DNA of 64,000 nt, from positions 2,273,001 to 2,337,000 of the forward strand of contig NZ_OY776414.1 in assembly GCF_963675585.1 (NCBI RefSeq), read 5' to 3'. Positions 1 to 64,000 of this stretch are shown here, piece by piece. The notes under the pieces were generated by a model. The model was not told the DNA's origin. It searched no databases and worked only from the letters and a program-made list of their open reading frames with translations. Origin of the DNA: an uncultured Draconibacterium sp. (lineage in GTDB: Bacteria > Bacteroidota > Bacteroidia > Bacteroidales > Prolixibacteraceae). Position 1 is the stretch's first letter, and every line of letters starts with the position of its first letter. Position numbers and translations under genes: made by a program.

Positions 1-1634
1 AACATCAGCTGAATATTGCGTCGCCAGTCGTACAAAAATTTGTCTGTTTTATCCGGACTTTCCACTACGTAACCGGCCAAAGCAGGCACCCATGGAGTTG
101 GATCGTAACCAATATTCTGTTGGAAACCTTCAAGGATTTTTGGTGTCCAGTTGGCAAAACCAGATTCCCAGCTGTCGAACATCAAGGCGTGTAATCCTTT
201 CTCTCCAACAAGGCCGTCAGCAGCTTCGCGATACATATCGATGTAATAATCCATGTAACGTTTTATTGCTGCCGAATCGAGTTTATCCACTTCCAAACCG
301 GTTGCTTCAGGAGCGGCCGGGCGGTTTTGTGCACCGGTAAGCGAATAACCAACGCGAAGTACCATCCACTGTCCTGCAGGAGGTGTCCAGCTCAATGATC
401 CGTCTTCGTTCAGTTTTTCGGTTAGATCCAATACTTCAGAAGTTTTTATCGCTGCTCCTGCTGATCCATCTGGCAAATCAAAATAACCTCTGCTTGAATA
501 ATCAGAGAAGTAGGCTGCCTTTTGTTCAAACGAATGAACGGTTGGAGTTCCCAACAAAGTCAACTCGGTAAAATTAATAGCCACCGGAGCTGGCGGTGGA
601 GGTCCAAATGACCAACGAAACCAGGGAGCTGGCGGAGATGGTGGTTGTTTTATACTTACAAAACGGAAATAGCGTGCATTTGCATTGTCAACAGAGTTGG
701 TGTGCACCACTCCACCGCCACGAATGTCGGCGCCTGTATCTGACCAGCTTGATCCGTCGTTGCTCGATTCCAGTTTATAACCCACCGGACCACGAGCCTG
801 TGCTGATAAAACCAGTCCTCTTACGGTAACCGGTTTTCCATAGTCAAATTGAATCCATGAAATCTCGCCCTCTTCTTTTGCTGCAGGAAGGGTAATTCCC
901 GGGTGATCGTAAAAACCATCGGAAAGAGCTGCGGCATTTACCGTACCTCCGCTTGCAGTAATTTTAGGCGTTGGAAGAATTTCGTCTTCTGCAACCTGGA
1001 AAGCGAGTACTTTTTGGTCTTTATACAACTGAGGCTTTTCTGCGCCCATATTTCCCTGGTGACCAGATCCACCTGTACTGGTTTGATAAACTCCGGTTAC
1101 TACCGGCGGATGATTTAATACGCCTGTAAATGGTTTTCCACCCTCAACATTGGTAAGGGCATACACCATTTTTTTCATTCCGTCTTCGGGTTCAACCCAC
1201 GGGCCACCTGTTTCACTCCATCCGGGAGATGCTGCGGTTGCAAATTCAAGACCTAACTGATCGGCATAAGCTGCTGATTTTGCAAAAGCAGATTTCCAGC
1301 CATCCGACATATACGGGTAGTAATTTTCAACAACTGCCGACTCGGCTCCCTGCATTCGCATTCCGGCGTGGAAACATTGCAGACCGCCAATTCCAACGCG
1401 CGTCATCCAGTCCATATCAGCTTTTGCGCCTTCCCAGGCTACGTTTCCGCCCATCCAGTGCCACCACACGCGTGGTTTGGCTGCTTCCGGTGGATTATTG
1501 AATCCTTTTTCAAGTGCTAGTCCTTCCTGATTATCCACTTGTTTACAGGCAATAAAAATCAGTATTACCGTTATAAAAGTGACAAATACTGAAGAAATGT
1601 ATTTTATTGTTTTGAGATTTAAATTTGGCTTCAT
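1..1634 (-). CDS. GH106-type alpha-L-rhamnosidase, N-terminal part
   Basis: Open frame from an ATG at 1634 leftwards off the window edge; about 544 codons are visible, roughly half of the usual 1000 or so for GH106. The N-terminus has a lipoprotein signal ending IFIACK, so it is probably surface- or periplasm-anchored. The next segment reads PRVWWHWMGGNV and then DMDWMTRVGIGGLQCFHAGM, typical of the N-terminal catalytic barrel of GH106 rhamnosidases. A discoidin-like stretch with RYFRF follows near residues 290-340. It lies downstream of susCD on the same strand, so it is likely the enzyme of this locus, removing terminal rhamnose from an imported glycan. The family call rests on remembered motifs; the C-terminus is not visible. 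Confidence 0.8.
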   Translation of the reverse strand, partial: MKPNLNLKTIKYISSVFVTFITVILIFIACKQVDNQEGLALEKGFNNPPEAAKPRVWWHWMGGNVAWEGAKADMDWMTRVGIGGLQCFHAGMRMQGAESAVVENYYPYMSDGWKSAFAKSAAYADQLGLEFATAASPGWSETGGPWVEPEDGMKKMVYALTNVEGGKPFTGVLNHPPVVTGVYQTSTGGSGHQGNMGAEKPQLYKDQKVLAFQVAEDEILPTPKITASGGTVNAAALSDGFYDHPGITLPAAKEEGEISWIQFDYGKPVTVRGLVLSAQARGPVGYKLESSNDGSSWSDTGADIRGGGVVHTNSVDNANARYFRFVSIKQPPSPPAPWFRWSFGPPPPAPVAINFTELTLLGTPTVHSFEQKAAYFSDYSSRGYFDLPDGSAGAAIKTSEVLDLTEKLNEDGSLSWTPPAGQWMVLRVGYSLTGAQNRPAAPEATGLEVDKLDSAAIKRYMDYYIDMYREAADGLVGEKGLHALMFDSWESGFANWTPKILEGFQQNIGYDPTPWVPALAGYVVESPDKTDKFLYDWRRNIQLM

Positions 1635-1779
1635 TGGTTGATTGTTAAATTTTTCTATGACCTAACTCTACTTCTGTTCTCATTTCGAACAATACTTGGA
1701 TAACTCCAGGCCCGACAAGATTTTTTTGATCAATTTTTTAATTGTGTCCTCTTAAAATTTCAGCTCTGAGAATCAATAC

Positions 1780-1802
1780 TCCGGCAGACATTGTCTGCCG
1801 GA
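1780..1802. repeat. near-perfect palindrome upstream of the rhamnosidase
   Basis: TCCGGCAGAC at 1780-1789 is the exact reverse complement of 1793-1802, with a 3-base centre; outer bases 1776-1778 also pair with 1804-1806. It is not followed by a T-run on either strand, so a classic terminator is unlikely. It could be an operator or a hairpin in the leader of the rhamnosidase mRNA, about 150 bases before its start codon. Confidence 0.45.
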
Positions 1803-2091
1803 ATATCTCCTAACTAACATTCTAAACTTTAACTTTTGGGTTACTAATAAGTTATACTAAAAACAATTGTTGAAAAGTCTGTAATCATTATTTCGAATGG
1901 ATACATGTTCAAAGTGCCTTCAAAATTCATAGGAATAAATACTATGATAAATTAATGAATGCAACGATGAATTATGTATGGTTCTTTTGTTAAAGGTTAC
2001 TGTTTACAAACGAAAACGTTGTTCTTTCAGGCATCTCATCCTGAAGCAGGACGTATACCTTTTGTTGTTTTCAATTTGTTTTGGAAAATTC

Positions 2092-2124
2092 TGCTGTAAC
2101 CACTCTTAAATAGTGGTTACAGCA
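2092..2124 (-). terminator. hairpin after susD
   Basis: A perfect 13-bp stem (2092-2104 with 2112-2124) and a 7-base loop, 35 bases past the susD stop. On the minus strand it is followed by GAATTTTCC, a weak U-tract. It probably ends or attenuates the susCD transcript before the rhamnosidase gene. Confidence 0.6.
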
Positions 2125-2158
2125 TTTTTATAAGTTTTTCAAATGAATCAAATTATTC

Positions 2159-3760
2159 TTACCAGTTTGGATTTTGAACAATATTTGGATTCAACAACAT
2201 TTCATTGTAAGGAAATGGATTAAGTTCATCACGACCTACCACAAAGTCGCTCCACTCCGGAACGGCCGTTGGTGTTACCAGGTAATCGGCAGATGCACCA
2301 TCATAACCTTCAAAAGTGTATGTATAGGCTGCCAGTCCGGCTGTCTCAGATGCTGCATCACCCCATCTTTTCAAATCTAAGTAGCGAACTCCCTCACTGA
2401 CCAATTCAGCACGTCTTTCGCCTTTCACATCTTCAAGATCGTACGACCCAAGTGGTTCAATTCCGGCTCTTTCGCGAACCTCATTAATTGCTGCCAAACC
2501 TTCTCCTGCATTTGTTCCAGCTCCTAAACAGGCTTCAGCATAAATAAGCAATACTTCTGAGTAGCGCATTCCCGGCCAGTTTGCTTTCGAGTGAATATTA
2601 TCAGCCCAGTTCCAGTCGTAAACATCACTCACCCAACCTTCAATTTCAGGATGCGGTCCCCAGGGAACCATTTTGATTCTGAAATAACCCTGGCAGTTTT
2701 GCATAATAGGTGCAGCCCCCCAGAATTCGTCAATAGCTGAGTTACGGTCGGCTGCCAACCCCAACTCCACGAAACGATCCAGAACATCTTCATAATCCCA
2801 GATTGTTCCCCTATAACGATTGTTTTTTCCATCGTGGGCAAGCATAAAGTCATAGAAGTCTTTACCATAGTCGGCGCCACCAAATCCTGAAACTCCAAGT
2901 CCTCCGGGAACTGTAACGTTTTCTGCTCTCCAGGTAAGTCTAATTGGTCTGTCATCTCCCTGGTTCTCGAAATTGGCCTGATCGGCATCATCCATGTTCC
3001 ATTCCCACATGTACTCATCACTAAAATCTGAAGCAACATGCCATAAATTAAGATATACAGGTTCCAAAGCATACAATCCTGAACTGATAAGTGGTTGTAA
3101 GGCCGAAACTGCAGCTGCATAATCTTTTTTATACAACATGGCTTTTCCGAGCAAAGCAGAGGCAGAGCCTTTGGTCACACGCCCTCCGATTGCTTCTTGT
3201 TGTCCGAGACCCGGTTTTGCAGGAAGTAAAGCAATGGCTTCTGCCAAACTGTTCTCTACATAAGCCCATAGTTCCGATGTATTTCCATTAGCCGGTTCCA
3301 ATTCATCTGGTCCTAATACATGATCCACTAGCGGAGGAGTTCCCCACCCAATGATTAAGTCGACATAGGCATTGGCGCGCCAAAAATAAGCTTCTCCAAT
3401 TACCTGTTTTTTAATATCAGTATCTGGTGTCAGATTCTCGATGATCAGGTTGCAAAGGTAATTTACTCTGTATAACGAAGTAAAAGTTCCGTTTGATCCG
3501 GCATTCTGCGAATTGACATTTGTATTGGCAGTTCTGGTAACCCCATCATCACCATCGGTAACACTATTACCCGACATGTCATACATAGTTGTATACACAG
3601 CTGCTATTAATTGATTTGCATCTGCATCGCTTGCATTCGCATAATAAGTGTCGGGATTGAGCGCACCATGTTGCTGAACTTCCAACAGTTCCTGATCGCA
3701 GGAATTCAGCAAAAACATCCCGCAATACAAAACTAATATTGATGATATTATCTTTTTCAT
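2159..3760 (-). CDS. susD: SusD/RagB-family glycan-binding lipoprotein
   Basis: Outer-membrane lipoprotein of 533 residues that captures glycan at the cell surface and forms the lid of the SusC transporter. The ATG at 3760 is preferred over the one at 3775: GGAGA lies about 8 bases before it and it gives a clean lipoprotein signal ending LLNSC. The C-terminal part has the family's RYSEVLLIYAEA and GERRAELVSEGVRYLDLKRW features (RagB/SusD helices). It starts 27 bases after the susC stop, as a susCD pair. Substrate cannot be read from the sequence. Confidence 0.93.
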   Translation of the reverse strand: MKKIISSILVLYCGMFLLNSCDQELLEVQQHGALNPDTYYANASDADANQLIAAVYTTMYDMSGNSVTDGDDGVTRTANTNVNSQNAGSNGTFTSLYRVNYLCNLIIENLTPDTDIKKQVIGEAYFWRANAYVDLIIGWGTPPLVDHVLGPDELEPANGNTSELWAYVENSLAEAIALLPAKPGLGQQEAIGGRVTKGSASALLGKAMLYKKDYAAAVSALQPLISSGLYALEPVYLNLWHVASDFSDEYMWEWNMDDADQANFENQGDDRPIRLTWRAENVTVPGGLGVSGFGGADYGKDFYDFMLAHDGKNNRYRGTIWDYEDVLDRFVELGLAADRNSAIDEFWGAAPIMQNCQGYFRIKMVPWGPHPEIEGWVSDVYDWNWADNIHSKANWPGMRYSEVLLIYAEACLGAGTNAGEGLAAINEVRERAGIEPLGSYDLEDVKGERRAELVSEGVRYLDLKRWGDAASETAGLAAYTYTFEGYDGASADYLVTPTAVPEWSDFVVGRDELNPFPYNEMLLNPNIVQNPNW

Positions 3761-3787
3761 ACTTGTTATCTCCATTAATTTAATTGG

Positions 3788-6700
3788 TTAAAATGATACA
3801 TTAATACCGAATGTAGCCTGCTTCATTGATGGATACTGAACCCTGTCGATTCCCATACCACCAGCCAAATTAGGATTATCACCAGCTGTAACGCCAGCCA
3901 TCGATTCAGGATCGATACCCGGATAATTTGTAGAAGTGAAATAATTCTCCAGTGATACATAAATCCTCATTTCAGAAATCTTAATACGGTTGATCAATTC
4001 AGATGGCAAGGTATAACCTACCTGTATTTCTTTGATTTTAAAGAATGAATTATCAAATACAAACACATCAGATCCACCGTAAGCAGCTACAGCCGGACCG
4101 GTTGTATAAACCTGAGGGGAGGCAAAACCGGCATCGAGATTTGTTGGAGTCCAACGGTCTTCAAACAGCATTGTAGGATAGTTCATTATAGGAAGGTCAA
4201 ACCTTGTGATTGCCCAACTCAATTCACTACCTTGCTGACCCATTCCAAACACTCTTAAATCAATACCTTTGTATTCAGCAGAAAATGTAAAACCGTAAGA
4301 GAAATCAGGAATAGCAGAACCCAAATAATCCATTCCGTCATCGGTTCCTAATTCTTCAGCAGTTTTCCATACAGGAAGTCCTGTGTCTCCATCATAGTGG
4401 TCAAGTACGCGGCCTCTAAGATACCAGATCGGGTAACCTTTTTCAAAGTAGGTTCCACCTCCTCCAACAAAACCGGCAATAAATGCACCACCACCATACT
4501 GGCGACCTTCACCATACGGACTTTCGAGAACTTCATTCTTCACTGTTGAGAAGTTGCCAATAATACTGTATTTAAAATCGCCAAGTTGGCCTTTCCAGCC
4601 CAAATCAAGTTCCAAACCGCGGTTTTCAATTTTACCGCTATTTCTCATTACTGAACTGGTACCTGAAACTACGGGAGCAGGTCCGGTTGCCAAAAGTCCA
4701 TCGGTGGTTTTAATGAAATAATCCACATTCAGTGTCAACCTGTCGTCAAGGAAACGGCTATCAAAACCAATGTCGGTTTGTTTTGATCTTTCCCAAACGA
4801 GCTCAGGGTTAGGAAGTTGATTTGCCGGCAATGCACCGGAAACTAACTGATTGCTAAAGCTGTAGTAAGAATCGCCCAGCGATAAAGAAGGTGAATAAGG
4901 ATAATTATTTAATACAGTAACATTACCGTTAATACCCCATGAACCACGAACTTTAAATTGGTTTAAGAAATTCAGGTTTAAATCCTCAACAAAACTTTCT
5001 CTGGAAATATCCCAACCTGCTGAAAAAGCAGGAAAATATCCCCAGCGATTATCGGGTGCCAATTTGGATGCATCAAAAGCATCTGCACGGAAAGTTCCCT
5101 GCAACATGTATTTGCCTTTATAATTCCAGTCAGCTCTTCCAAAGTATGAAATGCTTCGTCTGTCAAGATTATTTCCGCCAACTCCGTCAGTTGCGGCAGC
5201 ATCAGAATAATCCAGGTAACGGTAATTTGGTTCATCACTTGCAAGTAATGCACTATTACCCGACACAAACGAAGTATTGTCATTTACATATTGCATACCG
5301 GCCATGGCAGTAAAATCATGACTTCCTACAGAGAAGCTATAGTTGGCAAAGTTTTCCCACTGATAATAGAAATTGTGCGTAGCACTGGCTTCTAAACCTC
5401 CACGTGCACGGTTCTGACTGGTATTGTGGTAAAATGCGCTGGTATAGTTGGAAACCATATCGGTACCAAAACGGTAACCTAACCTTGAAGTATAAACGAG
5501 GCCTTTAAGAGGTGTAAGTTCAGCATATACCGACCCGTTAATGTTTGATCTCCATGATTGATTGGTATAGTTGTCCTTCATTAATAACGGGTTCCATAAA
5601 TTGGATTGCATTAAGATTGATTCTCCATATAATAATCCATCAGCGCTGCGATCAATATATCCTCCGCTTGCTTCATACGCAAGCTGGCCGAGGCCGGCAG
5701 GCGCATCTGCATCACTTGTATAGTTTACCGGAACGGTTGGATCGAAAAAGTAAGCTCCACCAATCACACTTCCTGTAGAAGTCATGTTGTTCGCAGAAAC
5801 ACTAACTATCTCGGCTCTTTCAATTGAAGTATTGGTCCCGATTTTCAACCAATCATTAACCTGATAGGTGGCATTGATCTGACCTGCAATACGGTCATAA
5901 GTATCCTGATCGCCTACAATCATACCATCCTCGCTGTTATAGGTGAAAGCGGCATAAAATGTTGCCTTTTCAGTTCCACCCTCAAAACCAATGGTATGTG
6001 TCATTCTTTGACCTGTTTCAAACATCACATCCTGCCAGTCGGTGTTTGCACTCTGAAATGAACCTGCAGGATAACCTGCTTCCTGCCAATAGGATGTAAA
6101 CTGATCACCATTCATGAAGTCCAGTTTTTTTCTTGGACTTTGGCTAGCATACAATGAATTATAAAAGAAGCGGCTCCTTGCTTTACTTCCCTTACGGGTT
6201 GTAACGAGAACAACTCCATTACCCGCTTCTGCACCATAAATGGCTGCTGAAGCGGCATCCTTTAACACTTCAATAGATTCGATGCTGGAAGGATCCAGGT
6301 AACTTATACTTTTAACTTTCAAACCATCAACAATGTACAGTGGATCAGAATTAGCACCATTACTGGAGTAACCCCTTACCCTAAAAGTGGGATCGGCACC
6401 GGGAGCACTCGACATATTCATGATTTGAACTCCTGATACTTTACCCTGCATTGCCTGTCCAACATTATTTGTAGAACGGTTTTTCATTTCTTCCGCATCA
6501 ACAGATGCAATTGCTCCGGTTATACTGCTTTTTTTCTGGACACCATAACCAACTGCTATTACCTCTTCCAAACCAATGGTCTCGGCTTCTAAAGTTATAT
6601 CTATTACAGCTTGATCGCCCACTTCAACTTCCTGAGTTCTCATTCCTACAAATGAATACTGGAGTACAGCACCGCCTGAAACACCTGACAGTATGTAATT

Positions 6701-7201
6701 TCCGTCAAAATCGCTTATAGTTCCATTGGTGGTACCCTTAATAACCACAGTTACTCCAGGAAGTGGTTCTCCTGATGTGTCAACAATTTTTCCCGTTACC
6801 GATTTTTGTTGTGTTGTTCCTGTTCTTCCTGGAAATTCTTCTACTGATTTTATTAAAATATTTCGGTTTACTATTTCATAGGTAACCGACTGACCTTCCA
6901 ACAATTCATCCAGAATTTGCTCAACGGTCTTTCCTTCAACATCCACCGACACAATCCGATTATCATCAAAACGGTCGCGGTTATAAAAGAAATAGAATTC
7001 ACTTTTCTGTTCGATGGCATCAAATACGTCGGCAATACGCGTATTATTCATCTTAACAGTTAGTTTAGTTGTTTGTGAATATACACTGGCCACACTGGCC
7101 ATTACTGATATTAAAACAAGAAAGATGGTTAGCCTCATAATTAACATCATTTTTTTCACACCGGGATATAACATCCCCAATGCTTCTAATTTTTTTTTCA
7201 T
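3788..7201 (-). CDS. susC: SusC/RagA TonB-dependent transporter with STN domain
   Basis: 1137-residue outer-membrane barrel that imports oligosaccharide using TonB energy. In order: signal region (to about 45), an STN/secretin-TonB short domain (about 55-115) that signals to a FecR anti-sigma factor, a carboxypeptidase-D-like regulatory domain beginning VTGKIVDTSGEPLPGV, a plug with QAMQGKVSGVQ and LYIVDGL, then the barrel ending in Phe (FGINVSF). The STN domain matches the fecI/fecR genes just upstream, which implies trans-envelope regulation by the imported glycan. Several Met codons lie near the start, so the exact start is uncertain within about 20 residues. Confidence 0.95.
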   Translation of the reverse strand: MKKKLEALGMLYPGVKKMMLIMRLTIFLVLISVMASVASVYSQTTKLTVKMNNTRIADVFDAIEQKSEFYFFYNRDRFDDNRIVSVDVEGKTVEQILDELLEGQSVTYEIVNRNILIKSVEEFPGRTGTTQQKSVTGKIVDTSGEPLPGVTVVIKGTTNGTISDFDGNYILSGVSGGAVLQYSFVGMRTQEVEVGDQAVIDITLEAETIGLEEVIAVGYGVQKKSSITGAIASVDAEEMKNRSTNNVGQAMQGKVSGVQIMNMSSAPGADPTFRVRGYSSNGANSDPLYIVDGLKVKSISYLDPSSIESIEVLKDAASAAIYGAEAGNGVVLVTTRKGSKARSRFFYNSLYASQSPRKKLDFMNGDQFTSYWQEAGYPAGSFQSANTDWQDVMFETGQRMTHTIGFEGGTEKATFYAAFTYNSEDGMIVGDQDTYDRIAGQINATYQVNDWLKIGTNTSIERAEIVSVSANNMTSTGSVIGGAYFFDPTVPVNYTSDADAPAGLGQLAYEASGGYIDRSADGLLYGESILMQSNLWNPLLMKDNYTNQSWRSNINGSVYAELTPLKGLVYTSRLGYRFGTDMVSNYTSAFYHNTSQNRARGGLEASATHNFYYQWENFANYSFSVGSHDFTAMAGMQYVNDNTSFVSGNSALLASDEPNYRYLDYSDAAATDGVGGNNLDRRSISYFGRADWNYKGKYMLQGTFRADAFDASKLAPDNRWGYFPAFSAGWDISRESFVEDLNLNFLNQFKVRGSWGINGNVTVLNNYPYSPSLSLGDSYYSFSNQLVSGALPANQLPNPELVWERSKQTDIGFDSRFLDDRLTLNVDYFIKTTDGLLATGPAPVVSGTSSVMRNSGKIENRGLELDLGWKGQLGDFKYSIIGNFSTVKNEVLESPYGEGRQYGGGAFIAGFVGGGGTYFEKGYPIWYLRGRVLDHYDGDTGLPVWKTAEELGTDDGMDYLGSAIPDFSYGFTFSAEYKGIDLRVFGMGQQGSELSWAITRFDLPIMNYPTMLFEDRWTPTNLDAGFASPQVYTTGPAVAAYGGSDVFVFDNSFFKIKEIQVGYTLPSELINRIKISEMRIYVSLENYFTSTNYPGIDPESMAGVTAGDNPNLAGGMGIDRVQYPSMKQATFGINVSF

Positions 7202-7261
7202 AAATTTGAATGTTTTTAATTAATAAATTGATTTAGCTGTAACAGGTTAAAGAGATTTTGT

Positions 7262-7293
7262 AAAGAGGGAATGCTTCCAACATGTCCCTCTTT
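7262..7293 (-). terminator. hairpin between fecR and susC
   Basis: AAAGAGGGA at 7262-7270 pairs with TCCCTCTTT at 7285-7293 across a 14-base loop. It sits 97 bases after the fecR stop and 60 bases before the susC start. It may separate low-level sigma/anti-sigma transcription from inducible susC transcription. The minus-strand U-tract is short. Confidence 0.5.
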
Positions 7294-7389
7294 TCTTTTC
7301 TAAATATATACCTGTTTCAACCAAACTAACCGAAGCGGATTTTTTTAGTCATAATGTTTACGTTTAAGTTCTAATTAGTTTTAAAATGT

Positions 7390-8415
7390 TTAGTTCGCCG
7401 ATTTCTTTATCAGCCAAACTTCCTTGTTCTCAATGTAATAATCTATTTGTGCGGTTCTTTTGATTTTTTCCAGTGCTTCAATCAGATCGTTGTTGTAGCT
7501 AAACATTCCCCTAAAGCGGAATTCTCCCAACTCCTGATTTTGCAAGTTAAACTTGATGTCGTAGATACGTTCCAGCTCGTTAACCAAATCGTTAAGAGTG
7601 GCATCTTTAAACAATAGCTCTCCGTTTCTCCAAGATGTAAAATAGTCTGCATCAACTTTTTCAACTACTATATTCAACTGGGCCGAATTGTACACCGCTC
7701 GTTCTCCCGGTTGAAGCAACAACTTTTGATGCGTTTTATTTTTTAATTCCATTTCAATACCCCCTTCGGCCAAAATCGTTTCAAATTCGTTACTTCCCGG
7801 GTGAGCTTTAACATTAAACGAAGTACCGGTTACAAGAATGTTTGCAATTGATGTGCTCACCTGAAATGGGATTTCCTTGTTTTTGGCAACCTCGAAATAC
7901 GCTTCTCCGCTAAGCTGTACCTCGCGTATTTGTTGATTAAATACAGATGTATTGTATGATATTGTCGACCCGGCATTAATCCATACCTCAGAACCGTCAG
8001 GAAGGATACACTTGGCAACATTTCCTTTGGGAGCAGCAATTTCACAAAACATTTCGGGAGCAAGCGTTTCCTTGTTCGAATTTGATGTAATAAAATACCA
8101 GCTAAGTGCGAAAGTGATTGGAATGGCCAAAATGGCGGCAACTTTATAAAACAATAATTTTCGGCGGGCACGGTTTAATTGAATGGTTTGTTTTGATTGA
8201 ACTTTCTGAAGTACACTTTCCTTGTCCTTTCCAATCTGTTCGGGCGAAAAATAATTGCCGCTTACATCCCAAAGCTTTTTATTTTCCCGGAGAAGTTTTT
8301 GATTTTCCGGCGAAGATTCAATCCATAAATTAAATTCTTCGCTTTCTTCGGATGTCATGTTTCCGGAAAGAAATTTAGCAAACTGATTTTCTATATTATA
8401 TTGTCGGTCTTTCAC
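7390..8415 (-). CDS. FecR-family anti-sigma factor
   Basis: 341-residue inner-membrane protein that holds the adjacent ECF sigma factor and releases it when SusC signals. It has a cytoplasmic N-terminal anti-sigma part (about 1-80), one membrane helix (about 86-108) and a periplasmic FecR domain with AEGGIEMELKNK and LLLQPGERAVYN. A DUF4974-like C-terminal part contains the FRFRGMFSYN region. It lies 61 bases downstream of the sigma gene and directly before susC, the standard order for a glycan-responsive locus. Confidence 0.93.
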   Translation of the reverse strand: MKDRQYNIENQFAKFLSGNMTSEESEEFNLWIESSPENQKLLRENKKLWDVSGNYFSPEQIGKDKESVLQKVQSKQTIQLNRARRKLLFYKVAAILAIPITFALSWYFITSNSNKETLAPEMFCEIAAPKGNVAKCILPDGSEVWINAGSTISYNTSVFNQQIREVQLSGEAYFEVAKNKEIPFQVSTSIANILVTGTSFNVKAHPGSNEFETILAEGGIEMELKNKTHQKLLLQPGERAVYNSAQLNIVVEKVDADYFTSWRNGELLFKDATLNDLVNELERIYDIKFNLQNQELGEFRFRGMFSYNNDLIEALEKIKRTAQIDYYIENKEVWLIKKSAN

Positions 8416-8476
8416 TTCGTCTATCGATTTAATTGTTCATTAGACGAAATTTAAACATTTTACCCTGTAAAAGAAA

Positions 8477-9049
8477 TTAACTTTTTTTTGAAAAAACGAA
8501 AACAAGCAGATTAAACATCTGATATTCAGAAAGATTATCGCGTAACTTTTTTAATGCAATTCCCATTTGCATTTCAACTGTTTTTACGGAGATGTTCAAT
8601 TTTTCGGCGATTTCGGAATATTTTAATTCTTCGAAACGGCACAGTTTAAATATCTGTCGGCATTTGGGTGGTAATTTTTCAATAGAAGCATTTATTTTTT
8701 TGTTTAATTCAGCTTCTTCCACTAAATCGCGAAAAGGAGTTGAGTTTTGCGGGATGTCCATTGCTGCTCTCTGACTTAATCTTTTCTCCTTTCTCAAATA
8801 ATCTATCGTTTTATTTTTCAAAGAGTTATACAAATATGATTTTGGAGAATCCGGAATATTAATCTTTTGATGATTTATCCATAAGTCAACAAAATATTCC
8901 TGAACCAAAGAACGGGATTTGTCTAAATCGGAAAGATATTTATTCACAAAAAAACAGAGCGGAGTATAATTCTCGTCGAATAACTGGCTAAATGCCACGT
9001 CATCTCCATTCTTAATTTTCTCGAAAATATCTTTATCTAAAAAATTCAT
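8477..9049 (-). CDS. ECF RNA polymerase sigma factor, FecI-like
   Basis: 190 residues with sigma region 2 (about 10-80, including QEYFVDLWINHQKI) and region 4 (about 120-175, LPPKCRQIFKLCRFEELKYSEIAE followed by LNISVKTVEMQM, a helix-turn-helix). It is the likely activator of the downstream fecR-susCD-rhamnosidase locus when released by FecR. It is first in the minus-strand run and has an ATG start with no competing upstream Met. Confidence 0.93.
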   Translation of the reverse strand: MNFLDKDIFEKIKNGDDVAFSQLFDENYTPLCFFVNKYLSDLDKSRSLVQEYFVDLWINHQKINIPDSPKSYLYNSLKNKTIDYLRKEKRLSQRAAMDIPQNSTPFRDLVEEAELNKKINASIEKLPPKCRQIFKLCRFEELKYSEIAEKLNISVKTVEMQMGIALKKLRDNLSEYQMFNLLVFVFSKKS

Positions 9050-9486
9050 TCTTAGGTTTGATTAGAAAAGTTCTGCAAAGTAACATCTTTATATGAAATT
9101 TGAAAAATGTATGAATAATACAAGTCACAATTTGTTTTTTCCTAAAAAAACCAGCTACCGCACCATCGCATCTTGTGTTTATTTGTTTATTTCAGCACAG
9201 ATGGGATTGCACACCAGCGAGGATAGAGAGATCCGATCCTTATAAATTTTGAAGAAATAAGGATCAGATCTCTGTTCACCGCTTAGCGCATAGTTCGTGC
9301 TACTGTGCATTGTATCGTGTGGTTTTTAATTTAATCCTGAGTCAAATAAATAAAGTATTTCGACAAATCTATTTGCATTCGTTTATAATAATTTATTTTT
9401 AGAAAATAAACACGATCTTTTTATGGATTCGACCAGACAGGTAAATAAACATTTGTCAGTGTCAGGTCGTATTGAACTAATTTATT
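9050..9486. other. divergent intergenic region sigma factor / SGNH hydrolase
   Basis: 437 bases between divergently transcribed genes with no coding signal. It contains a strong hairpin at 9227-9273 embedded in a looser, larger inverted arrangement (about 9190-9310: GCACAG near 9195 and CTGTGC near 9304). Promoters for both flanking genes should lie here; none was confidently assigned. Confidence 0.5.
9227..9273. repeat. 17-bp inverted repeat in intergenic DNA
   Basis: AGAGATCCGATCCTTAT at 9227-9243 pairs with 9257-9273 with one mismatch, which becomes a G-U wobble in minus-strand RNA; the loop is 13 bases. The arm sequence resembles the terminator arm at 39989-40026 (ATCCGATCCTT), so both may belong to a dispersed palindrome family. 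Position between divergent promoters makes an ordinary terminator role odd. Confidence 0.5.
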
Positions 9487-10290
9487 ATGAAAAAAATAGC
9501 AGTAACATTAATTTTTAGCCTTGCCATACTATTGTCGGGTTACGGCCAGCCAAACTCACAATGGAAAAATAAAAAAGTAGCTTTTCTGGGAGATTCGATG
9601 ACCCAGAAATGGCAAAAAGATTCGACCCGGATCGTTTACTGGGAATACCTTTCTGAAATGTTGGAACTGGAACCTTTTGTATATGGAATTAGCGGGCATC
9701 AGTGGACCGGAGTTTACGGGCAGGCGTTAAAATTACAGGAAGAACACGGCGCAAACGTAGATGCTATTTTTATTTTTGCCGGCACAAACGATTACAACCA
9801 CAACATTCCTTTGGGTAATTTCTACCGCGAAACAGCAAAAGAAACCAATTTTAACGGAACAAAAGTGCTGCGTAAATATCGAATTATGGAAAAAAATGAT
9901 TCCACATTTTGCGGACGCATTAACAAAACAATGGCCTTTCTGAAAAGTAATTATCCCGACCAGCAAATAATCGTCTTAACACCTATTCACAGAGGATTTG
10001 CCACATTCAGCGATAAAAATGTACAACCGGAAGAGAGCTTTTCGAACGACATTGGTTTGTACCTGGAAGATTATGTGAATACAATAAAAGAAGCCGCTTC
10101 CATTTGGGCTGTTCCGCTTATCGATCTTTATTCAATTAGCGGCCTTTATCCCATGGAAGATTCGAATGTAAAGTATTTTATGAACGGCACCACTGACCGT
10201 TTACATCCAAATTCGTTGGGTAATTTGCGAATTGCAAAAACAATTCAATACCAGCTATTGAGTTTGCCTTCCAATTTTATTGAACACTAG
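9487..10290 (+). CDS. SGNH/GDSL-family hydrolase, secreted
   Basis: 267 residues with a signal peptide (1-20) and the SGNH blocks: GDS with nucleophile Ser37, GTND with Asn101, and DRLHP with Asp237 and His240. The family hydrolyses esters, often acetyl groups on polysaccharides, in the periplasm or outside. Its place between a rhamnosidase/SusCD locus and two sulfatases suggests removal of ester decorations from a complex glycan, but this is inference. It is monocistronic, with a strong terminator right after it. Confidence 0.85.
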   Translation: MKKIAVTLIFSLAILLSGYGQPNSQWKNKKVAFLGDSMTQKWQKDSTRIVYWEYLSEMLELEPFVYGISGHQWTGVYGQALKLQEEHGANVDAIFIFAGTNDYNHNIPLGNFYRETAKETNFNGTKVLRKYRIMEKNDSTFCGRINKTMAFLKSNYPDQQIIVLTPIHRGFATFSDKNVQPEESFSNDIGLYLEDYVNTIKEAASIWAVPLIDLYSISGLYPMEDSNVKYFMNGTTDRLHPNSLGNLRIAKTIQYQLLSLPSNFIEH

Positions 10291-10294
10291 ATAT

Positions 10295-10331
10295 AAAAAA
10301 TGCAATGGCTGAAAAAGCCATTGCATTTTTT
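10295..10331. terminator. bidirectional intrinsic terminator
   Basis: A perfect 16-bp stem (10295-10310 with 10316-10331) including A-run and T-run, with a 5-base loop, between the convergent hydrolase and sulfatase genes. It can work for both strands. Confidence 0.9.
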
Positions 10332-10370
10332 GTTTTGTATCGCCCCTGCTTAAAGTATTATTTACTTCCT

Positions 10371-12275
10371 TTAATACAAACTTACGCTTGTTCTTTCCAA
10401 AATTCCCCACTTTTCGAGTAAGGTTTTGCACATCGAAAAATCATATGTTGCAAACACAGCAAATCCTTTAGTTTCCTCTTTTTTACTCTCGTAATATTGT
10501 TTGATCCATTTTTCAATTTCAGGCGTTTTAAAATTAATGGCATCTGTACTATTTAAAACAAAGTTACGCTCAAGAATTGTTTTGTTTTTGTCTTTTAGAA
10601 TCCGTAAATAAATTGACTCTGCGAGGTCTATTTCTCCCAAATGGCTTAAGGTTTCGGCAATTAAAACGGCATTCGACGTTTCTGTTTCTTTTACCGCATT
10701 TCTTAATTCAGGAAGCGCTTTTTTCGCATTTTCAATATGAATTAGCAATCCGCTTACGCCCCAGTAACGTAGTGCCGAATCTTCGTTTTTCAGCAATTCA
10801 ATGTATTTGTCAATATCTCCATGTCCGGGAAGAGTTGCCAGTTCGGCTGCCTCTAAAAGAACATCAAAGGGACAAGCTTCCGATCGCATATAATCGTACA
10901 TCGATCCTTCGCCGGCGCGGGCAGTATACTGTGTTTCAGGAATTAAAGCCACATCGCGAATTTCCGCCATCCAACGGTAATTTTCCTTCCGCATACGTTC
11001 CAAAACATTTTTGAAAGCCGGATCGTTAGCCAGGTTATACAATTCGTTTGGATCGTTCTCTGTATCGTACAATTCCTCCACCGGTTTGATGTGAAATGCT
11101 AAACTCTGTAAATCGTTGCACTTTCCGGCCAGGTAATAATCTTCCCACGATTGAGCAGAACGTGCCTGAAACAAATAAGCAAGATGCTGCAAATAAATAC
11201 GATAAGGCATGTAATTCCGAATGTAACGGTACTTTTTATCGCGTACAGCCCGGCTCATATCAACACGTTCGTCCATTCGGCTGCGGGTCATGTGGATGTA
11301 TTCGGGTTCCGGTTCAATGGCCGTTCCCAAAAATGCCTGGCCCTGCATGTAACCGGGTTTTGGTTCATTTACTAAACTTAATAAAGTTGGAGCCAGATCC
11401 ACAAAACTAATGTTACGATCAACACTTGTTCCGGGTTTATCAGCCGGGAAATACTGTTTATATTTTTCGGGAATTTTTACAATAAATGGCACCCATGTAC
11501 CGGTTTCGAAAATATACCTTTTACTGCGCGCCAAAACTCCCCCATGATCTGAATAATAAAAAACGATGGTATTCTCAGCTAATCCACTCTCCTCCAACTC
11601 ATTTAACAGCTCGCCAACCTGCACATCCATATCTTCTATTTTGTCGTAATACTGTGCCCAGTCATGACGCATTTCTTTTGTATCGGGATGATGTGGAGGA
11701 AGAACTACATCTTCAGGCTTGTGCCGTAATTTATCATCAGGATTGTAAGGAAAGATCTGACTTTCGTGCGTTGTCATCAAATTAAAGATGGCAAAAAACG
11801 GTTTTCCTTCAGGCGCGTTTTTCCAGTGTGCTTTGGTACTGCACTCGTCCCACATGCTATTCCAGTCGCCACCATAATTGTAATCAGTTTTTACATTGTT
11901 GGTGCAGTAGTAACCTGCTTTACGTAAAAGCTCCGGATAAGGAATTACTGATTCCGATTTTGGATAAGCACTTCTCATTTGCTCATTTCCATTTGATGCG
12001 GCGTACACCCCGGTAATAATTGTATTTCGTGCAGGTGAGCACACCGGGCTGTTGGCAAAGGCACGTATATATCGAAATCCCTCCGATGCCAATTTGTCGA
12101 GAGTGGGAGTTTTGGCAAATTCATCGCCATAACACCCTAAAAAGGGACTGTTATCTTCGCTGGTAATCCAAAGTATATTGGGTTTTACATTTTGTTCCTG
12201 CGCTTTTGTTAAAAGTGGTAATGTGCAATAAACAAAAAAAATGACTAATGTAAATTGTAAAGATCCGGTTTTCAT
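10371..12275 (-). CDS. S1-family sulfatase with C-terminal helical repeats
   Basis: 634 residues. After a signal peptide (about 1-25) the sulfatase core begins NILWITSEDNS; the maturation motif CSPAR has Cys79, the residue oxidised to formylglycine by an anaerobic maturase. Metal-site regions include FYYSDHGGVL. After the core (about 30-480) comes a HEAT-like helical extension (about 490-600, LRYWGVSGLL) unusual in minimal sulfatases. It desulfates glycans in the periplasm or at the surface; the linkage cannot be told. It is followed on the same strand by nothing until the hydrolase terminator. Confidence 0.9.
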   Translation of the reverse strand: MKTGSLQFTLVIFFVYCTLPLLTKAQEQNVKPNILWITSEDNSPFLGCYGDEFAKTPTLDKLASEGFRYIRAFANSPVCSPARNTIITGVYAASNGNEQMRSAYPKSESVIPYPELLRKAGYYCTNNVKTDYNYGGDWNSMWDECSTKAHWKNAPEGKPFFAIFNLMTTHESQIFPYNPDDKLRHKPEDVVLPPHHPDTKEMRHDWAQYYDKIEDMDVQVGELLNELEESGLAENTIVFYYSDHGGVLARSKRYIFETGTWVPFIVKIPEKYKQYFPADKPGTSVDRNISFVDLAPTLLSLVNEPKPGYMQGQAFLGTAIEPEPEYIHMTRSRMDERVDMSRAVRDKKYRYIRNYMPYRIYLQHLAYLFQARSAQSWEDYYLAGKCNDLQSLAFHIKPVEELYDTENDPNELYNLANDPAFKNVLERMRKENYRWMAEIRDVALIPETQYTARAGEGSMYDYMRSEACPFDVLLEAAELATLPGHGDIDKYIELLKNEDSALRYWGVSGLLIHIENAKKALPELRNAVKETETSNAVLIAETLSHLGEIDLAESIYLRILKDKNKTILERNFVLNSTDAINFKTPEIEKWIKQYYESKKEETKGFAVFATYDFSMCKTLLEKWGILERTSVSLY

Positions 12276-12370
12276 TTTACGTAAGTATTGGTTTTAAATG
12301 GAGTTTAAATACAAGTAAAAAAAAGATCACCCGTCAAAATTACGGGCAATCTTTCTAAATCTACTATTCT

Positions 12371-12973
12371 CTATTTACCATCAATTTTCGTTAAATAATC
12401 AACAACTGCCGTATGGCCGTTGGCCTGGGCAAACGACAGGGCATTATCCCCATCGATGTCTTTTAATCCGGTATTTGCACCATTTTCAACAAGAATTTTA
12501 ACATTCTCGAGTTGACCCTCGGCAGCTGCAAACATTAATGCAGAGAAATGCTCTTCATTGTCCTGAATATCAATTGCAGCTCCTTTAGCAAGAAGCATCT
12601 TTACTGTTTCAGGAAATGGCCCGGAAGCAGCAAACAGCAATGCACTTCTACCGTTAACATCAACTAAATTTATTTCAGCATTGCATTTTAAAAGTTCTTC
12701 TACAATTTGTATTGCACCGTTAAAAGAGGCAAACATTAAAGCCGTTCGATTATCCTGATCTTTGAAATTTACATCGGCACCACCCTTCAAATACTCTTGT
12801 ACTTTAACAACATCTCCATTTTGAGTGGATGACAGTAACAAAGCGGATAGTTGAGTTATATCTGTCGAAGTCTGAGTTTTTACTTCCGAACTCCCTTCTG
12901 CTTTTTCCTTTTTTACGCCGGAACAACTTATTAAAACAACGGAAAGTAAAAATGGAATAAGCTTCCTATGCAT
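12371..12973 (-). CDS. ankyrin-repeat lipoprotein
   Basis: 200 residues from the ATG at 12973, which gives a clean lipoprotein signal (lipobox ending VVLISC). A longer reading from 13063 would overlap the upstream sulfatase by 62 bases and is rejected. Residues about 45-195 form roughly five ankyrin repeats (for example NRTALMFASFNGAIQIVEEL and INLVDVNGRSALLFAA). It lies 28 bases after one sulfatase and 95 bases before the next, in the same direction. Possible role: a periplasmic protein-interaction partner of the sulfatases; this is inferred only from position. Confidence 0.85.
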   Translation of the reverse strand: MHRKLIPFLLSVVLISCSGVKKEKAEGSSEVKTQTSTDITQLSALLLSSTQNGDVVKVQEYLKGGADVNFKDQDNRTALMFASFNGAIQIVEELLKCNAEINLVDVNGRSALLFAASGPFPETVKMLLAKGAAIDIQDNEEHFSALMFAAAEGQLENVKILVENGANTGLKDIDGDNALSFAQANGHTAVVDYLTKIDGK

Positions 12974-13001
12974 TTTACAAATTCCCATGTGCAAAACTTT
13001 T

Positions 13002-14645
13002 TTAATGCGCTTGTGGTGCAAACAATTTTTGCAGCTGATCAGGTGTAAGTTTCCAGTATTCAATTCCCGGATTCTTTTTCACCTTCTCGTTGTATTCCTC
13101 AATAAATTTCTGGTTTAGTTCATCAGTATCGCCATATTGTACACGCAATTCTTCCAACTGCTTGTGCAGGTCGGCCTGAACATCGGTGTATGCCGGATCA
13201 TCATAAATATTTACCATCTCATTCGGATCTTTTTCCAGGTCGAACAATTCCCACTTATCCATGTCGTAGTAGAAATGGATGAGTTTGTACTTGTCGGTGG
13301 TGATACCGTAATGGCGCATCACATTGTGTTCCGACGGATGCTCGTAGTAATGATAATAGTGTGCTTTTCGCCAGTCGGCAGGTGTTTCTCCTTTTAAGAT
13401 CGGAAGCATACTTTTTCCCTGCATGTCGGCAGGAACTGTTCCTCCGGCAATATCAATTAATGTTTCGCCAAAATCAAGATTCGAAACAAGGTCGTTGTTT
13501 ACCGAACCGGCCTCTATGATACCCGGCCAGCTGATTAAAAGTGGAGTGTTTAACGATTCTTTATACATCCAGCGTTTGTCGAACCAACCGTGTTCGCCCA
13601 GGTAAAATCCCTGATCGGAAGAATAAATTACAATTGTATTTTTATCCATCCCGCTTTCTTTCAAATAATCCAACACTTTGCCAACACTTTTATCCACCGC
13701 TGCTATACAAGACAAATAATCGCGCATGTAACGTTGAAATTTAAAATGAACCAAACCCTTTCCCTGTGGATTTTCCTTTTTGAACTGTTCATAAATGGGG
13801 CCGTAAACTGCATTCCAGGCTTTTAACTGCTCTTCGTTCAGACCTCTCCTTGGCTGATCAGTCATTTTCAGGTCACGATCGAGCGACATGGCATCGGCGA
13901 TACTCATGTAGTTTAACGATGCAGGTTCCCTGGTCTCGTAATTGTCGAAAAGCGATTCGGGTTCGGGGAAAGTAGTGTTTTCGTACATTCCCAATTCATT
14001 TGGTCCGGGATCCCAGGCTCGGTGCGGAGCCTTGTGCCACATCATTACCATAAACGGCTGGGTAGAATCTTTAACCGATTGCAACCAGTTGATTGTTTTG
14101 TCGGTAATAATTTCGGTGGTGTAGCCTTCCATCTGGTACTGACCTTCCTGGTTAATAAAAGTAGGATTGTAATAGCTGCCCTGCCCCGGCAAAATGTCTG
14201 AATAATCGAAACCTGTTGGTGTACCACCCAAATGAAGTTTCCCAATTACAGCGGTTTTGTAGCCATTTTTTTGCAGTTCTTTTGGGAAAGAATTCTGGCT
14301 AAAATCAAATTTCGATCCCATTGTGTTATCGATAAAACCGTTTTGGTGACTGTATTTTCCGGTAAAAATGGTCGCTCTCGACGGACCACAAATTGAATTG
14401 GTTACCAAACACTGGTTAAAGCGCATGCCGGCTTCAGCAATCCTGTCGATATTTGGTGTTGGCGCCAACTCCGCCAAGGGGCTACCATAGGCACTCAATG
14501 CCTGAAAAGCGTGGTCGTCGGCCATGATGAACAGAATATTCGGACGCTGGGGAGCTTCTTCTTGCTTTGGTCCGGCACAGCCAAAAAAAATTGCAAATAA
14601 TAAAATCAGTAGTGAGATTTTTTGATTCATAAGTTTGTGATTCAT
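13002..14645 (-). CDS. S1-family sulfatase lipoprotein
   Basis: 547 residues, or 542 from a second ATG at 14630; both give a lipoprotein signal with FFGCAG. The core begins RPNILFIMADDH; the maturation motif CGPSR carries the formylglycine cysteine, followed by ATIFTG. IYSSDQGFYLGEHGWFDKRW is the second signature region. The sequence resembles N-acetylglucosamine-6-sulfatase-like and choline-sulfatase-like S1 members, but the substrate is not established. It heads a minus-strand run with the ankyrin lipoprotein and the second sulfatase. Confidence 0.92.
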   Translation of the reverse strand: MNHKLMNQKISLLILLFAIFFGCAGPKQEEAPQRPNILFIMADDHAFQALSAYGSPLAELAPTPNIDRIAEAGMRFNQCLVTNSICGPSRATIFTGKYSHQNGFIDNTMGSKFDFSQNSFPKELQKNGYKTAVIGKLHLGGTPTGFDYSDILPGQGSYYNPTFINQEGQYQMEGYTTEIITDKTINWLQSVKDSTQPFMVMMWHKAPHRAWDPGPNELGMYENTTFPEPESLFDNYETREPASLNYMSIADAMSLDRDLKMTDQPRRGLNEEQLKAWNAVYGPIYEQFKKENPQGKGLVHFKFQRYMRDYLSCIAAVDKSVGKVLDYLKESGMDKNTIVIYSSDQGFYLGEHGWFDKRWMYKESLNTPLLISWPGIIEAGSVNNDLVSNLDFGETLIDIAGGTVPADMQGKSMLPILKGETPADWRKAHYYHYYEHPSEHNVMRHYGITTDKYKLIHFYYDMDKWELFDLEKDPNEMVNIYDDPAYTDVQADLHKQLEELRVQYGDTDELNQKFIEEYNEKVKKNPGIEYWKLTPDQLQKLFAPQAH

Positions 14646-15067
14646 ATTCGGTTTTTTTTGAATAGTTGATTTTCGAAGCCAAAATTAATTATTCTACATG
14701 AATAACTGTTACGTCAACAGGTTCTTTTGCGCTATATTCACCTTTCAATCAAGTTTTATCCGATAGTTACATTCCAACAACGATTAAGGTTAGCATTTCA
14801 TTAAAATAGAGTGTGTAAATATGTACACAAACAATTAATAAATGTTAAAAAAACAAGAATAAGTAGTATTGTTATGATTCAAAAATTACAGCTTCGCTAC
14901 TTTCGTTTTAGAAAAATATTATATGTTCATTAGCCATGAAAACGTTTATCTGCAAGATAAGCAGCATATAATTAAATAGAATTTTGAACTTATATGCCAT
15001 CGAATCTCTTTATATTAGATGTCACAAGAAAACAGGATCTAAACTGAGGTAAGGTGTAAAGCTTACT
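14646..15067. other. divergent intergenic region sulfatase / DUF5686 gene
   Basis: 422 AT-rich bases with no gene. An 8-bp inverted repeat GCATATAA / TTATATGC occurs at 14964-14971 and 14990-14997, and TTATCT-GCA-AGATAA near 14946-14960; either could be an operator. AAGGTG about 11 bases before the ATG at 15068 is a plausible ribosome binding site. Confidence 0.4.
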
Positions 15068-17527
15068 ATGAAAAATAGAATCATATTCATTTGTTTTTTG
15101 CTCTTCTCCGGTTTTATTGCAAAAGGTGATGAGTTAGCCATCGAAATTTCGGGTTGGGTAAAAGATGCTCAAACCACGGAGCCACTCCCCTTTGTAAATG
15201 TATGGATTAAAGGTACGGTGCGTGGAACGATGACCGATACCGACGGAAGATTTCTGTTATCGGCCAATGTTGGCGATACTGTTAGTTTTTCTTCCATAGG
15301 ATACATAAAACAGGAAATACTTATTGAGAAAAAAACCAAATCGCCACTTGAAATAAGCCTGCAACCGGAGGTACTTGAAATTGGAGAGGTGACCATAAAA
15401 CCCGAAGAATCAAGAGCCAAAGTTTTAATGCGCCAGGTGATGAAAAACAAAAAAGAGAACAGGCAAAAAATACTCGACAATACTGATTTTAAAACATTTG
15501 CACGCACTTCGGTTTATGTTGCCATTGATTCTGCTTCGAGGGTGAACCGGATTATTGAAAACATGAACGAAGTGACCATGAAAATTGAAGGTCAGGAGCT
15601 GCAGTTTTCACCCATCTACTTATCGGAATTAGGTACCAATGTAATAAATGGCAAAGACAGCGTGGTGTATAACCGCAGAGACGGAATATTCCCAAAACTG
15701 AATCAAACAATAGAAAGTCAGATTTTACTAAATGTGGTGGTCGATCTGGATTTTTACAAAGATCAGATCAATATACTTGGGCGCGGAATTATTTCGCCAC
15801 TGGCCAATTCGGCTCGTTTGCAATACGATTTTTATTTAAACGACAGTACAAGGATTGACAGCACCTGGTATTACAGTTTTTCGTTCACGCCAAAAAATAA
15901 ATACAATGCTTTGTTTACCGGGCGTTTTACGGTTGAGGACGGAAGTTTTGCCCTTACCAATATTTATGCCTACGTACAGGAAGAAGCAAACATAAACTTT
16001 GTTAATGGCTACAAGTCGAATGTGAGCTACAAAAAAATTCCCGGAAACGGATGGTTTTACGATGAACAGGAAATCAGCCTGAATCTCGCACTGGTGCTAA
16101 ACAAAGACACAGTTTCAAGGTACGGATCGCAACGTATCGACCAGGTGGCAAGCGGAAACTGGCTGGTAACAAAAACCACGCAATATTCAACATCTGAACA
16201 TTTAGACCAAGTAAAAGGACACGACTGGAAAAAACAACCCGAATTTGCAACCAGTTTAATGTCGGACGGAACCTACGAACGTGTGGATAGACTAAAGGAG
16301 AACAGTGTTGTTAAAGGCATTGATGCAGTTGGAGGAATGGTGCTTACGAGTTATGTGGATCTTGGAAAAATTGAAGTTGGTCCGGTGTTCGACATATACA
16401 GTACAAATGCCATTGAAGGAAGTCGTATTTCCATTCCATTGCGCACGGGAGAGAGAATGTGGGAACGTTTTACTGTTGGTGGCTACCTGGGTTTTGGCAC
16501 AAAAAACAAAGGGTTTAAATATGGGATGAACATGGGCTGGCAACTTCAAAGCAGTGACAAATACATACTTCGCGCCAGTTATTCCGACGACTACAATCTT
16601 GTCTCTCAGGATAAATACCTTCGTTTTATTAAGAAGAATCCCAATACCCGGGGAAACGGGAATTTTATAGCTGCTGTTACATCCCGGGTTCAAAACCCTT
16701 ATATAAAGGAAGAAAAAAGTTTTGATCTGCGCCTTGAATACAATGCCGACGAAAACATAAGTGCTGAAGCCGGTGCGTATTTCTTGTCGAACTACGGTAC
16801 TCCCGATATTCATTTTATAAATAATGGCGTTGATTACAATCACTACTCCAATTACGGAATGCTTTTTAATGTGCGACTTGCATTCGGGCAATATTACGAT
16901 AAATACTATTTCGCGCGTGTTTATTACATCGATCAGGTACCGGTAATTAATTTAAGTTGGGATATTGGCCGGGTGAATGTACCCGGTTCGCAGGCACCTG
17001 ATTTTGGAATGTATTCGCAGTTTCATGGCTCAATAGTGGGCAAAATTAACATGGGGCCAACCTTTATGCGTTACATGTTAAACGGAGGATACTTGTTTGG
17101 CGATGCACCCTACGACCTACTCGACCAACCCGTTGGATCGCAGTCGCTGGGTTTTGCAAAATACCGTTTTAACCTCTTGCACCAGGCTTCGTTCGCGCAC
17201 AATGTATATACCAATGTTCACCTCGACTGGGTTGGTGGCGGAATCGTATTAAATAAATTACCACTCATAAAAAAGCTTAAACTTCGCGAAATGGTGTCCT
17301 TAAAAGCACATTATGGCGATCGCACAAGTTCGTACAAGCCGGTGTTTAATTTGCCTGAAGCATTTTCGCAGGACATGACACGCCCTTATGCCGAAATAGG
17401 TGTTGGAATTACCAACATATTTAAAGTATTGCGCGTTGAGTACATTCATCAACTGGGAAGTACGTATGCCAATCGCAGCTTTACCGATAACAGCGGTATT
17501 CGTTTCAGAGCCGAAATGAGCTTTTAA
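15068..17527 (+). CDS. DUF5686 / carboxypeptidase-regulatory-like domain outer membrane protein
   Basis: 819 residues. Signal peptide (1-20), then a carboxypeptidase-D-like beta-sandwich (about 25-105, with GWVKDAQTTEPLPFVNVWIKG shortened here to its PLPFVNVWIKG core and SFSSIGY), then a long region of the DUF5686 type rich in alternating aromatic strands, ending in a typical barrel end IRFRAEMSF. It is probably an outer-membrane barrel of unknown function, widespread in Bacteroidota. It stands alone with wide intergenic regions on both sides. Confidence 0.85.
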   Translation: MKNRIIFICFLLFSGFIAKGDELAIEISGWVKDAQTTEPLPFVNVWIKGTVRGTMTDTDGRFLLSANVGDTVSFSSIGYIKQEILIEKKTKSPLEISLQPEVLEIGEVTIKPEESRAKVLMRQVMKNKKENRQKILDNTDFKTFARTSVYVAIDSASRVNRIIENMNEVTMKIEGQELQFSPIYLSELGTNVINGKDSVVYNRRDGIFPKLNQTIESQILLNVVVDLDFYKDQINILGRGIISPLANSARLQYDFYLNDSTRIDSTWYYSFSFTPKNKYNALFTGRFTVEDGSFALTNIYAYVQEEANINFVNGYKSNVSYKKIPGNGWFYDEQEISLNLALVLNKDTVSRYGSQRIDQVASGNWLVTKTTQYSTSEHLDQVKGHDWKKQPEFATSLMSDGTYERVDRLKENSVVKGIDAVGGMVLTSYVDLGKIEVGPVFDIYSTNAIEGSRISIPLRTGERMWERFTVGGYLGFGTKNKGFKYGMNMGWQLQSSDKYILRASYSDDYNLVSQDKYLRFIKKNPNTRGNGNFIAAVTSRVQNPYIKEEKSFDLRLEYNADENISAEAGAYFLSNYGTPDIHFINNGVDYNHYSNYGMLFNVRLAFGQYYDKYYFARVYYIDQVPVINLSWDIGRVNVPGSQAPDFGMYSQFHGSIVGKINMGPTFMRYMLNGGYLFGDAPYDLLDQPVGSQSLGFAKYRFNLLHQASFAHNVYTNVHLDWVGGGIVLNKLPLIKKLKLREMVSLKAHYGDRTSSYKPVFNLPEAFSQDMTRPYAEIGVGITNIFKVLRVEYIHQLGSTYANRSFTDNSGIRFRAEMSF

Positions 17528-17913
17528 CCACCGGCAATCCGTTTGTATTCATCATGCACATGCGATGTGTAAAATCGTTTGCAGTGATTCTTATGCGCTT
17601 TTCATTTTACTATCAGTACAACAAACCCACCACTCCATTCAGCTCAAAACATTGTATACAAACCACTTGACACCTGCAAAGAAAAATTCAACCCATTCTG
17701 TTTTGCATGTAAAAAAGTTGTAATTTCCATTTTTAAACGAGATCTGTTCTAAATAGAAACAAGGACATTTTAAGAGCGTAAACATTGAAGAGCGTAGAGG
17801 TTTTATCGACAATTTAGAAGATCATTTCAGATAAATATCGATACAAAATAAACCTGAATTATTAAGACCGTTAATTGAATTAAACAACTGTTTTTTTTAT
17901 AAAATAAATAAAA
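17528..17913. other. intergenic region before the PLP-enzyme operon
   Basis: 386 bases with no coding signal. It should contain the promoter of the six-gene operon starting at 17914. I saw no clear terminator or promoter pair. Confidence 0.4.
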
Positions 17914-18978
17914 ATGAGCAACATTCTGGACGGAGTAAAATCTGCCGAAATAGGAATATCGAAAGAAGTAAAAAATTTGAGTGATATGGTAAAAGATACC
18001 ACCCTATCACTGGTTGACAGAATCGAGTCGTACGAAGACATTATGTCGCTTGAAATAGGTGACACTTCACTAAACCGTGCCCGCAATCTGGAGCGCGAGC
18101 TAAACATTCGTCAGTTGTATATAAAATACGAAGGTGAAAACCCATCGGGGACACAAAAAGACCGCATTGCTTTTGCACAGGTACACGATGCTTTTCGAAG
18201 AGATTACAATACCATTGCACTTGCCACCTGCGGAAATTATGGAGTGGCAGTTGCATACGCAGCTTTCCTTGCCGGTATAAAATGCAAAATATTTATACCC
18301 GAAACCTACCACACCGACCGCATAAAGGAAATGGAAAATTTTGATGCGGAAATAATACGTTTGCCGGGCTCGTACGAAGATACAGTAACAGAGTCAAGTA
18401 AAATGGCTTTAAATATGGATTGGTACGATGCAAATCCCGGCGGGGCAAATACCTCTTTGCAAATTGCAGCCTATGCCGAAATTGCAAACGAAATTTACGA
18501 CCAGTTGCGCGATGCTCCAAAATACATTGCTGCACCGGTTTCGAACGGTACTTTACTGGCAGGTGTTTATCGTGGTTTTGTTAGTTTGTACAAACGTGGG
18601 AAAACCTCAAGAATTCCGAAGTTTGTGGCCGGCAGTGCAGCATACAAAAATCCAATTATTACATCGTTTAAAGCCGGCCTCGAAAATTGCATCGACATTG
18701 ACCCAAAACTGGTAAAGGAAACATCGATTAATGAGCCCTTGATCAACTGGCACAGTTTCGATGGAAACGAAGCACTTTATGCCTTACAGCAATCGGGCGG
18801 AGAAGCTCATCATATCAGTGATAAAAAAATGAAAGAGATGAGTACTTTTTTACACAAAAAAGAAGGTTACCGAATTCTTCCGGCATCCACTTCCGGACTT
18901 ATTGCCTTGCTGCAAATACACGAAAAAAATGAAATGATTAACGACAGATACGTTGCAATTTTAACCGGCAAATATTAA
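17914..18978 (+). CDS. fold-type II PLP-dependent enzyme, threonine-synthase-like
   Basis: 354 residues. The PLP-lysine motif is NPSGTQKDR (Lys82) and the phosphate-binding loop is TCGNYGVAVAY. This resembles threonine synthase or related beta-replacing/eliminating enzymes, but the protein lacks the long N-terminal domain of bacterial threonine synthase and ends in PASTSGLIALL. It is the first gene of a tight operon with DUF1611, PP-loop, creatininase and dipeptide epimerase genes, so its substrate is likely an amino acid specific to that pathway rather than homoserine phosphate. The reaction is unknown. Confidence 0.85.
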   Translation: MSNILDGVKSAEIGISKEVKNLSDMVKDTTLSLVDRIESYEDIMSLEIGDTSLNRARNLERELNIRQLYIKYEGENPSGTQKDRIAFAQVHDAFRRDYNTIALATCGNYGVAVAYAAFLAGIKCKIFIPETYHTDRIKEMENFDAEIIRLPGSYEDTVTESSKMALNMDWYDANPGGANTSLQIAAYAEIANEIYDQLRDAPKYIAAPVSNGTLLAGVYRGFVSLYKRGKTSRIPKFVAGSAAYKNPIITSFKAGLENCIDIDPKLVKETSINEPLINWHSFDGNEALYALQQSGGEAHHISDKKMKEMSTFLHKKEGYRILPASTSGLIALLQIHEKNEMINDRYVAILTGKY

Positions 18979-18981
18979 AAA

Positions 18982-20052
18982 ATGAAACAAACAATTGACG
19001 GAAAAGCACTTGTTTACTGCGATGGTGCTTTTAATACTCCAAATGGAAAAACAGCTCACGGATTGGTACGCTTTACCGAACGATATGAAATAGTAGGTGT
19101 GATTGATAATAAATATGCCGGACAGGATGCAGGAATGGTATTGGATGGTAAAAATTATGGAATTCCGATTTTTAAAGACCTTACCAATGCCTTGGCTCAG
19201 CTGACAGAAAACAACAAAGCAAAATCGCTTGTAATAGGTTTAGCTCCAGATGGTGGACGCTTGCCGGCAGAAGCCCGCCTCACAATAAAAAATGCCTTGG
19301 AGTTGGGTATGAATGTGGACAGTGGCCTGCATGACTTTATTTATAAAGACCCGGACTTAATGGCAATTGCAACTAAAAATAATTGTCGTGTTAGAGATGT
19401 GCGACGTACTCCCGATCGCGATGAGCTACATTTTTTTAGTGGTAAAATTGAAGAGGTTGACTGTTTAAAAGTTGCACTACTTGGAACCGATTCTGCCATT
19501 GGGAAACGCACAACTGCCTGGATTTTGGTACACGCCTTCCGCAATGCCGGTTTAAAAGCAGAGATGATAGGTACCGGCCAAACGGCATGGATGCAGGGAG
19601 CAAAGTACTCGATGATAATGGATAGTTGCATAAACGATTTTGTTTCGGGCGAAATAGAACATGCCGTTTACGAAGCATGGAAAAACGAAAGTCCGGACAT
19701 TGCCGTTATCGAAGGCCAGGGAAGTTTGATGAATCCTGCGTATCCCGGAGGATTTGAGATTCTGGCAGCCGGCCGACCCGACTATGTGATTCTGCAACAT
19801 GCGCCAAAACGAAAAGAATACGATGGATTTCCGGGTTATGTTTTACATTCAATTAAAGAGCAAATTAACGCCATTGAAATCATTTCAGGGAAAAAAGTAA
19901 TTGCAATTACCGTAAACCACGAGGAAATGACAAAGGAGGAAATTTTGCCTGCTTGTGAAGAAATAACAAAAGAAACCGGGTTGCCCGCTTTCGATGTTTT
20001 GGAATACGGAGCCGACAAATTGGTGGAACTTTTAAAATCATACATCAAATGA
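18982..20052 (+). CDS. DUF1611 P-loop protein, DgcN-like
   Basis: 356 residues with a Rossmann-like N-terminal part and a P-loop GTDSAIGKRT followed by TGQTAWM and EGQGSLMNPAYPGG, as in DUF1611. Members called DgcN are reported to act together with a dipeptide-epimerase homologue (DgcA) in D-glutamate metabolism through N-acetylation; here an epimerase gene is four genes downstream. It begins 3 bases after the preceding stop, so the two are translationally coupled. The DgcN function is an inference from family and neighbours; substrate not shown. Confidence 0.82.
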   Translation: MKQTIDGKALVYCDGAFNTPNGKTAHGLVRFTERYEIVGVIDNKYAGQDAGMVLDGKNYGIPIFKDLTNALAQLTENNKAKSLVIGLAPDGGRLPAEARLTIKNALELGMNVDSGLHDFIYKDPDLMAIATKNNCRVRDVRRTPDRDELHFFSGKIEEVDCLKVALLGTDSAIGKRTTAWILVHAFRNAGLKAEMIGTGQTAWMQGAKYSMIMDSCINDFVSGEIEHAVYEAWKNESPDIAVIEGQGSLMNPAYPGGFEILAAGRPDYVILQHAPKRKEYDGFPGYVLHSIKEQINAIEIISGKKVIAITVNHEEMTKEEILPACEEITKETGLPAFDVLEYGADKLVELLKSYIK

Positions 20053-21560
20053 TTACAATTGAGTCATTTAAAGTCTTAAAAAAACTATCGGTTACCAATC
20101 TGCAAATCGAAACGAAAAAGGTTAAAGCCAGCTACTTCGTCGAAAAAATGTCGGGAGAAACAAACTCTTTTGACTTAATCTATTCGTACGAGAATGCTTA
20201 CTTTAATAAAAAAAGTGCTTCCGATGTTAATCTCGCTTCGATGATGCTTGCCCAGGTGGCAATTAATTATGGATTGTTTTTCGAGACGATTGAATTCGAC
20301 GGATTATTTGATAAAACCGACCAGCAGTTTATTAAGGCCATGATGGAAAATACATCGCGTGAAATCCTGACCAATAAACTACTTATCAAAAATGAATTTT
20401 TAAAAGCGCCTTTCGACAATTTATTACCCGAAAAAAAAGACAAATACACACAGGCTAACATTATTTTTTCGAATACCCGTTTCCCCGATTTTAAATTAGA
20501 AAAAGAAGAACAACAACCCGACTATGATAAATATGCGATACTTAGCAGTGGTGGTAAAGACAGTCTGTTAAGTTATGGTATAATTAAAGAAATAGCCGAT
20601 CCTTACCCGGTGTTTATAAACGAGGCCGGCCGCCATTGGTTTACAGCCGTTAACTCGTACAGACATTATAAAAAAACAGAAGCAAACACCGAAAAACCCT
20701 GGTGCAACAGCGATCGACTGTTTAACTGGATGTTAAAACAGCTCCCGTTTATTAAAGAAAATTACAGCAATATCAGGGCCGACATTTACCCCATTCGCCT
20801 TTGGACTGTGGCCGTATTTCTTTTTGGAGTTTTACCCGTTGCCCGTAAAAAAGGCATCGGTAACATACTTATTGGCGACGAATACGACACCACCGTAAAA
20901 GGCAATTTAAATGGAATTACTCACTACAATGCCCTATACGACCAGAGCAAGTATTTCGACAACGCACTAAGCCGTTATTACAGAGACAAAGGATGGAATA
21001 TGTATCAGTTTTCGATACTTCGAAGTTTGTCGGAAATGCTGATAATGAAAGTGCTTATTAAACGTTATCCCAACTTGCAAAAACACCAGGTTTCGTGCCA
21101 TGCCGCCCACGAAGTTGACGGTAAAATGTACCCCTGCGGAAAATGCGAAAAATGCCGCCGCATAATAGGGATGGTAAAGGCACTCGATGAATCGCCCGAA
21201 GCATGTGGATACAATCAGCAACAAATTGACAATGGACTACAAGCACTGGCATCAAAATCGGTAAAACAAATTGGAAGCGATGCAGCTCATTTGTACCATA
21301 TGCTTCTGGATAAAAACCTGATCGAGAAAAATACCTTTACCGAAAAGGCAGCAAAAAAACACGACGAAATTATGAAACTGCGTTTCGATGCAGAACGAAG
21401 CAACCTGGAAGATTTACCGCAACACATTAGAAAACCGCTGTTCGAAATATTTGCTGAATATGCTGATGGAAGTGTAAAAAGAGAAAACAACAAATGGCTT
21501 GACTTTGAATTAAATGATGATTTTCTGAAAAATACCAAGTATAAATTTGATGAAAAATAA
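20049..21560 (+). CDS. PP-loop ATP-dependent enzyme with Cys cluster, possibly MurL-like
   Basis: 503 residues, start overlapping the previous stop (ATGA). The centre has a PP-loop ILSSGGKDSLLSYG, then IGDEYDTT and a Cys cluster CHAAHEVDGKMYPCGKCEKC likely to bind zinc (Cys spaced as C-x15-CxxC, with one more C upstream). The PP-loop ATP pyrophosphatase fold activates carboxyl or amide groups with ATP. In overall plan it recalls MurL, the ATP-dependent epimerase acting on a glutamate residue of UDP-MurNAc-dipeptide, which would fit the epimerase in this operon; I am not certain of homology. Function is unassigned. Confidence 0.7.
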   Translation: MITIESFKVLKKLSVTNLQIETKKVKASYFVEKMSGETNSFDLIYSYENAYFNKKSASDVNLASMMLAQVAINYGLFFETIEFDGLFDKTDQQFIKAMMENTSREILTNKLLIKNEFLKAPFDNLLPEKKDKYTQANIIFSNTRFPDFKLEKEEQQPDYDKYAILSSGGKDSLLSYGIIKEIADPYPVFINEAGRHWFTAVNSYRHYKKTEANTEKPWCNSDRLFNWMLKQLPFIKENYSNIRADIYPIRLWTVAVFLFGVLPVARKKGIGNILIGDEYDTTVKGNLNGITHYNALYDQSKYFDNALSRYYRDKGWNMYQFSILRSLSEMLIMKVLIKRYPNLQKHQVSCHAAHEVDGKMYPCGKCEKCRRIIGMVKALDESPEACGYNQQQIDNGLQALASKSVKQIGSDAAHLYHMLLDKNLIEKNTFTEKAAKKHDEIMKLRFDAERSNLEDLPQHIRKPLFEIFAEYADGSVKRENNKWLDFELNDDFLKNTKYKFDEK

Positions 21561-22350
21561 AACAAAATATCCCGATTACATGTGGGCTACCTTATCGTGG
21601 CCCGAAATCGAAGAACGTTTAAAACTGGTTGACACGGCAATACTTCCCTGCGGTGCCATTGAACAACACGGCCCTCACCTGCCACTCGATGTTGATTATT
21701 TTGACGCCGAATACCTGGCCCGAAAAGTGGCGGAAGCCTGCCCCGATCCAAAACCTTTTGTGTTACCGCCAATTCCCTATGGTGTATCGTATCACCACAG
21801 CGAGTTTAAAGGAACTTTGGCCGTTTCGAACAATGCGTTATCGGCTTTGGTTTACGACATAGGCATGAGTTTGGCCCACAATGGAATTAAAAAACTGGTT
21901 ATGTTGAACGGTCACGGCGACAATGTTCCCACATTAACGTATGCAGCACAAATGATCAACCGCGATGCACGTATTTTTGTATGTGTGGAAACCGGCGAAA
22001 CCAGCGATATTGATTTGTACGATTTAATCGACACGCACAACGATATTCATGCAGGAGAAATTGAAACAAGCACTTCGCTCGCCATTCGTCCCGAAGTAGT
22101 GGAAATGGATAAAGCAGTGGATGACACACTGGATTTGGACAATGAATACCTGGATTATACATCAGACCGTGGAGTGAGCTGGTATGTGCACACCGAACGA
22201 CTCACAAAATCGGGAGTGATGGGCAACGCAACAAAAGCAAGTGCTGAAAAAGGACATCAAATGTGGGAAATAATGATACGAAAAATGGCTGATTTTGTAG
22301 AAACCATAAAAAATACGCCTTCCTCTAAATTGTACCAAAACAGGTATTAA
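21550..22350 (+). CDS. creatininase-family amidohydrolase
   Basis: 266 residues from the ATG at 21550, which overlaps the previous gene by 11 bases. Metal-binding motifs of the creatininase fold are visible: AIEQHGPHLPLDVD near the N-terminus, LNGHGDN in the middle and DIHAGEIETS. Family members cut cyclic or linear amides (creatinine, or formamide intermediates and peptide residues in some biosynthetic pathways). In this operon it may hydrolyse an N-acyl or lactam group of an amino acid. Specific substrate unknown. Confidence 0.87.
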   Translation: MKNKTKYPDYMWATLSWPEIEERLKLVDTAILPCGAIEQHGPHLPLDVDYFDAEYLARKVAEACPDPKPFVLPPIPYGVSYHHSEFKGTLAVSNNALSALVYDIGMSLAHNGIKKLVMLNGHGDNVPTLTYAAQMINRDARIFVCVETGETSDIDLYDLIDTHNDIHAGEIETSTSLAIRPEVVEMDKAVDDTLDLDNEYLDYTSDRGVSWYVHTERLTKSGVMGNATKASAEKGHQMWEIMIRKMADFVETIKNTPSSKLYQNRY

Positions 22351-22390
22351 CTCGGGCAAATAAACATCTGATCATCTAAATTTGAATCGT

Positions 22391-23455
22391 ATGAAAATTA
22401 CAGGAATCGAATATTTTAAACTGGAAATGCCACTTGCCATTCCATATACAATTGCTTATGAAACGGTGAGTAAAGCAACAAATATTATCTTAAAACTAAG
22501 CACCGACAAGGGAATTACAGGTTGGGGCTGCGCTGCCCCCGACCCGGAAGTTACCGGCGAAACGGCAGATGATGTAATACATACAATTGAAAACCAGATT
22601 ACAGGCTTGTTAAAAAACGAATCGCCTTTTCAACTTGTCCGTTTTACGCACCTTTTAAAACAACATTCGCCACATGCAGCCTCGGCAATTGCGATGGTTG
22701 ATATGGCACTGCACGATATTTTGGCACGCAAAGCCAGGCTGCCACTTTATCAGTTGCTGGGTGGGTACCGAACAAATATTGAAACAAGTATTACCATAGG
22801 AATATTGCCGTTAAAAGATACCATAGAACAGGCAAATTATTATTTTAAAAAAGGATTTAACATTATTAAGTTAAAAGGTGGAATCAGTTTAAATGATGAC
22901 ATTGAAAAAATAATAAAACTGCGCGAAAAATATGGGATGGCATTCTCGCTTCGTTTTGATGCCAACCAAGGTTATACTCCGGCTGAATCGTTCGAATTTG
23001 TGCGCCAAACACAAAAAGCGGCAATAGAAATTCTGGAACAACCCACCAAACAAAAAAAGGAGGAACAACTGGGAGAAGTGTCAAGAAACATAGATGTGCC
23101 GGTTATGGCCGACGAAAGTATTAAAACACTAAAAGATGCTTTCAGGCTGGCAAGTAACGATCTGATAGACATGGTAAACATTAAAATTATGAAAGTTGGA
23201 GGCATACTGGAAGCACAACACATAAATTCAGTGTCGAAAGCCGCAGGATTAGAGGTGATGGTTGGCTGCATTGACGAATGTGCTTTGGGAATATCGGCAG
23301 GACTCCATTTTGCATTGAGTAGAAAAAACATCGAATTTGCTGATCTCGACGGGCATTTAGACTTGTTGGAAGATCCTTTTACCGATTTGTTTCAATTGAA
23401 AAACGGCGTTCTTTATCCATCGAACCACTACGGACTAGGAAACATTAAATTATAA
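22391..23455 (+). CDS. dipeptide epimerase, enolase superfamily
   Basis: 354 residues from the ATG at 22391 (an upstream TTG is less likely). It has the muconate-lactonising/epimerase pattern: KLKGG with Lys160 and Lys162, RFDANQGY with Asp190, Glu216 in ILEQPT, DES with Asp241, and Lys265/Lys268. These residues bind Mg2+ and move the alpha proton, as in L-Ala-D/L-Glu epimerases and the N-acetyl-D-glutamate racemase DgcA. It starts 40 bases after the creatininase gene. The best guess is epimerisation of a Glu- or acyl-Glu-containing compound. Confidence 0.88.
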   Translation: MKITGIEYFKLEMPLAIPYTIAYETVSKATNIILKLSTDKGITGWGCAAPDPEVTGETADDVIHTIENQITGLLKNESPFQLVRFTHLLKQHSPHAASAIAMVDMALHDILARKARLPLYQLLGGYRTNIETSITIGILPLKDTIEQANYYFKKGFNIIKLKGGISLNDDIEKIIKLREKYGMAFSLRFDANQGYTPAESFEFVRQTQKAAIEILEQPTKQKKEEQLGEVSRNIDVPVMADESIKTLKDAFRLASNDLIDMVNIKIMKVGGILEAQHINSVSKAAGLEVMVGCIDECALGISAGLHFALSRKNIEFADLDGHLDLLEDPFTDLFQLKNGVLYPSNHYGLGNIKL

Positions 23456-23459
23456 CGAA

Positions 23460-24416
23460 ATGTTTATTCCCATTATACTGATAGCATTTGGATTTATTGC
23501 ACTGGTTCTTGCAGCCAACTGGTTGGTTGACGGTTCTTCTGCCCTGGCAAGAAAATACAACGTTTCTGATTTGGTAATCGGCTTAACGATTGTTGCATTT
23601 GGTACCTCGGCCCCTGAGTTGGTAGTAAGCATAATTGCATCCACAAATAATCATTCCGATTTAGTACTAGGAAATATTATTGGAAGTAATAATTTCAATT
23701 TATTCATCATTCTGGGATTGTCAGGAATGCTTTTCCCAATTTCGGTAAAATCATCAACAGCCTGGCGCGAAATTCCAATATCTTTAATCATTACAATTCT
23801 GCTTTTATTGATCGCCAATGGTTTTGGTAGTCCAAAAGGTGCATACATTGGTCGCCTTGATGGAATAATTCTGCTAACGCTGTTCTTTGTTTTTCTGTAT
23901 TATGTTTTTACGCAAATCAAAAAGGAAAACAATTCGCCCACACAAAATTCAACATACTCGGCACTCAAAATGTGGAGTTTAATTACAATTGGTTTATTGG
24001 GGCTAATACTCGGAGGACAACTGGTTGTAACAAACAGTGTTAAAATGGCAAATCACCTGGGGATAAGCGAAAAAATTATAGGATTAACAATTGTGGCCGC
24101 CGGAACATCGCTGCCCGAGCTGGTTACTTCCATTGTAGCTGCTGTAAAGAAGAATAGCGACATTGCAGTGGGAAATGTTATCGGATCAAATGTTTTTAAT
24201 ATTTTACTTATTTTATCGGTGAGCAGTATAATTAAACCCATCAATTTTAACCCGAATTTTAATACCGATTTGTTTCTGCTTACCGGAGGAACTGCTTTTT
24301 TATTGCTTGCCATGATAAGCGGAAAAAGAAAAACACTTGACCGTTGGGAGGCTGCCATATTAGTTGTTGTTTATATTGCCTACACCGTTTATCTGATTCA
24401 ACGAATTGCACAGTAA
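23460..24416 (+). CDS. calcium/sodium antiporter, YrbG/CaCA family
   Basis: 318 residues, about 10 membrane helices in two inverted repeats, each with the signature GxSxPE: FGTSAPELVVS near 50 and AGTSLPELVTS near 215. These acidic residues bind the cation. It starts 4 bases after the epimerase stop and ends the operon; a terminator follows at 24491. The role is Ca2+ efflux against Na+ across the inner membrane, though the link to the upstream metabolic genes is unclear. Confidence 0.92.
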   Translation: MFIPIILIAFGFIALVLAANWLVDGSSALARKYNVSDLVIGLTIVAFGTSAPELVVSIIASTNNHSDLVLGNIIGSNNFNLFIILGLSGMLFPISVKSSTAWREIPISLIITILLLLIANGFGSPKGAYIGRLDGIILLTLFFVFLYYVFTQIKKENNSPTQNSTYSALKMWSLITIGLLGLILGGQLVVTNSVKMANHLGISEKIIGLTIVAAGTSLPELVTSIVAAVKKNSDIAVGNVIGSNVFNILLILSVSSIIKPINFNPNFNTDLFLLTGGTAFLLLAMISGKRKTLDRWEAAILVVVYIAYTVYLIQRIAQ

Positions 24417-24490
24417 ATAAAACGAAACACTTTACAAAAGCTGAAACAAAAAATAGATTCCGTTTGGCAATACCAATACAAGAGCACAAA

Positions 24491-24519
24491 AAAACACCCA
24501 CTTTAAAAGCAGGTGTTTT
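24491..24519. terminator. bidirectional terminator between antiporter and purC
   Basis: AAAACACC at 24491-24498 pairs with GGTGTTTT at 24512-24519; inner bases can pair further. The minus-strand copy ends in a seven-T run, so it terminates purC, and it also ends the antiporter operon. Confidence 0.8.
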
Positions 24520-24538
24520 ATATCTTTTGCTGAGTTTT

Positions 24539-25492
24539 TTATTTCTGCGTTTTCAAAAATTCGTTTACCGCAGCTTCAATTCGTCCGGGAATTTCTGAAG
24601 TGTCAGATTTTACGAATGTGTCACCGGTAATGGTTTCATACAATTCAATGTATCTTTCTGATACCTGAGTAACAAACGACTCCGGAATTTCAGGTAATAC
24701 ATCACCATCGCGTCCCTGGAAATTGTTTTCCATCAACCACTCGCGAACAAATTCTTTTGAAAGTTGCTTCTGGTTTTCGCCTTTGTCAAAACGCTCCTGG
24801 TACCCATCGGCATAAAAATAACGCGACGAATCGGGTGTATGAATTTCATCGATCAAATAAATCTGACCATCTTTTTTACCAAACTCATATTTTGTATCCA
24901 CCAAAATCAACCCCTTTTCTTTGGCCATTTCACTACCACGTTTAAACAAAGCCAGCGAAATACGTTCCAGTTCCTTGTAATCTTCCTCCGAAACCAAACC
25001 TTGCGCAATAATTTCTTCACGCGAAATATTTTCGTCGTGTGCACCTTGCTCGGCTTTTGTTGATGGAGTTAATATCGGCTCCGGAAAAGCCTGATGTTCC
25101 TTTAGTCCCTCGGCAAGTGGTACACCACAAATGTCGCGGCCACCATTTTTATACAACCTCCACGAGCTTCCGGTTAAATAACCGCGAACAATCATTTCAA
25201 CAGGAAAAGTTTCGCAAAAATGACCTACTGTAACATTCGGATCGGGTGAGGCAATTTTCCAGTTTGGAACAATGTCGGAAGTGGCGTCTAAAAACTTCTC
25301 AGCAATTTGGTTAAGTACTTGTCCTTTGTAAGGAATTCCCTTTGGAAGAACTACGTCGAAAGCAGAAATACGGTCGGAAACCACCATCACTAAAAAGTCG
25401 TCGTTAATGTTATAAACGTCTCTAACTTTCCCTTTGTACAAACTTTTTTGTCCCGGAAAATTGAATTCAGTTTTTGTTAATGCGTTACCCAT
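24539..25492 (-). CDS. purC: phosphoribosylaminoimidazole-succinocarboxamide synthase
   Basis: 317 residues, full length for the longer SAICAR synthetase form. It joins aspartate to CAIR with ATP in purine synthesis in the cytosol. Motifs seen: [11 protein letters not shown] with SDRISAFDV at the N-terminus, [18 protein letters not shown] and [13 protein letters not shown]. The gene is monocistronic, in convergent orientation to the antiporter operon. The next minus-strand gene upstream (PhoH-like) is 124 bases away and may not be cotranscribed. Confidence 0.97.
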
Positions 25493-25616
25493 TTCTATTG
25501 ATAATTTATATTTATTATTGTTTCGAATCTTTGTAATTGCGTTTTATCTTTCGTCTTATTCTACAAATATATCCTGTTTTTGTTTATCCTTAAAACTCTA
25601 ATTTGCAGAGTTCGGA

Positions 25617-26630
25617 TTAATCTTCTAATTCCTCCTTTTTACCTCTGTTCTTTTTTACTTTAAAATCATAATCTGCCTGCTCTGTTTCCTCAGCATGTTT
25701 ATCGTATGCCTCAACAATATCGCGAACCAAACGGTGGCGTACAATGTCCTTTTTATCAAAAAATATTGTTGAAATGCTTTTTATTCCTTTCAATATTTTC
25801 AATGCTTGCACCAAACCCGAATTGCTTTTTCGCGGAAGGTCGATTTGTGTGACATCGCCGGTAATTATAAACTTGGCATTTAATCCCATTCGGGTAAGAA
25901 ACATTTTTAACTGGTTAACAGTTGTATTTTGTGCCTCATCTAAAATCACATACGCATTGCTTAGTGTTCGGCCACGCATAAAAGCCAGTGGTGCAATTTG
26001 GATGGTTCCGTCTTTCATAAACTCTTCCAGTTTTTTGGGCGGAATCATATCTTGTAAAGCATCGTACAAAGGTTGCAGGTACGGATCGATTTTATCTTTT
26101 AAATCGCCGGGAAGAAATCCCAGGTTCTCTCCTGCTTCCACAGCCGGGCGACTCAATATAATCTTCCGTATTTCTTTGTTTTTAAGCGCTTTAACCGCCA
26201 GAGCAATGGCAGTGTAGGTTTTCCCGGTTCCGGCCGGGCCAATGGCAAAAATCAGGTCGCTTTTGGAACTTACCTCGTGCAGCCGCTTTTGATTGGGAGT
26301 GCGTGCCCGTACCGGTTTGCCGTTATTTCCAAATACAATTAAATCCTTATCGCCGGTACCATTTTCTTCCATCGACGAAATTCCAGAATTAAAAATCTCT
26401 TGAATAATCTCGTCGTTTAATACGTTGTATTGGTAAAAATGCTCGAGTAAAAGAGCAAACTTTTTTTCGAAAGCTTTTATTTCGCTGGGTTCGCCCTGAA
26501 TAAACAACGCCTGGCCCCGTGCAGTAATTTTAATTTTTGGGAAGAGTTTTTTTATTAAATCGATCTTTGAATTGTTAACTCCGTAAAACTCCAACGGATC
26601 TACACCTTCAAGAAATATTTGTTTATCCAA
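25617..26630 (-). CDS. PhoH-family ATPase, PhoH-like
   Basis: 337 residues. N-terminal KH-like RNA-binding region (about 20-75), then the PhoH ATPase with Walker A GPAGTGKT at 131-138, followed by SRPAVEAGENLGFLPG and Walker B LDEAQNTTVNQLKMFLTRMG. The family is tied to RNA processing or phosphate-starvation responses; the exact activity is not settled. The C-terminus is a charged tail (KKNRGKKEELED). Confidence 0.95.
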   Translation of the reverse strand: MDKQIFLEGVDPLEFYGVNNSKIDLIKKLFPKIKITARGQALFIQGEPSEIKAFEKKFALLLEHFYQYNVLNDEIIQEIFNSGISSMEENGTGDKDLIVFGNNGKPVRARTPNQKRLHEVSSKSDLIFAIGPAGTGKTYTAIALAVKALKNKEIRKIILSRPAVEAGENLGFLPGDLKDKIDPYLQPLYDALQDMIPPKKLEEFMKDGTIQIAPLAFMRGRTLSNAYVILDEAQNTTVNQLKMFLTRMGLNAKFIITGDVTQIDLPRKSNSGLVQALKILKGIKSISTIFFDKKDIVRHRLVRDIVEAYDKHAEETEQADYDFKVKKNRGKKEELED

Positions 26631-26724
26631 TTCGTATTATCTAAAATATTAGGGCACAAATTTACAAAATAAACCTAGTTTAATAAGCCGGCTTATTTGT
26701 ATAAAGTAGATTTAACGGAAACGT

Positions 26725-26874
26725 TTATTTCGAAAACATTTTTACAAGCCATAAAACGAGGTACAATCCCAAACCAACTCCAAAAATTAATACTCCAACA
26801 ACAAATAAAATCCGAATGGTTGTAACGTTCCATCCCAGTTTTTCACTTAACCAACCCGATACTCCTAAAATCAT
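26725..26874 (-). CDS. PspC-domain miniprotein
   Basis: A 49-codon gene, ATG at 26874 and stop at 26725. The peptide starts MILGVSGWLSEKLGWN and continues TIRILFVVGVLIFGVGLGLYL, the classic PspC pattern of a short cytoplasmic amphipathic turn and one membrane helix. Such miniproteins occur in many Bacteroidota and relate to envelope stress sensing. It is 150 bases downstream of nothing obvious and 94 bases before the PhoH start on the same strand, so an operon with phoH is possible. Confidence 0.75.
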   Translation of the reverse strand: MILGVSGWLSEKLGWNVTTIRILFVVGVLIFGVGLGLYLVLWLVKMFSK

Positions 26875-27018
26875 AATCTAAGTTTTTTGTTTGTAACAGA
26901 TTATGAAATTAATAATTTAAAACGAAATAATGTGGAAAACTTTTGTGAAAGACGATTTCAATAACTTCAGCTAAATAGTGCATATTTTTTACCTTCGGGC
27001 AATCATTACGCTATTGGT

Positions 27019-27795
27019 ATGGAAAAAAAAGTAGAAGAGTTTAAACGCTTACTCGATATAATGGACGAACTCAGAGAGAAATGTCCCTGGGATAAAAAAC
27101 AAACCCTTGAATCGTTACGCAAACTAACCATTGAAGAAACCTACGAACTGGGCGATGCCATTTTAAAGAACGATTTGCAGGAGATAAAAAAGGAACTGGG
27201 CGATATTATGCTACACATTGTTTTTTATGCAAAAATTGGCGAAGAAAAAGGCGCATTTAACATGGGCGATGTACTGGAAGGAATAAACGAAAAACTGATT
27301 TACCGTCATCCTCATATTTTTGGAGATGTTGATGTTGACGGCTCGGCCAATAAAGTTGCCGAAAACTGGGAAGCATTAAAACTAAAGGAAAAAGGGGGCA
27401 ACAAACGAGTTTTGGAAGGAGTGCCTGCTGCAATGCCAGCTTTGGTAAAAGCCAACAGAATTCAGGAAAAAGTGCGTGGAGTTGGTTTCGACTGGGAATA
27501 CAAAGAACAGGTTTGGGACAAAGTAAAAGAAGAAGTAGAAGAACTGAGCCACGAAATAGATAAAGTAGACACAGACAAAATGGAAGCCGAATTCGGAGAT
27601 CTGCTTTTTGCAGTGGTAAATGCAGCGCGTTTGTATGGAGTGGACCCCGACTCTGCACTGGAACGCACCAACCTGAAATTTATAAAACGGTTTAATTATC
27701 TGGAAAGCCAAACCATGATGAAAGGCCGCAGTTTACACGACATGACATTGGCCGAGATGGATGAAATATGGGAAGAAGCCAAAAAACAGGAATAA
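27019..27795 (+). CDS. mazG: nucleoside triphosphate pyrophosphohydrolase
   Basis: 258 residues with two MazG domains: EKCPWDKKQT and IEETYELGDAIL in the first, EAEFGDLLFAVVNAARL in the second, with acidic metal ligands in each. It hydrolyses NTPs and dNTPs to the monophosphate and PPi, a housecleaning or (p)ppGpp-related role. It is divergent from the PspC gene and single. Confidence 0.95.
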   Translation: MEKKVEEFKRLLDIMDELREKCPWDKKQTLESLRKLTIEETYELGDAILKNDLQEIKKELGDIMLHIVFYAKIGEEKGAFNMGDVLEGINEKLIYRHPHIFGDVDVDGSANKVAENWEALKLKEKGGNKRVLEGVPAAMPALVKANRIQEKVRGVGFDWEYKEQVWDKVKEEVEELSHEIDKVDTDKMEAEFGDLLFAVVNAARLYGVDPDSALERTNLKFIKRFNYLESQTMMKGRSLHDMTLAEMDEIWEEAKKQE

Positions 27796-28088
27796 ACAGC
27801 TTCTCAATTCCCGCCCCTATCTGTTTGCTATTTTAACAAAGCAATCATACAAACCTCGCAACAAACAACATACAGAATAAGCTTATTTATGCGTATTTAA
27901 GTACTATTCATGGCTTTTACCCCGGCATATTTGACTGTAAAATCAGTTGTTTTCAATGCATTGTACAAACGAGCATTTCGTTGAGAAAATCGCCTGATTC
28001 GTTGATTACATTTTAAATCCATTTACCCCGACAATATTTTTACCGAACAATTAACAGTTCTGTAACAGAATCGCAATATTATTTTAAT

Positions 28089-28862
28089 ATGGTAAAATTG
28101 TCAAGTATACCTGCTTTCGCCCCCATTCGGCTAAATGAAATGGATCGTGTGCAATTGATGAACCGAACCGATACCAAATACTGGTTTCACGCCAGTCGGT
28201 TACACGGTTTACTAAAGGAGATTCAGGAGTACTATTTCATTTTAAAAATAGATGGAGAAACAGCACTTCCCTACTCAACCGTTTATTACGACACGCAAGA
28301 AAATAAAATGTTTTCGGCTCATCATAACGGCAAATTAAATCGATTTAAAATACGACGCCGCAGTTATGTTCTGTCCGACATTAGTTTTTTGGAAGTAAAG
28401 CTAAAAAACAACAAAGGGCGCACCATAAAAAAGCGGATAAACACCAAAAGCAAAGCACCGAAATTCAACAAAGAAGAACAGGAATTTCTGAATTGGCTCA
28501 TCCCTTTTTCAGTTGACGATTTACAGGAAACTTTATTAAATAATTTTAAACGAATTACCCTCGTAAATAAAAACTTTAAAGAAAGATGTACGATTGATTT
28601 TAGCCTCAGGTTTGAATCGATTGAGAAACAGATTGCGCTCGAGAATTTGGTAATTGTTGAAATAAAATCGGATGGAAGTCCGTCGAACTCGCAGCTTGCT
28701 TTAGCATTGCGCGACCAGCGTATTAAAACATCGGGATTTAGCAAGTATTGTATCGGTCGATCGCTTACCGACTCCTCATTAAAACGAAACGCCTTTAAAG
28801 CAAAAATCAGAAGTATTGAGAAAACTATTAATACCACAGAAAATTTATTCAATTCAATTTAA
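28089..28862 (+). CDS. VTC-domain polyphosphate polymerase-like protein
   Basis: 257 residues. It starts with DRVQLMNRTDTKYWF and has the VTC/CYTH tunnel pattern: YYDTQENKMFSAHHNGKLNRFKIRRRSY shortened to its RFKIRRRSY core, EVKLKNNKGRTIKKR, and VIVEIKSDGS. VTC proteins in yeast polymerise polyphosphate and bacterial versions are poorly defined. It begins a run with DUF4956, DUF2490 and a surface protein. The catalytic basic and acidic residues appear present, but activity is not shown. Confidence 0.85.
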   Translation: MVKLSSIPAFAPIRLNEMDRVQLMNRTDTKYWFHASRLHGLLKEIQEYYFILKIDGETALPYSTVYYDTQENKMFSAHHNGKLNRFKIRRRSYVLSDISFLEVKLKNNKGRTIKKRINTKSKAPKFNKEEQEFLNWLIPFSVDDLQETLLNNFKRITLVNKNFKERCTIDFSLRFESIEKQIALENLVIVEIKSDGSPSNSQLALALRDQRIKTSGFSKYCIGRSLTDSSLKRNAFKAKIRSIEKTINTTENLFNSI

Positions 28863-28869
28863 TAAAAAT

Positions 28870-29592
28870 ATGGATACGACTCTTTTAGATACAATTCAAA
28901 GTGCAAATGGCACAGTTACAAATCCGGTAGAATTAACCGGTTGGGAAGAAAATCTTCGGTTTCTTGACATAAAAGTTATCAATGTTGCCGACTTTAACGA
29001 ATTGGTCATTCGTTTTATTCTCAACCTGTTAGTCATTTTTTTGGTGGTGCAATACATGTACGCGCGAAACAGCCGACGGAAAGACTTTTACTTTAGTTTT
29101 CTGGCCGTTGGAACTGTGGTTTTTTTGCTGAGTTTTTTATTAAACAGTGTAAAACTTGAGCTTGGTTTTGCCCTGGGATTATTCGCCATTTTTGGAATTA
29201 TAAGATACAGAACCGATGCAATTCCCATAAAAGAAATGACCTACTTGTTTGTTGTAATCGGAATTTCGGTAATAAATGCCCTGGCCAATAAAAAAGTGAG
29301 TTATGTGGAGTTGGTATTTACCAATTCGGTGATCGTATTTGGCTTGTTCCTGCTCGAAAAACGATTGATGTTAAAACAGGAAGCTTCAATCCGTTTGATT
29401 TACGAAAAAATAGAAAATATACACGACAACAAAAAGGATGTACTGATGGCCGATTTAAAGGAACGTACCGGAATAAATATTAAACGATACGAGATTCAGA
29501 AAATTGATTTTTTAAAGGATGTGGCAGACATCACACTGTATTACAATGTTAACGGAAACGATGATAAAAAAACAAAAACGAACAATGAATAA
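28870..29592 (+). CDS. DUF4956 membrane protein
   Basis: 240 residues from the ATG at 28870, 7 bases after the VTC stop (an upstream start inside the VTC gene is rejected). It has four membrane helices (about 45-160) with LGFALGLFAIFGIIRYRTDAIP and KEMTYLFVVIGISVINALAN, the DUF4956 core, then a cytoplasmic tail (about 165-240). The family is regularly next to VTC-domain genes; function unknown. It overlaps the next gene by 8 bases. Confidence 0.87.
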   Translation: MDTTLLDTIQSANGTVTNPVELTGWEENLRFLDIKVINVADFNELVIRFILNLLVIFLVVQYMYARNSRRKDFYFSFLAVGTVVFLLSFLLNSVKLELGFALGLFAIFGIIRYRTDAIPIKEMTYLFVVIGISVINALANKKVSYVELVFTNSVIVFGLFLLEKRLMLKQEASIRLIYEKIENIHDNKKDVLMADLKERTGINIKRYEIQKIDFLKDVADITLYYNVNGNDDKKTKTNNE

Positions 29593-30232
29593 AAAAAGAA
29601 TAGCCTGTTTTAGCCTCCTGTTTCTTTTCCTGTTTGCTTATACACAAGCACAGGATGTGGAAAACGAGTTAGAAACCAGAACAAACGTAGAAGTACAGTT
29701 TAAACCTTTTAAAAAGGTTAAACTGAGTTTTTCTCCGGAACTACGTTTTGATGAAAGTTTTTCACTCGACAAATATCTTTTTGAGGCAGGAGCGGAATAT
29801 AAAGTCTTAAAATTTCTGGAATTGGGAGCGACATATCGATTTGTGGTAAATCCCCGCGATTCAAAATCTACTGAATATTTTAACCGCTACTCGTTTAGTG
29901 CTACTACCAAAAAAGAATTTGGCGATTTTGAAACAGCTTTTCGCTTGCAGTACAGCAACTATGCCGATGACGACATCAGCGATAAATCTTTTTTGCGCTA
30001 CAAAGCGTCGTTGGCATACGATATTCCTCACTGCAAACTAACGCCATTTGTTGCTGCCGAACTCTTTCAGCAGTTTAATGGCGATGGCTTTTACAAAATG
30101 CGATACACTGCCGGAGTTGATTATAAACTTTTCAAAAACAACTACCTCGGGGTAAGTTACAAACTCGATTATTACAACAAAGAGTACACAAACAAACACA
30201 TTATTGGTTTGGGATACAAATTCAAATTCTGA
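29585..30232 (+). CDS. DUF2490 outer membrane protein
   Basis: 215 residues from the ATG at 29585, chosen because a signal peptide starts there (MNKKRIACFSLLFLFLFAY). The mature part is a series of beta strands such as FNRYSFSATTKKEFG and ends IIGLGYKFKF with a terminal Phe, typical of a small outer-membrane barrel. It is translationally coupled to the DUF4956 gene. Function unknown, but it fits an envelope assembly. Confidence 0.83.
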   Translation: MNKKRIACFSLLFLFLFAYTQAQDVENELETRTNVEVQFKPFKKVKLSFSPELRFDESFSLDKYLFEAGAEYKVLKFLELGATYRFVVNPRDSKSTEYFNRYSFSATTKKEFGDFETAFRLQYSNYADDDISDKSFLRYKASLAYDIPHCKLTPFVAAELFQQFNGDGFYKMRYTAGVDYKLFKNNYLGVSYKLDYYNKEYTNKHIIGLGYKFKF

Positions 30233-30297
30233 GGGAAAAACTCACTTAAACTGTAACTAAGGTGTAAACAAACAGAAAACAATAAAAGAATATAGAA

Positions 30298-32046
30298 ATG
30301 AGACACAAAAAACAAGCACAATTTTATTTGATAGCATTCGCGTTGTTTCTTACAACATCGTGTATTCGTACTTCAGATATTATTTCGGAAACAGAGGAAG
30401 AAAGTACCGAAGTAATCCTTTCGGACGATGCAGATAACGTTGATGATCATGAAGATGCTTCAGATTATACATGGAGCAGTTCTGATGAGAAATCGATCGT
30501 TCTTAATGGTAACACAATTAGTTCAGGCAGCTCCGATGTCAGCATCGACGGAAGTGTGGCAACAATTACGGGCGCGGGTACATACGCGCTATCCGGAAGC
30601 TTAAACGACGGGCAGATAATTGTTGATACAGAAGACGAATCGATAGTAAGATTGATTTTAAATGGAGTTGATATATCCTGCTCGTCAAATGCTCCGATAT
30701 ATATTGAGAACGCTGAAAAAGTAATGCTTGTACTTCTCAACGGAACCAGCAATTCTGTTAGTGATGGTTCGTCGTACAGTTCGGGTGAAGAAGATGCCAA
30801 TGCTGCCATTTTTAGCAAATCGGACCTAACAATCTTTGGTGAAGGTTCTTTGTCTGTTGACGGAAATTACAGCGATGGTATTACCAGTAAAGACGGCCTG
30901 ATTATTGCCAGCGGAAACATTACTGTAAAATCGGTTGATGACGGAATACGCGGAAAAGATTATTTGATAATTGAAGATGGGAACATTACAGTTAATTCAT
31001 CGGGTGATGGATTGGTATCGGATAATATTGAAGATGAAGGAAGAGGTTACATTACCATTAACGATGGTAGTTTAACCATAACTTCAGGATGTGATGCAAT
31101 TCAGGCCGGGAAAGATGTGTTAATTGTTTATGGTACTCTCGATCTTACCTCGGGTGGCGGAAGCAGCAGTACCGTATCTTCAAGCAGTTCGGCAAAAGGA
31201 ATAAAATCGGGAGTAAGTACAATTATTTATGGAGGAACTATAACTATTAATGCGGCCGACGATGCCATTCATACCGATGGAAATTTGGAAATTTATGATG
31301 GTACTTTTTACATCGCATCGGGCGACGATGGAATTCACTCGGAATACAACTCGGTTTACACTTCCGGAAATATATACATTACAAAATCATACGAAGGTCT
31401 TGAAAGTGCCTTGGGAAGCATTACAATTAACGGCGGAAATTTTAATATTGTTGCCAGCGACGATGCCATAAATATTTCAGCAGGTGGTGCCTCCTTTGGC
31501 GGCCCGGGTCACAAAAGCACTTCTTCCAGCTCTGATTATGTGTTGAATATTGCAGGTGGTTACATAGCCATCAACTGTGGTGGCGACGGACTTGATTCAA
31601 ATGGTTCGCTAGTTATTTCAGGAGGAACACAGCTGGTTAGCAGTTCAACCCGGAACGACAACAGTGCTTTGGACTACGATGTTTCGTGCCAGGTATCGGG
31701 AGGATTTTTGGTGGCAGTTGGAAGTTCAGGCATGGCGGAAGCACCGGGAACTTCATCCAGTCAATATTCTGTTCTGGTTATTTTCAAATCGCAACAATCA
31801 GCCGGAACCATTATACACATCGAAGACAATGAAGGTACCGAAATACTAACCTACAAACCACCAAAAGCCTATCAGTCCATAGCCTTTTCTTCAGATAATT
31901 TGGAAAAAGGAGCAACATACAAAGTATATACAGGTGGTAGTTCCAGTGGTTCAGCAACCGATGGATTATATACTTCAGGAACTTATTCAGGAGGGAATCT
32001 GTATACCAGCTTTACCATTTCATCGGTGGTAACCAAGGTATATTAA
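30298..32046 (+). CDS. carbohydrate-binding (Cthe_2159-like) lipoprotein
   Basis: 582 residues. Lipoprotein signal ending LFLTTSC. The mature protein is a right-handed beta-helix of many short repeats built around DDGI, GNITV and GGTITINA (for example SVDDGIRGKDYLIIEDGNI), with Ser/Gly-rich loops and Asp-rich turns that may bind calcium. This matches Cthe_2159-type carbohydrate-binding proteins. It is likely surface exposed. It is 65 bases after the DUF2490 gene and ends with a good terminator. The C-terminal 120 residues are a separate beta domain. Confidence 0.83.
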   Translation: MRHKKQAQFYLIAFALFLTTSCIRTSDIISETEEESTEVILSDDADNVDDHEDASDYTWSSSDEKSIVLNGNTISSGSSDVSIDGSVATITGAGTYALSGSLNDGQIIVDTEDESIVRLILNGVDISCSSNAPIYIENAEKVMLVLLNGTSNSVSDGSSYSSGEEDANAAIFSKSDLTIFGEGSLSVDGNYSDGITSKDGLIIASGNITVKSVDDGIRGKDYLIIEDGNITVNSSGDGLVSDNIEDEGRGYITINDGSLTITSGCDAIQAGKDVLIVYGTLDLTSGGGSSSTVSSSSSAKGIKSGVSTIIYGGTITINAADDAIHTDGNLEIYDGTFYIASGDDGIHSEYNSVYTSGNIYITKSYEGLESALGSITINGGNFNIVASDDAINISAGGASFGGPGHKSTSSSSDYVLNIAGGYIAINCGGDGLDSNGSLVISGGTQLVSSSTRNDNSALDYDVSCQVSGGFLVAVGSSGMAEAPGTSSSQYSVLVIFKSQQSAGTIIHIEDNEGTEILTYKPPKAYQSIAFSSDNLEKGATYKVYTGGSSSGSATDGLYTSGTYSGGNLYTSFTISSVVTKVY

Positions 32047-32075
32047 TTGCAATTTTTAACATTACCGATTGATTG

Positions 32076-32101
32076 GGGGAGAAAGATTTCTCCCCTTTTT
32101 T
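32076..32101 (+). terminator. intrinsic terminator after the VTC cassette
   Basis: GGGGAGAAA at 32076-32084 pairs with TTTCTCCCC at 32087-32095, followed by six T. It ends the 28089-32046 operon. Confidence 0.92.
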
Positions 32102-32342
32102 CAAAAACTACCAAATTTTTCGTCTATACAATTCCCGATTTCGTTGATACATTTCCCGCATTCATTGATTCTTTTTCTGAAAATGATTGAATCCACTTAG
32201 TTTAAAAAACTGAAATTCAGATTTGCAAAAACTTGTTTTAAAGAACGGCCCTAACTGTTTCCAAAAAGAAACTGAATGCAGAGAGATAAAACACAACTGT
32301 AAATCAGAGTTCATAATTTTTAATTTTTTCTACTTTTAAAGC

Positions 32343-33458
32343 ATGAATTCTTCTTTTAAAATAAAACGTGGCGAATCCATTATTTACATTTTATTGTGGA
32401 TGATCATATTGTTGATGCCCGTTTTTATTGCCCGCACAGATGAAGGAATTAACTGGTCGAGAGTTCAGCAGGAATGGATTCGTTTTTTGCCTTTTGTTTT
32501 TGTGTTTTTATTTCACAATTATTTGCTTTTCCCTCGTTTCTTTCTTCGTAAAAAACGTATTCTTTATTTTGCGTTAAGTATAGTTTTAGTGTTAATTGCC
32601 GGGTATTTTGCTGATTTTGTTGGCAACATGTTCCGACAACCACCTTCGATGGGATTGCCGCCAATGGAACCACACGGATTGAATGAACCGTTTGGGAAAC
32701 CGCCAATGGACATGGGAATGATGAAAGAACCTCCGGGAGGAAAACCCTGGCACCGCGACATATTCAACTATTCGCTGGTTTCGGTTTTGGTAGTTGGTTT
32801 TAATGCAGCAATTAAACTTACCGTAAAATGGCAAGACGAGGAACAAAAAAACAAAGAACTCGAAAAAGAAAAACTGCATACCGAACTGGCTTTGTTAAAA
32901 AATCAGGTAAGTCCGCATTTCTTTATGAATACACTAAATAATATTCATGCTTTAATTGACATTGATTCGGAAGATGCCAAAGAATCGCTGATAAAACTTT
33001 CGAAATTAATGCGGTATTTATTGTACGATTCCGATGAAGGAAAAACAACCTTAAAAAAGGAAATTGAATTTATTGTGAGTTACGTCGATCTGATGAAATT
33101 GCGATTTACCTCTCAGGTTTCAATACAACTTTCGTTTCCCGAGTCCATTCCAAATATTATAATTCACCCCATGCTTTTTACCTCGTTGGTTGAAAATGCC
33201 TTTAAACACGGTGTTAGTTACCAGCAAAAATCATTTATCGAGATAATTTTAAAAACCGATAAAAACCATCTGTATTTTAGAATACGAAATAGCAAACAGC
33301 CAAAAAATAACGGTATAAATGAACCTGGTGGTTTAGGCATGGAAAATCTGAAAAAGCGTTTAGACATACTTTACGAAGAAAACTATACACTTGAAAAATT
33401 TGAAGACGATAAAACGTTCGAGATAAACATTAAACTCCCGATCAATGACCAAGATTAA
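32343..33458 (+). CDS. LytS-type sensor histidine kinase
   Basis: 371 residues. Four N-terminal membrane helices (about 12-175, with a Met/Pro-rich loop PPSMGLPPMEPHG), a coiled coil (about 165-185), then the His_kinase domain with H-box NQVSPHFFMNTLNNIHALI (His192) and an ATP-binding region with VENAFKHG and GGLGMENLKKRLD. It senses an unknown signal in the membrane and phosphorylates the response regulator encoded next, whose gene overlaps by 14 bases. Confidence 0.93.
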   Translation: MNSSFKIKRGESIIYILLWMIILLMPVFIARTDEGINWSRVQQEWIRFLPFVFVFLFHNYLLFPRFFLRKKRILYFALSIVLVLIAGYFADFVGNMFRQPPSMGLPPMEPHGLNEPFGKPPMDMGMMKEPPGGKPWHRDIFNYSLVSVLVVGFNAAIKLTVKWQDEEQKNKELEKEKLHTELALLKNQVSPHFFMNTLNNIHALIDIDSEDAKESLIKLSKLMRYLLYDSDEGKTTLKKEIEFIVSYVDLMKLRFTSQVSIQLSFPESIPNIIIHPMLFTSLVENAFKHGVSYQQKSFIEIILKTDKNHLYFRIRNSKQPKNNGINEPGGLGMENLKKRLDILYEENYTLEKFEDDKTFEINIKLPINDQD

Positions 33459-34176
33459 ATGCATAGCAATTGATGACGAGCCTTTGGCTCTGCAACAAAT
33501 AGCAGCCTATATAAATAAGCTGCCGTTTTTAGAACTGATTGCCGAGTGTTCAAGCGCCTTTACCGCTTTCGAAGTATTGGAAAAGCAAGATATTGACTTA
33601 ATGTTTGTTGATATAAACATGCCCGATTTAAACGGACTCGAGTTTGTAAAATCCTTAACACAGAAACCACTCCTTATTTTTACCACAGCGTATAGCGAAT
33701 ATGCTCTGGAAGGATTTAAAGTTGATGCACTCGACTACCTCCTAAAACCCTTTTCGTTTGCCGAATTTTCAAAGGCAGCATCAAAAGCCAGGTCTCAATT
33801 CGAATTGGTTCAAAATGCACAAAACCCTTCGGAGAAACTGGAAAGCAACGACGATTTTCTATTTATTAAATCGGAATATAAATTGGTACGCATTAATCTT
33901 AACGACATTCTATATATCGAAGGGATGAAGGAATATGTGCGAATTCATCTTTTAAGTCAAAAACCAATTATGACCTTGCTTAGCATGAAAGCGCTGGAAG
34001 AGAAACTTCCGGAGGAGAAATTTATGCGTATACATCGATCATACATTGTTAACCTCGAAAAAGTAAGCACGGTTGAACGCTTACGAATAGTTTACGACGA
34101 CAAAACCCGTCTTCCGGTTTCGGACAACTACAAAGAAAAATTTCAGGAGTTTTTAGACAAAAACTTTATGGGATAA
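33445..34176 (+). CDS. LytTR response regulator
   Basis: 243 residues. Receiver domain with phosphoacceptor Asp56 in FVDINMPDLNGLEF, and a conserved Lys region LDYLLKPFSF. C-terminal LytTR DNA-binding domain (about 140-240) with FMRIHRSYIVNLEKV. It overlaps the kinase gene. Targets are not known; the two DUF4230-type lipoprotein genes downstream are candidates. Confidence 0.94.
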   Translation: MTKIKCIAIDDEPLALQQIAAYINKLPFLELIAECSSAFTAFEVLEKQDIDLMFVDINMPDLNGLEFVKSLTQKPLLIFTTAYSEYALEGFKVDALDYLLKPFSFAEFSKAASKARSQFELVQNAQNPSEKLESNDDFLFIKSEYKLVRINLNDILYIEGMKEYVRIHLLSQKPIMTLLSMKALEEKLPEEKFMRIHRSYIVNLEKVSTVERLRIVYDDKTRLPVSDNYKEKFQEFLDKNFMG

Positions 34177-34432
34177 GTTTACTTTTCAAGTGTTTTATAT
34201 TCCCCACTACCGCGCATAAAACATGCACCATTACTTAGCGCCTAAACCAATTCAAAAATTGCGTTTGAGGTATATTCGTATTCTTTAAACCTGCATTTTA
34301 CAGCTTTCTAAAAACAGACTTAATCCCCTCTACTATTGACTTTTGTATTTTAATGGCCTAACTTAGTACTACAATCGGATGACATTTACAAACCGATAGG
34401 ACCATTAAATCACCAATAGTTGAACAACTCTA

Positions 34433-34591
34433 ATGAAACACATTAAAATACTACTTCCGGTAGCATTTATTCCACCATTTTTCACAAATGAAGAGCAGGA
34501 TTTTGCCGTTTTTAAATGGATTGAGAATTCCAGTTATAAACCAATGGAATCATTAATTCATGGGAATTTACCTGCCCTATTCAACCTGTAA
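34433..34591 (+). CDS. small ORF of unknown function
   Basis: 52 codons, ATG at 34433, stop at 34589-34591. The peptide starts MKHIKILLPVAFIPPFF (a short hydrophobic segment) and continues TNEEQDFAVFKWIENSSYK. It ends 10 bases before the DUF4230 lipoprotein gene, so it could be its upstream partner or a leader. No family recognised; it may be chance. Confidence 0.35.
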   Translation: MKHIKILLPVAFIPPFFTNEEQDFAVFKWIENSSYKPMESLIHGNLPALFNL

Positions 34592-34601
34592 ACTACAAAC
34601 A

Positions 34602-35159
34602 ATGAAAAACTCGATAATCCTTCTTTTTTGCCTTTTAGTTGTTTCGTGCAGCCAACCGAAACAAAAAAGTTTTATTGTAACCAAAGTGCGGTCGGCAGCC
34701 AAATTATCGACATCGGAAATTGTTTTAAATAAAATTGTATGGACAGAGTTTGAAAGTCAAAGAAAACTGTTTTTCATAAAAAAACCGGCTGAAGTTATCA
34801 TGTTTAACACCGAAGCTACGGTTAAAATGGGCATCGATTTAAGCAAATTATCCGAAGAAGATATTGAAATAAAAAATGACTCAATTATTATTAATCTTCC
34901 CCGTGTTGAAATTCTGAACTTTAGTTATCCGCACGAAAAATTTACCGAGGTATTTCCGATCTCAAACTTCGACGATTGTACCCGAAAAAATAAAATAGAA
35001 AAACTGGACGAAGTATTACGACTCGCAGAAACCGACATTCGGGACAAAATAAAATACCTGAAAATTGAGGAAGAAGTGGAGTTTAAAACCAAACAGATAC
35101 TATCTGCTTTTTTAACAAAAAGTAATTTCAATAACGTAATCATTCGATTTAAAGAATAA
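34602..35159 (+). CDS. DUF4230-domain lipoprotein
   Basis: 185 residues from the ATG at 34602, which gives a lipoprotein signal with LLVVSC. The mature part has the DUF4230 pattern: VRSAAKLSTSEIVLNKIV, then FINL-type strands and VEFKTKQILSAFL near the end. DUF4230 proteins are short envelope proteins of unknown role. It is followed after 4 bases by a related, larger lipoprotein gene, suggesting a duplication and a joint complex. Confidence 0.8.
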   Translation: MKNSIILLFCLLVVSCSQPKQKSFIVTKVRSAAKLSTSEIVLNKIVWTEFESQRKLFFIKKPAEVIMFNTEATVKMGIDLSKLSEEDIEIKNDSIIINLPRVEILNFSYPHEKFTEVFPISNFDDCTRKNKIEKLDEVLRLAETDIRDKIKYLKIEEEVEFKTKQILSAFLTKSNFNNVIIRFKE

Positions 35160-35163
35160 AATT

Positions 35164-36420
35164 ATGTACAAAAATATAGTCCTATTACTATTCATTCTCT
35201 TTTTGTGGGTTGCCTGCAAACAGTCGCCTGTGTTAAAAGACACAGTTTTGTCGCTAAAAGAGATTAAAGAAATTGGCGAATTAGTTACAGCAGAATATTA
35301 TGGTGAAGTTATTTCTGGTCATTCCTTATTGTTGGTGAATGAACGTGTTGACCCGGTGTTTTACAAAAGCCTGGAGAAGATAAGAAACGAACTGGCCATG
35401 AACAGGGAGAAAATTGGCAAAGAATTCGATGCCGGAATAACAGCCGACACAATTGAAATTGGAAGAATAAATGACAAAAAAATCGTCCTGTTCAGAAATC
35501 GAAAAATTGAGAAGCTGAAAAAAAAGGTTGAAAAAAAGGAAAAGAAAAAGGAAAAGAAACAAGCCACAATTGCGACAAAAATTCATTCTGAAGACTATGA
35601 AGCTTCTATAAAAATTTTATTGGATGCCACCGGAATCAAACGAAAAAAGCTATTACTTGAACTGATTGAAAGTGAAAAAAACGACACAGTTATTTACGAA
35701 ACGTACAAGACCAATATTAAAGATTATTTTGTTGCGGATAAAAAAGAGCTGGTATACATTGGAAGAGGTGCGGTAAAGGTAGGTTACAATTTAAAACAGC
35801 TGGACAGCACAAACATATTTTTCTCGGAAAACCGCGATACCGTTTACCTTCTTGATTTTGATCCGTACATTACAGATCTGGACATTAATCCCTATTTCTT
35901 TTATCCGTCTGATTCGGCAAATAAAGATCAGGACACGGTGTTTTTTGGTTTTCAAATCATCTATCAAAACAATCAAAAGAAATTCACACTTGAGGAAGTA
36001 AATAAAATCAAAAGCGATTGCAAAATTCAACTCCGCCAGGAAGCCCTGAAGCGTGATATTTACAGCAATGCGCATAAAAATGCAGAAGAAGCATTACACA
36101 CTTTTTTTAGTTTATTGAAGTCGGAAAACGACAGACAAATTGAAAAAGTAATCATCTCTCATTCCAAGTACTTTTATTACAAATCCGATTTCCTGTATGA
36201 TTTACGTATCGACTCCAGCGAATTCCGGGAAATTGAAGAACTTATTCATCAGGACCTGGATAGTCTCGACATTGAATCGTTTAAATACCAAACACTCGAA
36301 TACCAGCAACAACATCTTGATAAATTTATTAACGAACTTTATAAAACAGCACAATACAGTAATAACTACCAAAAATGGGACAGTTTATATACTGACTACT
36401 CAAACAGAAATTATCAATAA
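35164..36420 (+). CDS. large DUF4230-like lipoprotein
   Basis: 418 residues. Lipobox ending LFLWVACK. Two DUF4230-like halves: one near the N-terminus (VLSLKEIKEIGELVTAEYYG) and one in the middle (LVYIGRGAVKVGYNLKQLD), separated by a Lys/Glu-rich coiled segment (about 115-140). The C-terminus ends with a Tyr-rich tail. It lies 4 bases after the smaller DUF4230 gene and 25 bases before an amidase gene. Function unknown; likely an envelope protein. Confidence 0.75.
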   Translation: MYKNIVLLLFILFLWVACKQSPVLKDTVLSLKEIKEIGELVTAEYYGEVISGHSLLLVNERVDPVFYKSLEKIRNELAMNREKIGKEFDAGITADTIEIGRINDKKIVLFRNRKIEKLKKKVEKKEKKKEKKQATIATKIHSEDYEASIKILLDATGIKRKKLLLELIESEKNDTVIYETYKTNIKDYFVADKKELVYIGRGAVKVGYNLKQLDSTNIFFSENRDTVYLLDFDPYITDLDINPYFFYPSDSANKDQDTVFFGFQIIYQNNQKKFTLEEVNKIKSDCKIQLRQEALKRDIYSNAHKNAEEALHTFFSLLKSENDRQIEKVIISHSKYFYYKSDFLYDLRIDSSEFREIEELIHQDLDSLDIESFKYQTLEYQQQHLDKFINELYKTAQYSNNYQKWDSLYTDYSNRNYQ

Positions 36421-36445
36421 CACTGAAAATCTTAAAATTACCACT

Positions 36446-37294
36446 ATGAATATTGAAAAACATTTACTTGTAGAAGGAAGCTCTGACAATTACCAGATCG
36501 ATATAAGCAGAGCTACAAACTATGGCGTAAACTCGCCTCGCAAAGACAGCGGAACCTTACAAAATCCGGATACAGTTGTATTACATTACACGGCAAGTAA
36601 CAACATCAACAGCGATATAAGAACATTGTACGAATCAACAAAAGAAGCTTCCGTACAATTTCTGGTTGATACCGACGGTAAAGTATATCAGTTGATGCCG
36701 GCCAACCGAATAGCATGGCATGCAGGTAAAAGTCGTTTGGGCAACCGCACTGGAATGAACAAATATTCCATCGGAATTGAAATTGTAAATCCGGGGTATT
36801 TGGTACAAAAATCGGATGGAAGTTTGGCCACCTGGTACAACGAAGCGGTTAAACCTGAAAATGCAATAAAACTGCAACACAAGAACGAAAATTTCGAACG
36901 TTTCTGGCATATTTATACGCACGGGCAAATTGATTCGGTAAAAGAACTTTGTCTGGCTTTGTGTGAAGCATACAACATAAATAACATAGTTGGACACGAC
37001 GATGTATCACCGGGACGCAAACAAGATCCGGGACCGGCATTTCCGCTTAATAACATCACAACAATTGTGCTCGACGACCGAAACGAGTCGTTAAATCTGG
37101 TAGAAAAGGAGAAACTATATTCTACTGTGAAAGTGGACAATTTAAACATCAGACAAAACGGAAATGCAAATGCCAAAAAAGTTGCACTGCCGTTGGCCAA
37201 AGGTCAACAATTAAGAATAATTGAAGAAAAAAATGGCTGGTGCAAAGTTGAAACTACAATAACGGGTTGGGTAAAAAGTGATTATATTGATTAA
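36446..37294 (+). CDS. N-acetylmuramoyl-L-alanine amidase with SH3b domain
   Basis: 282 residues from the ATG at 36446. Amidase_2 zinc ligands are His47 (TVVLHYTASN), His184 (VGHDDVSPG) and a third acidic/cysteine-like site Asp194 (KQDPGP); IGIEIVNPG is the core strand. A bacterial SH3 domain (about 227-282, LNIRQNGNANAKKVALPL) follows and may bind cell wall. It cuts the bond between MurNAc and the stem peptide. No signal peptide is visible, so it is either cytosolic or exported by a non-standard route, an unusual trait shared with phage endolysins. Confidence 0.88.
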   Translation: MNIEKHLLVEGSSDNYQIDISRATNYGVNSPRKDSGTLQNPDTVVLHYTASNNINSDIRTLYESTKEASVQFLVDTDGKVYQLMPANRIAWHAGKSRLGNRTGMNKYSIGIEIVNPGYLVQKSDGSLATWYNEAVKPENAIKLQHKNENFERFWHIYTHGQIDSVKELCLALCEAYNINNIVGHDDVSPGRKQDPGPAFPLNNITTIVLDDRNESLNLVEKEKLYSTVKVDNLNIRQNGNANAKKVALPLAKGQQLRIIEEKNGWCKVETTITGWVKSDYID

Positions 37295-37387
37295 TACGAG
37301 GCATGGCAAAATTCTAATTCTGCTTTTCCAAATTCAATATTCTACTTTATAAAAGATCACAATTGAAAAAATACAAATAAAAATGAC

Positions 37388-37735
37388 ATGAAAAATATAA
37401 TCCTACTGGGCATAATTTTCCTCGTACTCTGGATACTTTATAGCTTAAATGTTCAATACGGATGGGTTGAACTTCAGCTGGGCTGGACAAAAATTGCAAT
37501 TGGTATTGCGGCTGCGGGTGGACCATTACAGTACCTCAAACAAAAAGCCGATGACAAAGCTTTTGCAAAACAAGAAACCGAAAATGAATTCAAATTTCGG
37601 ACTTTAAAACAAAGTGAATTTCTTGAGCGCCAAAGAAACAATTCAAAACATTCCTCTGCAAAAAAGGAGAACTCCATTGCTTCTTCTTCAATTAACAACA
37701 ACGATTTTTCGATAAATGAACCAACACTTGGATAA
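37388..37735 (+). CDS. small membrane protein
   Basis: 115 residues, one or two N-terminal membrane helices (about 3-18 and 36-52), then a charged helical tail (KQKADDKAFAKQETENEF) and a Ser/Asn-rich C-terminus. Not recognised. It follows the leaderless amidase after a 93-base gap and precedes another small membrane protein by 11 bases; an amidase plus membrane pair is a holin-like layout, but nothing else supports that. Confidence 0.65.
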   Translation: MKNIILLGIIFLVLWILYSLNVQYGWVELQLGWTKIAIGIAAAGGPLQYLKQKADDKAFAKQETENEFKFRTLKQSEFLERQRNNSKHSSAKKENSIASSSINNNDFSINEPTLG

Positions 37736-37746
37736 TAAAAAACGAT

Positions 37747-38214
37747 ATGGAACGACTTAGTGCTTTTGATATAACAATTACAACCTGTGCAATACTCCTT
37801 ATTGTTGCTTGGTTGGCAGGCATTGCTTTTTACCTGAAAAAATTACTCTACGATTTTACTTTTAAAGATTGGGGCAGCAGAGAGAATCCTTACAAAGACG
37901 AAACACTTGGGCTGCCACGCGGTACCCTGAGAGGCGTATTAACTTTAACTTTACTGATAGTTGTGGTTGTTTTAGTCTGTACCTCGATGGTTGTAAAACC
38001 CCTGCGTGGAGGTTTCGACAGTTTGGTTGATGCTTTTGAAATTATGCTGGCTTTTTACTTTGGCAGTAAAATAATGCACCATGTAACCGACACTGATAAG
38101 AAAAAAACAATTAGCAAAAATGAAGCCGATACGGCAAAAGCCAGGTACGAAGTAATAGGCAATACAAATCCCGGAGAGCTGGATGAATTTTGCTCTGAAA
38201 ATTCGGTTGGGTAA
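37747..38214 (+). CDS. membrane protein with LPRGTLRGVL motif
   Basis: 155 residues with two or three membrane helices (about 10-35, 62-85, 92-115). Between them is LGLPRGTLRGVLTLTLLI, a motif I recall from small membrane proteins of unknown function, then FEIMLAFYFGSKIMHHV. It is the last gene before the insertion sequence. Its final codons (ENSVG-stop) and following 60 bases are repeated imperfectly just past the IS. Function unknown. Confidence 0.7.
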   Translation: MERLSAFDITITTCAILLIVAWLAGIAFYLKKLLYDFTFKDWGSRENPYKDETLGLPRGTLRGVLTLTLLIVVVVLVCTSMVVKPLRGGFDSLVDAFEIMLAFYFGSKIMHHVTDTDKKKTISKNEADTAKARYEVIGNTNPGELDEFCSENSVG

Positions 38215-38278
38215 TTACTAAAACTTTGATGATTGTTTGGTGTATCTTCTTAATGTAAACAGAAGATCCGATCTTTTT
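38196..38278. repeat. left copy of an 83-bp direct repeat flanking the IS
   Basis: Ends exactly at the left terminal inverted repeat of the IS. It matches 39919-40001 without gaps at 66 of 83 positions. It contains the last codons of the upstream gene and one arm of a terminator. Confidence 0.75.
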
Positions 38279-39918
38279 CCTGTTTTCGACACTGGGTCAC
38301 CCAAAATTGAAAAGCTGTGCTAATTTCTTCTGTTGATCGTTAATCAGTAAAATTTGAGCCACAGATTTGCCTTTTACAGTTGCTTTTATCTGATAAATTG
38401 TTTTGGCAATTTCGATGGCTTTTTCGGGGCTTAATTTTGAGTTCAGACTTTTCAATTGCCTTTCCAATTCTTTGTAGATTTTATAGGCTACAAACGAGAT
38501 ACAAATGTGTGCTTCAATCCTTCGTTGTGCCCGGTGGTAAATTGGCCTGATTTTTAAATCAGTTTTTGATATGCGGAAAGCTTTTTCGATTTGCCACAAA
38601 TGTCCATAGTTTTCAATTATTTCATCTTTTCCCAGAAAGGCATTTGAAATGTACCCTTTTAAACCATCCCAGGCTGCATCGGCATTATATTTTGTATAGT
38701 CGATTTCAATATTTATCTCACCATCCATTTTGAGGTATTTGTTATATCCACGGTTGTTGATACTTGACTTGGTCAGCTTTCCTGTCTTTATCCGCTTTTC
38801 TAACTTTCGGAGTCCCTTTTCCCGGTTTTGGCTGTCTTTCTTAGCCCTGCTGTCAGAATAAGTTACAATTAGTTTTAACCCATCTTTTTCGATAACCGCG
38901 CTTTCCCCATTTTTCAAACTTAAAGCCAGTATCTGTTCCTGGATTTGCTTCTTTTCATTTTTGATTCGGGCACCAAGGATAAATTCATAACCTTTTTCCT
39001 GTAATTCTTCAATATTGGCATTGGACAGAAGGCCAGAATCGGCAATGATAACCAGTTGGTCCAACCTGTATTTTTCTTTGAATGCGTCCAGCACAGGTAG
39101 CATGGTGTGTCCTTCAAATTTGTTCCCCTCAAAAATGTCATAGGCAAGCGGATAGCCGTTGCGGCTCACTAAAAGCCCCAATACGATTTGCGGGTTCTGG
39201 TGTTTGCCCTCTTTGGAAAAACCTGTTTTTCTGAGAGTGTCTTCATGGTCTATTTCAAAATATAAAGTGGTTACATCATAAAATACGATGGTTACCTGCC
39301 CTCCCAGTACATGTTTTGTATGCTCATAACTAATCTGCTGCACGAGTTCCTTTTGGGTGGAATGCAGTTTGTCCATGTAACGGTAGATTTGTTGCACCGG
39401 ATATTCCAGATCATGATATTTTTCAAGATAATCGCTTGTTTTAAGCTTGCTTACCGGATAGGTTAAACGCGATAGGACAAGCTGCCTGAAAATCTGGTCG
39501 TCAATAACATTGAAGCCAACATCATCGAAAATCTTACCCAATAAAAGTTCTGTGCCAACTTCAGTGTGTGAATCGATTTGCTGAAAAACAGATTGAATTA
39601 AATTTGTTTCATCAGAAAAATCAAGTGCAGTTTGACCGCCAAAAGTTGCAATGTAATGATGGCCTTTTTCTGTTAGTTCTTTAATGGTTTTTTCATCACG
39701 GGAACTACCTATTGTTTTTATTAACTTTGATTTCCCGTTTATTTTGGCAATAACCTGTACGCTGATAACACCACTTTTATTTGGCTTTTTCCGGATAAAC
39801 ATGCCATAAAGGTATAAAAACAGCTCCTGAGTCACCCAAAAATCGCCTCGAAAAACACTTAACTAACAGACGGAATGAGAGTTATGAAATCGAAATATTT
39901 AGTTGTGTCGAAAACAGG
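38279..39918 (-). mobile_element. IS1634-family insertion sequence
   Basis: 1640 bp bounded by perfect 14-bp terminal inverted repeats: CCTGTTTTCGACAC at 38279-38292 and its reverse complement at 39905-39918. It encodes one DDE transposase on the minus strand. It is flanked by imperfect 83-bp direct repeats. IS1634 and IS1549 are reported to make unusually long, variable target duplications, which fits, although the copies have diverged. Confidence 0.85.
38297..39802 (-). CDS. IS1634-family transposase
   Basis: 501 residues from the ATG at 39802 (MFIRKKPNKSG, the usual start of this family; an earlier ATG at 39835 is less likely). The N-terminal part is followed by a DDE core: IVFYDVTTLYFE with the first Asp, IIADSGLL with the second, and LWQIEKAFRISKTDLKIRP with the Glu. 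The frame is intact to its stop (38297-38299) just inside the left inverted repeat. It is probably active or recently so. Confidence 0.93.
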   Translation of the reverse strand: MFIRKKPNKSGVISVQVIAKINGKSKLIKTIGSSRDEKTIKELTEKGHHYIATFGGQTALDFSDETNLIQSVFQQIDSHTEVGTELLLGKIFDDVGFNVIDDQIFRQLVLSRLTYPVSKLKTSDYLEKYHDLEYPVQQIYRYMDKLHSTQKELVQQISYEHTKHVLGGQVTIVFYDVTTLYFEIDHEDTLRKTGFSKEGKHQNPQIVLGLLVSRNGYPLAYDIFEGNKFEGHTMLPVLDAFKEKYRLDQLVIIADSGLLSNANIEELQEKGYEFILGARIKNEKKQIQEQILALSLKNGESAVIEKDGLKLIVTYSDSRAKKDSQNREKGLRKLEKRIKTGKLTKSSINNRGYNKYLKMDGEINIEIDYTKYNADAAWDGLKGYISNAFLGKDEIIENYGHLWQIEKAFRISKTDLKIRPIYHRAQRRIEAHICISFVAYKIYKELERQLKSLNSKLSPEKAIEIAKTIYQIKATVKGKSVAQILLINDQQKKLAQLFNFG

Positions 39919-40001
39919 TGAAAATTCGGTTGGATAATTACCAAAATACTGATTCCTTTTTAGTGTATCTTTGGTCTGTAAACAGAAAATCCGATCCTTT
40001 T
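39919..40001. repeat. right copy of the 83-bp direct repeat
   Basis: Starts directly after the right terminal inverted repeat. It repeats the ENSVG-stop coding end of the gene left of the IS and continues into a complete terminator hairpin. It is the unbroken version of the target sequence on this side. Confidence 0.75.
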
Positions 40002-40026
40002 TTCCGTTGGTAGAAAAGGATCGGAT
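39989..40026. terminator. bidirectional terminator
   Basis: ATCCGATCCTTTT at 39989-40001 pairs with AAAAGGATCGGAT at 40014-40026; loop 12 bases. T-rich on both outer sides. It ends the minus-strand LysM gene and, before the IS inserted, probably the plus-strand operon ending at 38214. Confidence 0.85.
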
Positions 40027-40048
40027 CTTTGTTATGATGTATTGTAAA

Positions 40049-42460
40049 CTATCTTTCCGCAGTTAAACGAGGCTGCCCTTTAATTCCGGTACGCTTCACT
40101 TTGTAATCCTGTGTATAAGAAATTACCGACACTCCCTGATTCATATAACCTCCAAAACGTGTCATTTTCTCAAAATGATAATTGCCTTGCACCTGATTTA
40201 AATGCAAATAAGGTAAACAATCAGCAAAGTTGTTACCAAAAGCAGTTAATGCATTTATAAAATACATGGTAACATCGTAACCCTGAGCACCAAAATTACT
40301 TGGTTCGGTGCCAAAATTCAATTTAAATTTTTCAATAAAATCAATGGTCGAAGGAATTGTGTAATCGATCCAGTAAGGCGCAATGAATTTTAGTTTTAGG
40401 TTGTGATAATGATCGACCTGAATACTGCTATAATTTGGGAAACGATTGGTACCGATCAGCGTAATTGAAAATTCGTCGGCCAAATTATTAACGTTAGAAA
40501 TGGCTACACTCAACTCGCCTTCGTTTGATGATGGAATGTACACCACATTTTCTTTGTTTTTCGACATGATCCGTCGTAAACCAAATGAGCCTTCATTTTC
40601 AAAATCGTAAATGGTAAAATTCACTCCCCTGGTATCACTCATAAAACCTGAGTTTACAAACTTCTCCCGAAACAATTCAACCAATCTTCCTTCCGGAGTA
40701 CCGGCATAATCTTTCGTTTTTACAACAATAAAGTTACTGTTGTAATATTCCTCTGCAACCAGTTCGGCAGTTTGTTCTGCCAGGTACTCGCGCGATGGAT
40801 TTACCTGATAATAATTGGCGTTGTGGTTGGTTATTGCAGATTGCGAAGCCAGTGGAGACACAATTGGTATCCGGTTTTTAGCTGCAATTTGAGCTACCTC
40901 GTTTTGTACACTTTCGTAGATAGGACCAATAATTAAATCGCTTGCCAAAAACTCGTTGGTTACAATGTACTGTCTGATAGAATCGGCATTACGTTGCGTA
41001 TCAAAAACACTTAAATGAATTTTTACGCCATCATTTCTAAGTGAATCAATGGCTAAAAGTACACCCTCATAAAATTCCACAAAATTTTCGCTTCCGCCAT
41101 AAAACTGCTTAAACAGTTCTTTTCGCTCTTCCATTTCAATGGTAGTGTCTTGCGCAATCTCCACCTCTTCATCGGTAAAAAGCGCCATTGTATCGATAAC
41201 TAAATCTTCACGGTTTAAGGTATCGTTTGCTTCTAAAAACAAGGGTAAGAACAAAACAACGTTGTACGTTTCATCAATAAACATTCCTGTGCGATCGGGC
41301 AAACAGTTTTGTGGCACTTCAACCGGAAGTTCAACCTTGTAAAACTCTTCCACCAAACGAGCCGAATCTGCTTTATTGTTCTCCACTATTTTCACAAAAA
41401 CCTCATCCGGCTGCTCGGGAATAAGAATAGTCTCTCCGTAAACCAGGTTACGTTGTTCAAGCACCGGATTGTATTTTTTTATGTCAGCAATACTTAAATC
41501 GTATGTTTTCGAAAGGCCGTACAAAGTTTCACCTTTTTCAACCAGGTGTTTTTTAAATGCCGCTTCGTTAACCGGTTTAGCAACTGTTTTTTCGATTTCG
41601 GTGACCGGAATTTTAATAACCGCTCCTGCCGGGAATCCCGTGTTTAGAATTGGATTTAACCTTTTTAGTTCATCCTCAGAAACACCATATTTCCGTGTGA
41701 TTCCCCACATGGTTTGCCCCGACTCAATAATGTGCTCAAAATAATTCCCATTTACATCCTTCTCAACCGGAACAGGTTGAGCTTCAACAACAGCTACAGC
41801 GCTTTGTGGAATATAAATCGTCATTCCGGCTTTCAAATTCCGCGCTTCCGGATTTTTTACAAGAATAGCACTTTCACTTACTTTGTATCTCCTGGAAAGT
41901 CCGTAAAGAGTTTCGCCTGAAGCAACCTGATGCGTAATAAATGATTCATTTGAAATTGCGGTTTCGGAAGGTTTTGATTCGACCACTGCTGGCACTGCAA
42001 CTTCATTCCAAAAGGGTATTTTTACCCGAATACCCTTCTTGTATTTTCGAATTCGCTGGTTGTATTCATACAGTTCTTCAACAGTAATTCCATACTGTTT
42101 TGCGATAAAATAAGGAGTTTCTTGTTTCGATTCGATTTTGTGCGTTTTAAAACCATCGGGAGCTCCCTTGCTTGCAACCTGATCCTGAAGAACAGTAACT
42201 CCCTCTGTGTATGGAATTTTTACAACATCACCAATACTCAGTCCTTTTGAAACCGAAGGATTATAAATGTTTATCACGGCCTGATCGACCTTGTATTTTT
42301 TTGAAATAGAATAAATAGTTTCTCCGGTGCGCACCTGATGTGAAATAAATTTTTCACCTTTAACAACAACTATCTCGTCTTTTCGTAAATCCTGCGAAAA
42401 AGTTTGTTCAGTAAAAAATATAAAAAAGGAGAAAACAAATGTGGCTAGCAAAATCCTCAT
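40049..42460 (-). CDS. LysM-repeat protein fused to a periplasmic-binding-like domain
   Basis: 803 residues from the ATG at 42460 (signal peptide with FTEQTFSQ; an earlier start is less likely). Five or six LysM repeats, each like HQVRTGETIYSISKKYKV (about residues 40, 105, 175, 245 and 310), bind peptidoglycan. The C-terminal half (about 385-790) resembles type I periplasmic ligand-binding proteins (Leu/Ile/Val-binding), with SVFDTQRNADSIR and GAQGYDVTMYFINAL. Such LysM/receptor fusions are common in Bacteroidota, with unknown ligand. It is divergent from guaA. Confidence 0.87.
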   Translation of the reverse strand: MRILLATFVFSFFIFFTEQTFSQDLRKDEIVVVKGEKFISHQVRTGETIYSISKKYKVDQAVINIYNPSVSKGLSIGDVVKIPYTEGVTVLQDQVASKGAPDGFKTHKIESKQETPYFIAKQYGITVEELYEYNQRIRKYKKGIRVKIPFWNEVAVPAVVESKPSETAISNESFITHQVASGETLYGLSRRYKVSESAILVKNPEARNLKAGMTIYIPQSAVAVVEAQPVPVEKDVNGNYFEHIIESGQTMWGITRKYGVSEDELKRLNPILNTGFPAGAVIKIPVTEIEKTVAKPVNEAAFKKHLVEKGETLYGLSKTYDLSIADIKKYNPVLEQRNLVYGETILIPEQPDEVFVKIVENNKADSARLVEEFYKVELPVEVPQNCLPDRTGMFIDETYNVVLFLPLFLEANDTLNREDLVIDTMALFTDEEVEIAQDTTIEMEERKELFKQFYGGSENFVEFYEGVLLAIDSLRNDGVKIHLSVFDTQRNADSIRQYIVTNEFLASDLIIGPIYESVQNEVAQIAAKNRIPIVSPLASQSAITNHNANYYQVNPSREYLAEQTAELVAEEYYNSNFIVVKTKDYAGTPEGRLVELFREKFVNSGFMSDTRGVNFTIYDFENEGSFGLRRIMSKNKENVVYIPSSNEGELSVAISNVNNLADEFSITLIGTNRFPNYSSIQVDHYHNLKLKFIAPYWIDYTIPSTIDFIEKFKLNFGTEPSNFGAQGYDVTMYFINALTAFGNNFADCLPYLHLNQVQGNYHFEKMTRFGGYMNQGVSVISYTQDYKVKRTGIKGQPRLTAER

Positions 42461-42642
42461 TAAAATTTCAGTTTTAAAAATTTCGTTCAAATTTAACAAA
42501 TATAGAGCATCACATAAATTTAAACGTGCGCAAAGGGAATAAATTTTATTCTTTTAACCAAGATAAGCCGGGTTGCATTGCTATCTTGTTAACAAGTCGT
42601 CTAATTTCATACACAATTGCTTAGGTTTTGAGACTATATTTT

Positions 42643-42650
42643 TACTTTTG
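42643..42650 (+). promoter_or_regulatory. candidate -7 box for guaA
   Basis: TACTTTTG matches the Bacteroidota -7 consensus TAnnTTTG, 28 bases before the guaA ATG. No clear -33 TTTG at the usual distance. Confidence 0.3.
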
Positions 42651-42677
42651 TGGTTTCAATATATAAAGTTAAATTTC

Positions 42678-44207
42678 ATGCAGGAAAAGATTTTAATTCT
42701 TGATTTTGGTTCTCAGTACACCCAGTTAATTGGGAGGAAGATTCGTGAGTTGAATGTGTATTGTGAGATCCATCCATACAACCATTATCCGGAAATCGAT
42801 GAGTCGGTAAAAGGAGTAGTACTTTCTGGAAGTCCTTATTCGGTGCGCGATACAGATGCACCACGACCAGACCTGTCGAAAATAAAAGGATCGCTTCCTG
42901 TTCTTGGAATTTGTTACGGAGCGCAATATTTAGCGCATTTTTACGGAGGTGAAGTTGCTCCTTCGAATACACGTGAGTATGGACGTGCTAATCTTGGTTT
43001 TATTGATCACGACAATATTCTGTTTAAAGATATTAGTTTGCATACACAAGTGTGGATGTCGCATGGAGATACGATTGTTACTTTGCCCAAAAATTACAAA
43101 GTAATTGCGTCAACTGAAGATGTAAACTTTGCAGCCTATAAAGTTGACGATGAACAGACCTGGGCCATTCAGTTTCATCCCGAAGTTTATCACACCACAG
43201 AAGGAAAACAGTTGTTGGAAAACTTTGTGTCGGAAATTTGTAAATGTGACCAAAACTGGACTCCTGACTCATTTGTAGAGAGTACTGTTAGCGGATTAAA
43301 AGCACAGTTGGGTAACGACAAAGTAGTGCTTGGTCTTTCGGGAGGAGTTGATTCATCGGTTGCCGGTGTTCTTTTAAACAAAGCAATTGGAAAAAATCTG
43401 ACATGTATTTTTGTTGACAATGGACTGCTTCGTAAAAACGAGTTTGAAGAAGTTTTGCACTCATACAAAGACATGGGTTTAAATGTAATTGGAGTTGATG
43501 CTCGTCAGAAATTCTGGAATGATTTGGCCGGAGTAACAGATCCGGAACAAAAACGCAAAATAATTGGACGGAACTTTATTGAGGTTTTTGATGAAGAAGC
43601 GCACAAAATACAAGATGTAAAATGGTTGGCACAAGGAACCATTTACCCCGATGTAATTGAATCGGTATCGGTAAACGGACCATCAGCTACCATTAAATCG
43701 CACCACAACGTGGGTGGTCTTCCTGAAAAAATGAACCTAAAAGTTGTTGAGCCTTTGAAACTACTTTTTAAAGACGAAGTACGCCGGGTAGGTAAAGCAA
43801 TGAACATTAAACAAGAACTTTTAGGTCGTCATCCGTTCCCTGGTCCTGGTCTTGGAATCAGAATATTGGGAGATGTTACACAGGAAAAAGTGACCATGCT
43901 TCAGGAGGCCGATGCGATATTTATTAAAGGTCTCAAAAGCTGGGGATTGTACAACGATGTATGGCAGGCAGGTGTAATGCTGCTGCCTGTTCAGTCGGTT
44001 GGTGTTATGGGCGATGAACGGACGTATGAAAATACCGTTGCTTTGCGCGCTGTTGCTTCTACAGATGGTATGACAGCAGACTGGGTACATCTTCCATATG
44101 ACTTTTTAGCTAAGATGTCGAACGAAATTATAAACAAAGTACGTGGCATAAATCGTGTTGTGTACGATATTAGCTCAAAACCACCTGCAACAATTGAGTG
44201 GGAATAG
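42678..44207 (+). CDS. guaA: GMP synthase (glutamine-hydrolysing)
   Basis: 509 residues from the ATG at 42678. Class I glutaminase domain with [29 protein letters not shown] (nucleophile Cys) and QFHPEV; then the ATP-pyrophosphatase domain with P-loop [13 protein letters not shown] and the dimerisation end [17 protein letters not shown]. It converts XMP to GMP in the cytosol. Full length for the family. Confidence 0.98.
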
Positions 44208-44301
44208 TTGTTAGGGTATCAGACAGTAATTGACAGACTATTCAGATGAATACTCCGTTTATTTTATAATGATTAAAGCAGAAAGCATGCATAATTTAGT
44301 A

Positions 44302-45627
44302 ATGAAGAAAACTCAAAAACTTGGTATTTATCTGATTCTGGCAATTCTATTGGTTTCATCAGCAAATTTTGCTGTTGCTCAAAACCAGGAAGCTGTTCAA
44401 AAAAACCAACTGAAATTCGCACGTCTTTTACGCTTGGTTGACAGTTATTATGTTGATACAGCCAATATCGATAAACTGACGGAAGATGCGATTACGAACC
44501 TTTTGAGCGAATTAGATCCTCACTCTACTTATATTTCGAAAGAGGAAGTTGACAAAATGAATGAACCTTTAAAAGGCAACTTTGAAGGGATTGGAATTTC
44601 GTTTAATATTTTCAAAGATACACTACTGGTTACAACAACAATCTCGGGCGGCCCATCTGAAAAGGTAGGCTTAAGGGCAGGTGACAGAATTGTAGAAGTG
44701 GATGGTAAAAACATTGCAGGGACCGGATTAAAAAACTCCGATGTTTTTGATTTGTTACGAGGCGACAAAGGAACTCAGGTAGATTTAAAAATACTCCGCA
44801 AAGGAATGCCTGAATTATTGGACTTTTCAATCATTCGCGATAAAATACCGATTTTTAGTTTAGATGCTTCTTATATGCTTGATGAAAGTACCGGATACAT
44901 TAAACTGAACAAATTCTCGGCAACAACAAACGATGAATTTGAAGCAGCCATGAGCGAACTAAAACAAGAAGGTGTTAAAAATCTTGTCTTGGATCTTCGT
45001 GGAAATGGCGGTGGCTATTTAAAAACGGCTATCGAAATTGCTGATCAGTTTTTAGACGATAATAAACTGGTGGTTTATACAAGTGGCACGAACGATTCGA
45101 AACGGGATTACAAAGCCAGTGGGAAAGGGATGTTTGAAGCAGGTAATTTGGTAGTTTTGGTTGATGAAGGTTCGGCGTCGGCTAGTGAAATTGTTTCGGG
45201 AGCCATTCAGGACTGGGATCGCGGAATTATCATTGGTCGTCGTTCTTTTGGTAAAGGATTGGTGCAAAAGCCTTTTTTCTTGACTGATGGTTCAATGGTT
45301 CGTTTAACAACTGCGCATTATTATACGCCAAGTGGACGATGCATTCAAAAACCCTATGACGAAGGTGTTAGTGAATACCGAAAAGAACAATATTCACGTC
45401 TGGAAAATGGTGAAATGTTTAGTGCTGACAGTGTTCATTTTGATGAATCGAGAAAGCACAAAACACTTGTAAATGGCCGCGATGTTTATGGAGGTGGTGG
45501 TGTTATGCCTGATATATTTATTCCCATGGATACTTCTCATCACTATCAATACATCAATAAACTACGCAGAAAACAAATTACCTATAATTTTGTGCTGGAT
45601 TACGTTGATAAAACAGGACGGATATAA
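44302..45627 (+). CDS. S41 C-terminal-processing peptidase, truncated by frameshift
   Basis: 441 residues from the ATG at 44302, chosen for its signal peptide. PDZ domain with PSEKVGLRAGDRIVEVDG (about 105-190) and S41 catalytic domain with Ser in GSASASEI and Lys in RRSFGKGLVQ. The frame ends YVDKTGRI-stop at 45627. The C-terminal part of the family continues in another frame (45612-45920) and reads NRTDIKNKYPKFEDF, so one missing A in the AAAA run at 45610-45613 would restore a 539-residue protein. The catalytic residues are in the intact part. Confidence 0.9.
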   Translation: MKKTQKLGIYLILAILLVSSANFAVAQNQEAVQKNQLKFARLLRLVDSYYVDTANIDKLTEDAITNLLSELDPHSTYISKEEVDKMNEPLKGNFEGIGISFNIFKDTLLVTTTISGGPSEKVGLRAGDRIVEVDGKNIAGTGLKNSDVFDLLRGDKGTQVDLKILRKGMPELLDFSIIRDKIPIFSLDASYMLDESTGYIKLNKFSATTNDEFEAAMSELKQEGVKNLVLDLRGNGGGYLKTAIEIADQFLDDNKLVVYTSGTNDSKRDYKASGKGMFEAGNLVVLVDEGSASASEIVSGAIQDWDRGIIIGRRSFGKGLVQKPFFLTDGSMVRLTTAHYYTPSGRCIQKPYDEGVSEYRKEQYSRLENGEMFSADSVHFDESRKHKTLVNGRDVYGGGGVMPDIFIPMDTSHHYQYINKLRRKQITYNFVLDYVDKTGRI

Positions 45628-45671
45628 AAAACAAATATCCAAAATTTGAAGATTTCAATTCGAAATTTGAG

Positions 45672-45920
45672 ATGAGTGATGAAGATGTTGATATTATTGT
45701 AGCCAATGGCGAAAAAGAAGGGATTGAGAAAGATGATGAGAGTCTGGCTTTTACATTGGATAACTTAAAACGTGAATTAAAAGCATACGTAGCTCGCGAT
45801 TTGTACACCAGAAATGATTTTTACAGGGTGTATTATACAGGTGACGACGGCATACAAAAAGCTTTGGAAGTAATAGAGAACCAAAAAAAATACAATAATT
45901 TATTGGTTTCAACTGAATAA
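45672..45920 (+). CDS. C-terminal fragment of the S41 peptidase
   Basis: 82 residues from an internal ATG. It contains LKRELKAYVARDLYTRNDFYR and ALEVIENQKKY, the usual tail of Bacteroidota S41 peptidases. Open in this frame from about 45612, without a start that would make it a real separate gene. It is best read as the shifted end of the gene at 44302 rather than as a new protein. Confidence 0.75.
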   Translation: MSDEDVDIIVANGEKEGIEKDDESLAFTLDNLKRELKAYVARDLYTRNDFYRVYYTGDDGIQKALEVIENQKKYNNLLVSTE

Positions 45921-45925
45921 AAAAT

Positions 45926-46537
45926 ATGACAGATTTTATTCTGGAATGGCTCTTAAACAACAAGATTGAGTTGTTGGGAGCCATTCTTGGTATAGTATAC
46001 ATTGTATTCTCCATTCGGCAAAATATTCTTACCTGGCCAACCGGATTAGTAACTTCGGCAATTTATGTAGCTGTATTCTTTAATGCCAGATTATATGCTG
46101 ATATGGGATTACAAGTGTATTACGTTGCCATTAGTATTTATGGATGGTATTTTTGGATTAAAGGAAAAAAACCACAAAACACCACTCAGGTTCCTGTTAA
46201 GAATACTCCGGGACTACTTTGGATCAAACTAACTTTTGTATCAGTGGTTTTATACACCATTCTTTTATACATACTGTTAAACTGGACCAATTCCGATGTT
46301 CCTTATATGGATTCTTTAACTACGGCATTGAGTATTGTTGCAACCTGGATGCTTGCAAAAAAATATATAGAACACTGGCTTTTATGGATTTTTATCGATG
46401 CATTTTCTGCCGGATTATACATTTACAAAGGATTGTGGCCTACGGTTGTACTTTTTATAATTTATACTATTATGGCGGTGCTGGGTTATATCGAATGGAA
46501 AAAGGATTTGCAGCACATCAGAAAAGAAGCTATTTAA
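45926..46537 (+). CDS. pnuC: nicotinamide riboside/NMN-type transporter
   Basis: 203 residues with seven or so membrane helices and the PnuC features: SIRQNILTWPTGLVTSAIYVAVF, GLQVYYVAISIYGWYFWIKG, and a C-terminal YIEWKKDLQ. It takes up an NAD precursor through the inner membrane. It starts 5 bases after the S41 tail and is likely cotranscribed with it. Confidence 0.92.
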   Translation: MTDFILEWLLNNKIELLGAILGIVYIVFSIRQNILTWPTGLVTSAIYVAVFFNARLYADMGLQVYYVAISIYGWYFWIKGKKPQNTTQVPVKNTPGLLWIKLTFVSVVLYTILLYILLNWTNSDVPYMDSLTTALSIVATWMLAKKYIEHWLLWIFIDAFSAGLYIYKGLWPTVVLFIIYTIMAVLGYIEWKKDLQHIRKEAI

Positions 46538-46712
46538 TAAACACTTTGCTTCATGTTACATCTTTTTTGTCGCTTTCTCATTAGGGCATAAAACAAAGCT
46601 TAAAACGTAAATAAACACTCATGTTGTATCAATATTAATACATGAAGTTAAATAAAATCTCAACAAGATTGGAATTCAAACGTTTTAAAGTAGATAATAC
46701 CCGGAATCTATT

Positions 46713-46720
46713 TAGTTTTG
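46713..46720 (+). promoter_or_regulatory. candidate -7 box for cysE
   Basis: TAGTTTTG fits TAnnTTTG, 18 bases before the cysE ATG; no clear -33 partner. Confidence 0.35.
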
Positions 46721-46738
46721 TAAAACATTTCAAATAAA

Positions 46739-47665
46739 ATGACAACAAAAGAATTTGATCATAAAATAAAAAGTACGATTCTAAAGCTTAGTGAGCCTGA
46801 ATCGTATAAACAACTTTGTCATGAACATCGTCAGGGAGAACCTTTACCTTCGATAAAAAATTTAACTAAGGTTATTAATCTTGTTCGCGAAATTCTTTTT
46901 CCCGGTTATTTCGGAAATACCACTCTGCGTGGGGGTACAACTGAACATTACATGGGAGTTTACATCGATGAACTATATGATTTATTGAGCGAAGAGGTAC
47001 TAGCCGGCATGTGCTTTGAATGTGAAGATGAATCGCCAAATAAGGTATCGAACCATACCGAAAAAGCGAAATTAATTGCGGTAGAATTTATCGAATTTCT
47101 TCCTGAAATAAGAAGAATATTAGGGACAGATGTTGAAGCAACGTTTTTGAATGATCCGGCTGCAAAAAACTTTGGCGAAGTAATTTTTAGTTATCCTGGA
47201 ATCAGGGCGATTATGAATTATCGGGTGGCACACAAATTACAGCAACTTGAAGTTCCGTTGATTCCTCGTTTTATTGCCGAGATGGCACATAGCGAAACCG
47301 GTATTGATATTCATCCACGTGCTCAAATCGGTGAACAATTTACAATTGATCACGGAACAGGCGTGGTAATTGGTTCAACAGCAATTATTGGTAACAATGT
47401 AAAAATATATCAGGGGGTTACGCTTGGTGCCAAAAGTTTCCCTCTCGACGACAACGGTAATCCAATTAAAGGAATTCCACGCCACCCTATTCTGGAAGAC
47501 GATGTAGTCATCTATGCAGGTGCTACCATTCTGGGCAGAGTAACTATTGGGAAAGGTTCTGTAATTGGAGGAAACGTTTGGGTTACAAACAGCCTTCCAC
47601 CAAATTCTCGGGTAGTACAAAAGAGACCAAGAGATATTCCATTTATTGACGGCGCAGGTATTTAA
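46739..47665 (+). CDS. cysE: serine O-acetyltransferase
   Basis: 308 residues. An N-terminal helical region (about 1-170) and a left-handed beta-helix with hexapeptide repeats: GIDIHPRAQIGEQFTIDHG, GVVIGSTAIIGNN, VTLGAKSF, PILEDDVVIYAGATILG, and an end PRDIPFIDGAGI. It makes O-acetylserine from serine and acetyl-CoA for cysteine synthesis. It is single, with a methyltransferase gene 17 bases downstream that probably shares its transcript. Confidence 0.94.
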   Translation: MTTKEFDHKIKSTILKLSEPESYKQLCHEHRQGEPLPSIKNLTKVINLVREILFPGYFGNTTLRGGTTEHYMGVYIDELYDLLSEEVLAGMCFECEDESPNKVSNHTEKAKLIAVEFIEFLPEIRRILGTDVEATFLNDPAAKNFGEVIFSYPGIRAIMNYRVAHKLQQLEVPLIPRFIAEMAHSETGIDIHPRAQIGEQFTIDHGTGVVIGSTAIIGNNVKIYQGVTLGAKSFPLDDNGNPIKGIPRHPILEDDVVIYAGATILGRVTIGKGSVIGGNVWVTNSLPPNSRVVQKRPRDIPFIDGAGI

Positions 47666-47682
47666 CAAAAAACAAAACTGAC

Positions 47683-48822
47683 TTGAAAGATCACAAATTA
47701 ATTGCAAAAACATTTTCAGGATTGGAAGATGTACTTGCCAAAGAAGTAAAAAGAATAGGTGGACAAAATGTACGACGAGGAAATCGTGCTGTATTTTATG
47801 AAGGAGATTTAGAGTTAATTTATAAATCAAACTATTTTTTACGCTCTGCTCTGCGGATATTAAAAGAAGTTGAACATTTCCAGTTTAAAAATGTCGATCA
47901 ATTTTACTTAAAATGTAAAAATGTTAAGTGGAAAAATTATTTTGATTTAAATCAAAATTTCGTCATTAACAGCACGGTTATTAATTCACGTGAATTCAGA
48001 AATTCAATGTTTGCCTCTTTGAAAGTAAAAGATGCCATTGCCGATTATTTCCGTGACAATTTTGGAAAGCGCCCAAATGTGGATACCGAAAATCCGGATA
48101 TTATTATAAACGTGCATATTTTTCAGGACAATTGCACATTATCCATTGACTCAAGCGGTGAATCGTTGCACAAAAGAGGCTACCGGGTAAAACAGGGTGA
48201 AGCGCCATTAAACGAAGTTTTAGCAGCAGGCATGATAATGCTGGCCGGCTGGTATGGAAATTCAGACTTTTTAGATCCGATGTGCGGATCGGGCACATTG
48301 GCTATTGAAGCAGCTATGATTGCCCAAAACATCCCGCCTGCAAAATTTAGAAAAGAATTCGCCTTTCAACTTTGGAACGATTACGATCAGCTTCTTTGGG
48401 ATAAAATAACGGAACAAAAAGAGAAAAGGGAATTCAGACATACAATTTACGCTTCTGATATTTCGGGAAGTAATTTATTAAATGCCCAAACCAATGCACG
48501 ACGAGCATTGGTATTTAATAAAATTAAATTCCAGGTATCTGATTTTAATGATTTGGATTTGAACTTAAAGAATGCAACAATTATTACAAATCCGCCTTAT
48601 GGAGAACGATTAAAAGAAGAGAATCTGAACGGATTGTATGAAATGATTGGAGAACGTTTTAAACATCAATACCATGGCAACACTGCCTGGGTATTAACTT
48701 CATCGATGGAAAGCTTAAAATACGTAGGATTAAAGCCGGCTGAGAAATTAGATCTGTTTAACGGAGCATTAAAATGTAAATACAATAAATACGAACTTTT
48801 TAGTGGTAAAAAGCGGGAATAA
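47683..48822 (+). CDS. THUMP/SAM-dependent RNA methyltransferase, RlmL/YpsC-like
   Basis: 379 residues. Start is a TTG at 47683; this gives the family's usual N-terminus (KLIAKTFSGLEDVLAKEV) and no ATG is nearby, so the TTG is preferred. THUMP domain (about 55-155), then a Rossmann methyltransferase with motif DPMCGSGTLAIEAA and NPPYGERL (catalytic NPPY), as in 23S rRNA guanine or adenine methyltransferases. Follows cysE by 17 bases. The methylated base is not told by the sequence. Confidence 0.92.
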   Translation: MKDHKLIAKTFSGLEDVLAKEVKRIGGQNVRRGNRAVFYEGDLELIYKSNYFLRSALRILKEVEHFQFKNVDQFYLKCKNVKWKNYFDLNQNFVINSTVINSREFRNSMFASLKVKDAIADYFRDNFGKRPNVDTENPDIIINVHIFQDNCTLSIDSSGESLHKRGYRVKQGEAPLNEVLAAGMIMLAGWYGNSDFLDPMCGSGTLAIEAAMIAQNIPPAKFRKEFAFQLWNDYDQLLWDKITEQKEKREFRHTIYASDISGSNLLNAQTNARRALVFNKIKFQVSDFNDLDLNLKNATIITNPPYGERLKEENLNGLYEMIGERFKHQYHGNTAWVLTSSMESLKYVGLKPAEKLDLFNGALKCKYNKYELFSGKKRE

Positions 48823-48924
48823 CATCCCCTTTAAAAAACCAAAAGGGAATTAAAACGCGTCCCGCTTTAACCCCCTGTACTAACAACTTAATTGGTTCTG
48901 TATATAGGATATCTTTAATCTACT

Positions 48925-49059
48925 TTATTCTTCTTCAAAATCATAAACGTCTTTATCTCGTGATCTTGGTGGTTCCACTCCACCACGAATTTCATTCATT
49001 TCTGTTTCTGTTAATACAGCAAAACTTAGTCTTTCTATATTGTTTTCTTGAATTTTCAT
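48925..49059 (-). CDS. Gly-Gly leader small peptide 1
   Basis: 44 residues, ATG at 49059. Leader MKIQENNIERLSFAVL then TETEMNEIRGG and the tail VEPPRSRDKDVYDFEEE. The leader has the NEMN-xx-RGG pattern that resembles precursors of modified or secreted peptides with double-glycine leaders in Bacteroidota. Third and most downstream of three tandem genes. The tail has no Cys, Ser-rich or Thr-rich core, so it does not look like a lanthipeptide. No known family; the protein would normally be missed. Confidence 0.8.
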   Translation of the reverse strand: MKIQENNIERLSFAVLTETEMNEIRGGVEPPRSRDKDVYDFEEE

Positions 49060-49087
49060 GAGATAATTTTTTTTGGGTACTTAATAC

Positions 49088-49225
49088 TTATTCTTCTTCA
49101 AAATCATAAACATCCTTGTCTCTTGATCTTGGAGGTTCTACTCCGCCACGAACCTGGTTCATTTCGTTATTACTTAAAGAAGCAGAATCGAATAAGTCAA
49201 AAATATTTTCTGTAGTAGTTTTCAT
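49088..49225 (-). CDS. Gly-Gly leader small peptide 2
   Basis: 45 residues, ATG at 49225. Leader MKTTTENIFDLFDSAS, then LSNNEMNQVRGG, then the same 17-residue tail VEPPRSRDKDVYDFEEE. Middle gene of three, 28 bases from its downstream neighbour and 29 bases from its upstream one. The leaders are diverse while the tail is identical, which argues that the tail is the functional product. Confidence 0.82.
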   Translation of the reverse strand: MKTTTENIFDLFDSASLSNNEMNQVRGGVEPPRSRDKDVYDFEEE

Positions 49226-49254
49226 TGTAGTAATTTTTCAGGTTAATGTTTTAA

Positions 49255-49404
49255 CTATTCTTCTTCAAAATCATAAACATCTTTATCTCTTGATCTTGGA
49301 GGTTCAACTCCACCACGAACCTGATTCATTTCGTTAGAAGTTAAAACATCAAAACTTAAAACTTCGAAAGTATTTTCTGCAGATTGTCCCTGTACCCTTT
49401 TCAT
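49255..49404 (-). CDS. Gly-Gly leader small peptide 3
   Basis: 49 residues, ATG at 49404, stop TAG at 49255. Leader MKRVQGQSAENTFEVLSFDV, then LTSNEMNQVRGG and VEPPRSRDKDVYDFEEE. First of the tandem set. Its start is 65 bases downstream of the shared promoter-like motif at 49470-49486 (minus direction). It is the most likely first gene of a three-cistron unit. Confidence 0.82.
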   Translation of the reverse strand: MKRVQGQSAENTFEVLSFDVLTSNEMNQVRGGVEPPRSRDKDVYDFEEE

Positions 49405-49469
49405 CGTATAATAAATTAATTCGTTAAACTTTTAATACACACATTCACCTATATATTCCGAAAACATGA

Positions 49470-49486
49470 AAAAGGTAACCCTCTAT
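49470..49486 (-). promoter_or_regulatory. 17-bp motif shared with the sigma operon
   Basis: AAAAGGTAACCCTCTAT occurs identically at 55345-55361. Read on the minus strand as ATAGAGGGTTACCTTTT it is followed about 9 bases on by TCGGAATATATA here and TCGAATAATATA there, like a -35/-10 pair for an ECF sigma factor. It lies in the divergent region between the peptides and the CHAT gene, so it could also act on the CHAT gene. Confidence 0.65.
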
Positions 49487-49491
49487 ATTTG
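49484..49491 (+). promoter_or_regulatory. candidate -7 box for the CHAT gene
   Basis: TATATTTG fits TAnnTTTG, 48 bases before the CHAT ATG, overlapping the shared 17-bp motif by three bases. No good -33 element. Possible interplay of housekeeping and ECF promoters. Confidence 0.4.
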
Positions 49492-49538
49492 AAAAAAATT
49501 AAAAAAACTTTTACATTGCTTTCGAAAATCATTACTCA

Positions 49539-52415
49539 ATGCTCAAATTTTGGAGATTAAGCGCTTTAATAATTTTGGTTTTGTCGCCACTGTTTAACTG
49601 GGGGCAAGAGCTAGACACAACTGCCTACAAAGCAAGGATTAGAGAATTATATTTTAATGGGATGGAGCTAGATCAGGAGGGTAAAAGTGTTGAGGCTTTG
49701 GATACTTTTCTATTATATTTAGATTACCGAAAAAAGATATATGGCGAAAAACATTATTTACTGGGCTCACCCTACTTAATGATTGGTATTGCTTATAAAA
49801 ATCTGGGACAGCTTGACATGGCAATGGAAAACTACAGAATGGCTGAAAAATTCTATCTCCTTAGAGAGCCAAGTAGCATTGCTCTAGCTAGGCTATACAG
49901 AAATATAGGAAATGTTTATCGAGCAAAATTGGATTACACAAACGCCTTAAATTATTTTGAACGAGCACTAAATATTTTTTTAAGTCAAAGCCCCATAGAT
50001 CCTATTGACGTTGCAGATGCTAACTATGCAATTGCAGAGATTTATTATGTTATGAATGATTTTGATAAATCAATTCAAATTTTATCAGAGAACATTACAA
50101 AAGGAGATAAGTTAAATCAGATTTACTATAATGAGCTACTTGCAATTACATACCAAAAATTAGAAGATAATGCTGAGGCTTTATTCCATTATGAAAAAAG
50201 TTTAAGTCTTGCTAAAGAATATTATGAGCCTACAGCAATTGATTTAGCAATTGTATATATGAGATATGCGGAATTTCTTTTATCCATTGGTCATTTTGAA
50301 GAATGTTTTAAAGATTTAGAAAAAGCCAAAAAGATACTAAATGAAGTACAACCATTTAGAGGGAAAGAATTATCGATGTATTATGAGATAACAGGACGTA
50401 TCTATCAGGAAGTAACAATTGAATCCCAAAACATTAAAAGGTTCAAAGCACAAAAAAAAGAGAACTTAATTAAAGCAATTGACTACTATACTAAAGGATT
50501 AAACGCATTAAGCTCTTCAAAAAACGAAATTAAAACTCCTTCAATAAGAATTGAAGATTGTCTTTCGTTTATTGATTGTTTAGCTTTATTAAAACAAATT
50601 GGCGATGCATTTTATGATTTGGCATTGATTGACAAAGTGGAACGAAGTGAATTCTATAAAACTAATCTAATCAATGCTTTGGATTATTATCAGTCTACTA
50701 GTCGCATGATGCAACAAACGCGTCGCGAAATTTCCAGTGATGAAAGTAAAATTAAGTTGGCAGAATTGGCTTATTCAACTTTTTCAAAAACCATAGAAAC
50801 CGCATACCTTGCCTTTGAAATTACCGGAGAGCAAGTATATGTTGAACTTGCCTTCAACAACTCGGAACAATTGAAAAGTAGCGCAGTCTTTGATAAATTA
50901 TCAAACGATCTGGCTCAGGAAAATAGTCTTATCCCGGATAGTTTGCTCCAATACGAAAAAAAGTTAAATGGTATTATTTCTGTCTACAACCAAAAAATAT
51001 TTGAAGAAAACAATACCGAGAATATTGACAGTGTATTGATACAAGATTACGAAAAGAAAATATTTGATGCATCAAGGGAACGTGATGAGCTAAATCGATT
51101 GCTGGAAGTTGAATACCCGGACTACTATGATCTAAAATATTCAAATTCAATGTTTTCGATATCGGATATACAAAAGAAAATGAAAAAAGACGATGTGATT
51201 TTTGAATATGTCTTTATTAATTCCGAAGCAGATCAAAAAGGAAATATTCTAAATTCTGAATTATTTACTTTTATGATCGGTAAAAACAAAAGTATCTTTC
51301 ACAAGAGTTCTATAAGTTCGGAGATTGAAATTTCGTTGGACAATTTTTATAATTTTATGTCTACCCCTAACTATATCTTTACAACAAATACTGAATCAAA
51401 ACAATTTTGTGTTTCTTCTCATAAATTATATAAGTTGCTAATCGCGCCTTTTGAAAATGAATTGCAAAATAAAAATCTTCTAATTATTCCTGATGGGAAG
51501 CTAAACTATATTTCGTTTGATGGTTTATTACAGAGTCTGCCGGACACAAGCGAGATGATCAATTTTTCACATTTGGATTATCTGATTAAAGATTACAATC
51601 TCAACTATGCAAATTCTGCAAATATTTTATTTAAAAGCACAATTAACTCCAAAAATATATCAAATTCGACATTGGCATTTGCTCCGGAATACCAGTCTGA
51701 AACATTTGAATTGTCGGATGCAAGCTACACTTTATTGCCTTTGCCTGGTGTGCAGAAGGAGGTTGACGCTATTGCCAAGTCAATCAAAACAAAAATATTT
51801 AGAGGCAAGAATGCAACGGAAGAAAATTTCAGGAAATATTGCGATCAATACGATATTTTACATTTGGCGATGCATGCCTATATAAATGATTCTTTGCCAG
51901 CCTTCTCTCGTCTCGCTTTCACACCAGAATCAAATAAAGGATCATTGTCTGAGGATGGCTGGTTGAATACAACTGATATTTACAACCTCGAACTCAATGC
52001 CAGGCTAGCGGTGCTAAGTGCATGTAATACAGGTATTGGCAGATTAAAAAAAGGCGAAGGGATGATGAGTTTGGCTCGTGGCTTCTTATATGCAGGTTGC
52101 CCGGCTGTGGTCATGTCTTTGTGGGAAGTTGAAGATGAATCGGGTACTGAGATAATGAGTACTTTTTATAGCAACCTCAAAAAAGGTAAAACAAAAGATG
52201 AAGCGTTGCGATTGGCAAAATTAGAATATTTGGAAAATTCAAATTCACGAATGGCACATCCCCACTATTGGATGAGTTTTAGATGCATCGGTGATAATTC
52301 TTCAATATATACAAGTTATGATGTGTACTTTTTTGCACTTCTTATTTTACTAATACTTGCATTTACAATTGATCAAACCATTCGTATTCAAAAAGTTCGT
52401 CACAATAAAAAATAA
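49539..52415 (+). CDS. TPR-CHAT caspase-like protein, secreted and membrane-anchored
   Basis: 958 residues. Signal peptide (about 1-23), TPR-type helical repeats (about 30-460, for example GNVYRAKLDYTNALNYFERAL), a helical linker, then a CHAT protease domain (about 590-910): HLAMHA with candidate catalytic His779, and LSACNTGIG with Cys829, followed by GEGMMSLARGFLYAG and SLWEVEDESGTE. C-terminal membrane helix (about 925-948). It is thus probably periplasmic with a membrane tail. CHAT proteins are cysteine proteases related to caspases. It is divergent from the three small peptides, which could be substrates or signals; that link is inferred. Confidence 0.9.
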   Translation: MLKFWRLSALIILVLSPLFNWGQELDTTAYKARIRELYFNGMELDQEGKSVEALDTFLLYLDYRKKIYGEKHYLLGSPYLMIGIAYKNLGQLDMAMENYRMAEKFYLLREPSSIALARLYRNIGNVYRAKLDYTNALNYFERALNIFLSQSPIDPIDVADANYAIAEIYYVMNDFDKSIQILSENITKGDKLNQIYYNELLAITYQKLEDNAEALFHYEKSLSLAKEYYEPTAIDLAIVYMRYAEFLLSIGHFEECFKDLEKAKKILNEVQPFRGKELSMYYEITGRIYQEVTIESQNIKRFKAQKKENLIKAIDYYTKGLNALSSSKNEIKTPSIRIEDCLSFIDCLALLKQIGDAFYDLALIDKVERSEFYKTNLINALDYYQSTSRMMQQTRREISSDESKIKLAELAYSTFSKTIETAYLAFEITGEQVYVELAFNNSEQLKSSAVFDKLSNDLAQENSLIPDSLLQYEKKLNGIISVYNQKIFEENNTENIDSVLIQDYEKKIFDASRERDELNRLLEVEYPDYYDLKYSNSMFSISDIQKKMKKDDVIFEYVFINSEADQKGNILNSELFTFMIGKNKSIFHKSSISSEIEISLDNFYNFMSTPNYIFTTNTESKQFCVSSHKLYKLLIAPFENELQNKNLLIIPDGKLNYISFDGLLQSLPDTSEMINFSHLDYLIKDYNLNYANSANILFKSTINSKNISNSTLAFAPEYQSETFELSDASYTLLPLPGVQKEVDAIAKSIKTKIFRGKNATEENFRKYCDQYDILHLAMHAYINDSLPAFSRLAFTPESNKGSLSEDGWLNTTDIYNLELNARLAVLSACNTGIGRLKKGEGMMSLARGFLYAGCPAVVMSLWEVEDESGTEIMSTFYSNLKKGKTKDEALRLAKLEYLENSNSRMAHPHYWMSFRCIGDNSSIYTSYDVYFFALLILLILAFTIDQTIRIQKVRHNKK

Positions 52416-52702
52416 TAATAGAAAATATTCTAACCAAATCAGATTTAGTTTTCTTTTTATGGTAACCAAACTAGCACTTGAAAAAAAGAAAGCGCACAGA
52501 TCCTAATCTAAATGTTTGAATTTTGCATTCAGAGAATTTGATGCTTGATACTAAATTTATGAGCATCTCTATTGGATATTTATTCAGCTTTTGAGAGTTA
52601 TTTATTCGGATCACATGAAATTTCAGGTGGAGTAATTTTTCGAAGTGTGTATAATCCTGCAACAATAGATGTTATAATGCGCCTTTGCCTTATCAGGCCG
52701 AT

Positions 52703-52732
52703 TCTACTCTTTGGTTTGGCCCAAAGAGTAGA
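52703..52732. repeat. 12-bp inverted repeat in GC-rich segment
   Basis: TCTACTCTTTGG at 52703-52714 and its exact reverse complement at 52721-52732, loop TTTGGC. Not followed by a T-run. Confidence 0.6.
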
Positions 52733-53150
52733 CAGAAAACCCAAGGCTGCGCCCGCTTCACTCTGAAAAGCTACGCGATGCCGGCTAAAATTCCTGAAAC
52801 TCGTCGTACCTCCTCAAACAGCAGTAATTTTTTAACGCCGACACCACTTGTTTTCCGGCTCACCGAACGAGGCCGAAGCTTCGAATAAGGTCTTTGGTTT
52901 GCCCTCCCCAGATCAGAGGATCGGCCTCTTTTGGTCTTTATGATAGCGGAAGGCAAGGATCAAAAGCAGCCTGGATTTTTCTGCTTCGTCCCGATTGAAT
53001 CAGATTGAAGGCCTGCGGCAGCAATTTTAAAATCGACTAAAGGTCAAATTGACTTTTAGTGTGCCCATGTACTTTTAATATATAAATATTCAAATCCACC
53101 TGATTTTACGTGTGAGCCATTTATTCTCCTAACAATAAAAAAAGAAAAGA

Positions 53151-53184
53151 AAAAAGGCCTGTCAAAACTGACAAGCCTTTTTTT
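53151..53184. terminator. bidirectional terminator after the anti-sigma gene
   Basis: An A/T-flanked stem AAAAAGGC(C)TGTCA paired with TGACA(A)GCCTTTTT, one mismatch, loop AAAC. It ends the minus-strand sigma/anti-sigma transcript about 50 bases after the stop. Confidence 0.8.
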
Positions 53185-53233
53185 GAATGTATGTATCTCG
53201 AATTATTTTATTTGAACGATCTTGAAGCAAGTA

Positions 53234-54739
53234 TCATTTGAATGAATACCTGAGTTTTCGCAGTATTGCTTTGGCATCCTTTTCATAATGCCCTTTCCGA
53301 TCAATTACAGCAAGTAACTCTTGTTTTGCTTCAGCTTTCTCATTCATTTTGAGGTAGCATAACGATTTATACCATTCCGCCTCTTCAATATATAAGTTAT
53401 TCCCGTGATTGATTACTTTGGAATAAGCTTGAATTGCTTCAGTAAAGTTAGCCATATTTTGATAACTAAGTCCTTTATAGAAATCAGAAACAAAAGCTTC
53501 ATTTTGGGTAACTTCCGTATTATTTAAAACTTCTATTACTTTTTGGAATTCTTCGGCCTGGAAATAAACTTTTGCGGTTTGTATGTTATCCATAGCACTG
53601 CTCACAGAACGTTCTGAAGCCCATGTTGGAGATGCAAAATATTTATTGTAGGTATTTTCAGTCGATTGCATTCCGGTATTCAAAATACCTGCCAATCCGA
53701 TCAGCACAATAATCATTGCCGCTGAATTTCGCCACATACGACTTGATCGCTTACTAAACTTAGGTAGAACAAATGATTTTACTTCTGTTTTATCTGCTTC
53801 CGCACGTGCAGCATTTAATTGTGCTCTTAATGAATGTATATCCGTTTCCGCTATGGCATGGTTAATGTGCTCACGTAAAGCCACTTCCGCCATAAGGTCT
53901 GTATTTTCTTTCAATTCAGCGTTAAATTCTTCCAGTAAATCTTCTTCAAGAATTCCATCGATGAAGTCTTCAATGCTCTTTTCGCTCACATTCCAGGATG
54001 TTTCTGCTTCCATTATGTTGCGAAGCTCACTTCTCAAATCCATCACTTCAGTTTCTGCAAGTGCCGATTCAAGTTCCATGTGTAAATCAAGCTCTTCCTG
54101 CAAATCTAAGTTTTGATCTAATTCAGCTTCAAATTCCGCTAGAATATCATCATCCATTTCACCATTCATGAAATTATCGATGTCTTCAACAGAAAACTGC
54201 GGTTCCATAGACTTAGAAACATGCTGAAGCGTTTCTCTGAGATTGAGAATATCTAACTCCAGAACGGCTTCTTCCAAACCTTCTAATCCTTCCATGTCGA
54301 AGCCATTTAGGTCTTCTTCATGTCCATTATTTACATCACTACTGGTTTGTTCTTTGTAATAATGGTGAATGTTTTCATTTGATGTCCGTTCGTGTTGATA
54401 AACGTGTACTTTGGGTAGAGATTCTAAACTTTTAATAAGTTCTTCCGGGGCTAACTCGTCGTTTACTTCCTGAATAAGGGCTAATTCATCGAGTAATTCA
54501 AAAGATCCATTGATAGAACTGTTGGGTTTGTTCTCAATTTGAATGTTTTCGAGTTTTTCTTTTAAATTAAGAACATCCATTTCTGTAATTGCAGCTTGAA
54601 TGTTTTTATGAAGTTCTACTTCATCTCTTAATTCTTCGTTAAACTCTAATTCATTTTCAAATTCTAATTTTTCTTGAGCGTCCAATAACTCTAAACAATA
54701 ATCTTCAATGCGTCCAAATAATTCTGCTTTAGGTGTCAT
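53234..54739 (-). CDS. anti-sigma-like protein with repeated domains, membrane helix and TPRs
   Basis: 501 residues from the ATG at 54739 (an upstream TTG is less likely). Three clear repeats of about 60 residues: 8-66, 183-242 and 254-312, each like IEDF-G-LEEDLLEEFNAEL with acidic helices and an ending LRxxL; a degenerate fourth lies between 83 and 174. Such repeats resemble anti-sigma domains. One membrane helix (340-356, AAMIIVLIGLAGIL) is followed by TPR-like repeats in the periplasm (360-501). The ORF overlaps the sigma gene by 11 bases, so it is its likely antagonist. Not a known named family. Confidence 0.75.
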   Translation of the reverse strand: MTPKAELFGRIEDYCLELLDAQEKLEFENELEFNEELRDEVELHKNIQAAITEMDVLNLKEKLENIQIENKPNSSINGSFELLDELALIQEVNDELAPEELIKSLESLPKVHVYQHERTSNENIHHYYKEQTSSDVNNGHEEDLNGFDMEGLEGLEEAVLELDILNLRETLQHVSKSMEPQFSVEDIDNFMNGEMDDDILAEFEAELDQNLDLQEELDLHMELESALAETEVMDLRSELRNIMEAETSWNVSEKSIEDFIDGILEEDLLEEFNAELKENTDLMAEVALREHINHAIAETDIHSLRAQLNAARAEADKTEVKSFVLPKFSKRSSRMWRNSAAMIIVLIGLAGILNTGMQSTENTYNKYFASPTWASERSVSSAMDNIQTAKVYFQAEEFQKVIEVLNNTEVTQNEAFVSDFYKGLSYQNMANFTEAIQAYSKVINHGNNLYIEEAEWYKSLCYLKMNEKAEAKQELLAVIDRKGHYEKDAKAILRKLRYSFK

Positions 54740-55316
54740 CTTCAAGTATCTTTTTAAATTCTGTATCTTGTTTTATACGCTTAATAAGAAGTTCTTTACA
54801 CTTATATTTTCGGGTTTTTGCGTATTTCTCTGTTTTAAAGCCCATTATTTTTGCTATGTCCTTAAGCGGGACTTTTTCAAAAAACAGTTGTAATAACTTC
54901 TGACAATCAGTACTTAAGGTTTTAAAGTGCTTCTGATATAATCCGTATTTTTCATTTTTTTCTACCAGATCGACTAAATTATCGTCGTATAAGTCTTCCT
55001 GGAACGGCAATGAATCGTTCAGCCTTTCTCTTTCTATTCGCCTTTTCTCGAGTTGTTTCAACCACAAGAACCGACAAACGGAAAATAAATAACCTTGAAA
55101 AGAACTCTTTTCGAAAATTAAATCGTTTTCTTTTAATTTTCTATAAATTACGATTATAGCTTCCTGAAAAATGTCGCTGGCATCATCTTCACTTCCTTGG
55201 TTTTTCTTAATGAAATAATTTACTTTATAGTAGTACTGTTTATAGATGTACTGTAAAATTAAATTATCATGCCTTAAGATTCCTTTCAGGATTTGCGCAT
55301 CCGTATAATTTATCAT
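54729..55316 (-). CDS. ECF-type RNA polymerase sigma factor
   Basis: 195 residues. Region 2 with DDASDIFQEAIIVIYRKLKE (about 45-75) and region 4 with LLQLFFEKVPLKDIAKIMGF then KTEKYAKTRKYKCKELL (about 130-185). It is followed by an overlapping anti-sigma gene. The 17-bp motif at 55345-55361 lies 29 bases upstream of its ATG, and an identical copy precedes the peptide genes. It therefore probably activates itself and the peptides. A promoter this close would give a very short or leaderless mRNA. Confidence 0.9.
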   Translation of the reverse strand: MINYTDAQILKGILRHDNLILQYIYKQYYYKVNYFIKKNQGSEDDASDIFQEAIIVIYRKLKENDLIFEKSSFQGYLFSVCRFLWLKQLEKRRIERERLNDSLPFQEDLYDDNLVDLVEKNEKYGLYQKHFKTLSTDCQKLLQLFFEKVPLKDIAKIMGFKTEKYAKTRKYKCKELLIKRIKQDTEFKKILEDDT

Positions 55317-55344
55317 CTTCTATTATATTATTCGATTATCGGGC

Positions 55345-55361
55345 AAAAGGTAACCCTCTAT
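55345..55361 (-). promoter_or_regulatory. 17-bp motif upstream of the sigma operon
   Basis: Identical to 49470-49486. In the minus direction: ATAGAGGGTTACC then, after about 18 bases, AATAATATA. Best read as the autoregulated promoter of the ECF sigma gene, but an operator is not excluded. Confidence 0.65.
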
Positions 55362-55515
55362 TTAAAACAATTCTATCACAACTTATAAAACAATCTTTGT
55401 TAAAAACGGCAACAAGGCTAATAAACAACGTTTTACAAGAGTTGTTAAAGTTAAAAATTAAATTAAAAAAAGGACAAAAAAGATTTGAAAATATATTGAT
55501 TAGCCCTTTAAAACA

Positions 55516-55545
55516 AAAAGGACAGGTTCAACAACCTATCCTTTT
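55516..55545 (-). terminator. terminator for the TonB-like gene
   Basis: AAAAGGACAGGTT at 55516-55528 pairs with 55533-55545, one mismatch, loop CAAC; the minus-strand side ends in CCTTTTTGTTTT. It lies 220 bases past the stop of the gene at 55769. Confidence 0.6.
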
Positions 55546-55768
55546 CTCATTAAACTAACTAACCTAACTAAACCTAAACTTATGAAAATAAACGTACCAC
55601 AAAGATAATGGCATCTGTATTATGCGACAAAAAAAAGGTGTTAAATCATGTTAAAGCAACAATACAATTAACACTGGCTATATTTATTACAAACAACAGA
55701 TTATGTGGCACTTATGACAATCTAACATTAAATAACAAATCAAATTTTATGTTAAAAAATGTGGCCTT

Positions 55769-56539
55769 TTATTGTGCTACAAAGGTATATTGTATGCTGC
55801 CTTTTTGAGAAGCCGGGGCATTTGGGCCTGAATTGAACACAGTTCTGGAAGCTGCTTCCTGTGCATACAAAAGTATTTGTTTATCGCGAATAGAATTATT
55901 TTGCCTGGCAACCGCTTCTGTCACTTTCCCGGCCTGATTAACTTTTATATCAACTGTAACTGTTCCTCCTCCCTGAGCCAGGTAAACCGGAACAGGTAAG
56001 CTTAAATGATAGCGATTTTCGAGAAAATATATTATGTTGCTTTCACCTGTATAAATAATATTTTTAATTGAGTCAGGATCCATACCTTCGGTTGTTTCAA
56101 CAGGCATCTTTATATCGCTAAGATCCACAATTTCTTTCGAAAGTTGGTTGTTAACATCTGACACCAGTTTTTGTGCTGCTTCTAATTCCTTTACATATTC
56201 ATCGTCAAAAAACTCATCAGCCGATTTTGTGGTATTCTCCGTTGCACTTTGATTTGAAGCAATATTACTTCGATTATTGTAGTTTTCTTTGTCTGTTCTT
56301 ACTTCCGTTTTTTCTTCCAAACTTTCTTCTTCAACTTCCGGGTCCTGTATTATATCCGGAAACTCAATCAAAATGGCCTCTTCTTTTACATTCCCTTTAA
56401 TATCTACATCGCTTAACAGAAATGCACCAAAAAGTAAAATATGAAACACCAGCGTCCCCATAACGCCGTATATATTTTGCCGGTATATTTTGATGAATTT
56501 TTGCACCAAACAAAAATAGAAAATTAAGTTTGATATCAT
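55769..56539 (-). CDS. TonB-family energy transducer-like protein
   Basis: 256 residues from the ATG at 56539; the longer frame to 56665 crosses a terminator and is rejected. One N-terminal membrane helix (about 25-47, GVMGTLVFHILLFGAFLL), an acidic/Glu-rich linker in place of the usual Pro-rich one, and a C-terminal TonB-like domain with GGGTVTVDIKVNQAGKVTEA and RTVFNSGPNAP. It may energise outer-membrane receptors such as the SusC of this window. No ExbB/ExbD genes nearby. Confidence 0.75.
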   Translation of the reverse strand: MISNLIFYFCLVQKFIKIYRQNIYGVMGTLVFHILLFGAFLLSDVDIKGNVKEEAILIEFPDIIQDPEVEEESLEEKTEVRTDKENYNNRSNIASNQSATENTTKSADEFFDDEYVKELEAAQKLVSDVNNQLSKEIVDLSDIKMPVETTEGMDPDSIKNIIYTGESNIIYFLENRYHLSLPVPVYLAQGGGTVTVDIKVNQAGKVTEAVARQNNSIRDKQILLYAQEAASRTVFNSGPNAPASQKGSIQYTFVAQ

Positions 56540-56630
56540 TTTATGAATACTCTGAAAGTAAGAATTATTAATGACTGCCCAAGCCACTGACATCCTTTCA
56601 TTCAACTTTAGTCGACGTTCACATATTAAA

Positions 56631-56660
56631 AAAGGTGCTAACCGCACAGTTAGCACCTTT
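56631..56660 (-). terminator. terminator after the isomerase gene
   Basis: Perfect 12-bp stem (56631-56642 with 56649-56660), loop CGCACA; the minus side ends in six T. It is 20 bases after the stop of the isomerase-like gene. Confidence 0.88.
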
Positions 56661-56680
56661 CTCAAGCAATTGGGTATAAT

Positions 56681-57514
56681 TTACTTTGTAGCTTCCAACA
56701 TAGCTCTAAAATACCCTATCGATTCGGCAATTCCCATAAAAGGATTGTCCATATTTCTTTCGTGTTCCAAACTAATTACACCGGTATAATTTACTTCTCT
56801 CATCATTTTAACCAAAGCAGGAAAATCTATGATACCACGCCCCACTTCAACCGAGTAACCAAGTTTTGTCGGTCCGGTTACATCCTTTAAATGCATATCG
56901 AACACACGCGTGTGGTATTTTTTTAAATCAGCAACGGGATCTTTGCCATTGCGCGTATCGTGGCCAATATCCAAACACATTCCAATTCTGGGATCCAAAT
57001 CTTTTGTATGCTCCCAAACGTCATCCGCATCCTGATAAATTTCAATGTCAGGTCCGTGTAAATGTATGGCATAATTAAAACCGTATTCTTTCACTTTTTC
57101 TTCAACATAAGGCAATAGTTCGTAAGATGGTACTCCAACAATAGTAGTAACCCCTACTCTTTTCGCATAATCAAAATACTTGTCAATCTCTTCTTTACTT
57201 TTCATATACAAAGGGCCAACGGCATATCCTTTTACACCATATTCGGCACATTTTTTATGAAATGCGGCAATTTCCTCTGAAGTACTTTCTACGGGTAAAT
57301 GAAAATCTTTGATACATAAATAGTGTACATCGCAACGTTGGAGGGTTTCAAGAGTTGTTTGTAAGTCGAATTTAACAAAAGTGTACCCTGCAACTCCAAG
57401 CTTAAATACTTCTGTTGTTTCTGGTGCAGGACGCGGAGCAGGACGTTCTGAATTTTGTGCGAGAGTGCTTAGCGTAAAGAGTACTGCTAAACAAAGCAAG
57501 AATATTTTATTCAT
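56681..57514 (-). CDS. secreted sugar phosphate isomerase/epimerase-like protein
   Basis: 277 residues with a signal peptide (1-19, ending LSTLAQ) and a xylose-isomerase-like TIM barrel: GVAGYTFVKFDLQ, HYLCIKDFHLP, GMCLDIGHDTRNG, FDMHLKDVTG and SLEHERNMDNP, with His/Asp/Glu metal ligands. A periplasmic location is unusual for an enzyme of this type but common in Bacteroidota glycan loci with Gfo/Idh oxidoreductases, several of which lie nearby. Substrate not known. Confidence 0.87.
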   Translation of the reverse strand: MNKIFLLCLAVLFTLSTLAQNSERPAPRPAPETTEVFKLGVAGYTFVKFDLQTTLETLQRCDVHYLCIKDFHLPVESTSEEIAAFHKKCAEYGVKGYAVGPLYMKSKEEIDKYFDYAKRVGVTTIVGVPSYELLPYVEEKVKEYGFNYAIHLHGPDIEIYQDADDVWEHTKDLDPRIGMCLDIGHDTRNGKDPVADLKKYHTRVFDMHLKDVTGPTKLGYSVEVGRGIIDFPALVKMMREVNYTGVISLEHERNMDNPFMGIAESIGYFRAMLEATK

Positions 57515-57714
57515 ATCAATTTATTTAGTTGATTACAGATTGACGTAAAAGTAACAAATTTACTCCTGCCTGATAGTATCAACCAAATATTATCGAATTG
57601 AAAGCAATGCTTATAATAAATCCTACTGTCACTTTGTTGTTATACCGGTTGCAGAAACGGTTAAACAAAATAATTTTGGATCGGTATTACAATCAAAAAC
57701 GCAACAAATCTATT

Positions 57715-57915
57715 TTATAAGGTTTGCCATCTGGTAGTAGTATTGTAATTAAAAGCATACTCCTCTGTGCTTTTTAATTCCTCAATTGAAGCGACCTCTT
57801 CAGCCATTTCTTTAAGCGATTCGCAGGCATGACTAATCTCATTTTTTTGCACTTTAAAGAATTTTTTCTTTATTTGATCACCCAAGCAAGTAAAAAATGT
57901 TTTGAACCTTTCCAT
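57715..57915 (-). CDS. small hypothetical protein downstream of rex
   Basis: 66 residues, start 18 bases after the Rex stop on the same strand. Basic and amphipathic N-terminal helix (MERFKTFFTCLGDQIKKKFF) and an acidic middle (EMAEEVASIEEL). No recognised family. Probably cotranscribed with rex. Confidence 0.55.
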   Translation of the reverse strand: MERFKTFFTCLGDQIKKKFFKVQKNEISHACESLKEMAEEVASIEELKSTEEYAFNYNTTTRWQTL

Positions 57916-57933
57916 AATTATATTTTTAAAACG

Positions 57934-58587
57934 TTAATTTTCGGAATCATTTAATCGACTTAACAGCACAGCAGCGAATGAACTCATCGACGTATTCTGA
58001 ACAATAATGTCTTCCGGAAGTACAAGGTTTGTGTGCGTAAAATTCCAAATGGCTTTTACCCCACAATTCACCAAATCTTCAGCCACATCCTGAGCCACAT
58101 TATTAGGTGTTGTTAAGATTGCAATTTTCACATCCAGGCGATTCGACAAATGGAATAACTTATTGTATTCCAACACATGAGTACCGCCAATGTGCTGCCC
58201 GATTTTGTCTTTGTTTACATCGAAAGCTGCAATAATTTTAATACCTAATGTTTGATGCTCCTGATATGCCATCAGAGCCGAACCAAGATTTCCGGCTCCT
58301 ACCAGAAAAGCCTCATTTAGACGATTAAAGCCTAAATACTCTTCCAGAGCGTGACACAGTTCATATGTATTGTAACCTACCCTGGGTTTGCCTTTAATTC
58401 CGGTAACCGACAAATCTTTTACAACCTGTGTTGGATCGCATTTTAATGCTTTGCCAATGGTAGGAGCCGACACATTTAATACGCCATCTTCACGCACTTT
58501 TTCAAGAAAAAACAAATACCCCGGCAACCTGCGTAAAGTTGGTTCCGGTACCTGATTTCTCATTTTTTCTTTTCTTGATGCGCTCAT
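57934..58587 (-). CDS. rex: redox-sensing transcriptional repressor Rex
   Basis: 217 residues from the ATG at 58587 (a GTG at 58599 is possible). Winged-helix N-terminus with VPEPTLRRLPGYLFFLEKV and SAPTIGKALKCDPTQVVKDLS, then a Rossmann NAD(H)-binding domain with LVGAGNLGSALMAY and ILTTPNNVAQDVAEDLV. It represses fermentative or respiratory genes when NAD+ is high. I did not identify its operators in this window. Confidence 0.94.
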   Translation of the reverse strand: MSASRKEKMRNQVPEPTLRRLPGYLFFLEKVREDGVLNVSAPTIGKALKCDPTQVVKDLSVTGIKGKPRVGYNTYELCHALEEYLGFNRLNEAFLVGAGNLGSALMAYQEHQTLGIKIIAAFDVNKDKIGQHIGGTHVLEYNKLFHLSNRLDVKIAILTTPNNVAQDVAEDLVNCGVKAIWNFTHTNLVLPEDIIVQNTSMSSFAAVLLSRLNDSEN

Positions 58588-58599
58588 AACTTTGTACAC

Positions 58600-59044
58600 T
58601 ACTTTGTGTTTCCTAAATTCATTTTAAAAATAACTATAATTCGTTTAAAGAATTTTTTCTTTATTAAAAAGTCACTCTTGTTAACTGAAATTTAAAATTC
58701 GAATGGACTAAAAAACGGTTTGCAATGAGCAGATTACAATTTATAATATAAGCTGTAATTCTTATCATTCATTAATCAGTATAAATTAAATTCTTCTCAT
58801 TACAACAATTGTTTACCTATAAAAAACAGCCTACTTCGCTAATTGTTTACATCTGAAATTGAAATAAAAATTGCTGATTCTGTTTTCGAAATTATTATTT
58901 ATCTTATTTGAATGGTTTCTATTGTCTTATAATGTTCTAGGCGCAAAATACAAACTTTAAACGGCAATTAATAACCGCGGTTTCAACAACACACATTCCG
59001 GTTAAAATCCACACCTAAAAAAATAGAAAAGCAACGAGGCTACT
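58600..59044. other. intergenic region upstream of rex
   Basis: 445 very AT-rich bases. No gene, hairpin or confident operator seen. It should include the rex promoter and the 3' end of the oxidoreductase transcript. Confidence 0.4.
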
Positions 59045-60049
59045 TTAAAAAAAGAGTTCTTGATCGTGGTCAGGAAAAAATATACCGGCATCTACTCGAA
59101 TCCGATCCAGAATTCCCACTAATTTCATACTCATTTCCCAACTCATTTTAGGACTTTCAATTAATTCAGAATCCAGACACTCCATTACATGCTTTGCTTC
59201 GTACTGATAACCAAATCCTTCACGATGCTGCGATTCAATGGTACGCAACTCCCCTCCCTCTTTCCAAATTGTTATATCGGTTGGAGTGTACCACCGCGGA
59301 TTTAAAACGAGATAACCTTTTTCGCATAAATATTCGGTCTGAGTTGGCGAATAAGATGAAAAACTTGAAGTTAAGTTGGCCATTTCACCATTTTGATACT
59401 GAAAAATAATATTTATACTTTCTTCGGTACCCGTAGAACTAAATTCAGCAAACGACTTAATTGTATCTGGTACTCCGAGTGACGACAACGCTGCGAATAC
59501 CGGATAAATTCCAATATCCAGTAATGAACCGCCACCCAGTTTTGGATTGTACAATCGTTTATCCTCAAGAACAGGAGCATTAAAAGCAAAGTCGGAGCGA
59601 ACAATCTTTAATTTACCTAACTCTCCTGAATTCAGGATTTCCATTGCCTGGTTAAAGCTGGGCTGAAACATGGTCCAAAAGGCTTCCATTAAAAAGGTAT
59701 TGTTGTCCTTTGCACAGGCAATCATCTCTTCAACTTCATGTACATTCATTGCAAATGCCTTTTCACATAAAACCGCTTTCTTATTTTTTAAACAAAGTAA
59801 AGTGTGTTTATGATGAAACGAATGTGGTGTTGCAATATAAACAACATCTACATTTTTGTCAGCTACCATTTCTTCATAACTACCGTAAGCAACTTCAAAG
59901 CCAAAATCGTTGGCAAAATTCTGTGCGCGTTCCAGGTTACGTGAAGATGCAGCATACAGTTTTGCATTTGGCAGTAGTTTTAAATCATTAGCAAACTTTG
60001 TGGCAATTTTACCACATCCCAAGATTGCCCAATTGTATATCTTACTCAT
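59045..60049 (-). CDS. Gfo/Idh/MocA-family oxidoreductase
   Basis: 334 residues, no signal peptide. N-terminal Rossmann fold with WAILGCGKIATKFANDL, VYIATPHSFHHKHTLLCL and CEKAFAMNVHEVEEMI (the EKP-like motif here has Ala for Pro), then a C-terminal domain with GGGSLLDIGIYPVFAALSSLG. Oxidises or reduces a sugar or polyol with NAD(P). The substrate is unknown; it lies next to a sodium symporter in the same direction. Confidence 0.92.
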   Translation of the reverse strand: MSKIYNWAILGCGKIATKFANDLKLLPNAKLYAASSRNLERAQNFANDFGFEVAYGSYEEMVADKNVDVVYIATPHSFHHKHTLLCLKNKKAVLCEKAFAMNVHEVEEMIACAKDNNTFLMEAFWTMFQPSFNQAMEILNSGELGKLKIVRSDFAFNAPVLEDKRLYNPKLGGGSLLDIGIYPVFAALSSLGVPDTIKSFAEFSSTGTEESINIIFQYQNGEMANLTSSFSSYSPTQTEYLCEKGYLVLNPRWYTPTDITIWKEGGELRTIESQHREGFGYQYEAKHVMECLDSELIESPKMSWEMSMKLVGILDRIRVDAGIFFPDHDQELFF

Positions 60050-60196
60050 ATTTTTCGGATGTTATTTCGTTTGTTCCAGTTTTAAATAGAATTTCAATTT
60101 CACTCGTAATAAAAACTGAAGGCTAAAATAACGATTTATAAGAACTACAGCCACATAATTAAGAGCAAGCAGCAATCAAATTGACATTAAATGCCA

Positions 60197-62026
60197 CTAT
60201 TCATCAGGCAAGGTGTCCCACCAGGTTTTTTTCATAATAAAGGCACAAACTGCAGTAACTCCTATTGCGATCCAAATTGGAATTGCTTCCTGCAAAACAA
60301 CATAAATGGGTAAAGCCACCAAAGCAGTTTGTCCAATTGTTCCCAGTACCACGTTCAACATATCGCGTTTAAAATTTCTATTAACATCGAATTCGGGATT
60401 ATCTGCCAGAACTTTCTTTTTTACTGGCCCCCAAAATCCCCAAGGGCGCACTGTTGAATAGAATTCTTTTAAGGTTTTTTCATCGGTAGGTTTGGTTAAG
60501 AAAGTTCCTAACAAAGCTCCAAAGAGCGAAATAATAAGTAACCATGGGAAGTAATACAAGTCGAGTGTTTCTGAAAAAACATAGGGAAAAATTAGCGCTG
60601 GCACCAACCCAAAAACCATTCCCCAGAAATAGCCGTAGCCGTTAAATCGCCACCAGTACCATTTTAGTACATTCGACACTACGTAACTTCCATAAAGCGC
60701 AGAAACGATCCATTGCAGAACACTGTTGACATCTTGAGCAAACAAACCAAAAATAATACTTACAATAACCACAACAACTCCGGTTATATAATTCATATTT
60801 TTAATTTGTTTGTTGTTGGCTTCCGGTTTTAAATAGCGTAAATAAATATCGTTAACAATATAAGCCTGGGCAGCATTTAATGTTCCGGCAAAAGTTGAAT
60901 TAAAAGCCGCCAGCAACCCGGCAAGTAACAAACCCATAAAACCTACAGGCACAAATTCGGCAATTGCAGATGGCAAAATTTGTTCAAAATCAATTTGACC
61001 GGCAACCAGAAGATTTAATTCATCATAGTATAATAAGGCTAAAATTGCGAATCCGGCAATCATAAAGTAGCGGATAGGCATCAACACAACCGAAACAAAA
61101 CCACTCATTTTAGCCGCTTCTTTTGGCGATTTGGTTGAAAGTATTTTTTGCATGTCGTAAGTTGGAGCCGGACCTGCTATTGACACCAAAACTCCCTTAA
61201 AAACCATCATCATAAAAAAGATGGTGAACAAGGAATAACCATCACTGGCGATTTTAGCATTAACTTCGTCGATAACTCCTTTCCAGTCAAGCGAACTAAG
61301 ATCCCATCCAAAAAATGGAGATGACCAGCCATCCGGAACATTCAGCGTTTCAACACTTAGTGCTTTCATGGCCAAAACGCCAATAAGAATTGCTGAAACA
61401 GTCATTATTATGTACTGTAAAACATCTGCCCAAACAATACTTGTCATTCCTCCTAAAACAGCGTAAAAAACAGCAAAAAGCGTAAACAGAATTCCATAAA
61501 TATGAGGGACATATTCCAGTGGCACATTAAATGGCAAATGCGGAGCCACTATATCCCAGGGAATAAAAATCATTACAAACTTTCCAAGCCCGATAAATCC
61601 GTAAGCCAAATACCCAAGGCACATAATTAATGCAAATACAACTACTACACCATGCGAGAGATTGCTATCGCGCGATCGGCCAAATCGGGTATTAATCCAC
61701 TCGGCACCGGTAGTTACTTTCGAACGTCGCAACCAAACACTTAAAAATACCATTAAAAAAACCTGGTTAAAAACAGGCCACAACCACGGAATCCAAATAC
61801 TTTTTAAACCATAAACAAAAAGTAAAGTTACGAGCCACATTGTTCCGGAAATATCAAACATTCCCGAGGCATTGGACAATCCGAGCATGTACCAGGGCAA
61901 TTTATTCCCTCCTAAAAGATAATTTGATTTACTTTTTTGAGCGGCCTTTTTAAGCACCAGGCCAATTACAACGGTAGAAATCAGGTAGGCAAAAATAATT
62001 ACAATGTCAACAACGGTTAGTTTCAT
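60197..62026 (-). CDS. sodium:solute symporter (SSS family)
   Basis: 609 residues with about 14-15 membrane helices from the extreme N-terminus. SSS features include VTTGAEWINTRFGRSRDSN, GLLLAGLLAAFNSTFAGTLNAAQAY and a long cytoplasmic C-terminus. The first half has a Na+ site pattern WLVTLLFVYGLK. It takes up a sugar or polyol with Na+. The gene is 147 bases upstream of the oxidoreductase on the same strand, so uptake and oxidation are probably linked. Confidence 0.93.
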   Translation of the reverse strand: MKLTVVDIVIIFAYLISTVVIGLVLKKAAQKSKSNYLLGGNKLPWYMLGLSNASGMFDISGTMWLVTLLFVYGLKSIWIPWLWPVFNQVFLMVFLSVWLRRSKVTTGAEWINTRFGRSRDSNLSHGVVVVFALIMCLGYLAYGFIGLGKFVMIFIPWDIVAPHLPFNVPLEYVPHIYGILFTLFAVFYAVLGGMTSIVWADVLQYIIMTVSAILIGVLAMKALSVETLNVPDGWSSPFFGWDLSSLDWKGVIDEVNAKIASDGYSLFTIFFMMMVFKGVLVSIAGPAPTYDMQKILSTKSPKEAAKMSGFVSVVLMPIRYFMIAGFAILALLYYDELNLLVAGQIDFEQILPSAIAEFVPVGFMGLLLAGLLAAFNSTFAGTLNAAQAYIVNDIYLRYLKPEANNKQIKNMNYITGVVVVIVSIIFGLFAQDVNSVLQWIVSALYGSYVVSNVLKWYWWRFNGYGYFWGMVFGLVPALIFPYVFSETLDLYYFPWLLIISLFGALLGTFLTKPTDEKTLKEFYSTVRPWGFWGPVKKKVLADNPEFDVNRNFKRDMLNVVLGTIGQTALVALPIYVVLQEAIPIWIAIGVTAVCAFIMKKTWWDTLPDE

Positions 62027-62210
62027 TATTGGTTGATTTATTTATAACAAAACGGTATCTCAAACCAGTCTTGTATTGGTTCTTGTAACAATTACAATGC
62101 TAATAAATTAAGTAGCAAAACAAAAATTAAAACAATCATAAAATTTCAATACCTAATTATTTTGATTCTCAGATAAAATCTTCCAATTTTACAGGCAACT
62201 TAGACCAACT

Positions 62211-62420
62211 ATGAACAGATATTATTTCATTCATATATTCCTGTTGCTGGTTTCCTGTGGAGAAAATCAATCAATATTAGAATCAACCACAAAACCAGGT
62301 AAAAAGTCATGGAAAATAAATACCATGAAAGAGGATTCCATTAGCGACCAATCCGGATATTCACATAAAATTTCGTTTTTATTACCCGATTTGGATTTTC
62401 TAAAGGCTGAATTAACATAG
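62211..62420 (+). CDS. small putative lipoprotein
   Basis: 69 residues starting MNRYYFIHIFLLLVSCGE, a clear lipoprotein signal with Cys16, then a short polar tail. No family recognised. It ends 51 bases before the secreted oxidoreductase gene and may be cotranscribed. The tail is short for a functional domain, so it could be a remnant. Confidence 0.5.
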   Translation: MNRYYFIHIFLLLVSCGENQSILESTTKPGKKSWKINTMKEDSISDQSGYSHKISFLLPDLDFLKAELT

Positions 62421-62471
62421 AAACAAAATTTCAAAACACTATACTTAAATCGATAACTAAATACCTTAAAA

Positions 62472-63770
62472 ATGAACAGGAGAAATTTCATTGGAAAAGC
62501 TGCAGCCGGAGCAGCAGCAGTTACAGTAATTCCTCGCCATGTTATGGGTGGAAGCGGTTTTGTTGCCGCAAACGACAAAATCAACCTGGCTTACATTGGA
62601 AACGGCAAACAAATTTACACCTTGCTGAATGGTATTAACAAATGCAAAGAAACGGTAGCAGTTGCAGCCTGCGATGTGTTCGAAAGCAAAATGAAAGCAT
62701 TTGTTGAAGTAGCCAAAAAGAACAATGCCGACAATGGTAAAAATGCTGAGATAAAACAGTATCACTATTACCGGGAATTGCTTGAAAACAAGGACATTGA
62801 TGCTGTGGTTGTTGCTACTCCCGACCACTGGCATGCACAAATTGTAGTTGATGCCGCCAAAGCAGGAAAAGACATTTACTGCGAAAAACCACTGGCTTTA
62901 ACTGTTTCAGAAGGTCGCGCAATGGTAAATGCCACCCGCAAATACGATCGTGTTTTCCAAACAGGAAATATGCAACGCTCGTGGCGCGATTTCCGCCATG
63001 CCGTAGAACTGGTTCGTAACGGTTATATTGGCGAAATTAAAGAGATCAATGTTAGTATTGGTGAGCCGATTAAACAATGCAGTTTACCTGTGCAGGAAAC
63101 TCCGGCTGGTCTGGATTGGAACGAATGGATCGGGCCATCGTTGTACCGTGGTTATCACGAAGATTTATGCCCGGTTGACGCCAATAATTCACCGTGGGCA
63201 TGGTGGCGAGGATACCGCGATTTTGGTGGTGGTTTAATTACCGACTGGGGTGCACACATGTTCGACATTGCTCAATGGGCTTTGGATATGGATTGTTCGG
63301 CACCCGTTAACTTCCTTCCACCTGAAAAACCGGGACAAACTCATGGGCTTACAATGGTGTATAAAAATGGTATTCGTATGAACCACAAAATTTGGGGAGG
63401 CGAAGGCGACGAAAATGGTGTTCAGTTTATTGGAACCGAAGGACGAATTGAAGTAAGCCGCAGCTTCCTGCGAACTTTCCCAAATGAAAAACGGGCAACT
63501 CAGGAGATTAAAAAAACAGACAAACGGGTTTATTACAGCGATAACCATTACCAGGATTGGGTAGATGCAATGAAAAACCGTAACCGTCCAATTTCTGATG
63601 TTGCAATAGGACATAGCACATCGGCATTGTGCAACGTGGCTAACATTGCCTATGAACTGCAGCGCCCATTGCTTTGGGATGCTGAAAAAGAACAATTCAC
63701 CGGCGATGCCTGGGCAAATATGTTGCTTGACCGTCCTTACCGTGGAAAATGGGATTATAAAAACTTCTAA
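62472..63770 (+). CDS. secreted Gfo/Idh/MocA-family oxidoreductase with Tat-like signal
   Basis: 432 residues. N-terminus NRRNFIGKAAAGAAAVTVIP is a twin-arginine-type signal, so it is exported folded with its cofactor. Then a Rossmann domain (AYIGNGKQIYTLLNGI), VVATPDHWHAQIV, CEKPLALTVSEGRAMV and a C-terminal domain with WWRGYRDFGGGLITDWGAHMFD. Such Tat-exported Gfo/Idh enzymes are frequent in Planctomycetes and Bacteroidota and act on glycans or polyols in the periplasm. It is divergent from the symporter. Confidence 0.93.
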   Translation: MNRRNFIGKAAAGAAAVTVIPRHVMGGSGFVAANDKINLAYIGNGKQIYTLLNGINKCKETVAVAACDVFESKMKAFVEVAKKNNADNGKNAEIKQYHYYRELLENKDIDAVVVATPDHWHAQIVVDAAKAGKDIYCEKPLALTVSEGRAMVNATRKYDRVFQTGNMQRSWRDFRHAVELVRNGYIGEIKEINVSIGEPIKQCSLPVQETPAGLDWNEWIGPSLYRGYHEDLCPVDANNSPWAWWRGYRDFGGGLITDWGAHMFDIAQWALDMDCSAPVNFLPPEKPGQTHGLTMVYKNGIRMNHKIWGGEGDENGVQFIGTEGRIEVSRSFLRTFPNEKRATQEIKKTDKRVYYSDNHYQDWVDAMKNRNRPISDVAIGHSTSALCNVANIAYELQRPLLWDAEKEQFTGDAWANMLLDRPYRGKWDYKNF

Positions 63771-63814
63771 TTCATAAAGCTGCGAATCAGCAAGCAGCAG
63801 CTCTGTTAAAAAAG

Positions 63815-63849
63815 AAGGATTCTGAATTAAAAAACAGAATCCTTTTTTT
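63815..63849. terminator. terminator after the secreted oxidoreductase
   Basis: AAGGATTCTG at 63815-63824 pairs with CAGAATCCTT at 63835-63844, then T-run to 63849; A-run on the other side, so it serves both strands. Confidence 0.85.
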
Positions 63850-63875
63850 AGCCTATTATTTGGAAAACTAACTAT

Positions 63876-64000
63876 TCACTTTATTTTTGCCAACTTCCTC
63901 ACCAGCATATTCAACACCAACTTTGGAATCCCGTACCCCAGCAGTATCAAAATACTTTTGAAACAATGAAAAACGCTGAGATTTACTTTGAGTACGTTTA
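63876..64000 (-). CDS. 3' end of an unidentified gene at the window edge
   Basis: About 41 codons to a TGA at 63876-63878. The visible end contains KSILILLGYGIPKLVLNMLV and RKLAKIK, hydrophobic then basic, as at the end of some glycosyltransferases or membrane proteins. A second frame is also open over most of this stretch, so the assignment is tentative. It is convergent to the secreted oxidoreductase across a bidirectional terminator, which supports a gene here. Confidence 0.35.
   Translation of the reverse strand, partial: NVLKVNLSVFHCFKSILILLGYGIPKLVLNMLVRKLAKIK

Follow-up and report, generated by a model that had tools for sequence, protein, structure and literature searches.

Why does this locus carry three small genes that begin differently and end in exactly the same peptide, and what might that peptide act on? 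The window, the 64-kb stretch of DNA that we analysed, holds the three genes in tandem on its minus strand:

49255..49404, minus strand: GG-leader precursor A, 49 aa, tail at 49258-49308
49088..49225, minus strand: GG-leader precursor B, 45 aa, tail at 49091-49141
48925..49059, minus strand: GG-leader precursor C, 44 aa, tail at 48928-48978

The original prediction described three minus-strand ORFs with differing double-glycine (GG) leaders and an identical 17-residue tail, and we confirmed this: VEPPRSRDKDVYDFEEE is the common C-terminal tail, preceded by the leaders VLTSNEMNQVRGG, SLSNNEMNQVRGG and VLTETEMNEIRGG. Compared by eye, the tail DNA of the three precursors has synonymous codon differences only (3, 4 and 6 codons per pair). 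In the 6.03-Mb, 4-contig genome precursor A strongly matches just these three ORFs, the next-best match (E = 0.07) lying within a long frame. The prediction had also proposed a search for intact homologues in related genomes. With precursor A alone as the query, these were found at E <= 0.01 in 29 of 37 genomes of the GTDB genus, its own included, and in none of 24 genomes from other families of the order. Many of the genus loci have two or three intact tandem copies which, with the genus-wide homologues, indicates a conserved coding family well beyond chance.

The double-glycine reading of the leaders is supported. LSxxELxxIxGG is the consensus of GG leaders exported by C39-ABC transporters, and the precursors have a leader of this kind ahead of a short tail. 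Matches to curated leader models were sub-threshold, none of the models attaining its own cut-off on the precursors, and assignment as a TIGR04149 rSAM-modified or class I lanthipeptide precursor was rejected at best scores of 14.3 and 13.2 bits against cut-offs of 25 and 22. A class-level profile search with the peptide alone matched 19 of 395 genomes (own included) at E <= 0.1; these were mostly general GG leaders or chance, and the search yielded L102-L104.

Next to the precursors lie three larger genes. The original prediction had suggested looking for co-occurrence with CHAT genes, which is borne out, and missed the ECF sigma/anti-sigma pair and a promoter motif common to the peptide and sigma genes:

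49539..52415, plus strand: TPR-CHAT protease, 958 aa (CHAT profile 209.9 bits, cut-off 24)
53234..54745, minus strand: anti-sigma-like protein, 503 aa (NF052375 anti-sigma, 9.1e-7, 29.1 bits, under the cut-off of 100)
54729..55316, minus strand: ECF sigma factor, 195 aa (TIGR02937 51.5 bits, cut-off 42.9; PF04542 25.4, cut-off 24)

The CHAT protein has both the profile score and the catalytic His and Cys of a CHAT peptidase, with H775/H779 and C829 invariant across 62 sequences, and the sigma factor exceeds its sigma70-ECF profile cut-offs. By hydropathy only, the CHAT protein carries a hydrophobic signal at its N-terminus and a TM segment at its C-terminus. The anti-sigma-like protein appears to have N-terminal helical units, seemingly repeated by eye, then one TM segment, again placed by hydropathy only, and a C-terminal TPR region; its structure model was of low confidence (pLDDT 67.5, pTM 0.33) and too poor for use. 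With these topologies, the two proteins could meet in the periplasm. PADLOC gave no match for the CHAT, sigma or anti-sigma proteins and an anti-phage defence role was set aside, although absence there is weak evidence.

The arrangement is conserved. We fetched 15 genus loci over 12.6-16.5 kb, and in 14 of them rlmL is followed by the GG precursor(s), a divergent TPR-CHAT gene, and the anti-sigma and ECF sigma genes convergent to it. At the fifteenth, L046, the contig stops about 2.9 kb beyond the peptide, and the rlmL, CHAT, anti-sigma and sigma ORFs were unrecovered. Identity to the window was 84-98% for sigma across the 14 loci and 45-70% for CHAT in the 12 with an unsplit frame; in metagenome contigs of two genomes (L045/L157 in G035, L049/L111 in G027) the CHAT frame is split into two ORFs, either by a frameshift or by an assembly error. 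The sigma factor was present in 98 of 140 family genomes (E <= 1e-30), spanning 19 of 23 genera. Among 20 other-genus loci centred on sigma, a GG precursor with a quite different tail lies beside CHAT in eight (L082, L091, L093, L094, L096, L097, L099 and L100), CHAT is at the edge of the fetched DNA in five (L083, L084, L085, L095 and L101), and sigma is without CHAT within the DNA examined in seven (L086-L090, L092 and L098).

We also collected at least 80 named TPR-CHAT loci by CHAT similarity. Among the matches listed, the nearest full-length CHAT was that of Draconibacterium aestuarii (70%; family Prolixibacteraceae), and the genera included Draconibacterium, Maribellus, Mariniphaga, Sunxiuqinia, Mangrovibacterium, Prolixibacter, Tangfeifania and Marinifilum. 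A divergent GG ORF lay no more than 1.3 kb from the CHAT start at 54 of the 57 listed TPR-CHAT loci that had a CHAT ORF and at least 800 bp upstream (L161 and L173 have no CHAT ORF), and beside 3 of 380 other genes of the same loci; these counts are not independent of the module, since the survey profile A2 was seeded through peptide and sigma (from the window, the peptide-found L040, L103 and L104, and eight sigma-found loci). Two of the three misses, L183 and L184, truly lack the ORF, while at L151 a GG ORF does adjoin the matched CHAT. Where both flanks were available (46 of the matches listed), sigma was present at 43 loci, anti-sigma at all 46, and sigma and peptide together at 40. As judged from gene order and sequence similarity, the module thus consists of one or more GG precursors, a divergent TPR-CHAT protease, a single-TM anti-sigma with TPRs and an ECF sigma factor, in Prolixibacteraceae and other Bacteroidales.

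Beyond these groups the cascade is found without an adjoining peptide. No GG ORF was nearby at sigma/anti-sigma/CHAT loci of other groups (L270, L271), and in 29 phylum-level CHAT loci (L187-L215) there were three GG regex matches, all judged by eye to be chance; the low number is partly explained by eight of these loci having just 190-440 bp upstream of CHAT. The peptide is therefore not obligatory for the cascade, and looks like an input added in one lineage.

The original prediction noted that no ABC transporter is adjacent. The exporter is indeed unlinked here, but the genome does have a C39-ABC transporter elsewhere and some relatives have one near the peptide. Of two Peptidase_C39 matches in the genome, one is an ABC transporter that lies 0.67 Mb away and has an HlyD partner, and relatives of this transporter (E <= 1e-100) were found in 23 of 25 same-genus genomes searched, its own included, 16 at 85% identity or more and 7 at 62-64%. 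At L102 the exporter adjoins the precursor, and at L103 and L104, from another family, a single run holds sigma, anti-sigma, CHAT, a small HTH gene, the GG precursor and C39-ABC. At L152, L158 and L174 a same-strand run begins with the precursor and continues through TPR/anti-sigma-like, kinase-like, LytTR, C39-ABC and HlyD genes, with small ORFs interspersed; Pfam identified LytTR in all three and HisKA in L158 and L174, the two scanned.

Two further observations concern these loci. The small protein between CHAT and the GG precursor at L103:5202-5630 and L104:8668-9084 (family f90) has Cys pairs, zinc-ribbon-like by eye, and an HTH_23 match in L104, the one scanned. In another family of the class, L070 and L105 (G161:C1 near 282300-282900) have three near-identical GG precursors with the tail DEEPLPEPYPSKGNGGNGST, a C39-ABC exporter a few kb off, and CHAT/sigma/anti-sigma genes 15-20 kb away (L270).

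The tail was proposed in the original prediction to be the functional unit, and the likeness of tails within genomes supports this. The 17-mer itself is not what is conserved: tails vary from species to species (as in GTPKSRDKDIFDFEEE and VEPPKSRDKDIFDFEEE, from two species) and are barely recognisable across genera. The prediction had held that a freely diverging tail would count against it. Across genera this is half the case, but within a genome the copies diverge in concert, and the divergence follows the TPR region of CHAT. What is kept is the likeness among the copies of one genome, together with an acidic character.

We compared the 44 precursors captured from 15 genus genomes with two or three each, ranking the copies A, B and C in the order of their genes; L014 has a third copy outside this set. 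The leaders mostly group by gene order across species, whereas the tails group by genome, all tail copies being equal in 7 of the 15 genomes and varying by few residues in the others. Tail identity was 96% within genomes (26 of 43 pairs exact) and 75% between genomes for copies of the same rank (3 of 298 pairs exact, the pair L009-L010 left out), while the leaders showed the reverse, 46% within genomes and 68% between. Synonymous differences in the tails were at least as frequent within genomes (0.215) as between genomes (0.179). With L010 dropped, a Phe/Tyr site in the tail agreed in 40 of 40 within-genome pairs and in 144 of 260 between genomes, yet the codon at this site was identical in just 18 of the 40; on the same set, 10,000 shuffles never gave more than nine identical tail pairs, where 25 of 40 were observed. 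As the likeness is at the protein level and change is concerted while codons do not match, it is selection rather than gene conversion that appears to keep the tails alike. On these comparisons paralogous tails are near-identical in each genome, change together between species and are maintained by selection. The best explanation for this pattern would be that the three genes encode one mature peptide.

The wider collection gave a similar picture. Among the CHAT loci matches listed, all copies were equal at 4 of 12 multi-precursor loci; L123, L155 and L165 have different leaders on identical tails and at L142 one precursor carries its tail twice, while L138, L157 and L175 are exceptions, with copies whose tails are clearly unlike. 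For 62 tails among the matches listed, taking one per locus from the precursor nearest CHAT, net charge was negative in 58, neutral in 4 and positive in none (mean -3.3), and the leaders were neutral on average; L118 was dropped, as its contig is truncated and the GG match there runs into the CHAT region. The 62 tails have lengths of 10-27 aa, and 61 of them have no Cys. An acidic-hydrophobic pattern, written after the tails had been seen, fitted 47 of 62 (mean of shuffles 23, maximum 34).

If the tail is a ligand, the TPR region of the CHAT protein is a candidate receptor. This region is the faster-changing part of the protein (mean identity to the window 29%, against 50% for the protease domain). 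Across 48 dereplicated loci among the matches listed, taken by the same rules (nearest precursor, L118 dropped), a partial Mantel test gave r = 0.44 (p 0.0005) between tail and TPR, given protease domain and sigma, and 0.008 between tail and protease domain; the leader gave 0.11 with TPR (p 0.04) and 0.33 with the protease domain. Tail distance also varies with that of sigma (0.27) and, weakly, with that of the helical region (0.14). As these statistics ignore the tree, the contrast between tail and leader carries more weight than the p-values. In these alignments tail divergence follows the CHAT TPR domain and not the protease domain, and leader divergence does so weakly, a pattern that looks like coevolution of ligand and receptor, recorded in the two or three paralogues of each genome.

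The predicted CHAT structure (pLDDT 84.6, pTM 0.78) is nearest to the TPR-CHAT protein of Craspase (7xsr_C, E 2.8e-14) and then to separases; the transmembrane anti-sigma DdvA is likewise among its top structural matches. Profile matches to CHAT (152 sequences) include kinesin light chain and the RRNPP receptor NprR, which have peptide-binding TPR domains, among many other TPR proteins; as TPR profiles match many such proteins, this resemblance is a lead only. RRNPP receptors are cytosolic. The TPR groove of kinesin light chain takes Y-acidic and W-acidic peptides, according to the part of the source available (PMC6214655), and tails such as KDVYDFEEE and DDDLWPP offer a suggestive parallel by analogy.

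The peptide and sigma genes also appear to share a promoter:

49454..49480, minus strand: promoter-like motif GGTTACCTTTT-N11-GAATA, 49 bp ahead of the precursor A ATG, 0 mismatches
55329..55355, minus strand: promoter-like motif of the same type, 12 bp ahead of the sigma ATG, 1 mismatch, exact under N{5,12}

With up to three mismatches allowed, GGTTACCTTTT-N-GAATA occurs in the 64-kb window solely before precursor A and the sigma gene (0.29 sites expected; two or more in 4 of 100 shuffles). The whole genome has five exact sites, two of them at this locus, and the reversed control none. Eight further chosen genomes had 21 sites, again with a reversed control of zero; the peptide site was present in all eight and the sigma site in seven, and G003, G004, G020 and G029 have these two sites only. 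Among the matches listed, GGGTTAC is conserved between peptide and CHAT at 43 of 57 loci, and the strict form, GGTTACC-N13-17-GAATA, was found ahead of 30 of 60 peptide genes and of 16 of 64 sigma ORFs, so that it is missing at half and three quarters of those counted, and ahead of none of 69 CHAT, 72 anti-sigma and 590 other genes. Allowing one mismatch per half, the counts among these matches became 48 of 60, 26 of 64, 3 of 69, 0 of 72 and 25 of 590. The simplest reading of these sites, we infer, is that the sigma factor recognises the motif.

The other sites suggest a very small regulon. None of the five exact sites is at the exporter. The site at C4:3267925 precedes a ~124-aa family without a Pfam match, possibly an output of sigma; the strict motif was found at 3 of 25 loci of its homologues and a relaxed form at 10 of 25, some of these probably by chance. 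At G000:C4:3268085-3269227 (L223, L245), downstream of the motif, two copies of this family flank a 65-aa ORF; the family also lies downstream of the motif in G013 and G034. The site at C1:539659 precedes a 202-aa lipoprotein-like ORF, and its recurrence was not seen. The fifth site, G000:C3:8741 (L217, L222), recurs as an exact copy at the same place in G031:C1:864131 (L225) and G034:C1:671657 (L230), and in each genome it precedes a conserved stretch of ~110-130 nt without a shared ORF, ending in an inverted repeat and a T run (folding z-scores -2.0 to -2.4) and facing a convergent gene that we take to be argS. We consider the stretch a candidate sigma-dependent small RNA. Across 48800-55900 of the window there was no Rfam match at the gathering threshold.

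We lean towards a model in which the peptide, once exported, binds the TPR-CHAT protease as its ligand, this protease cleaves the anti-sigma, and sigma then drives its own gene and the peptide in positive feedback. The C39-ABC exporter would cut after the GG and export the acidic peptide, which would occupy the TPR groove of the envelope-anchored CHAT much as acidic-aromatic peptides do on kinesin light chain. Activated CHAT would cleave the anti-sigma, and the freed sigma would transcribe the peptide genes and a few outputs as well as its own gene, forming an autoinducer-like loop with a species-specific ligand and receptor. What we infer in this scheme is export, binding, cleavage and the direction of the effect; anti-sigma cleavage is the natural guess, given the Craspase precedent of a TPR-CHAT protein cutting a sigma inhibitor. 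Against the model, a peptide that had left through the outer membrane would need a way back into the periplasm.

The same linkage, promoter motif and tail-TPR covariation would be expected if the peptide were instead an inhibitor or decoy substrate of CHAT, giving negative feedback on a cascade whose true inducer is some envelope signal. Sigma seemingly driving its own gene and the peptide is compatible with either sign, and the cascade without a linked GG peptide in other Bacteroidota also suits this explanation. We nevertheless think it unlikely, as the several copies and the linked exporter of some relatives suggest export in quantity, and the runs with LytTR and HisKA genes resemble signalling. 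More doubtful still is that the peptide is an output, a bacteriocin-like effector or a matrix peptide that sigma has made when needed, with CHAT a stress sensor or self-protection. The scarcity of other motif sites would make the peptide a main target, and GG leaders and C39 exporters do serve bacteroidetocins (available text of PMC6671954), but the copies stay alike rather than diversify and track the TPR domain, and the tails are acidic or neutral with one containing Cys, where bacteroidetocins have four Cys and one is reported to have a net charge of +2 (same partial source). Recent duplication or gene conversion without a functional partner, to which the tandem arrangement, the two leaders of L008 that are nearly identical too, and the repeated precursor-anti-sigma pairs of four loci lend something, is very hard to credit when leaders elsewhere are distant, identical tail pairs far exceed those of the shuffles, and the mismatched codons, with concordant Phe/Tyr residues from different codons, rule out gene conversion as the cause.

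The favoured model, with the peptide as ligand, combines features of several known systems. ComC/CSP and BlpC, the Gram-positive pheromones, are likewise short peptides behind a GG leader, with C39-ABC export and positive feedback; their receptor is a histidine kinase with a LytTR regulator, whereas the proposed receptor here is a TPR-CHAT protease with an ECF sigma. Craspase (the type III-E CRISPR system CASP, with the TPR-CHAT protein Csx29, Csx30 and CASP-sigma) similarly ties a TPR-CHAT protein to an ECF sigma and its inhibitor, which Csx29 cuts (PMC10028731, in the portion available). Unlike Craspase, CHAT and anti-sigma here have TM segments and the proposed trigger is a peptide rather than target RNA; no Cas7-11, Csx30 or other Cas-like gene was seen by eye in the ORF lists of the loci. 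The membrane anti-sigma recalls RseA-DegS (same portion of PMC10028731) and RsiV-lysozyme, switches in which its proteolysis releases the ECF sigma, but the candidate first protease here is a locus-encoded CHAT peptidase with its own peptide. Bacteroidetocins are also Bacteroidota GG-leader peptides near a C39-ABC exporter, with leader removal at GG backed by mass spectrometry; they have four Cys in 42 aa and mostly a thiol oxidoreductase gene (PMC6671954, as far as available). Identity with them was rejected, given acidic tails of 10-27 aa nearly all without Cys. ECF sigma and TPR genes have been tied to caspase-domain conflict systems, in a source whose available part has no mention of 'double glycine' (PMC8195603). 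Among the papers listed from the literature searched, which omitted preprints and most subscription papers, none was seen to describe a GG peptide with a CHAT gene.

As relatives carry the same kit with different peptides, this may be an unrecognised peptide-signalling system. More broadly, and with somewhat less assurance than we attach to the model itself, we suggest a pheromone system native to Bacteroidota whose receptor is itself a protease: a species-specific acidic peptide would gate a caspase-like TPR-CHAT in the envelope, releasing an ECF sigma whose targets would be the peptide, the sigma gene itself and, in some species, a small RNA. The unmodified signal or protease ligand of the original prediction stands as the best guess. 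Peptide quorum sensing is well known in Gram-positives; we know of no established ribosomal peptide pheromone with a receptor in Bacteroidota, and, to our knowledge, few triggers of CHAT proteases outside CRISPR have been described. With a ligand, a candidate receptor protease, a sigma factor and what may be a very small regulon, all in culturable strains, the module makes both questions open to direct test.

Two variants of the precursors were also seen. In L082, L093, L126 and L169 the precursor and its anti-sigma occur twice in a row and the two precursors are identical, through either recent duplication or the assembly. The precursor at L157:9021-9218 (minus strand) and the second precursor of L035 combine a short leader and the common tail core with an additional C-terminal stretch that includes WVEWLKNWLG, perhaps a membrane-bound or antagonistic form.
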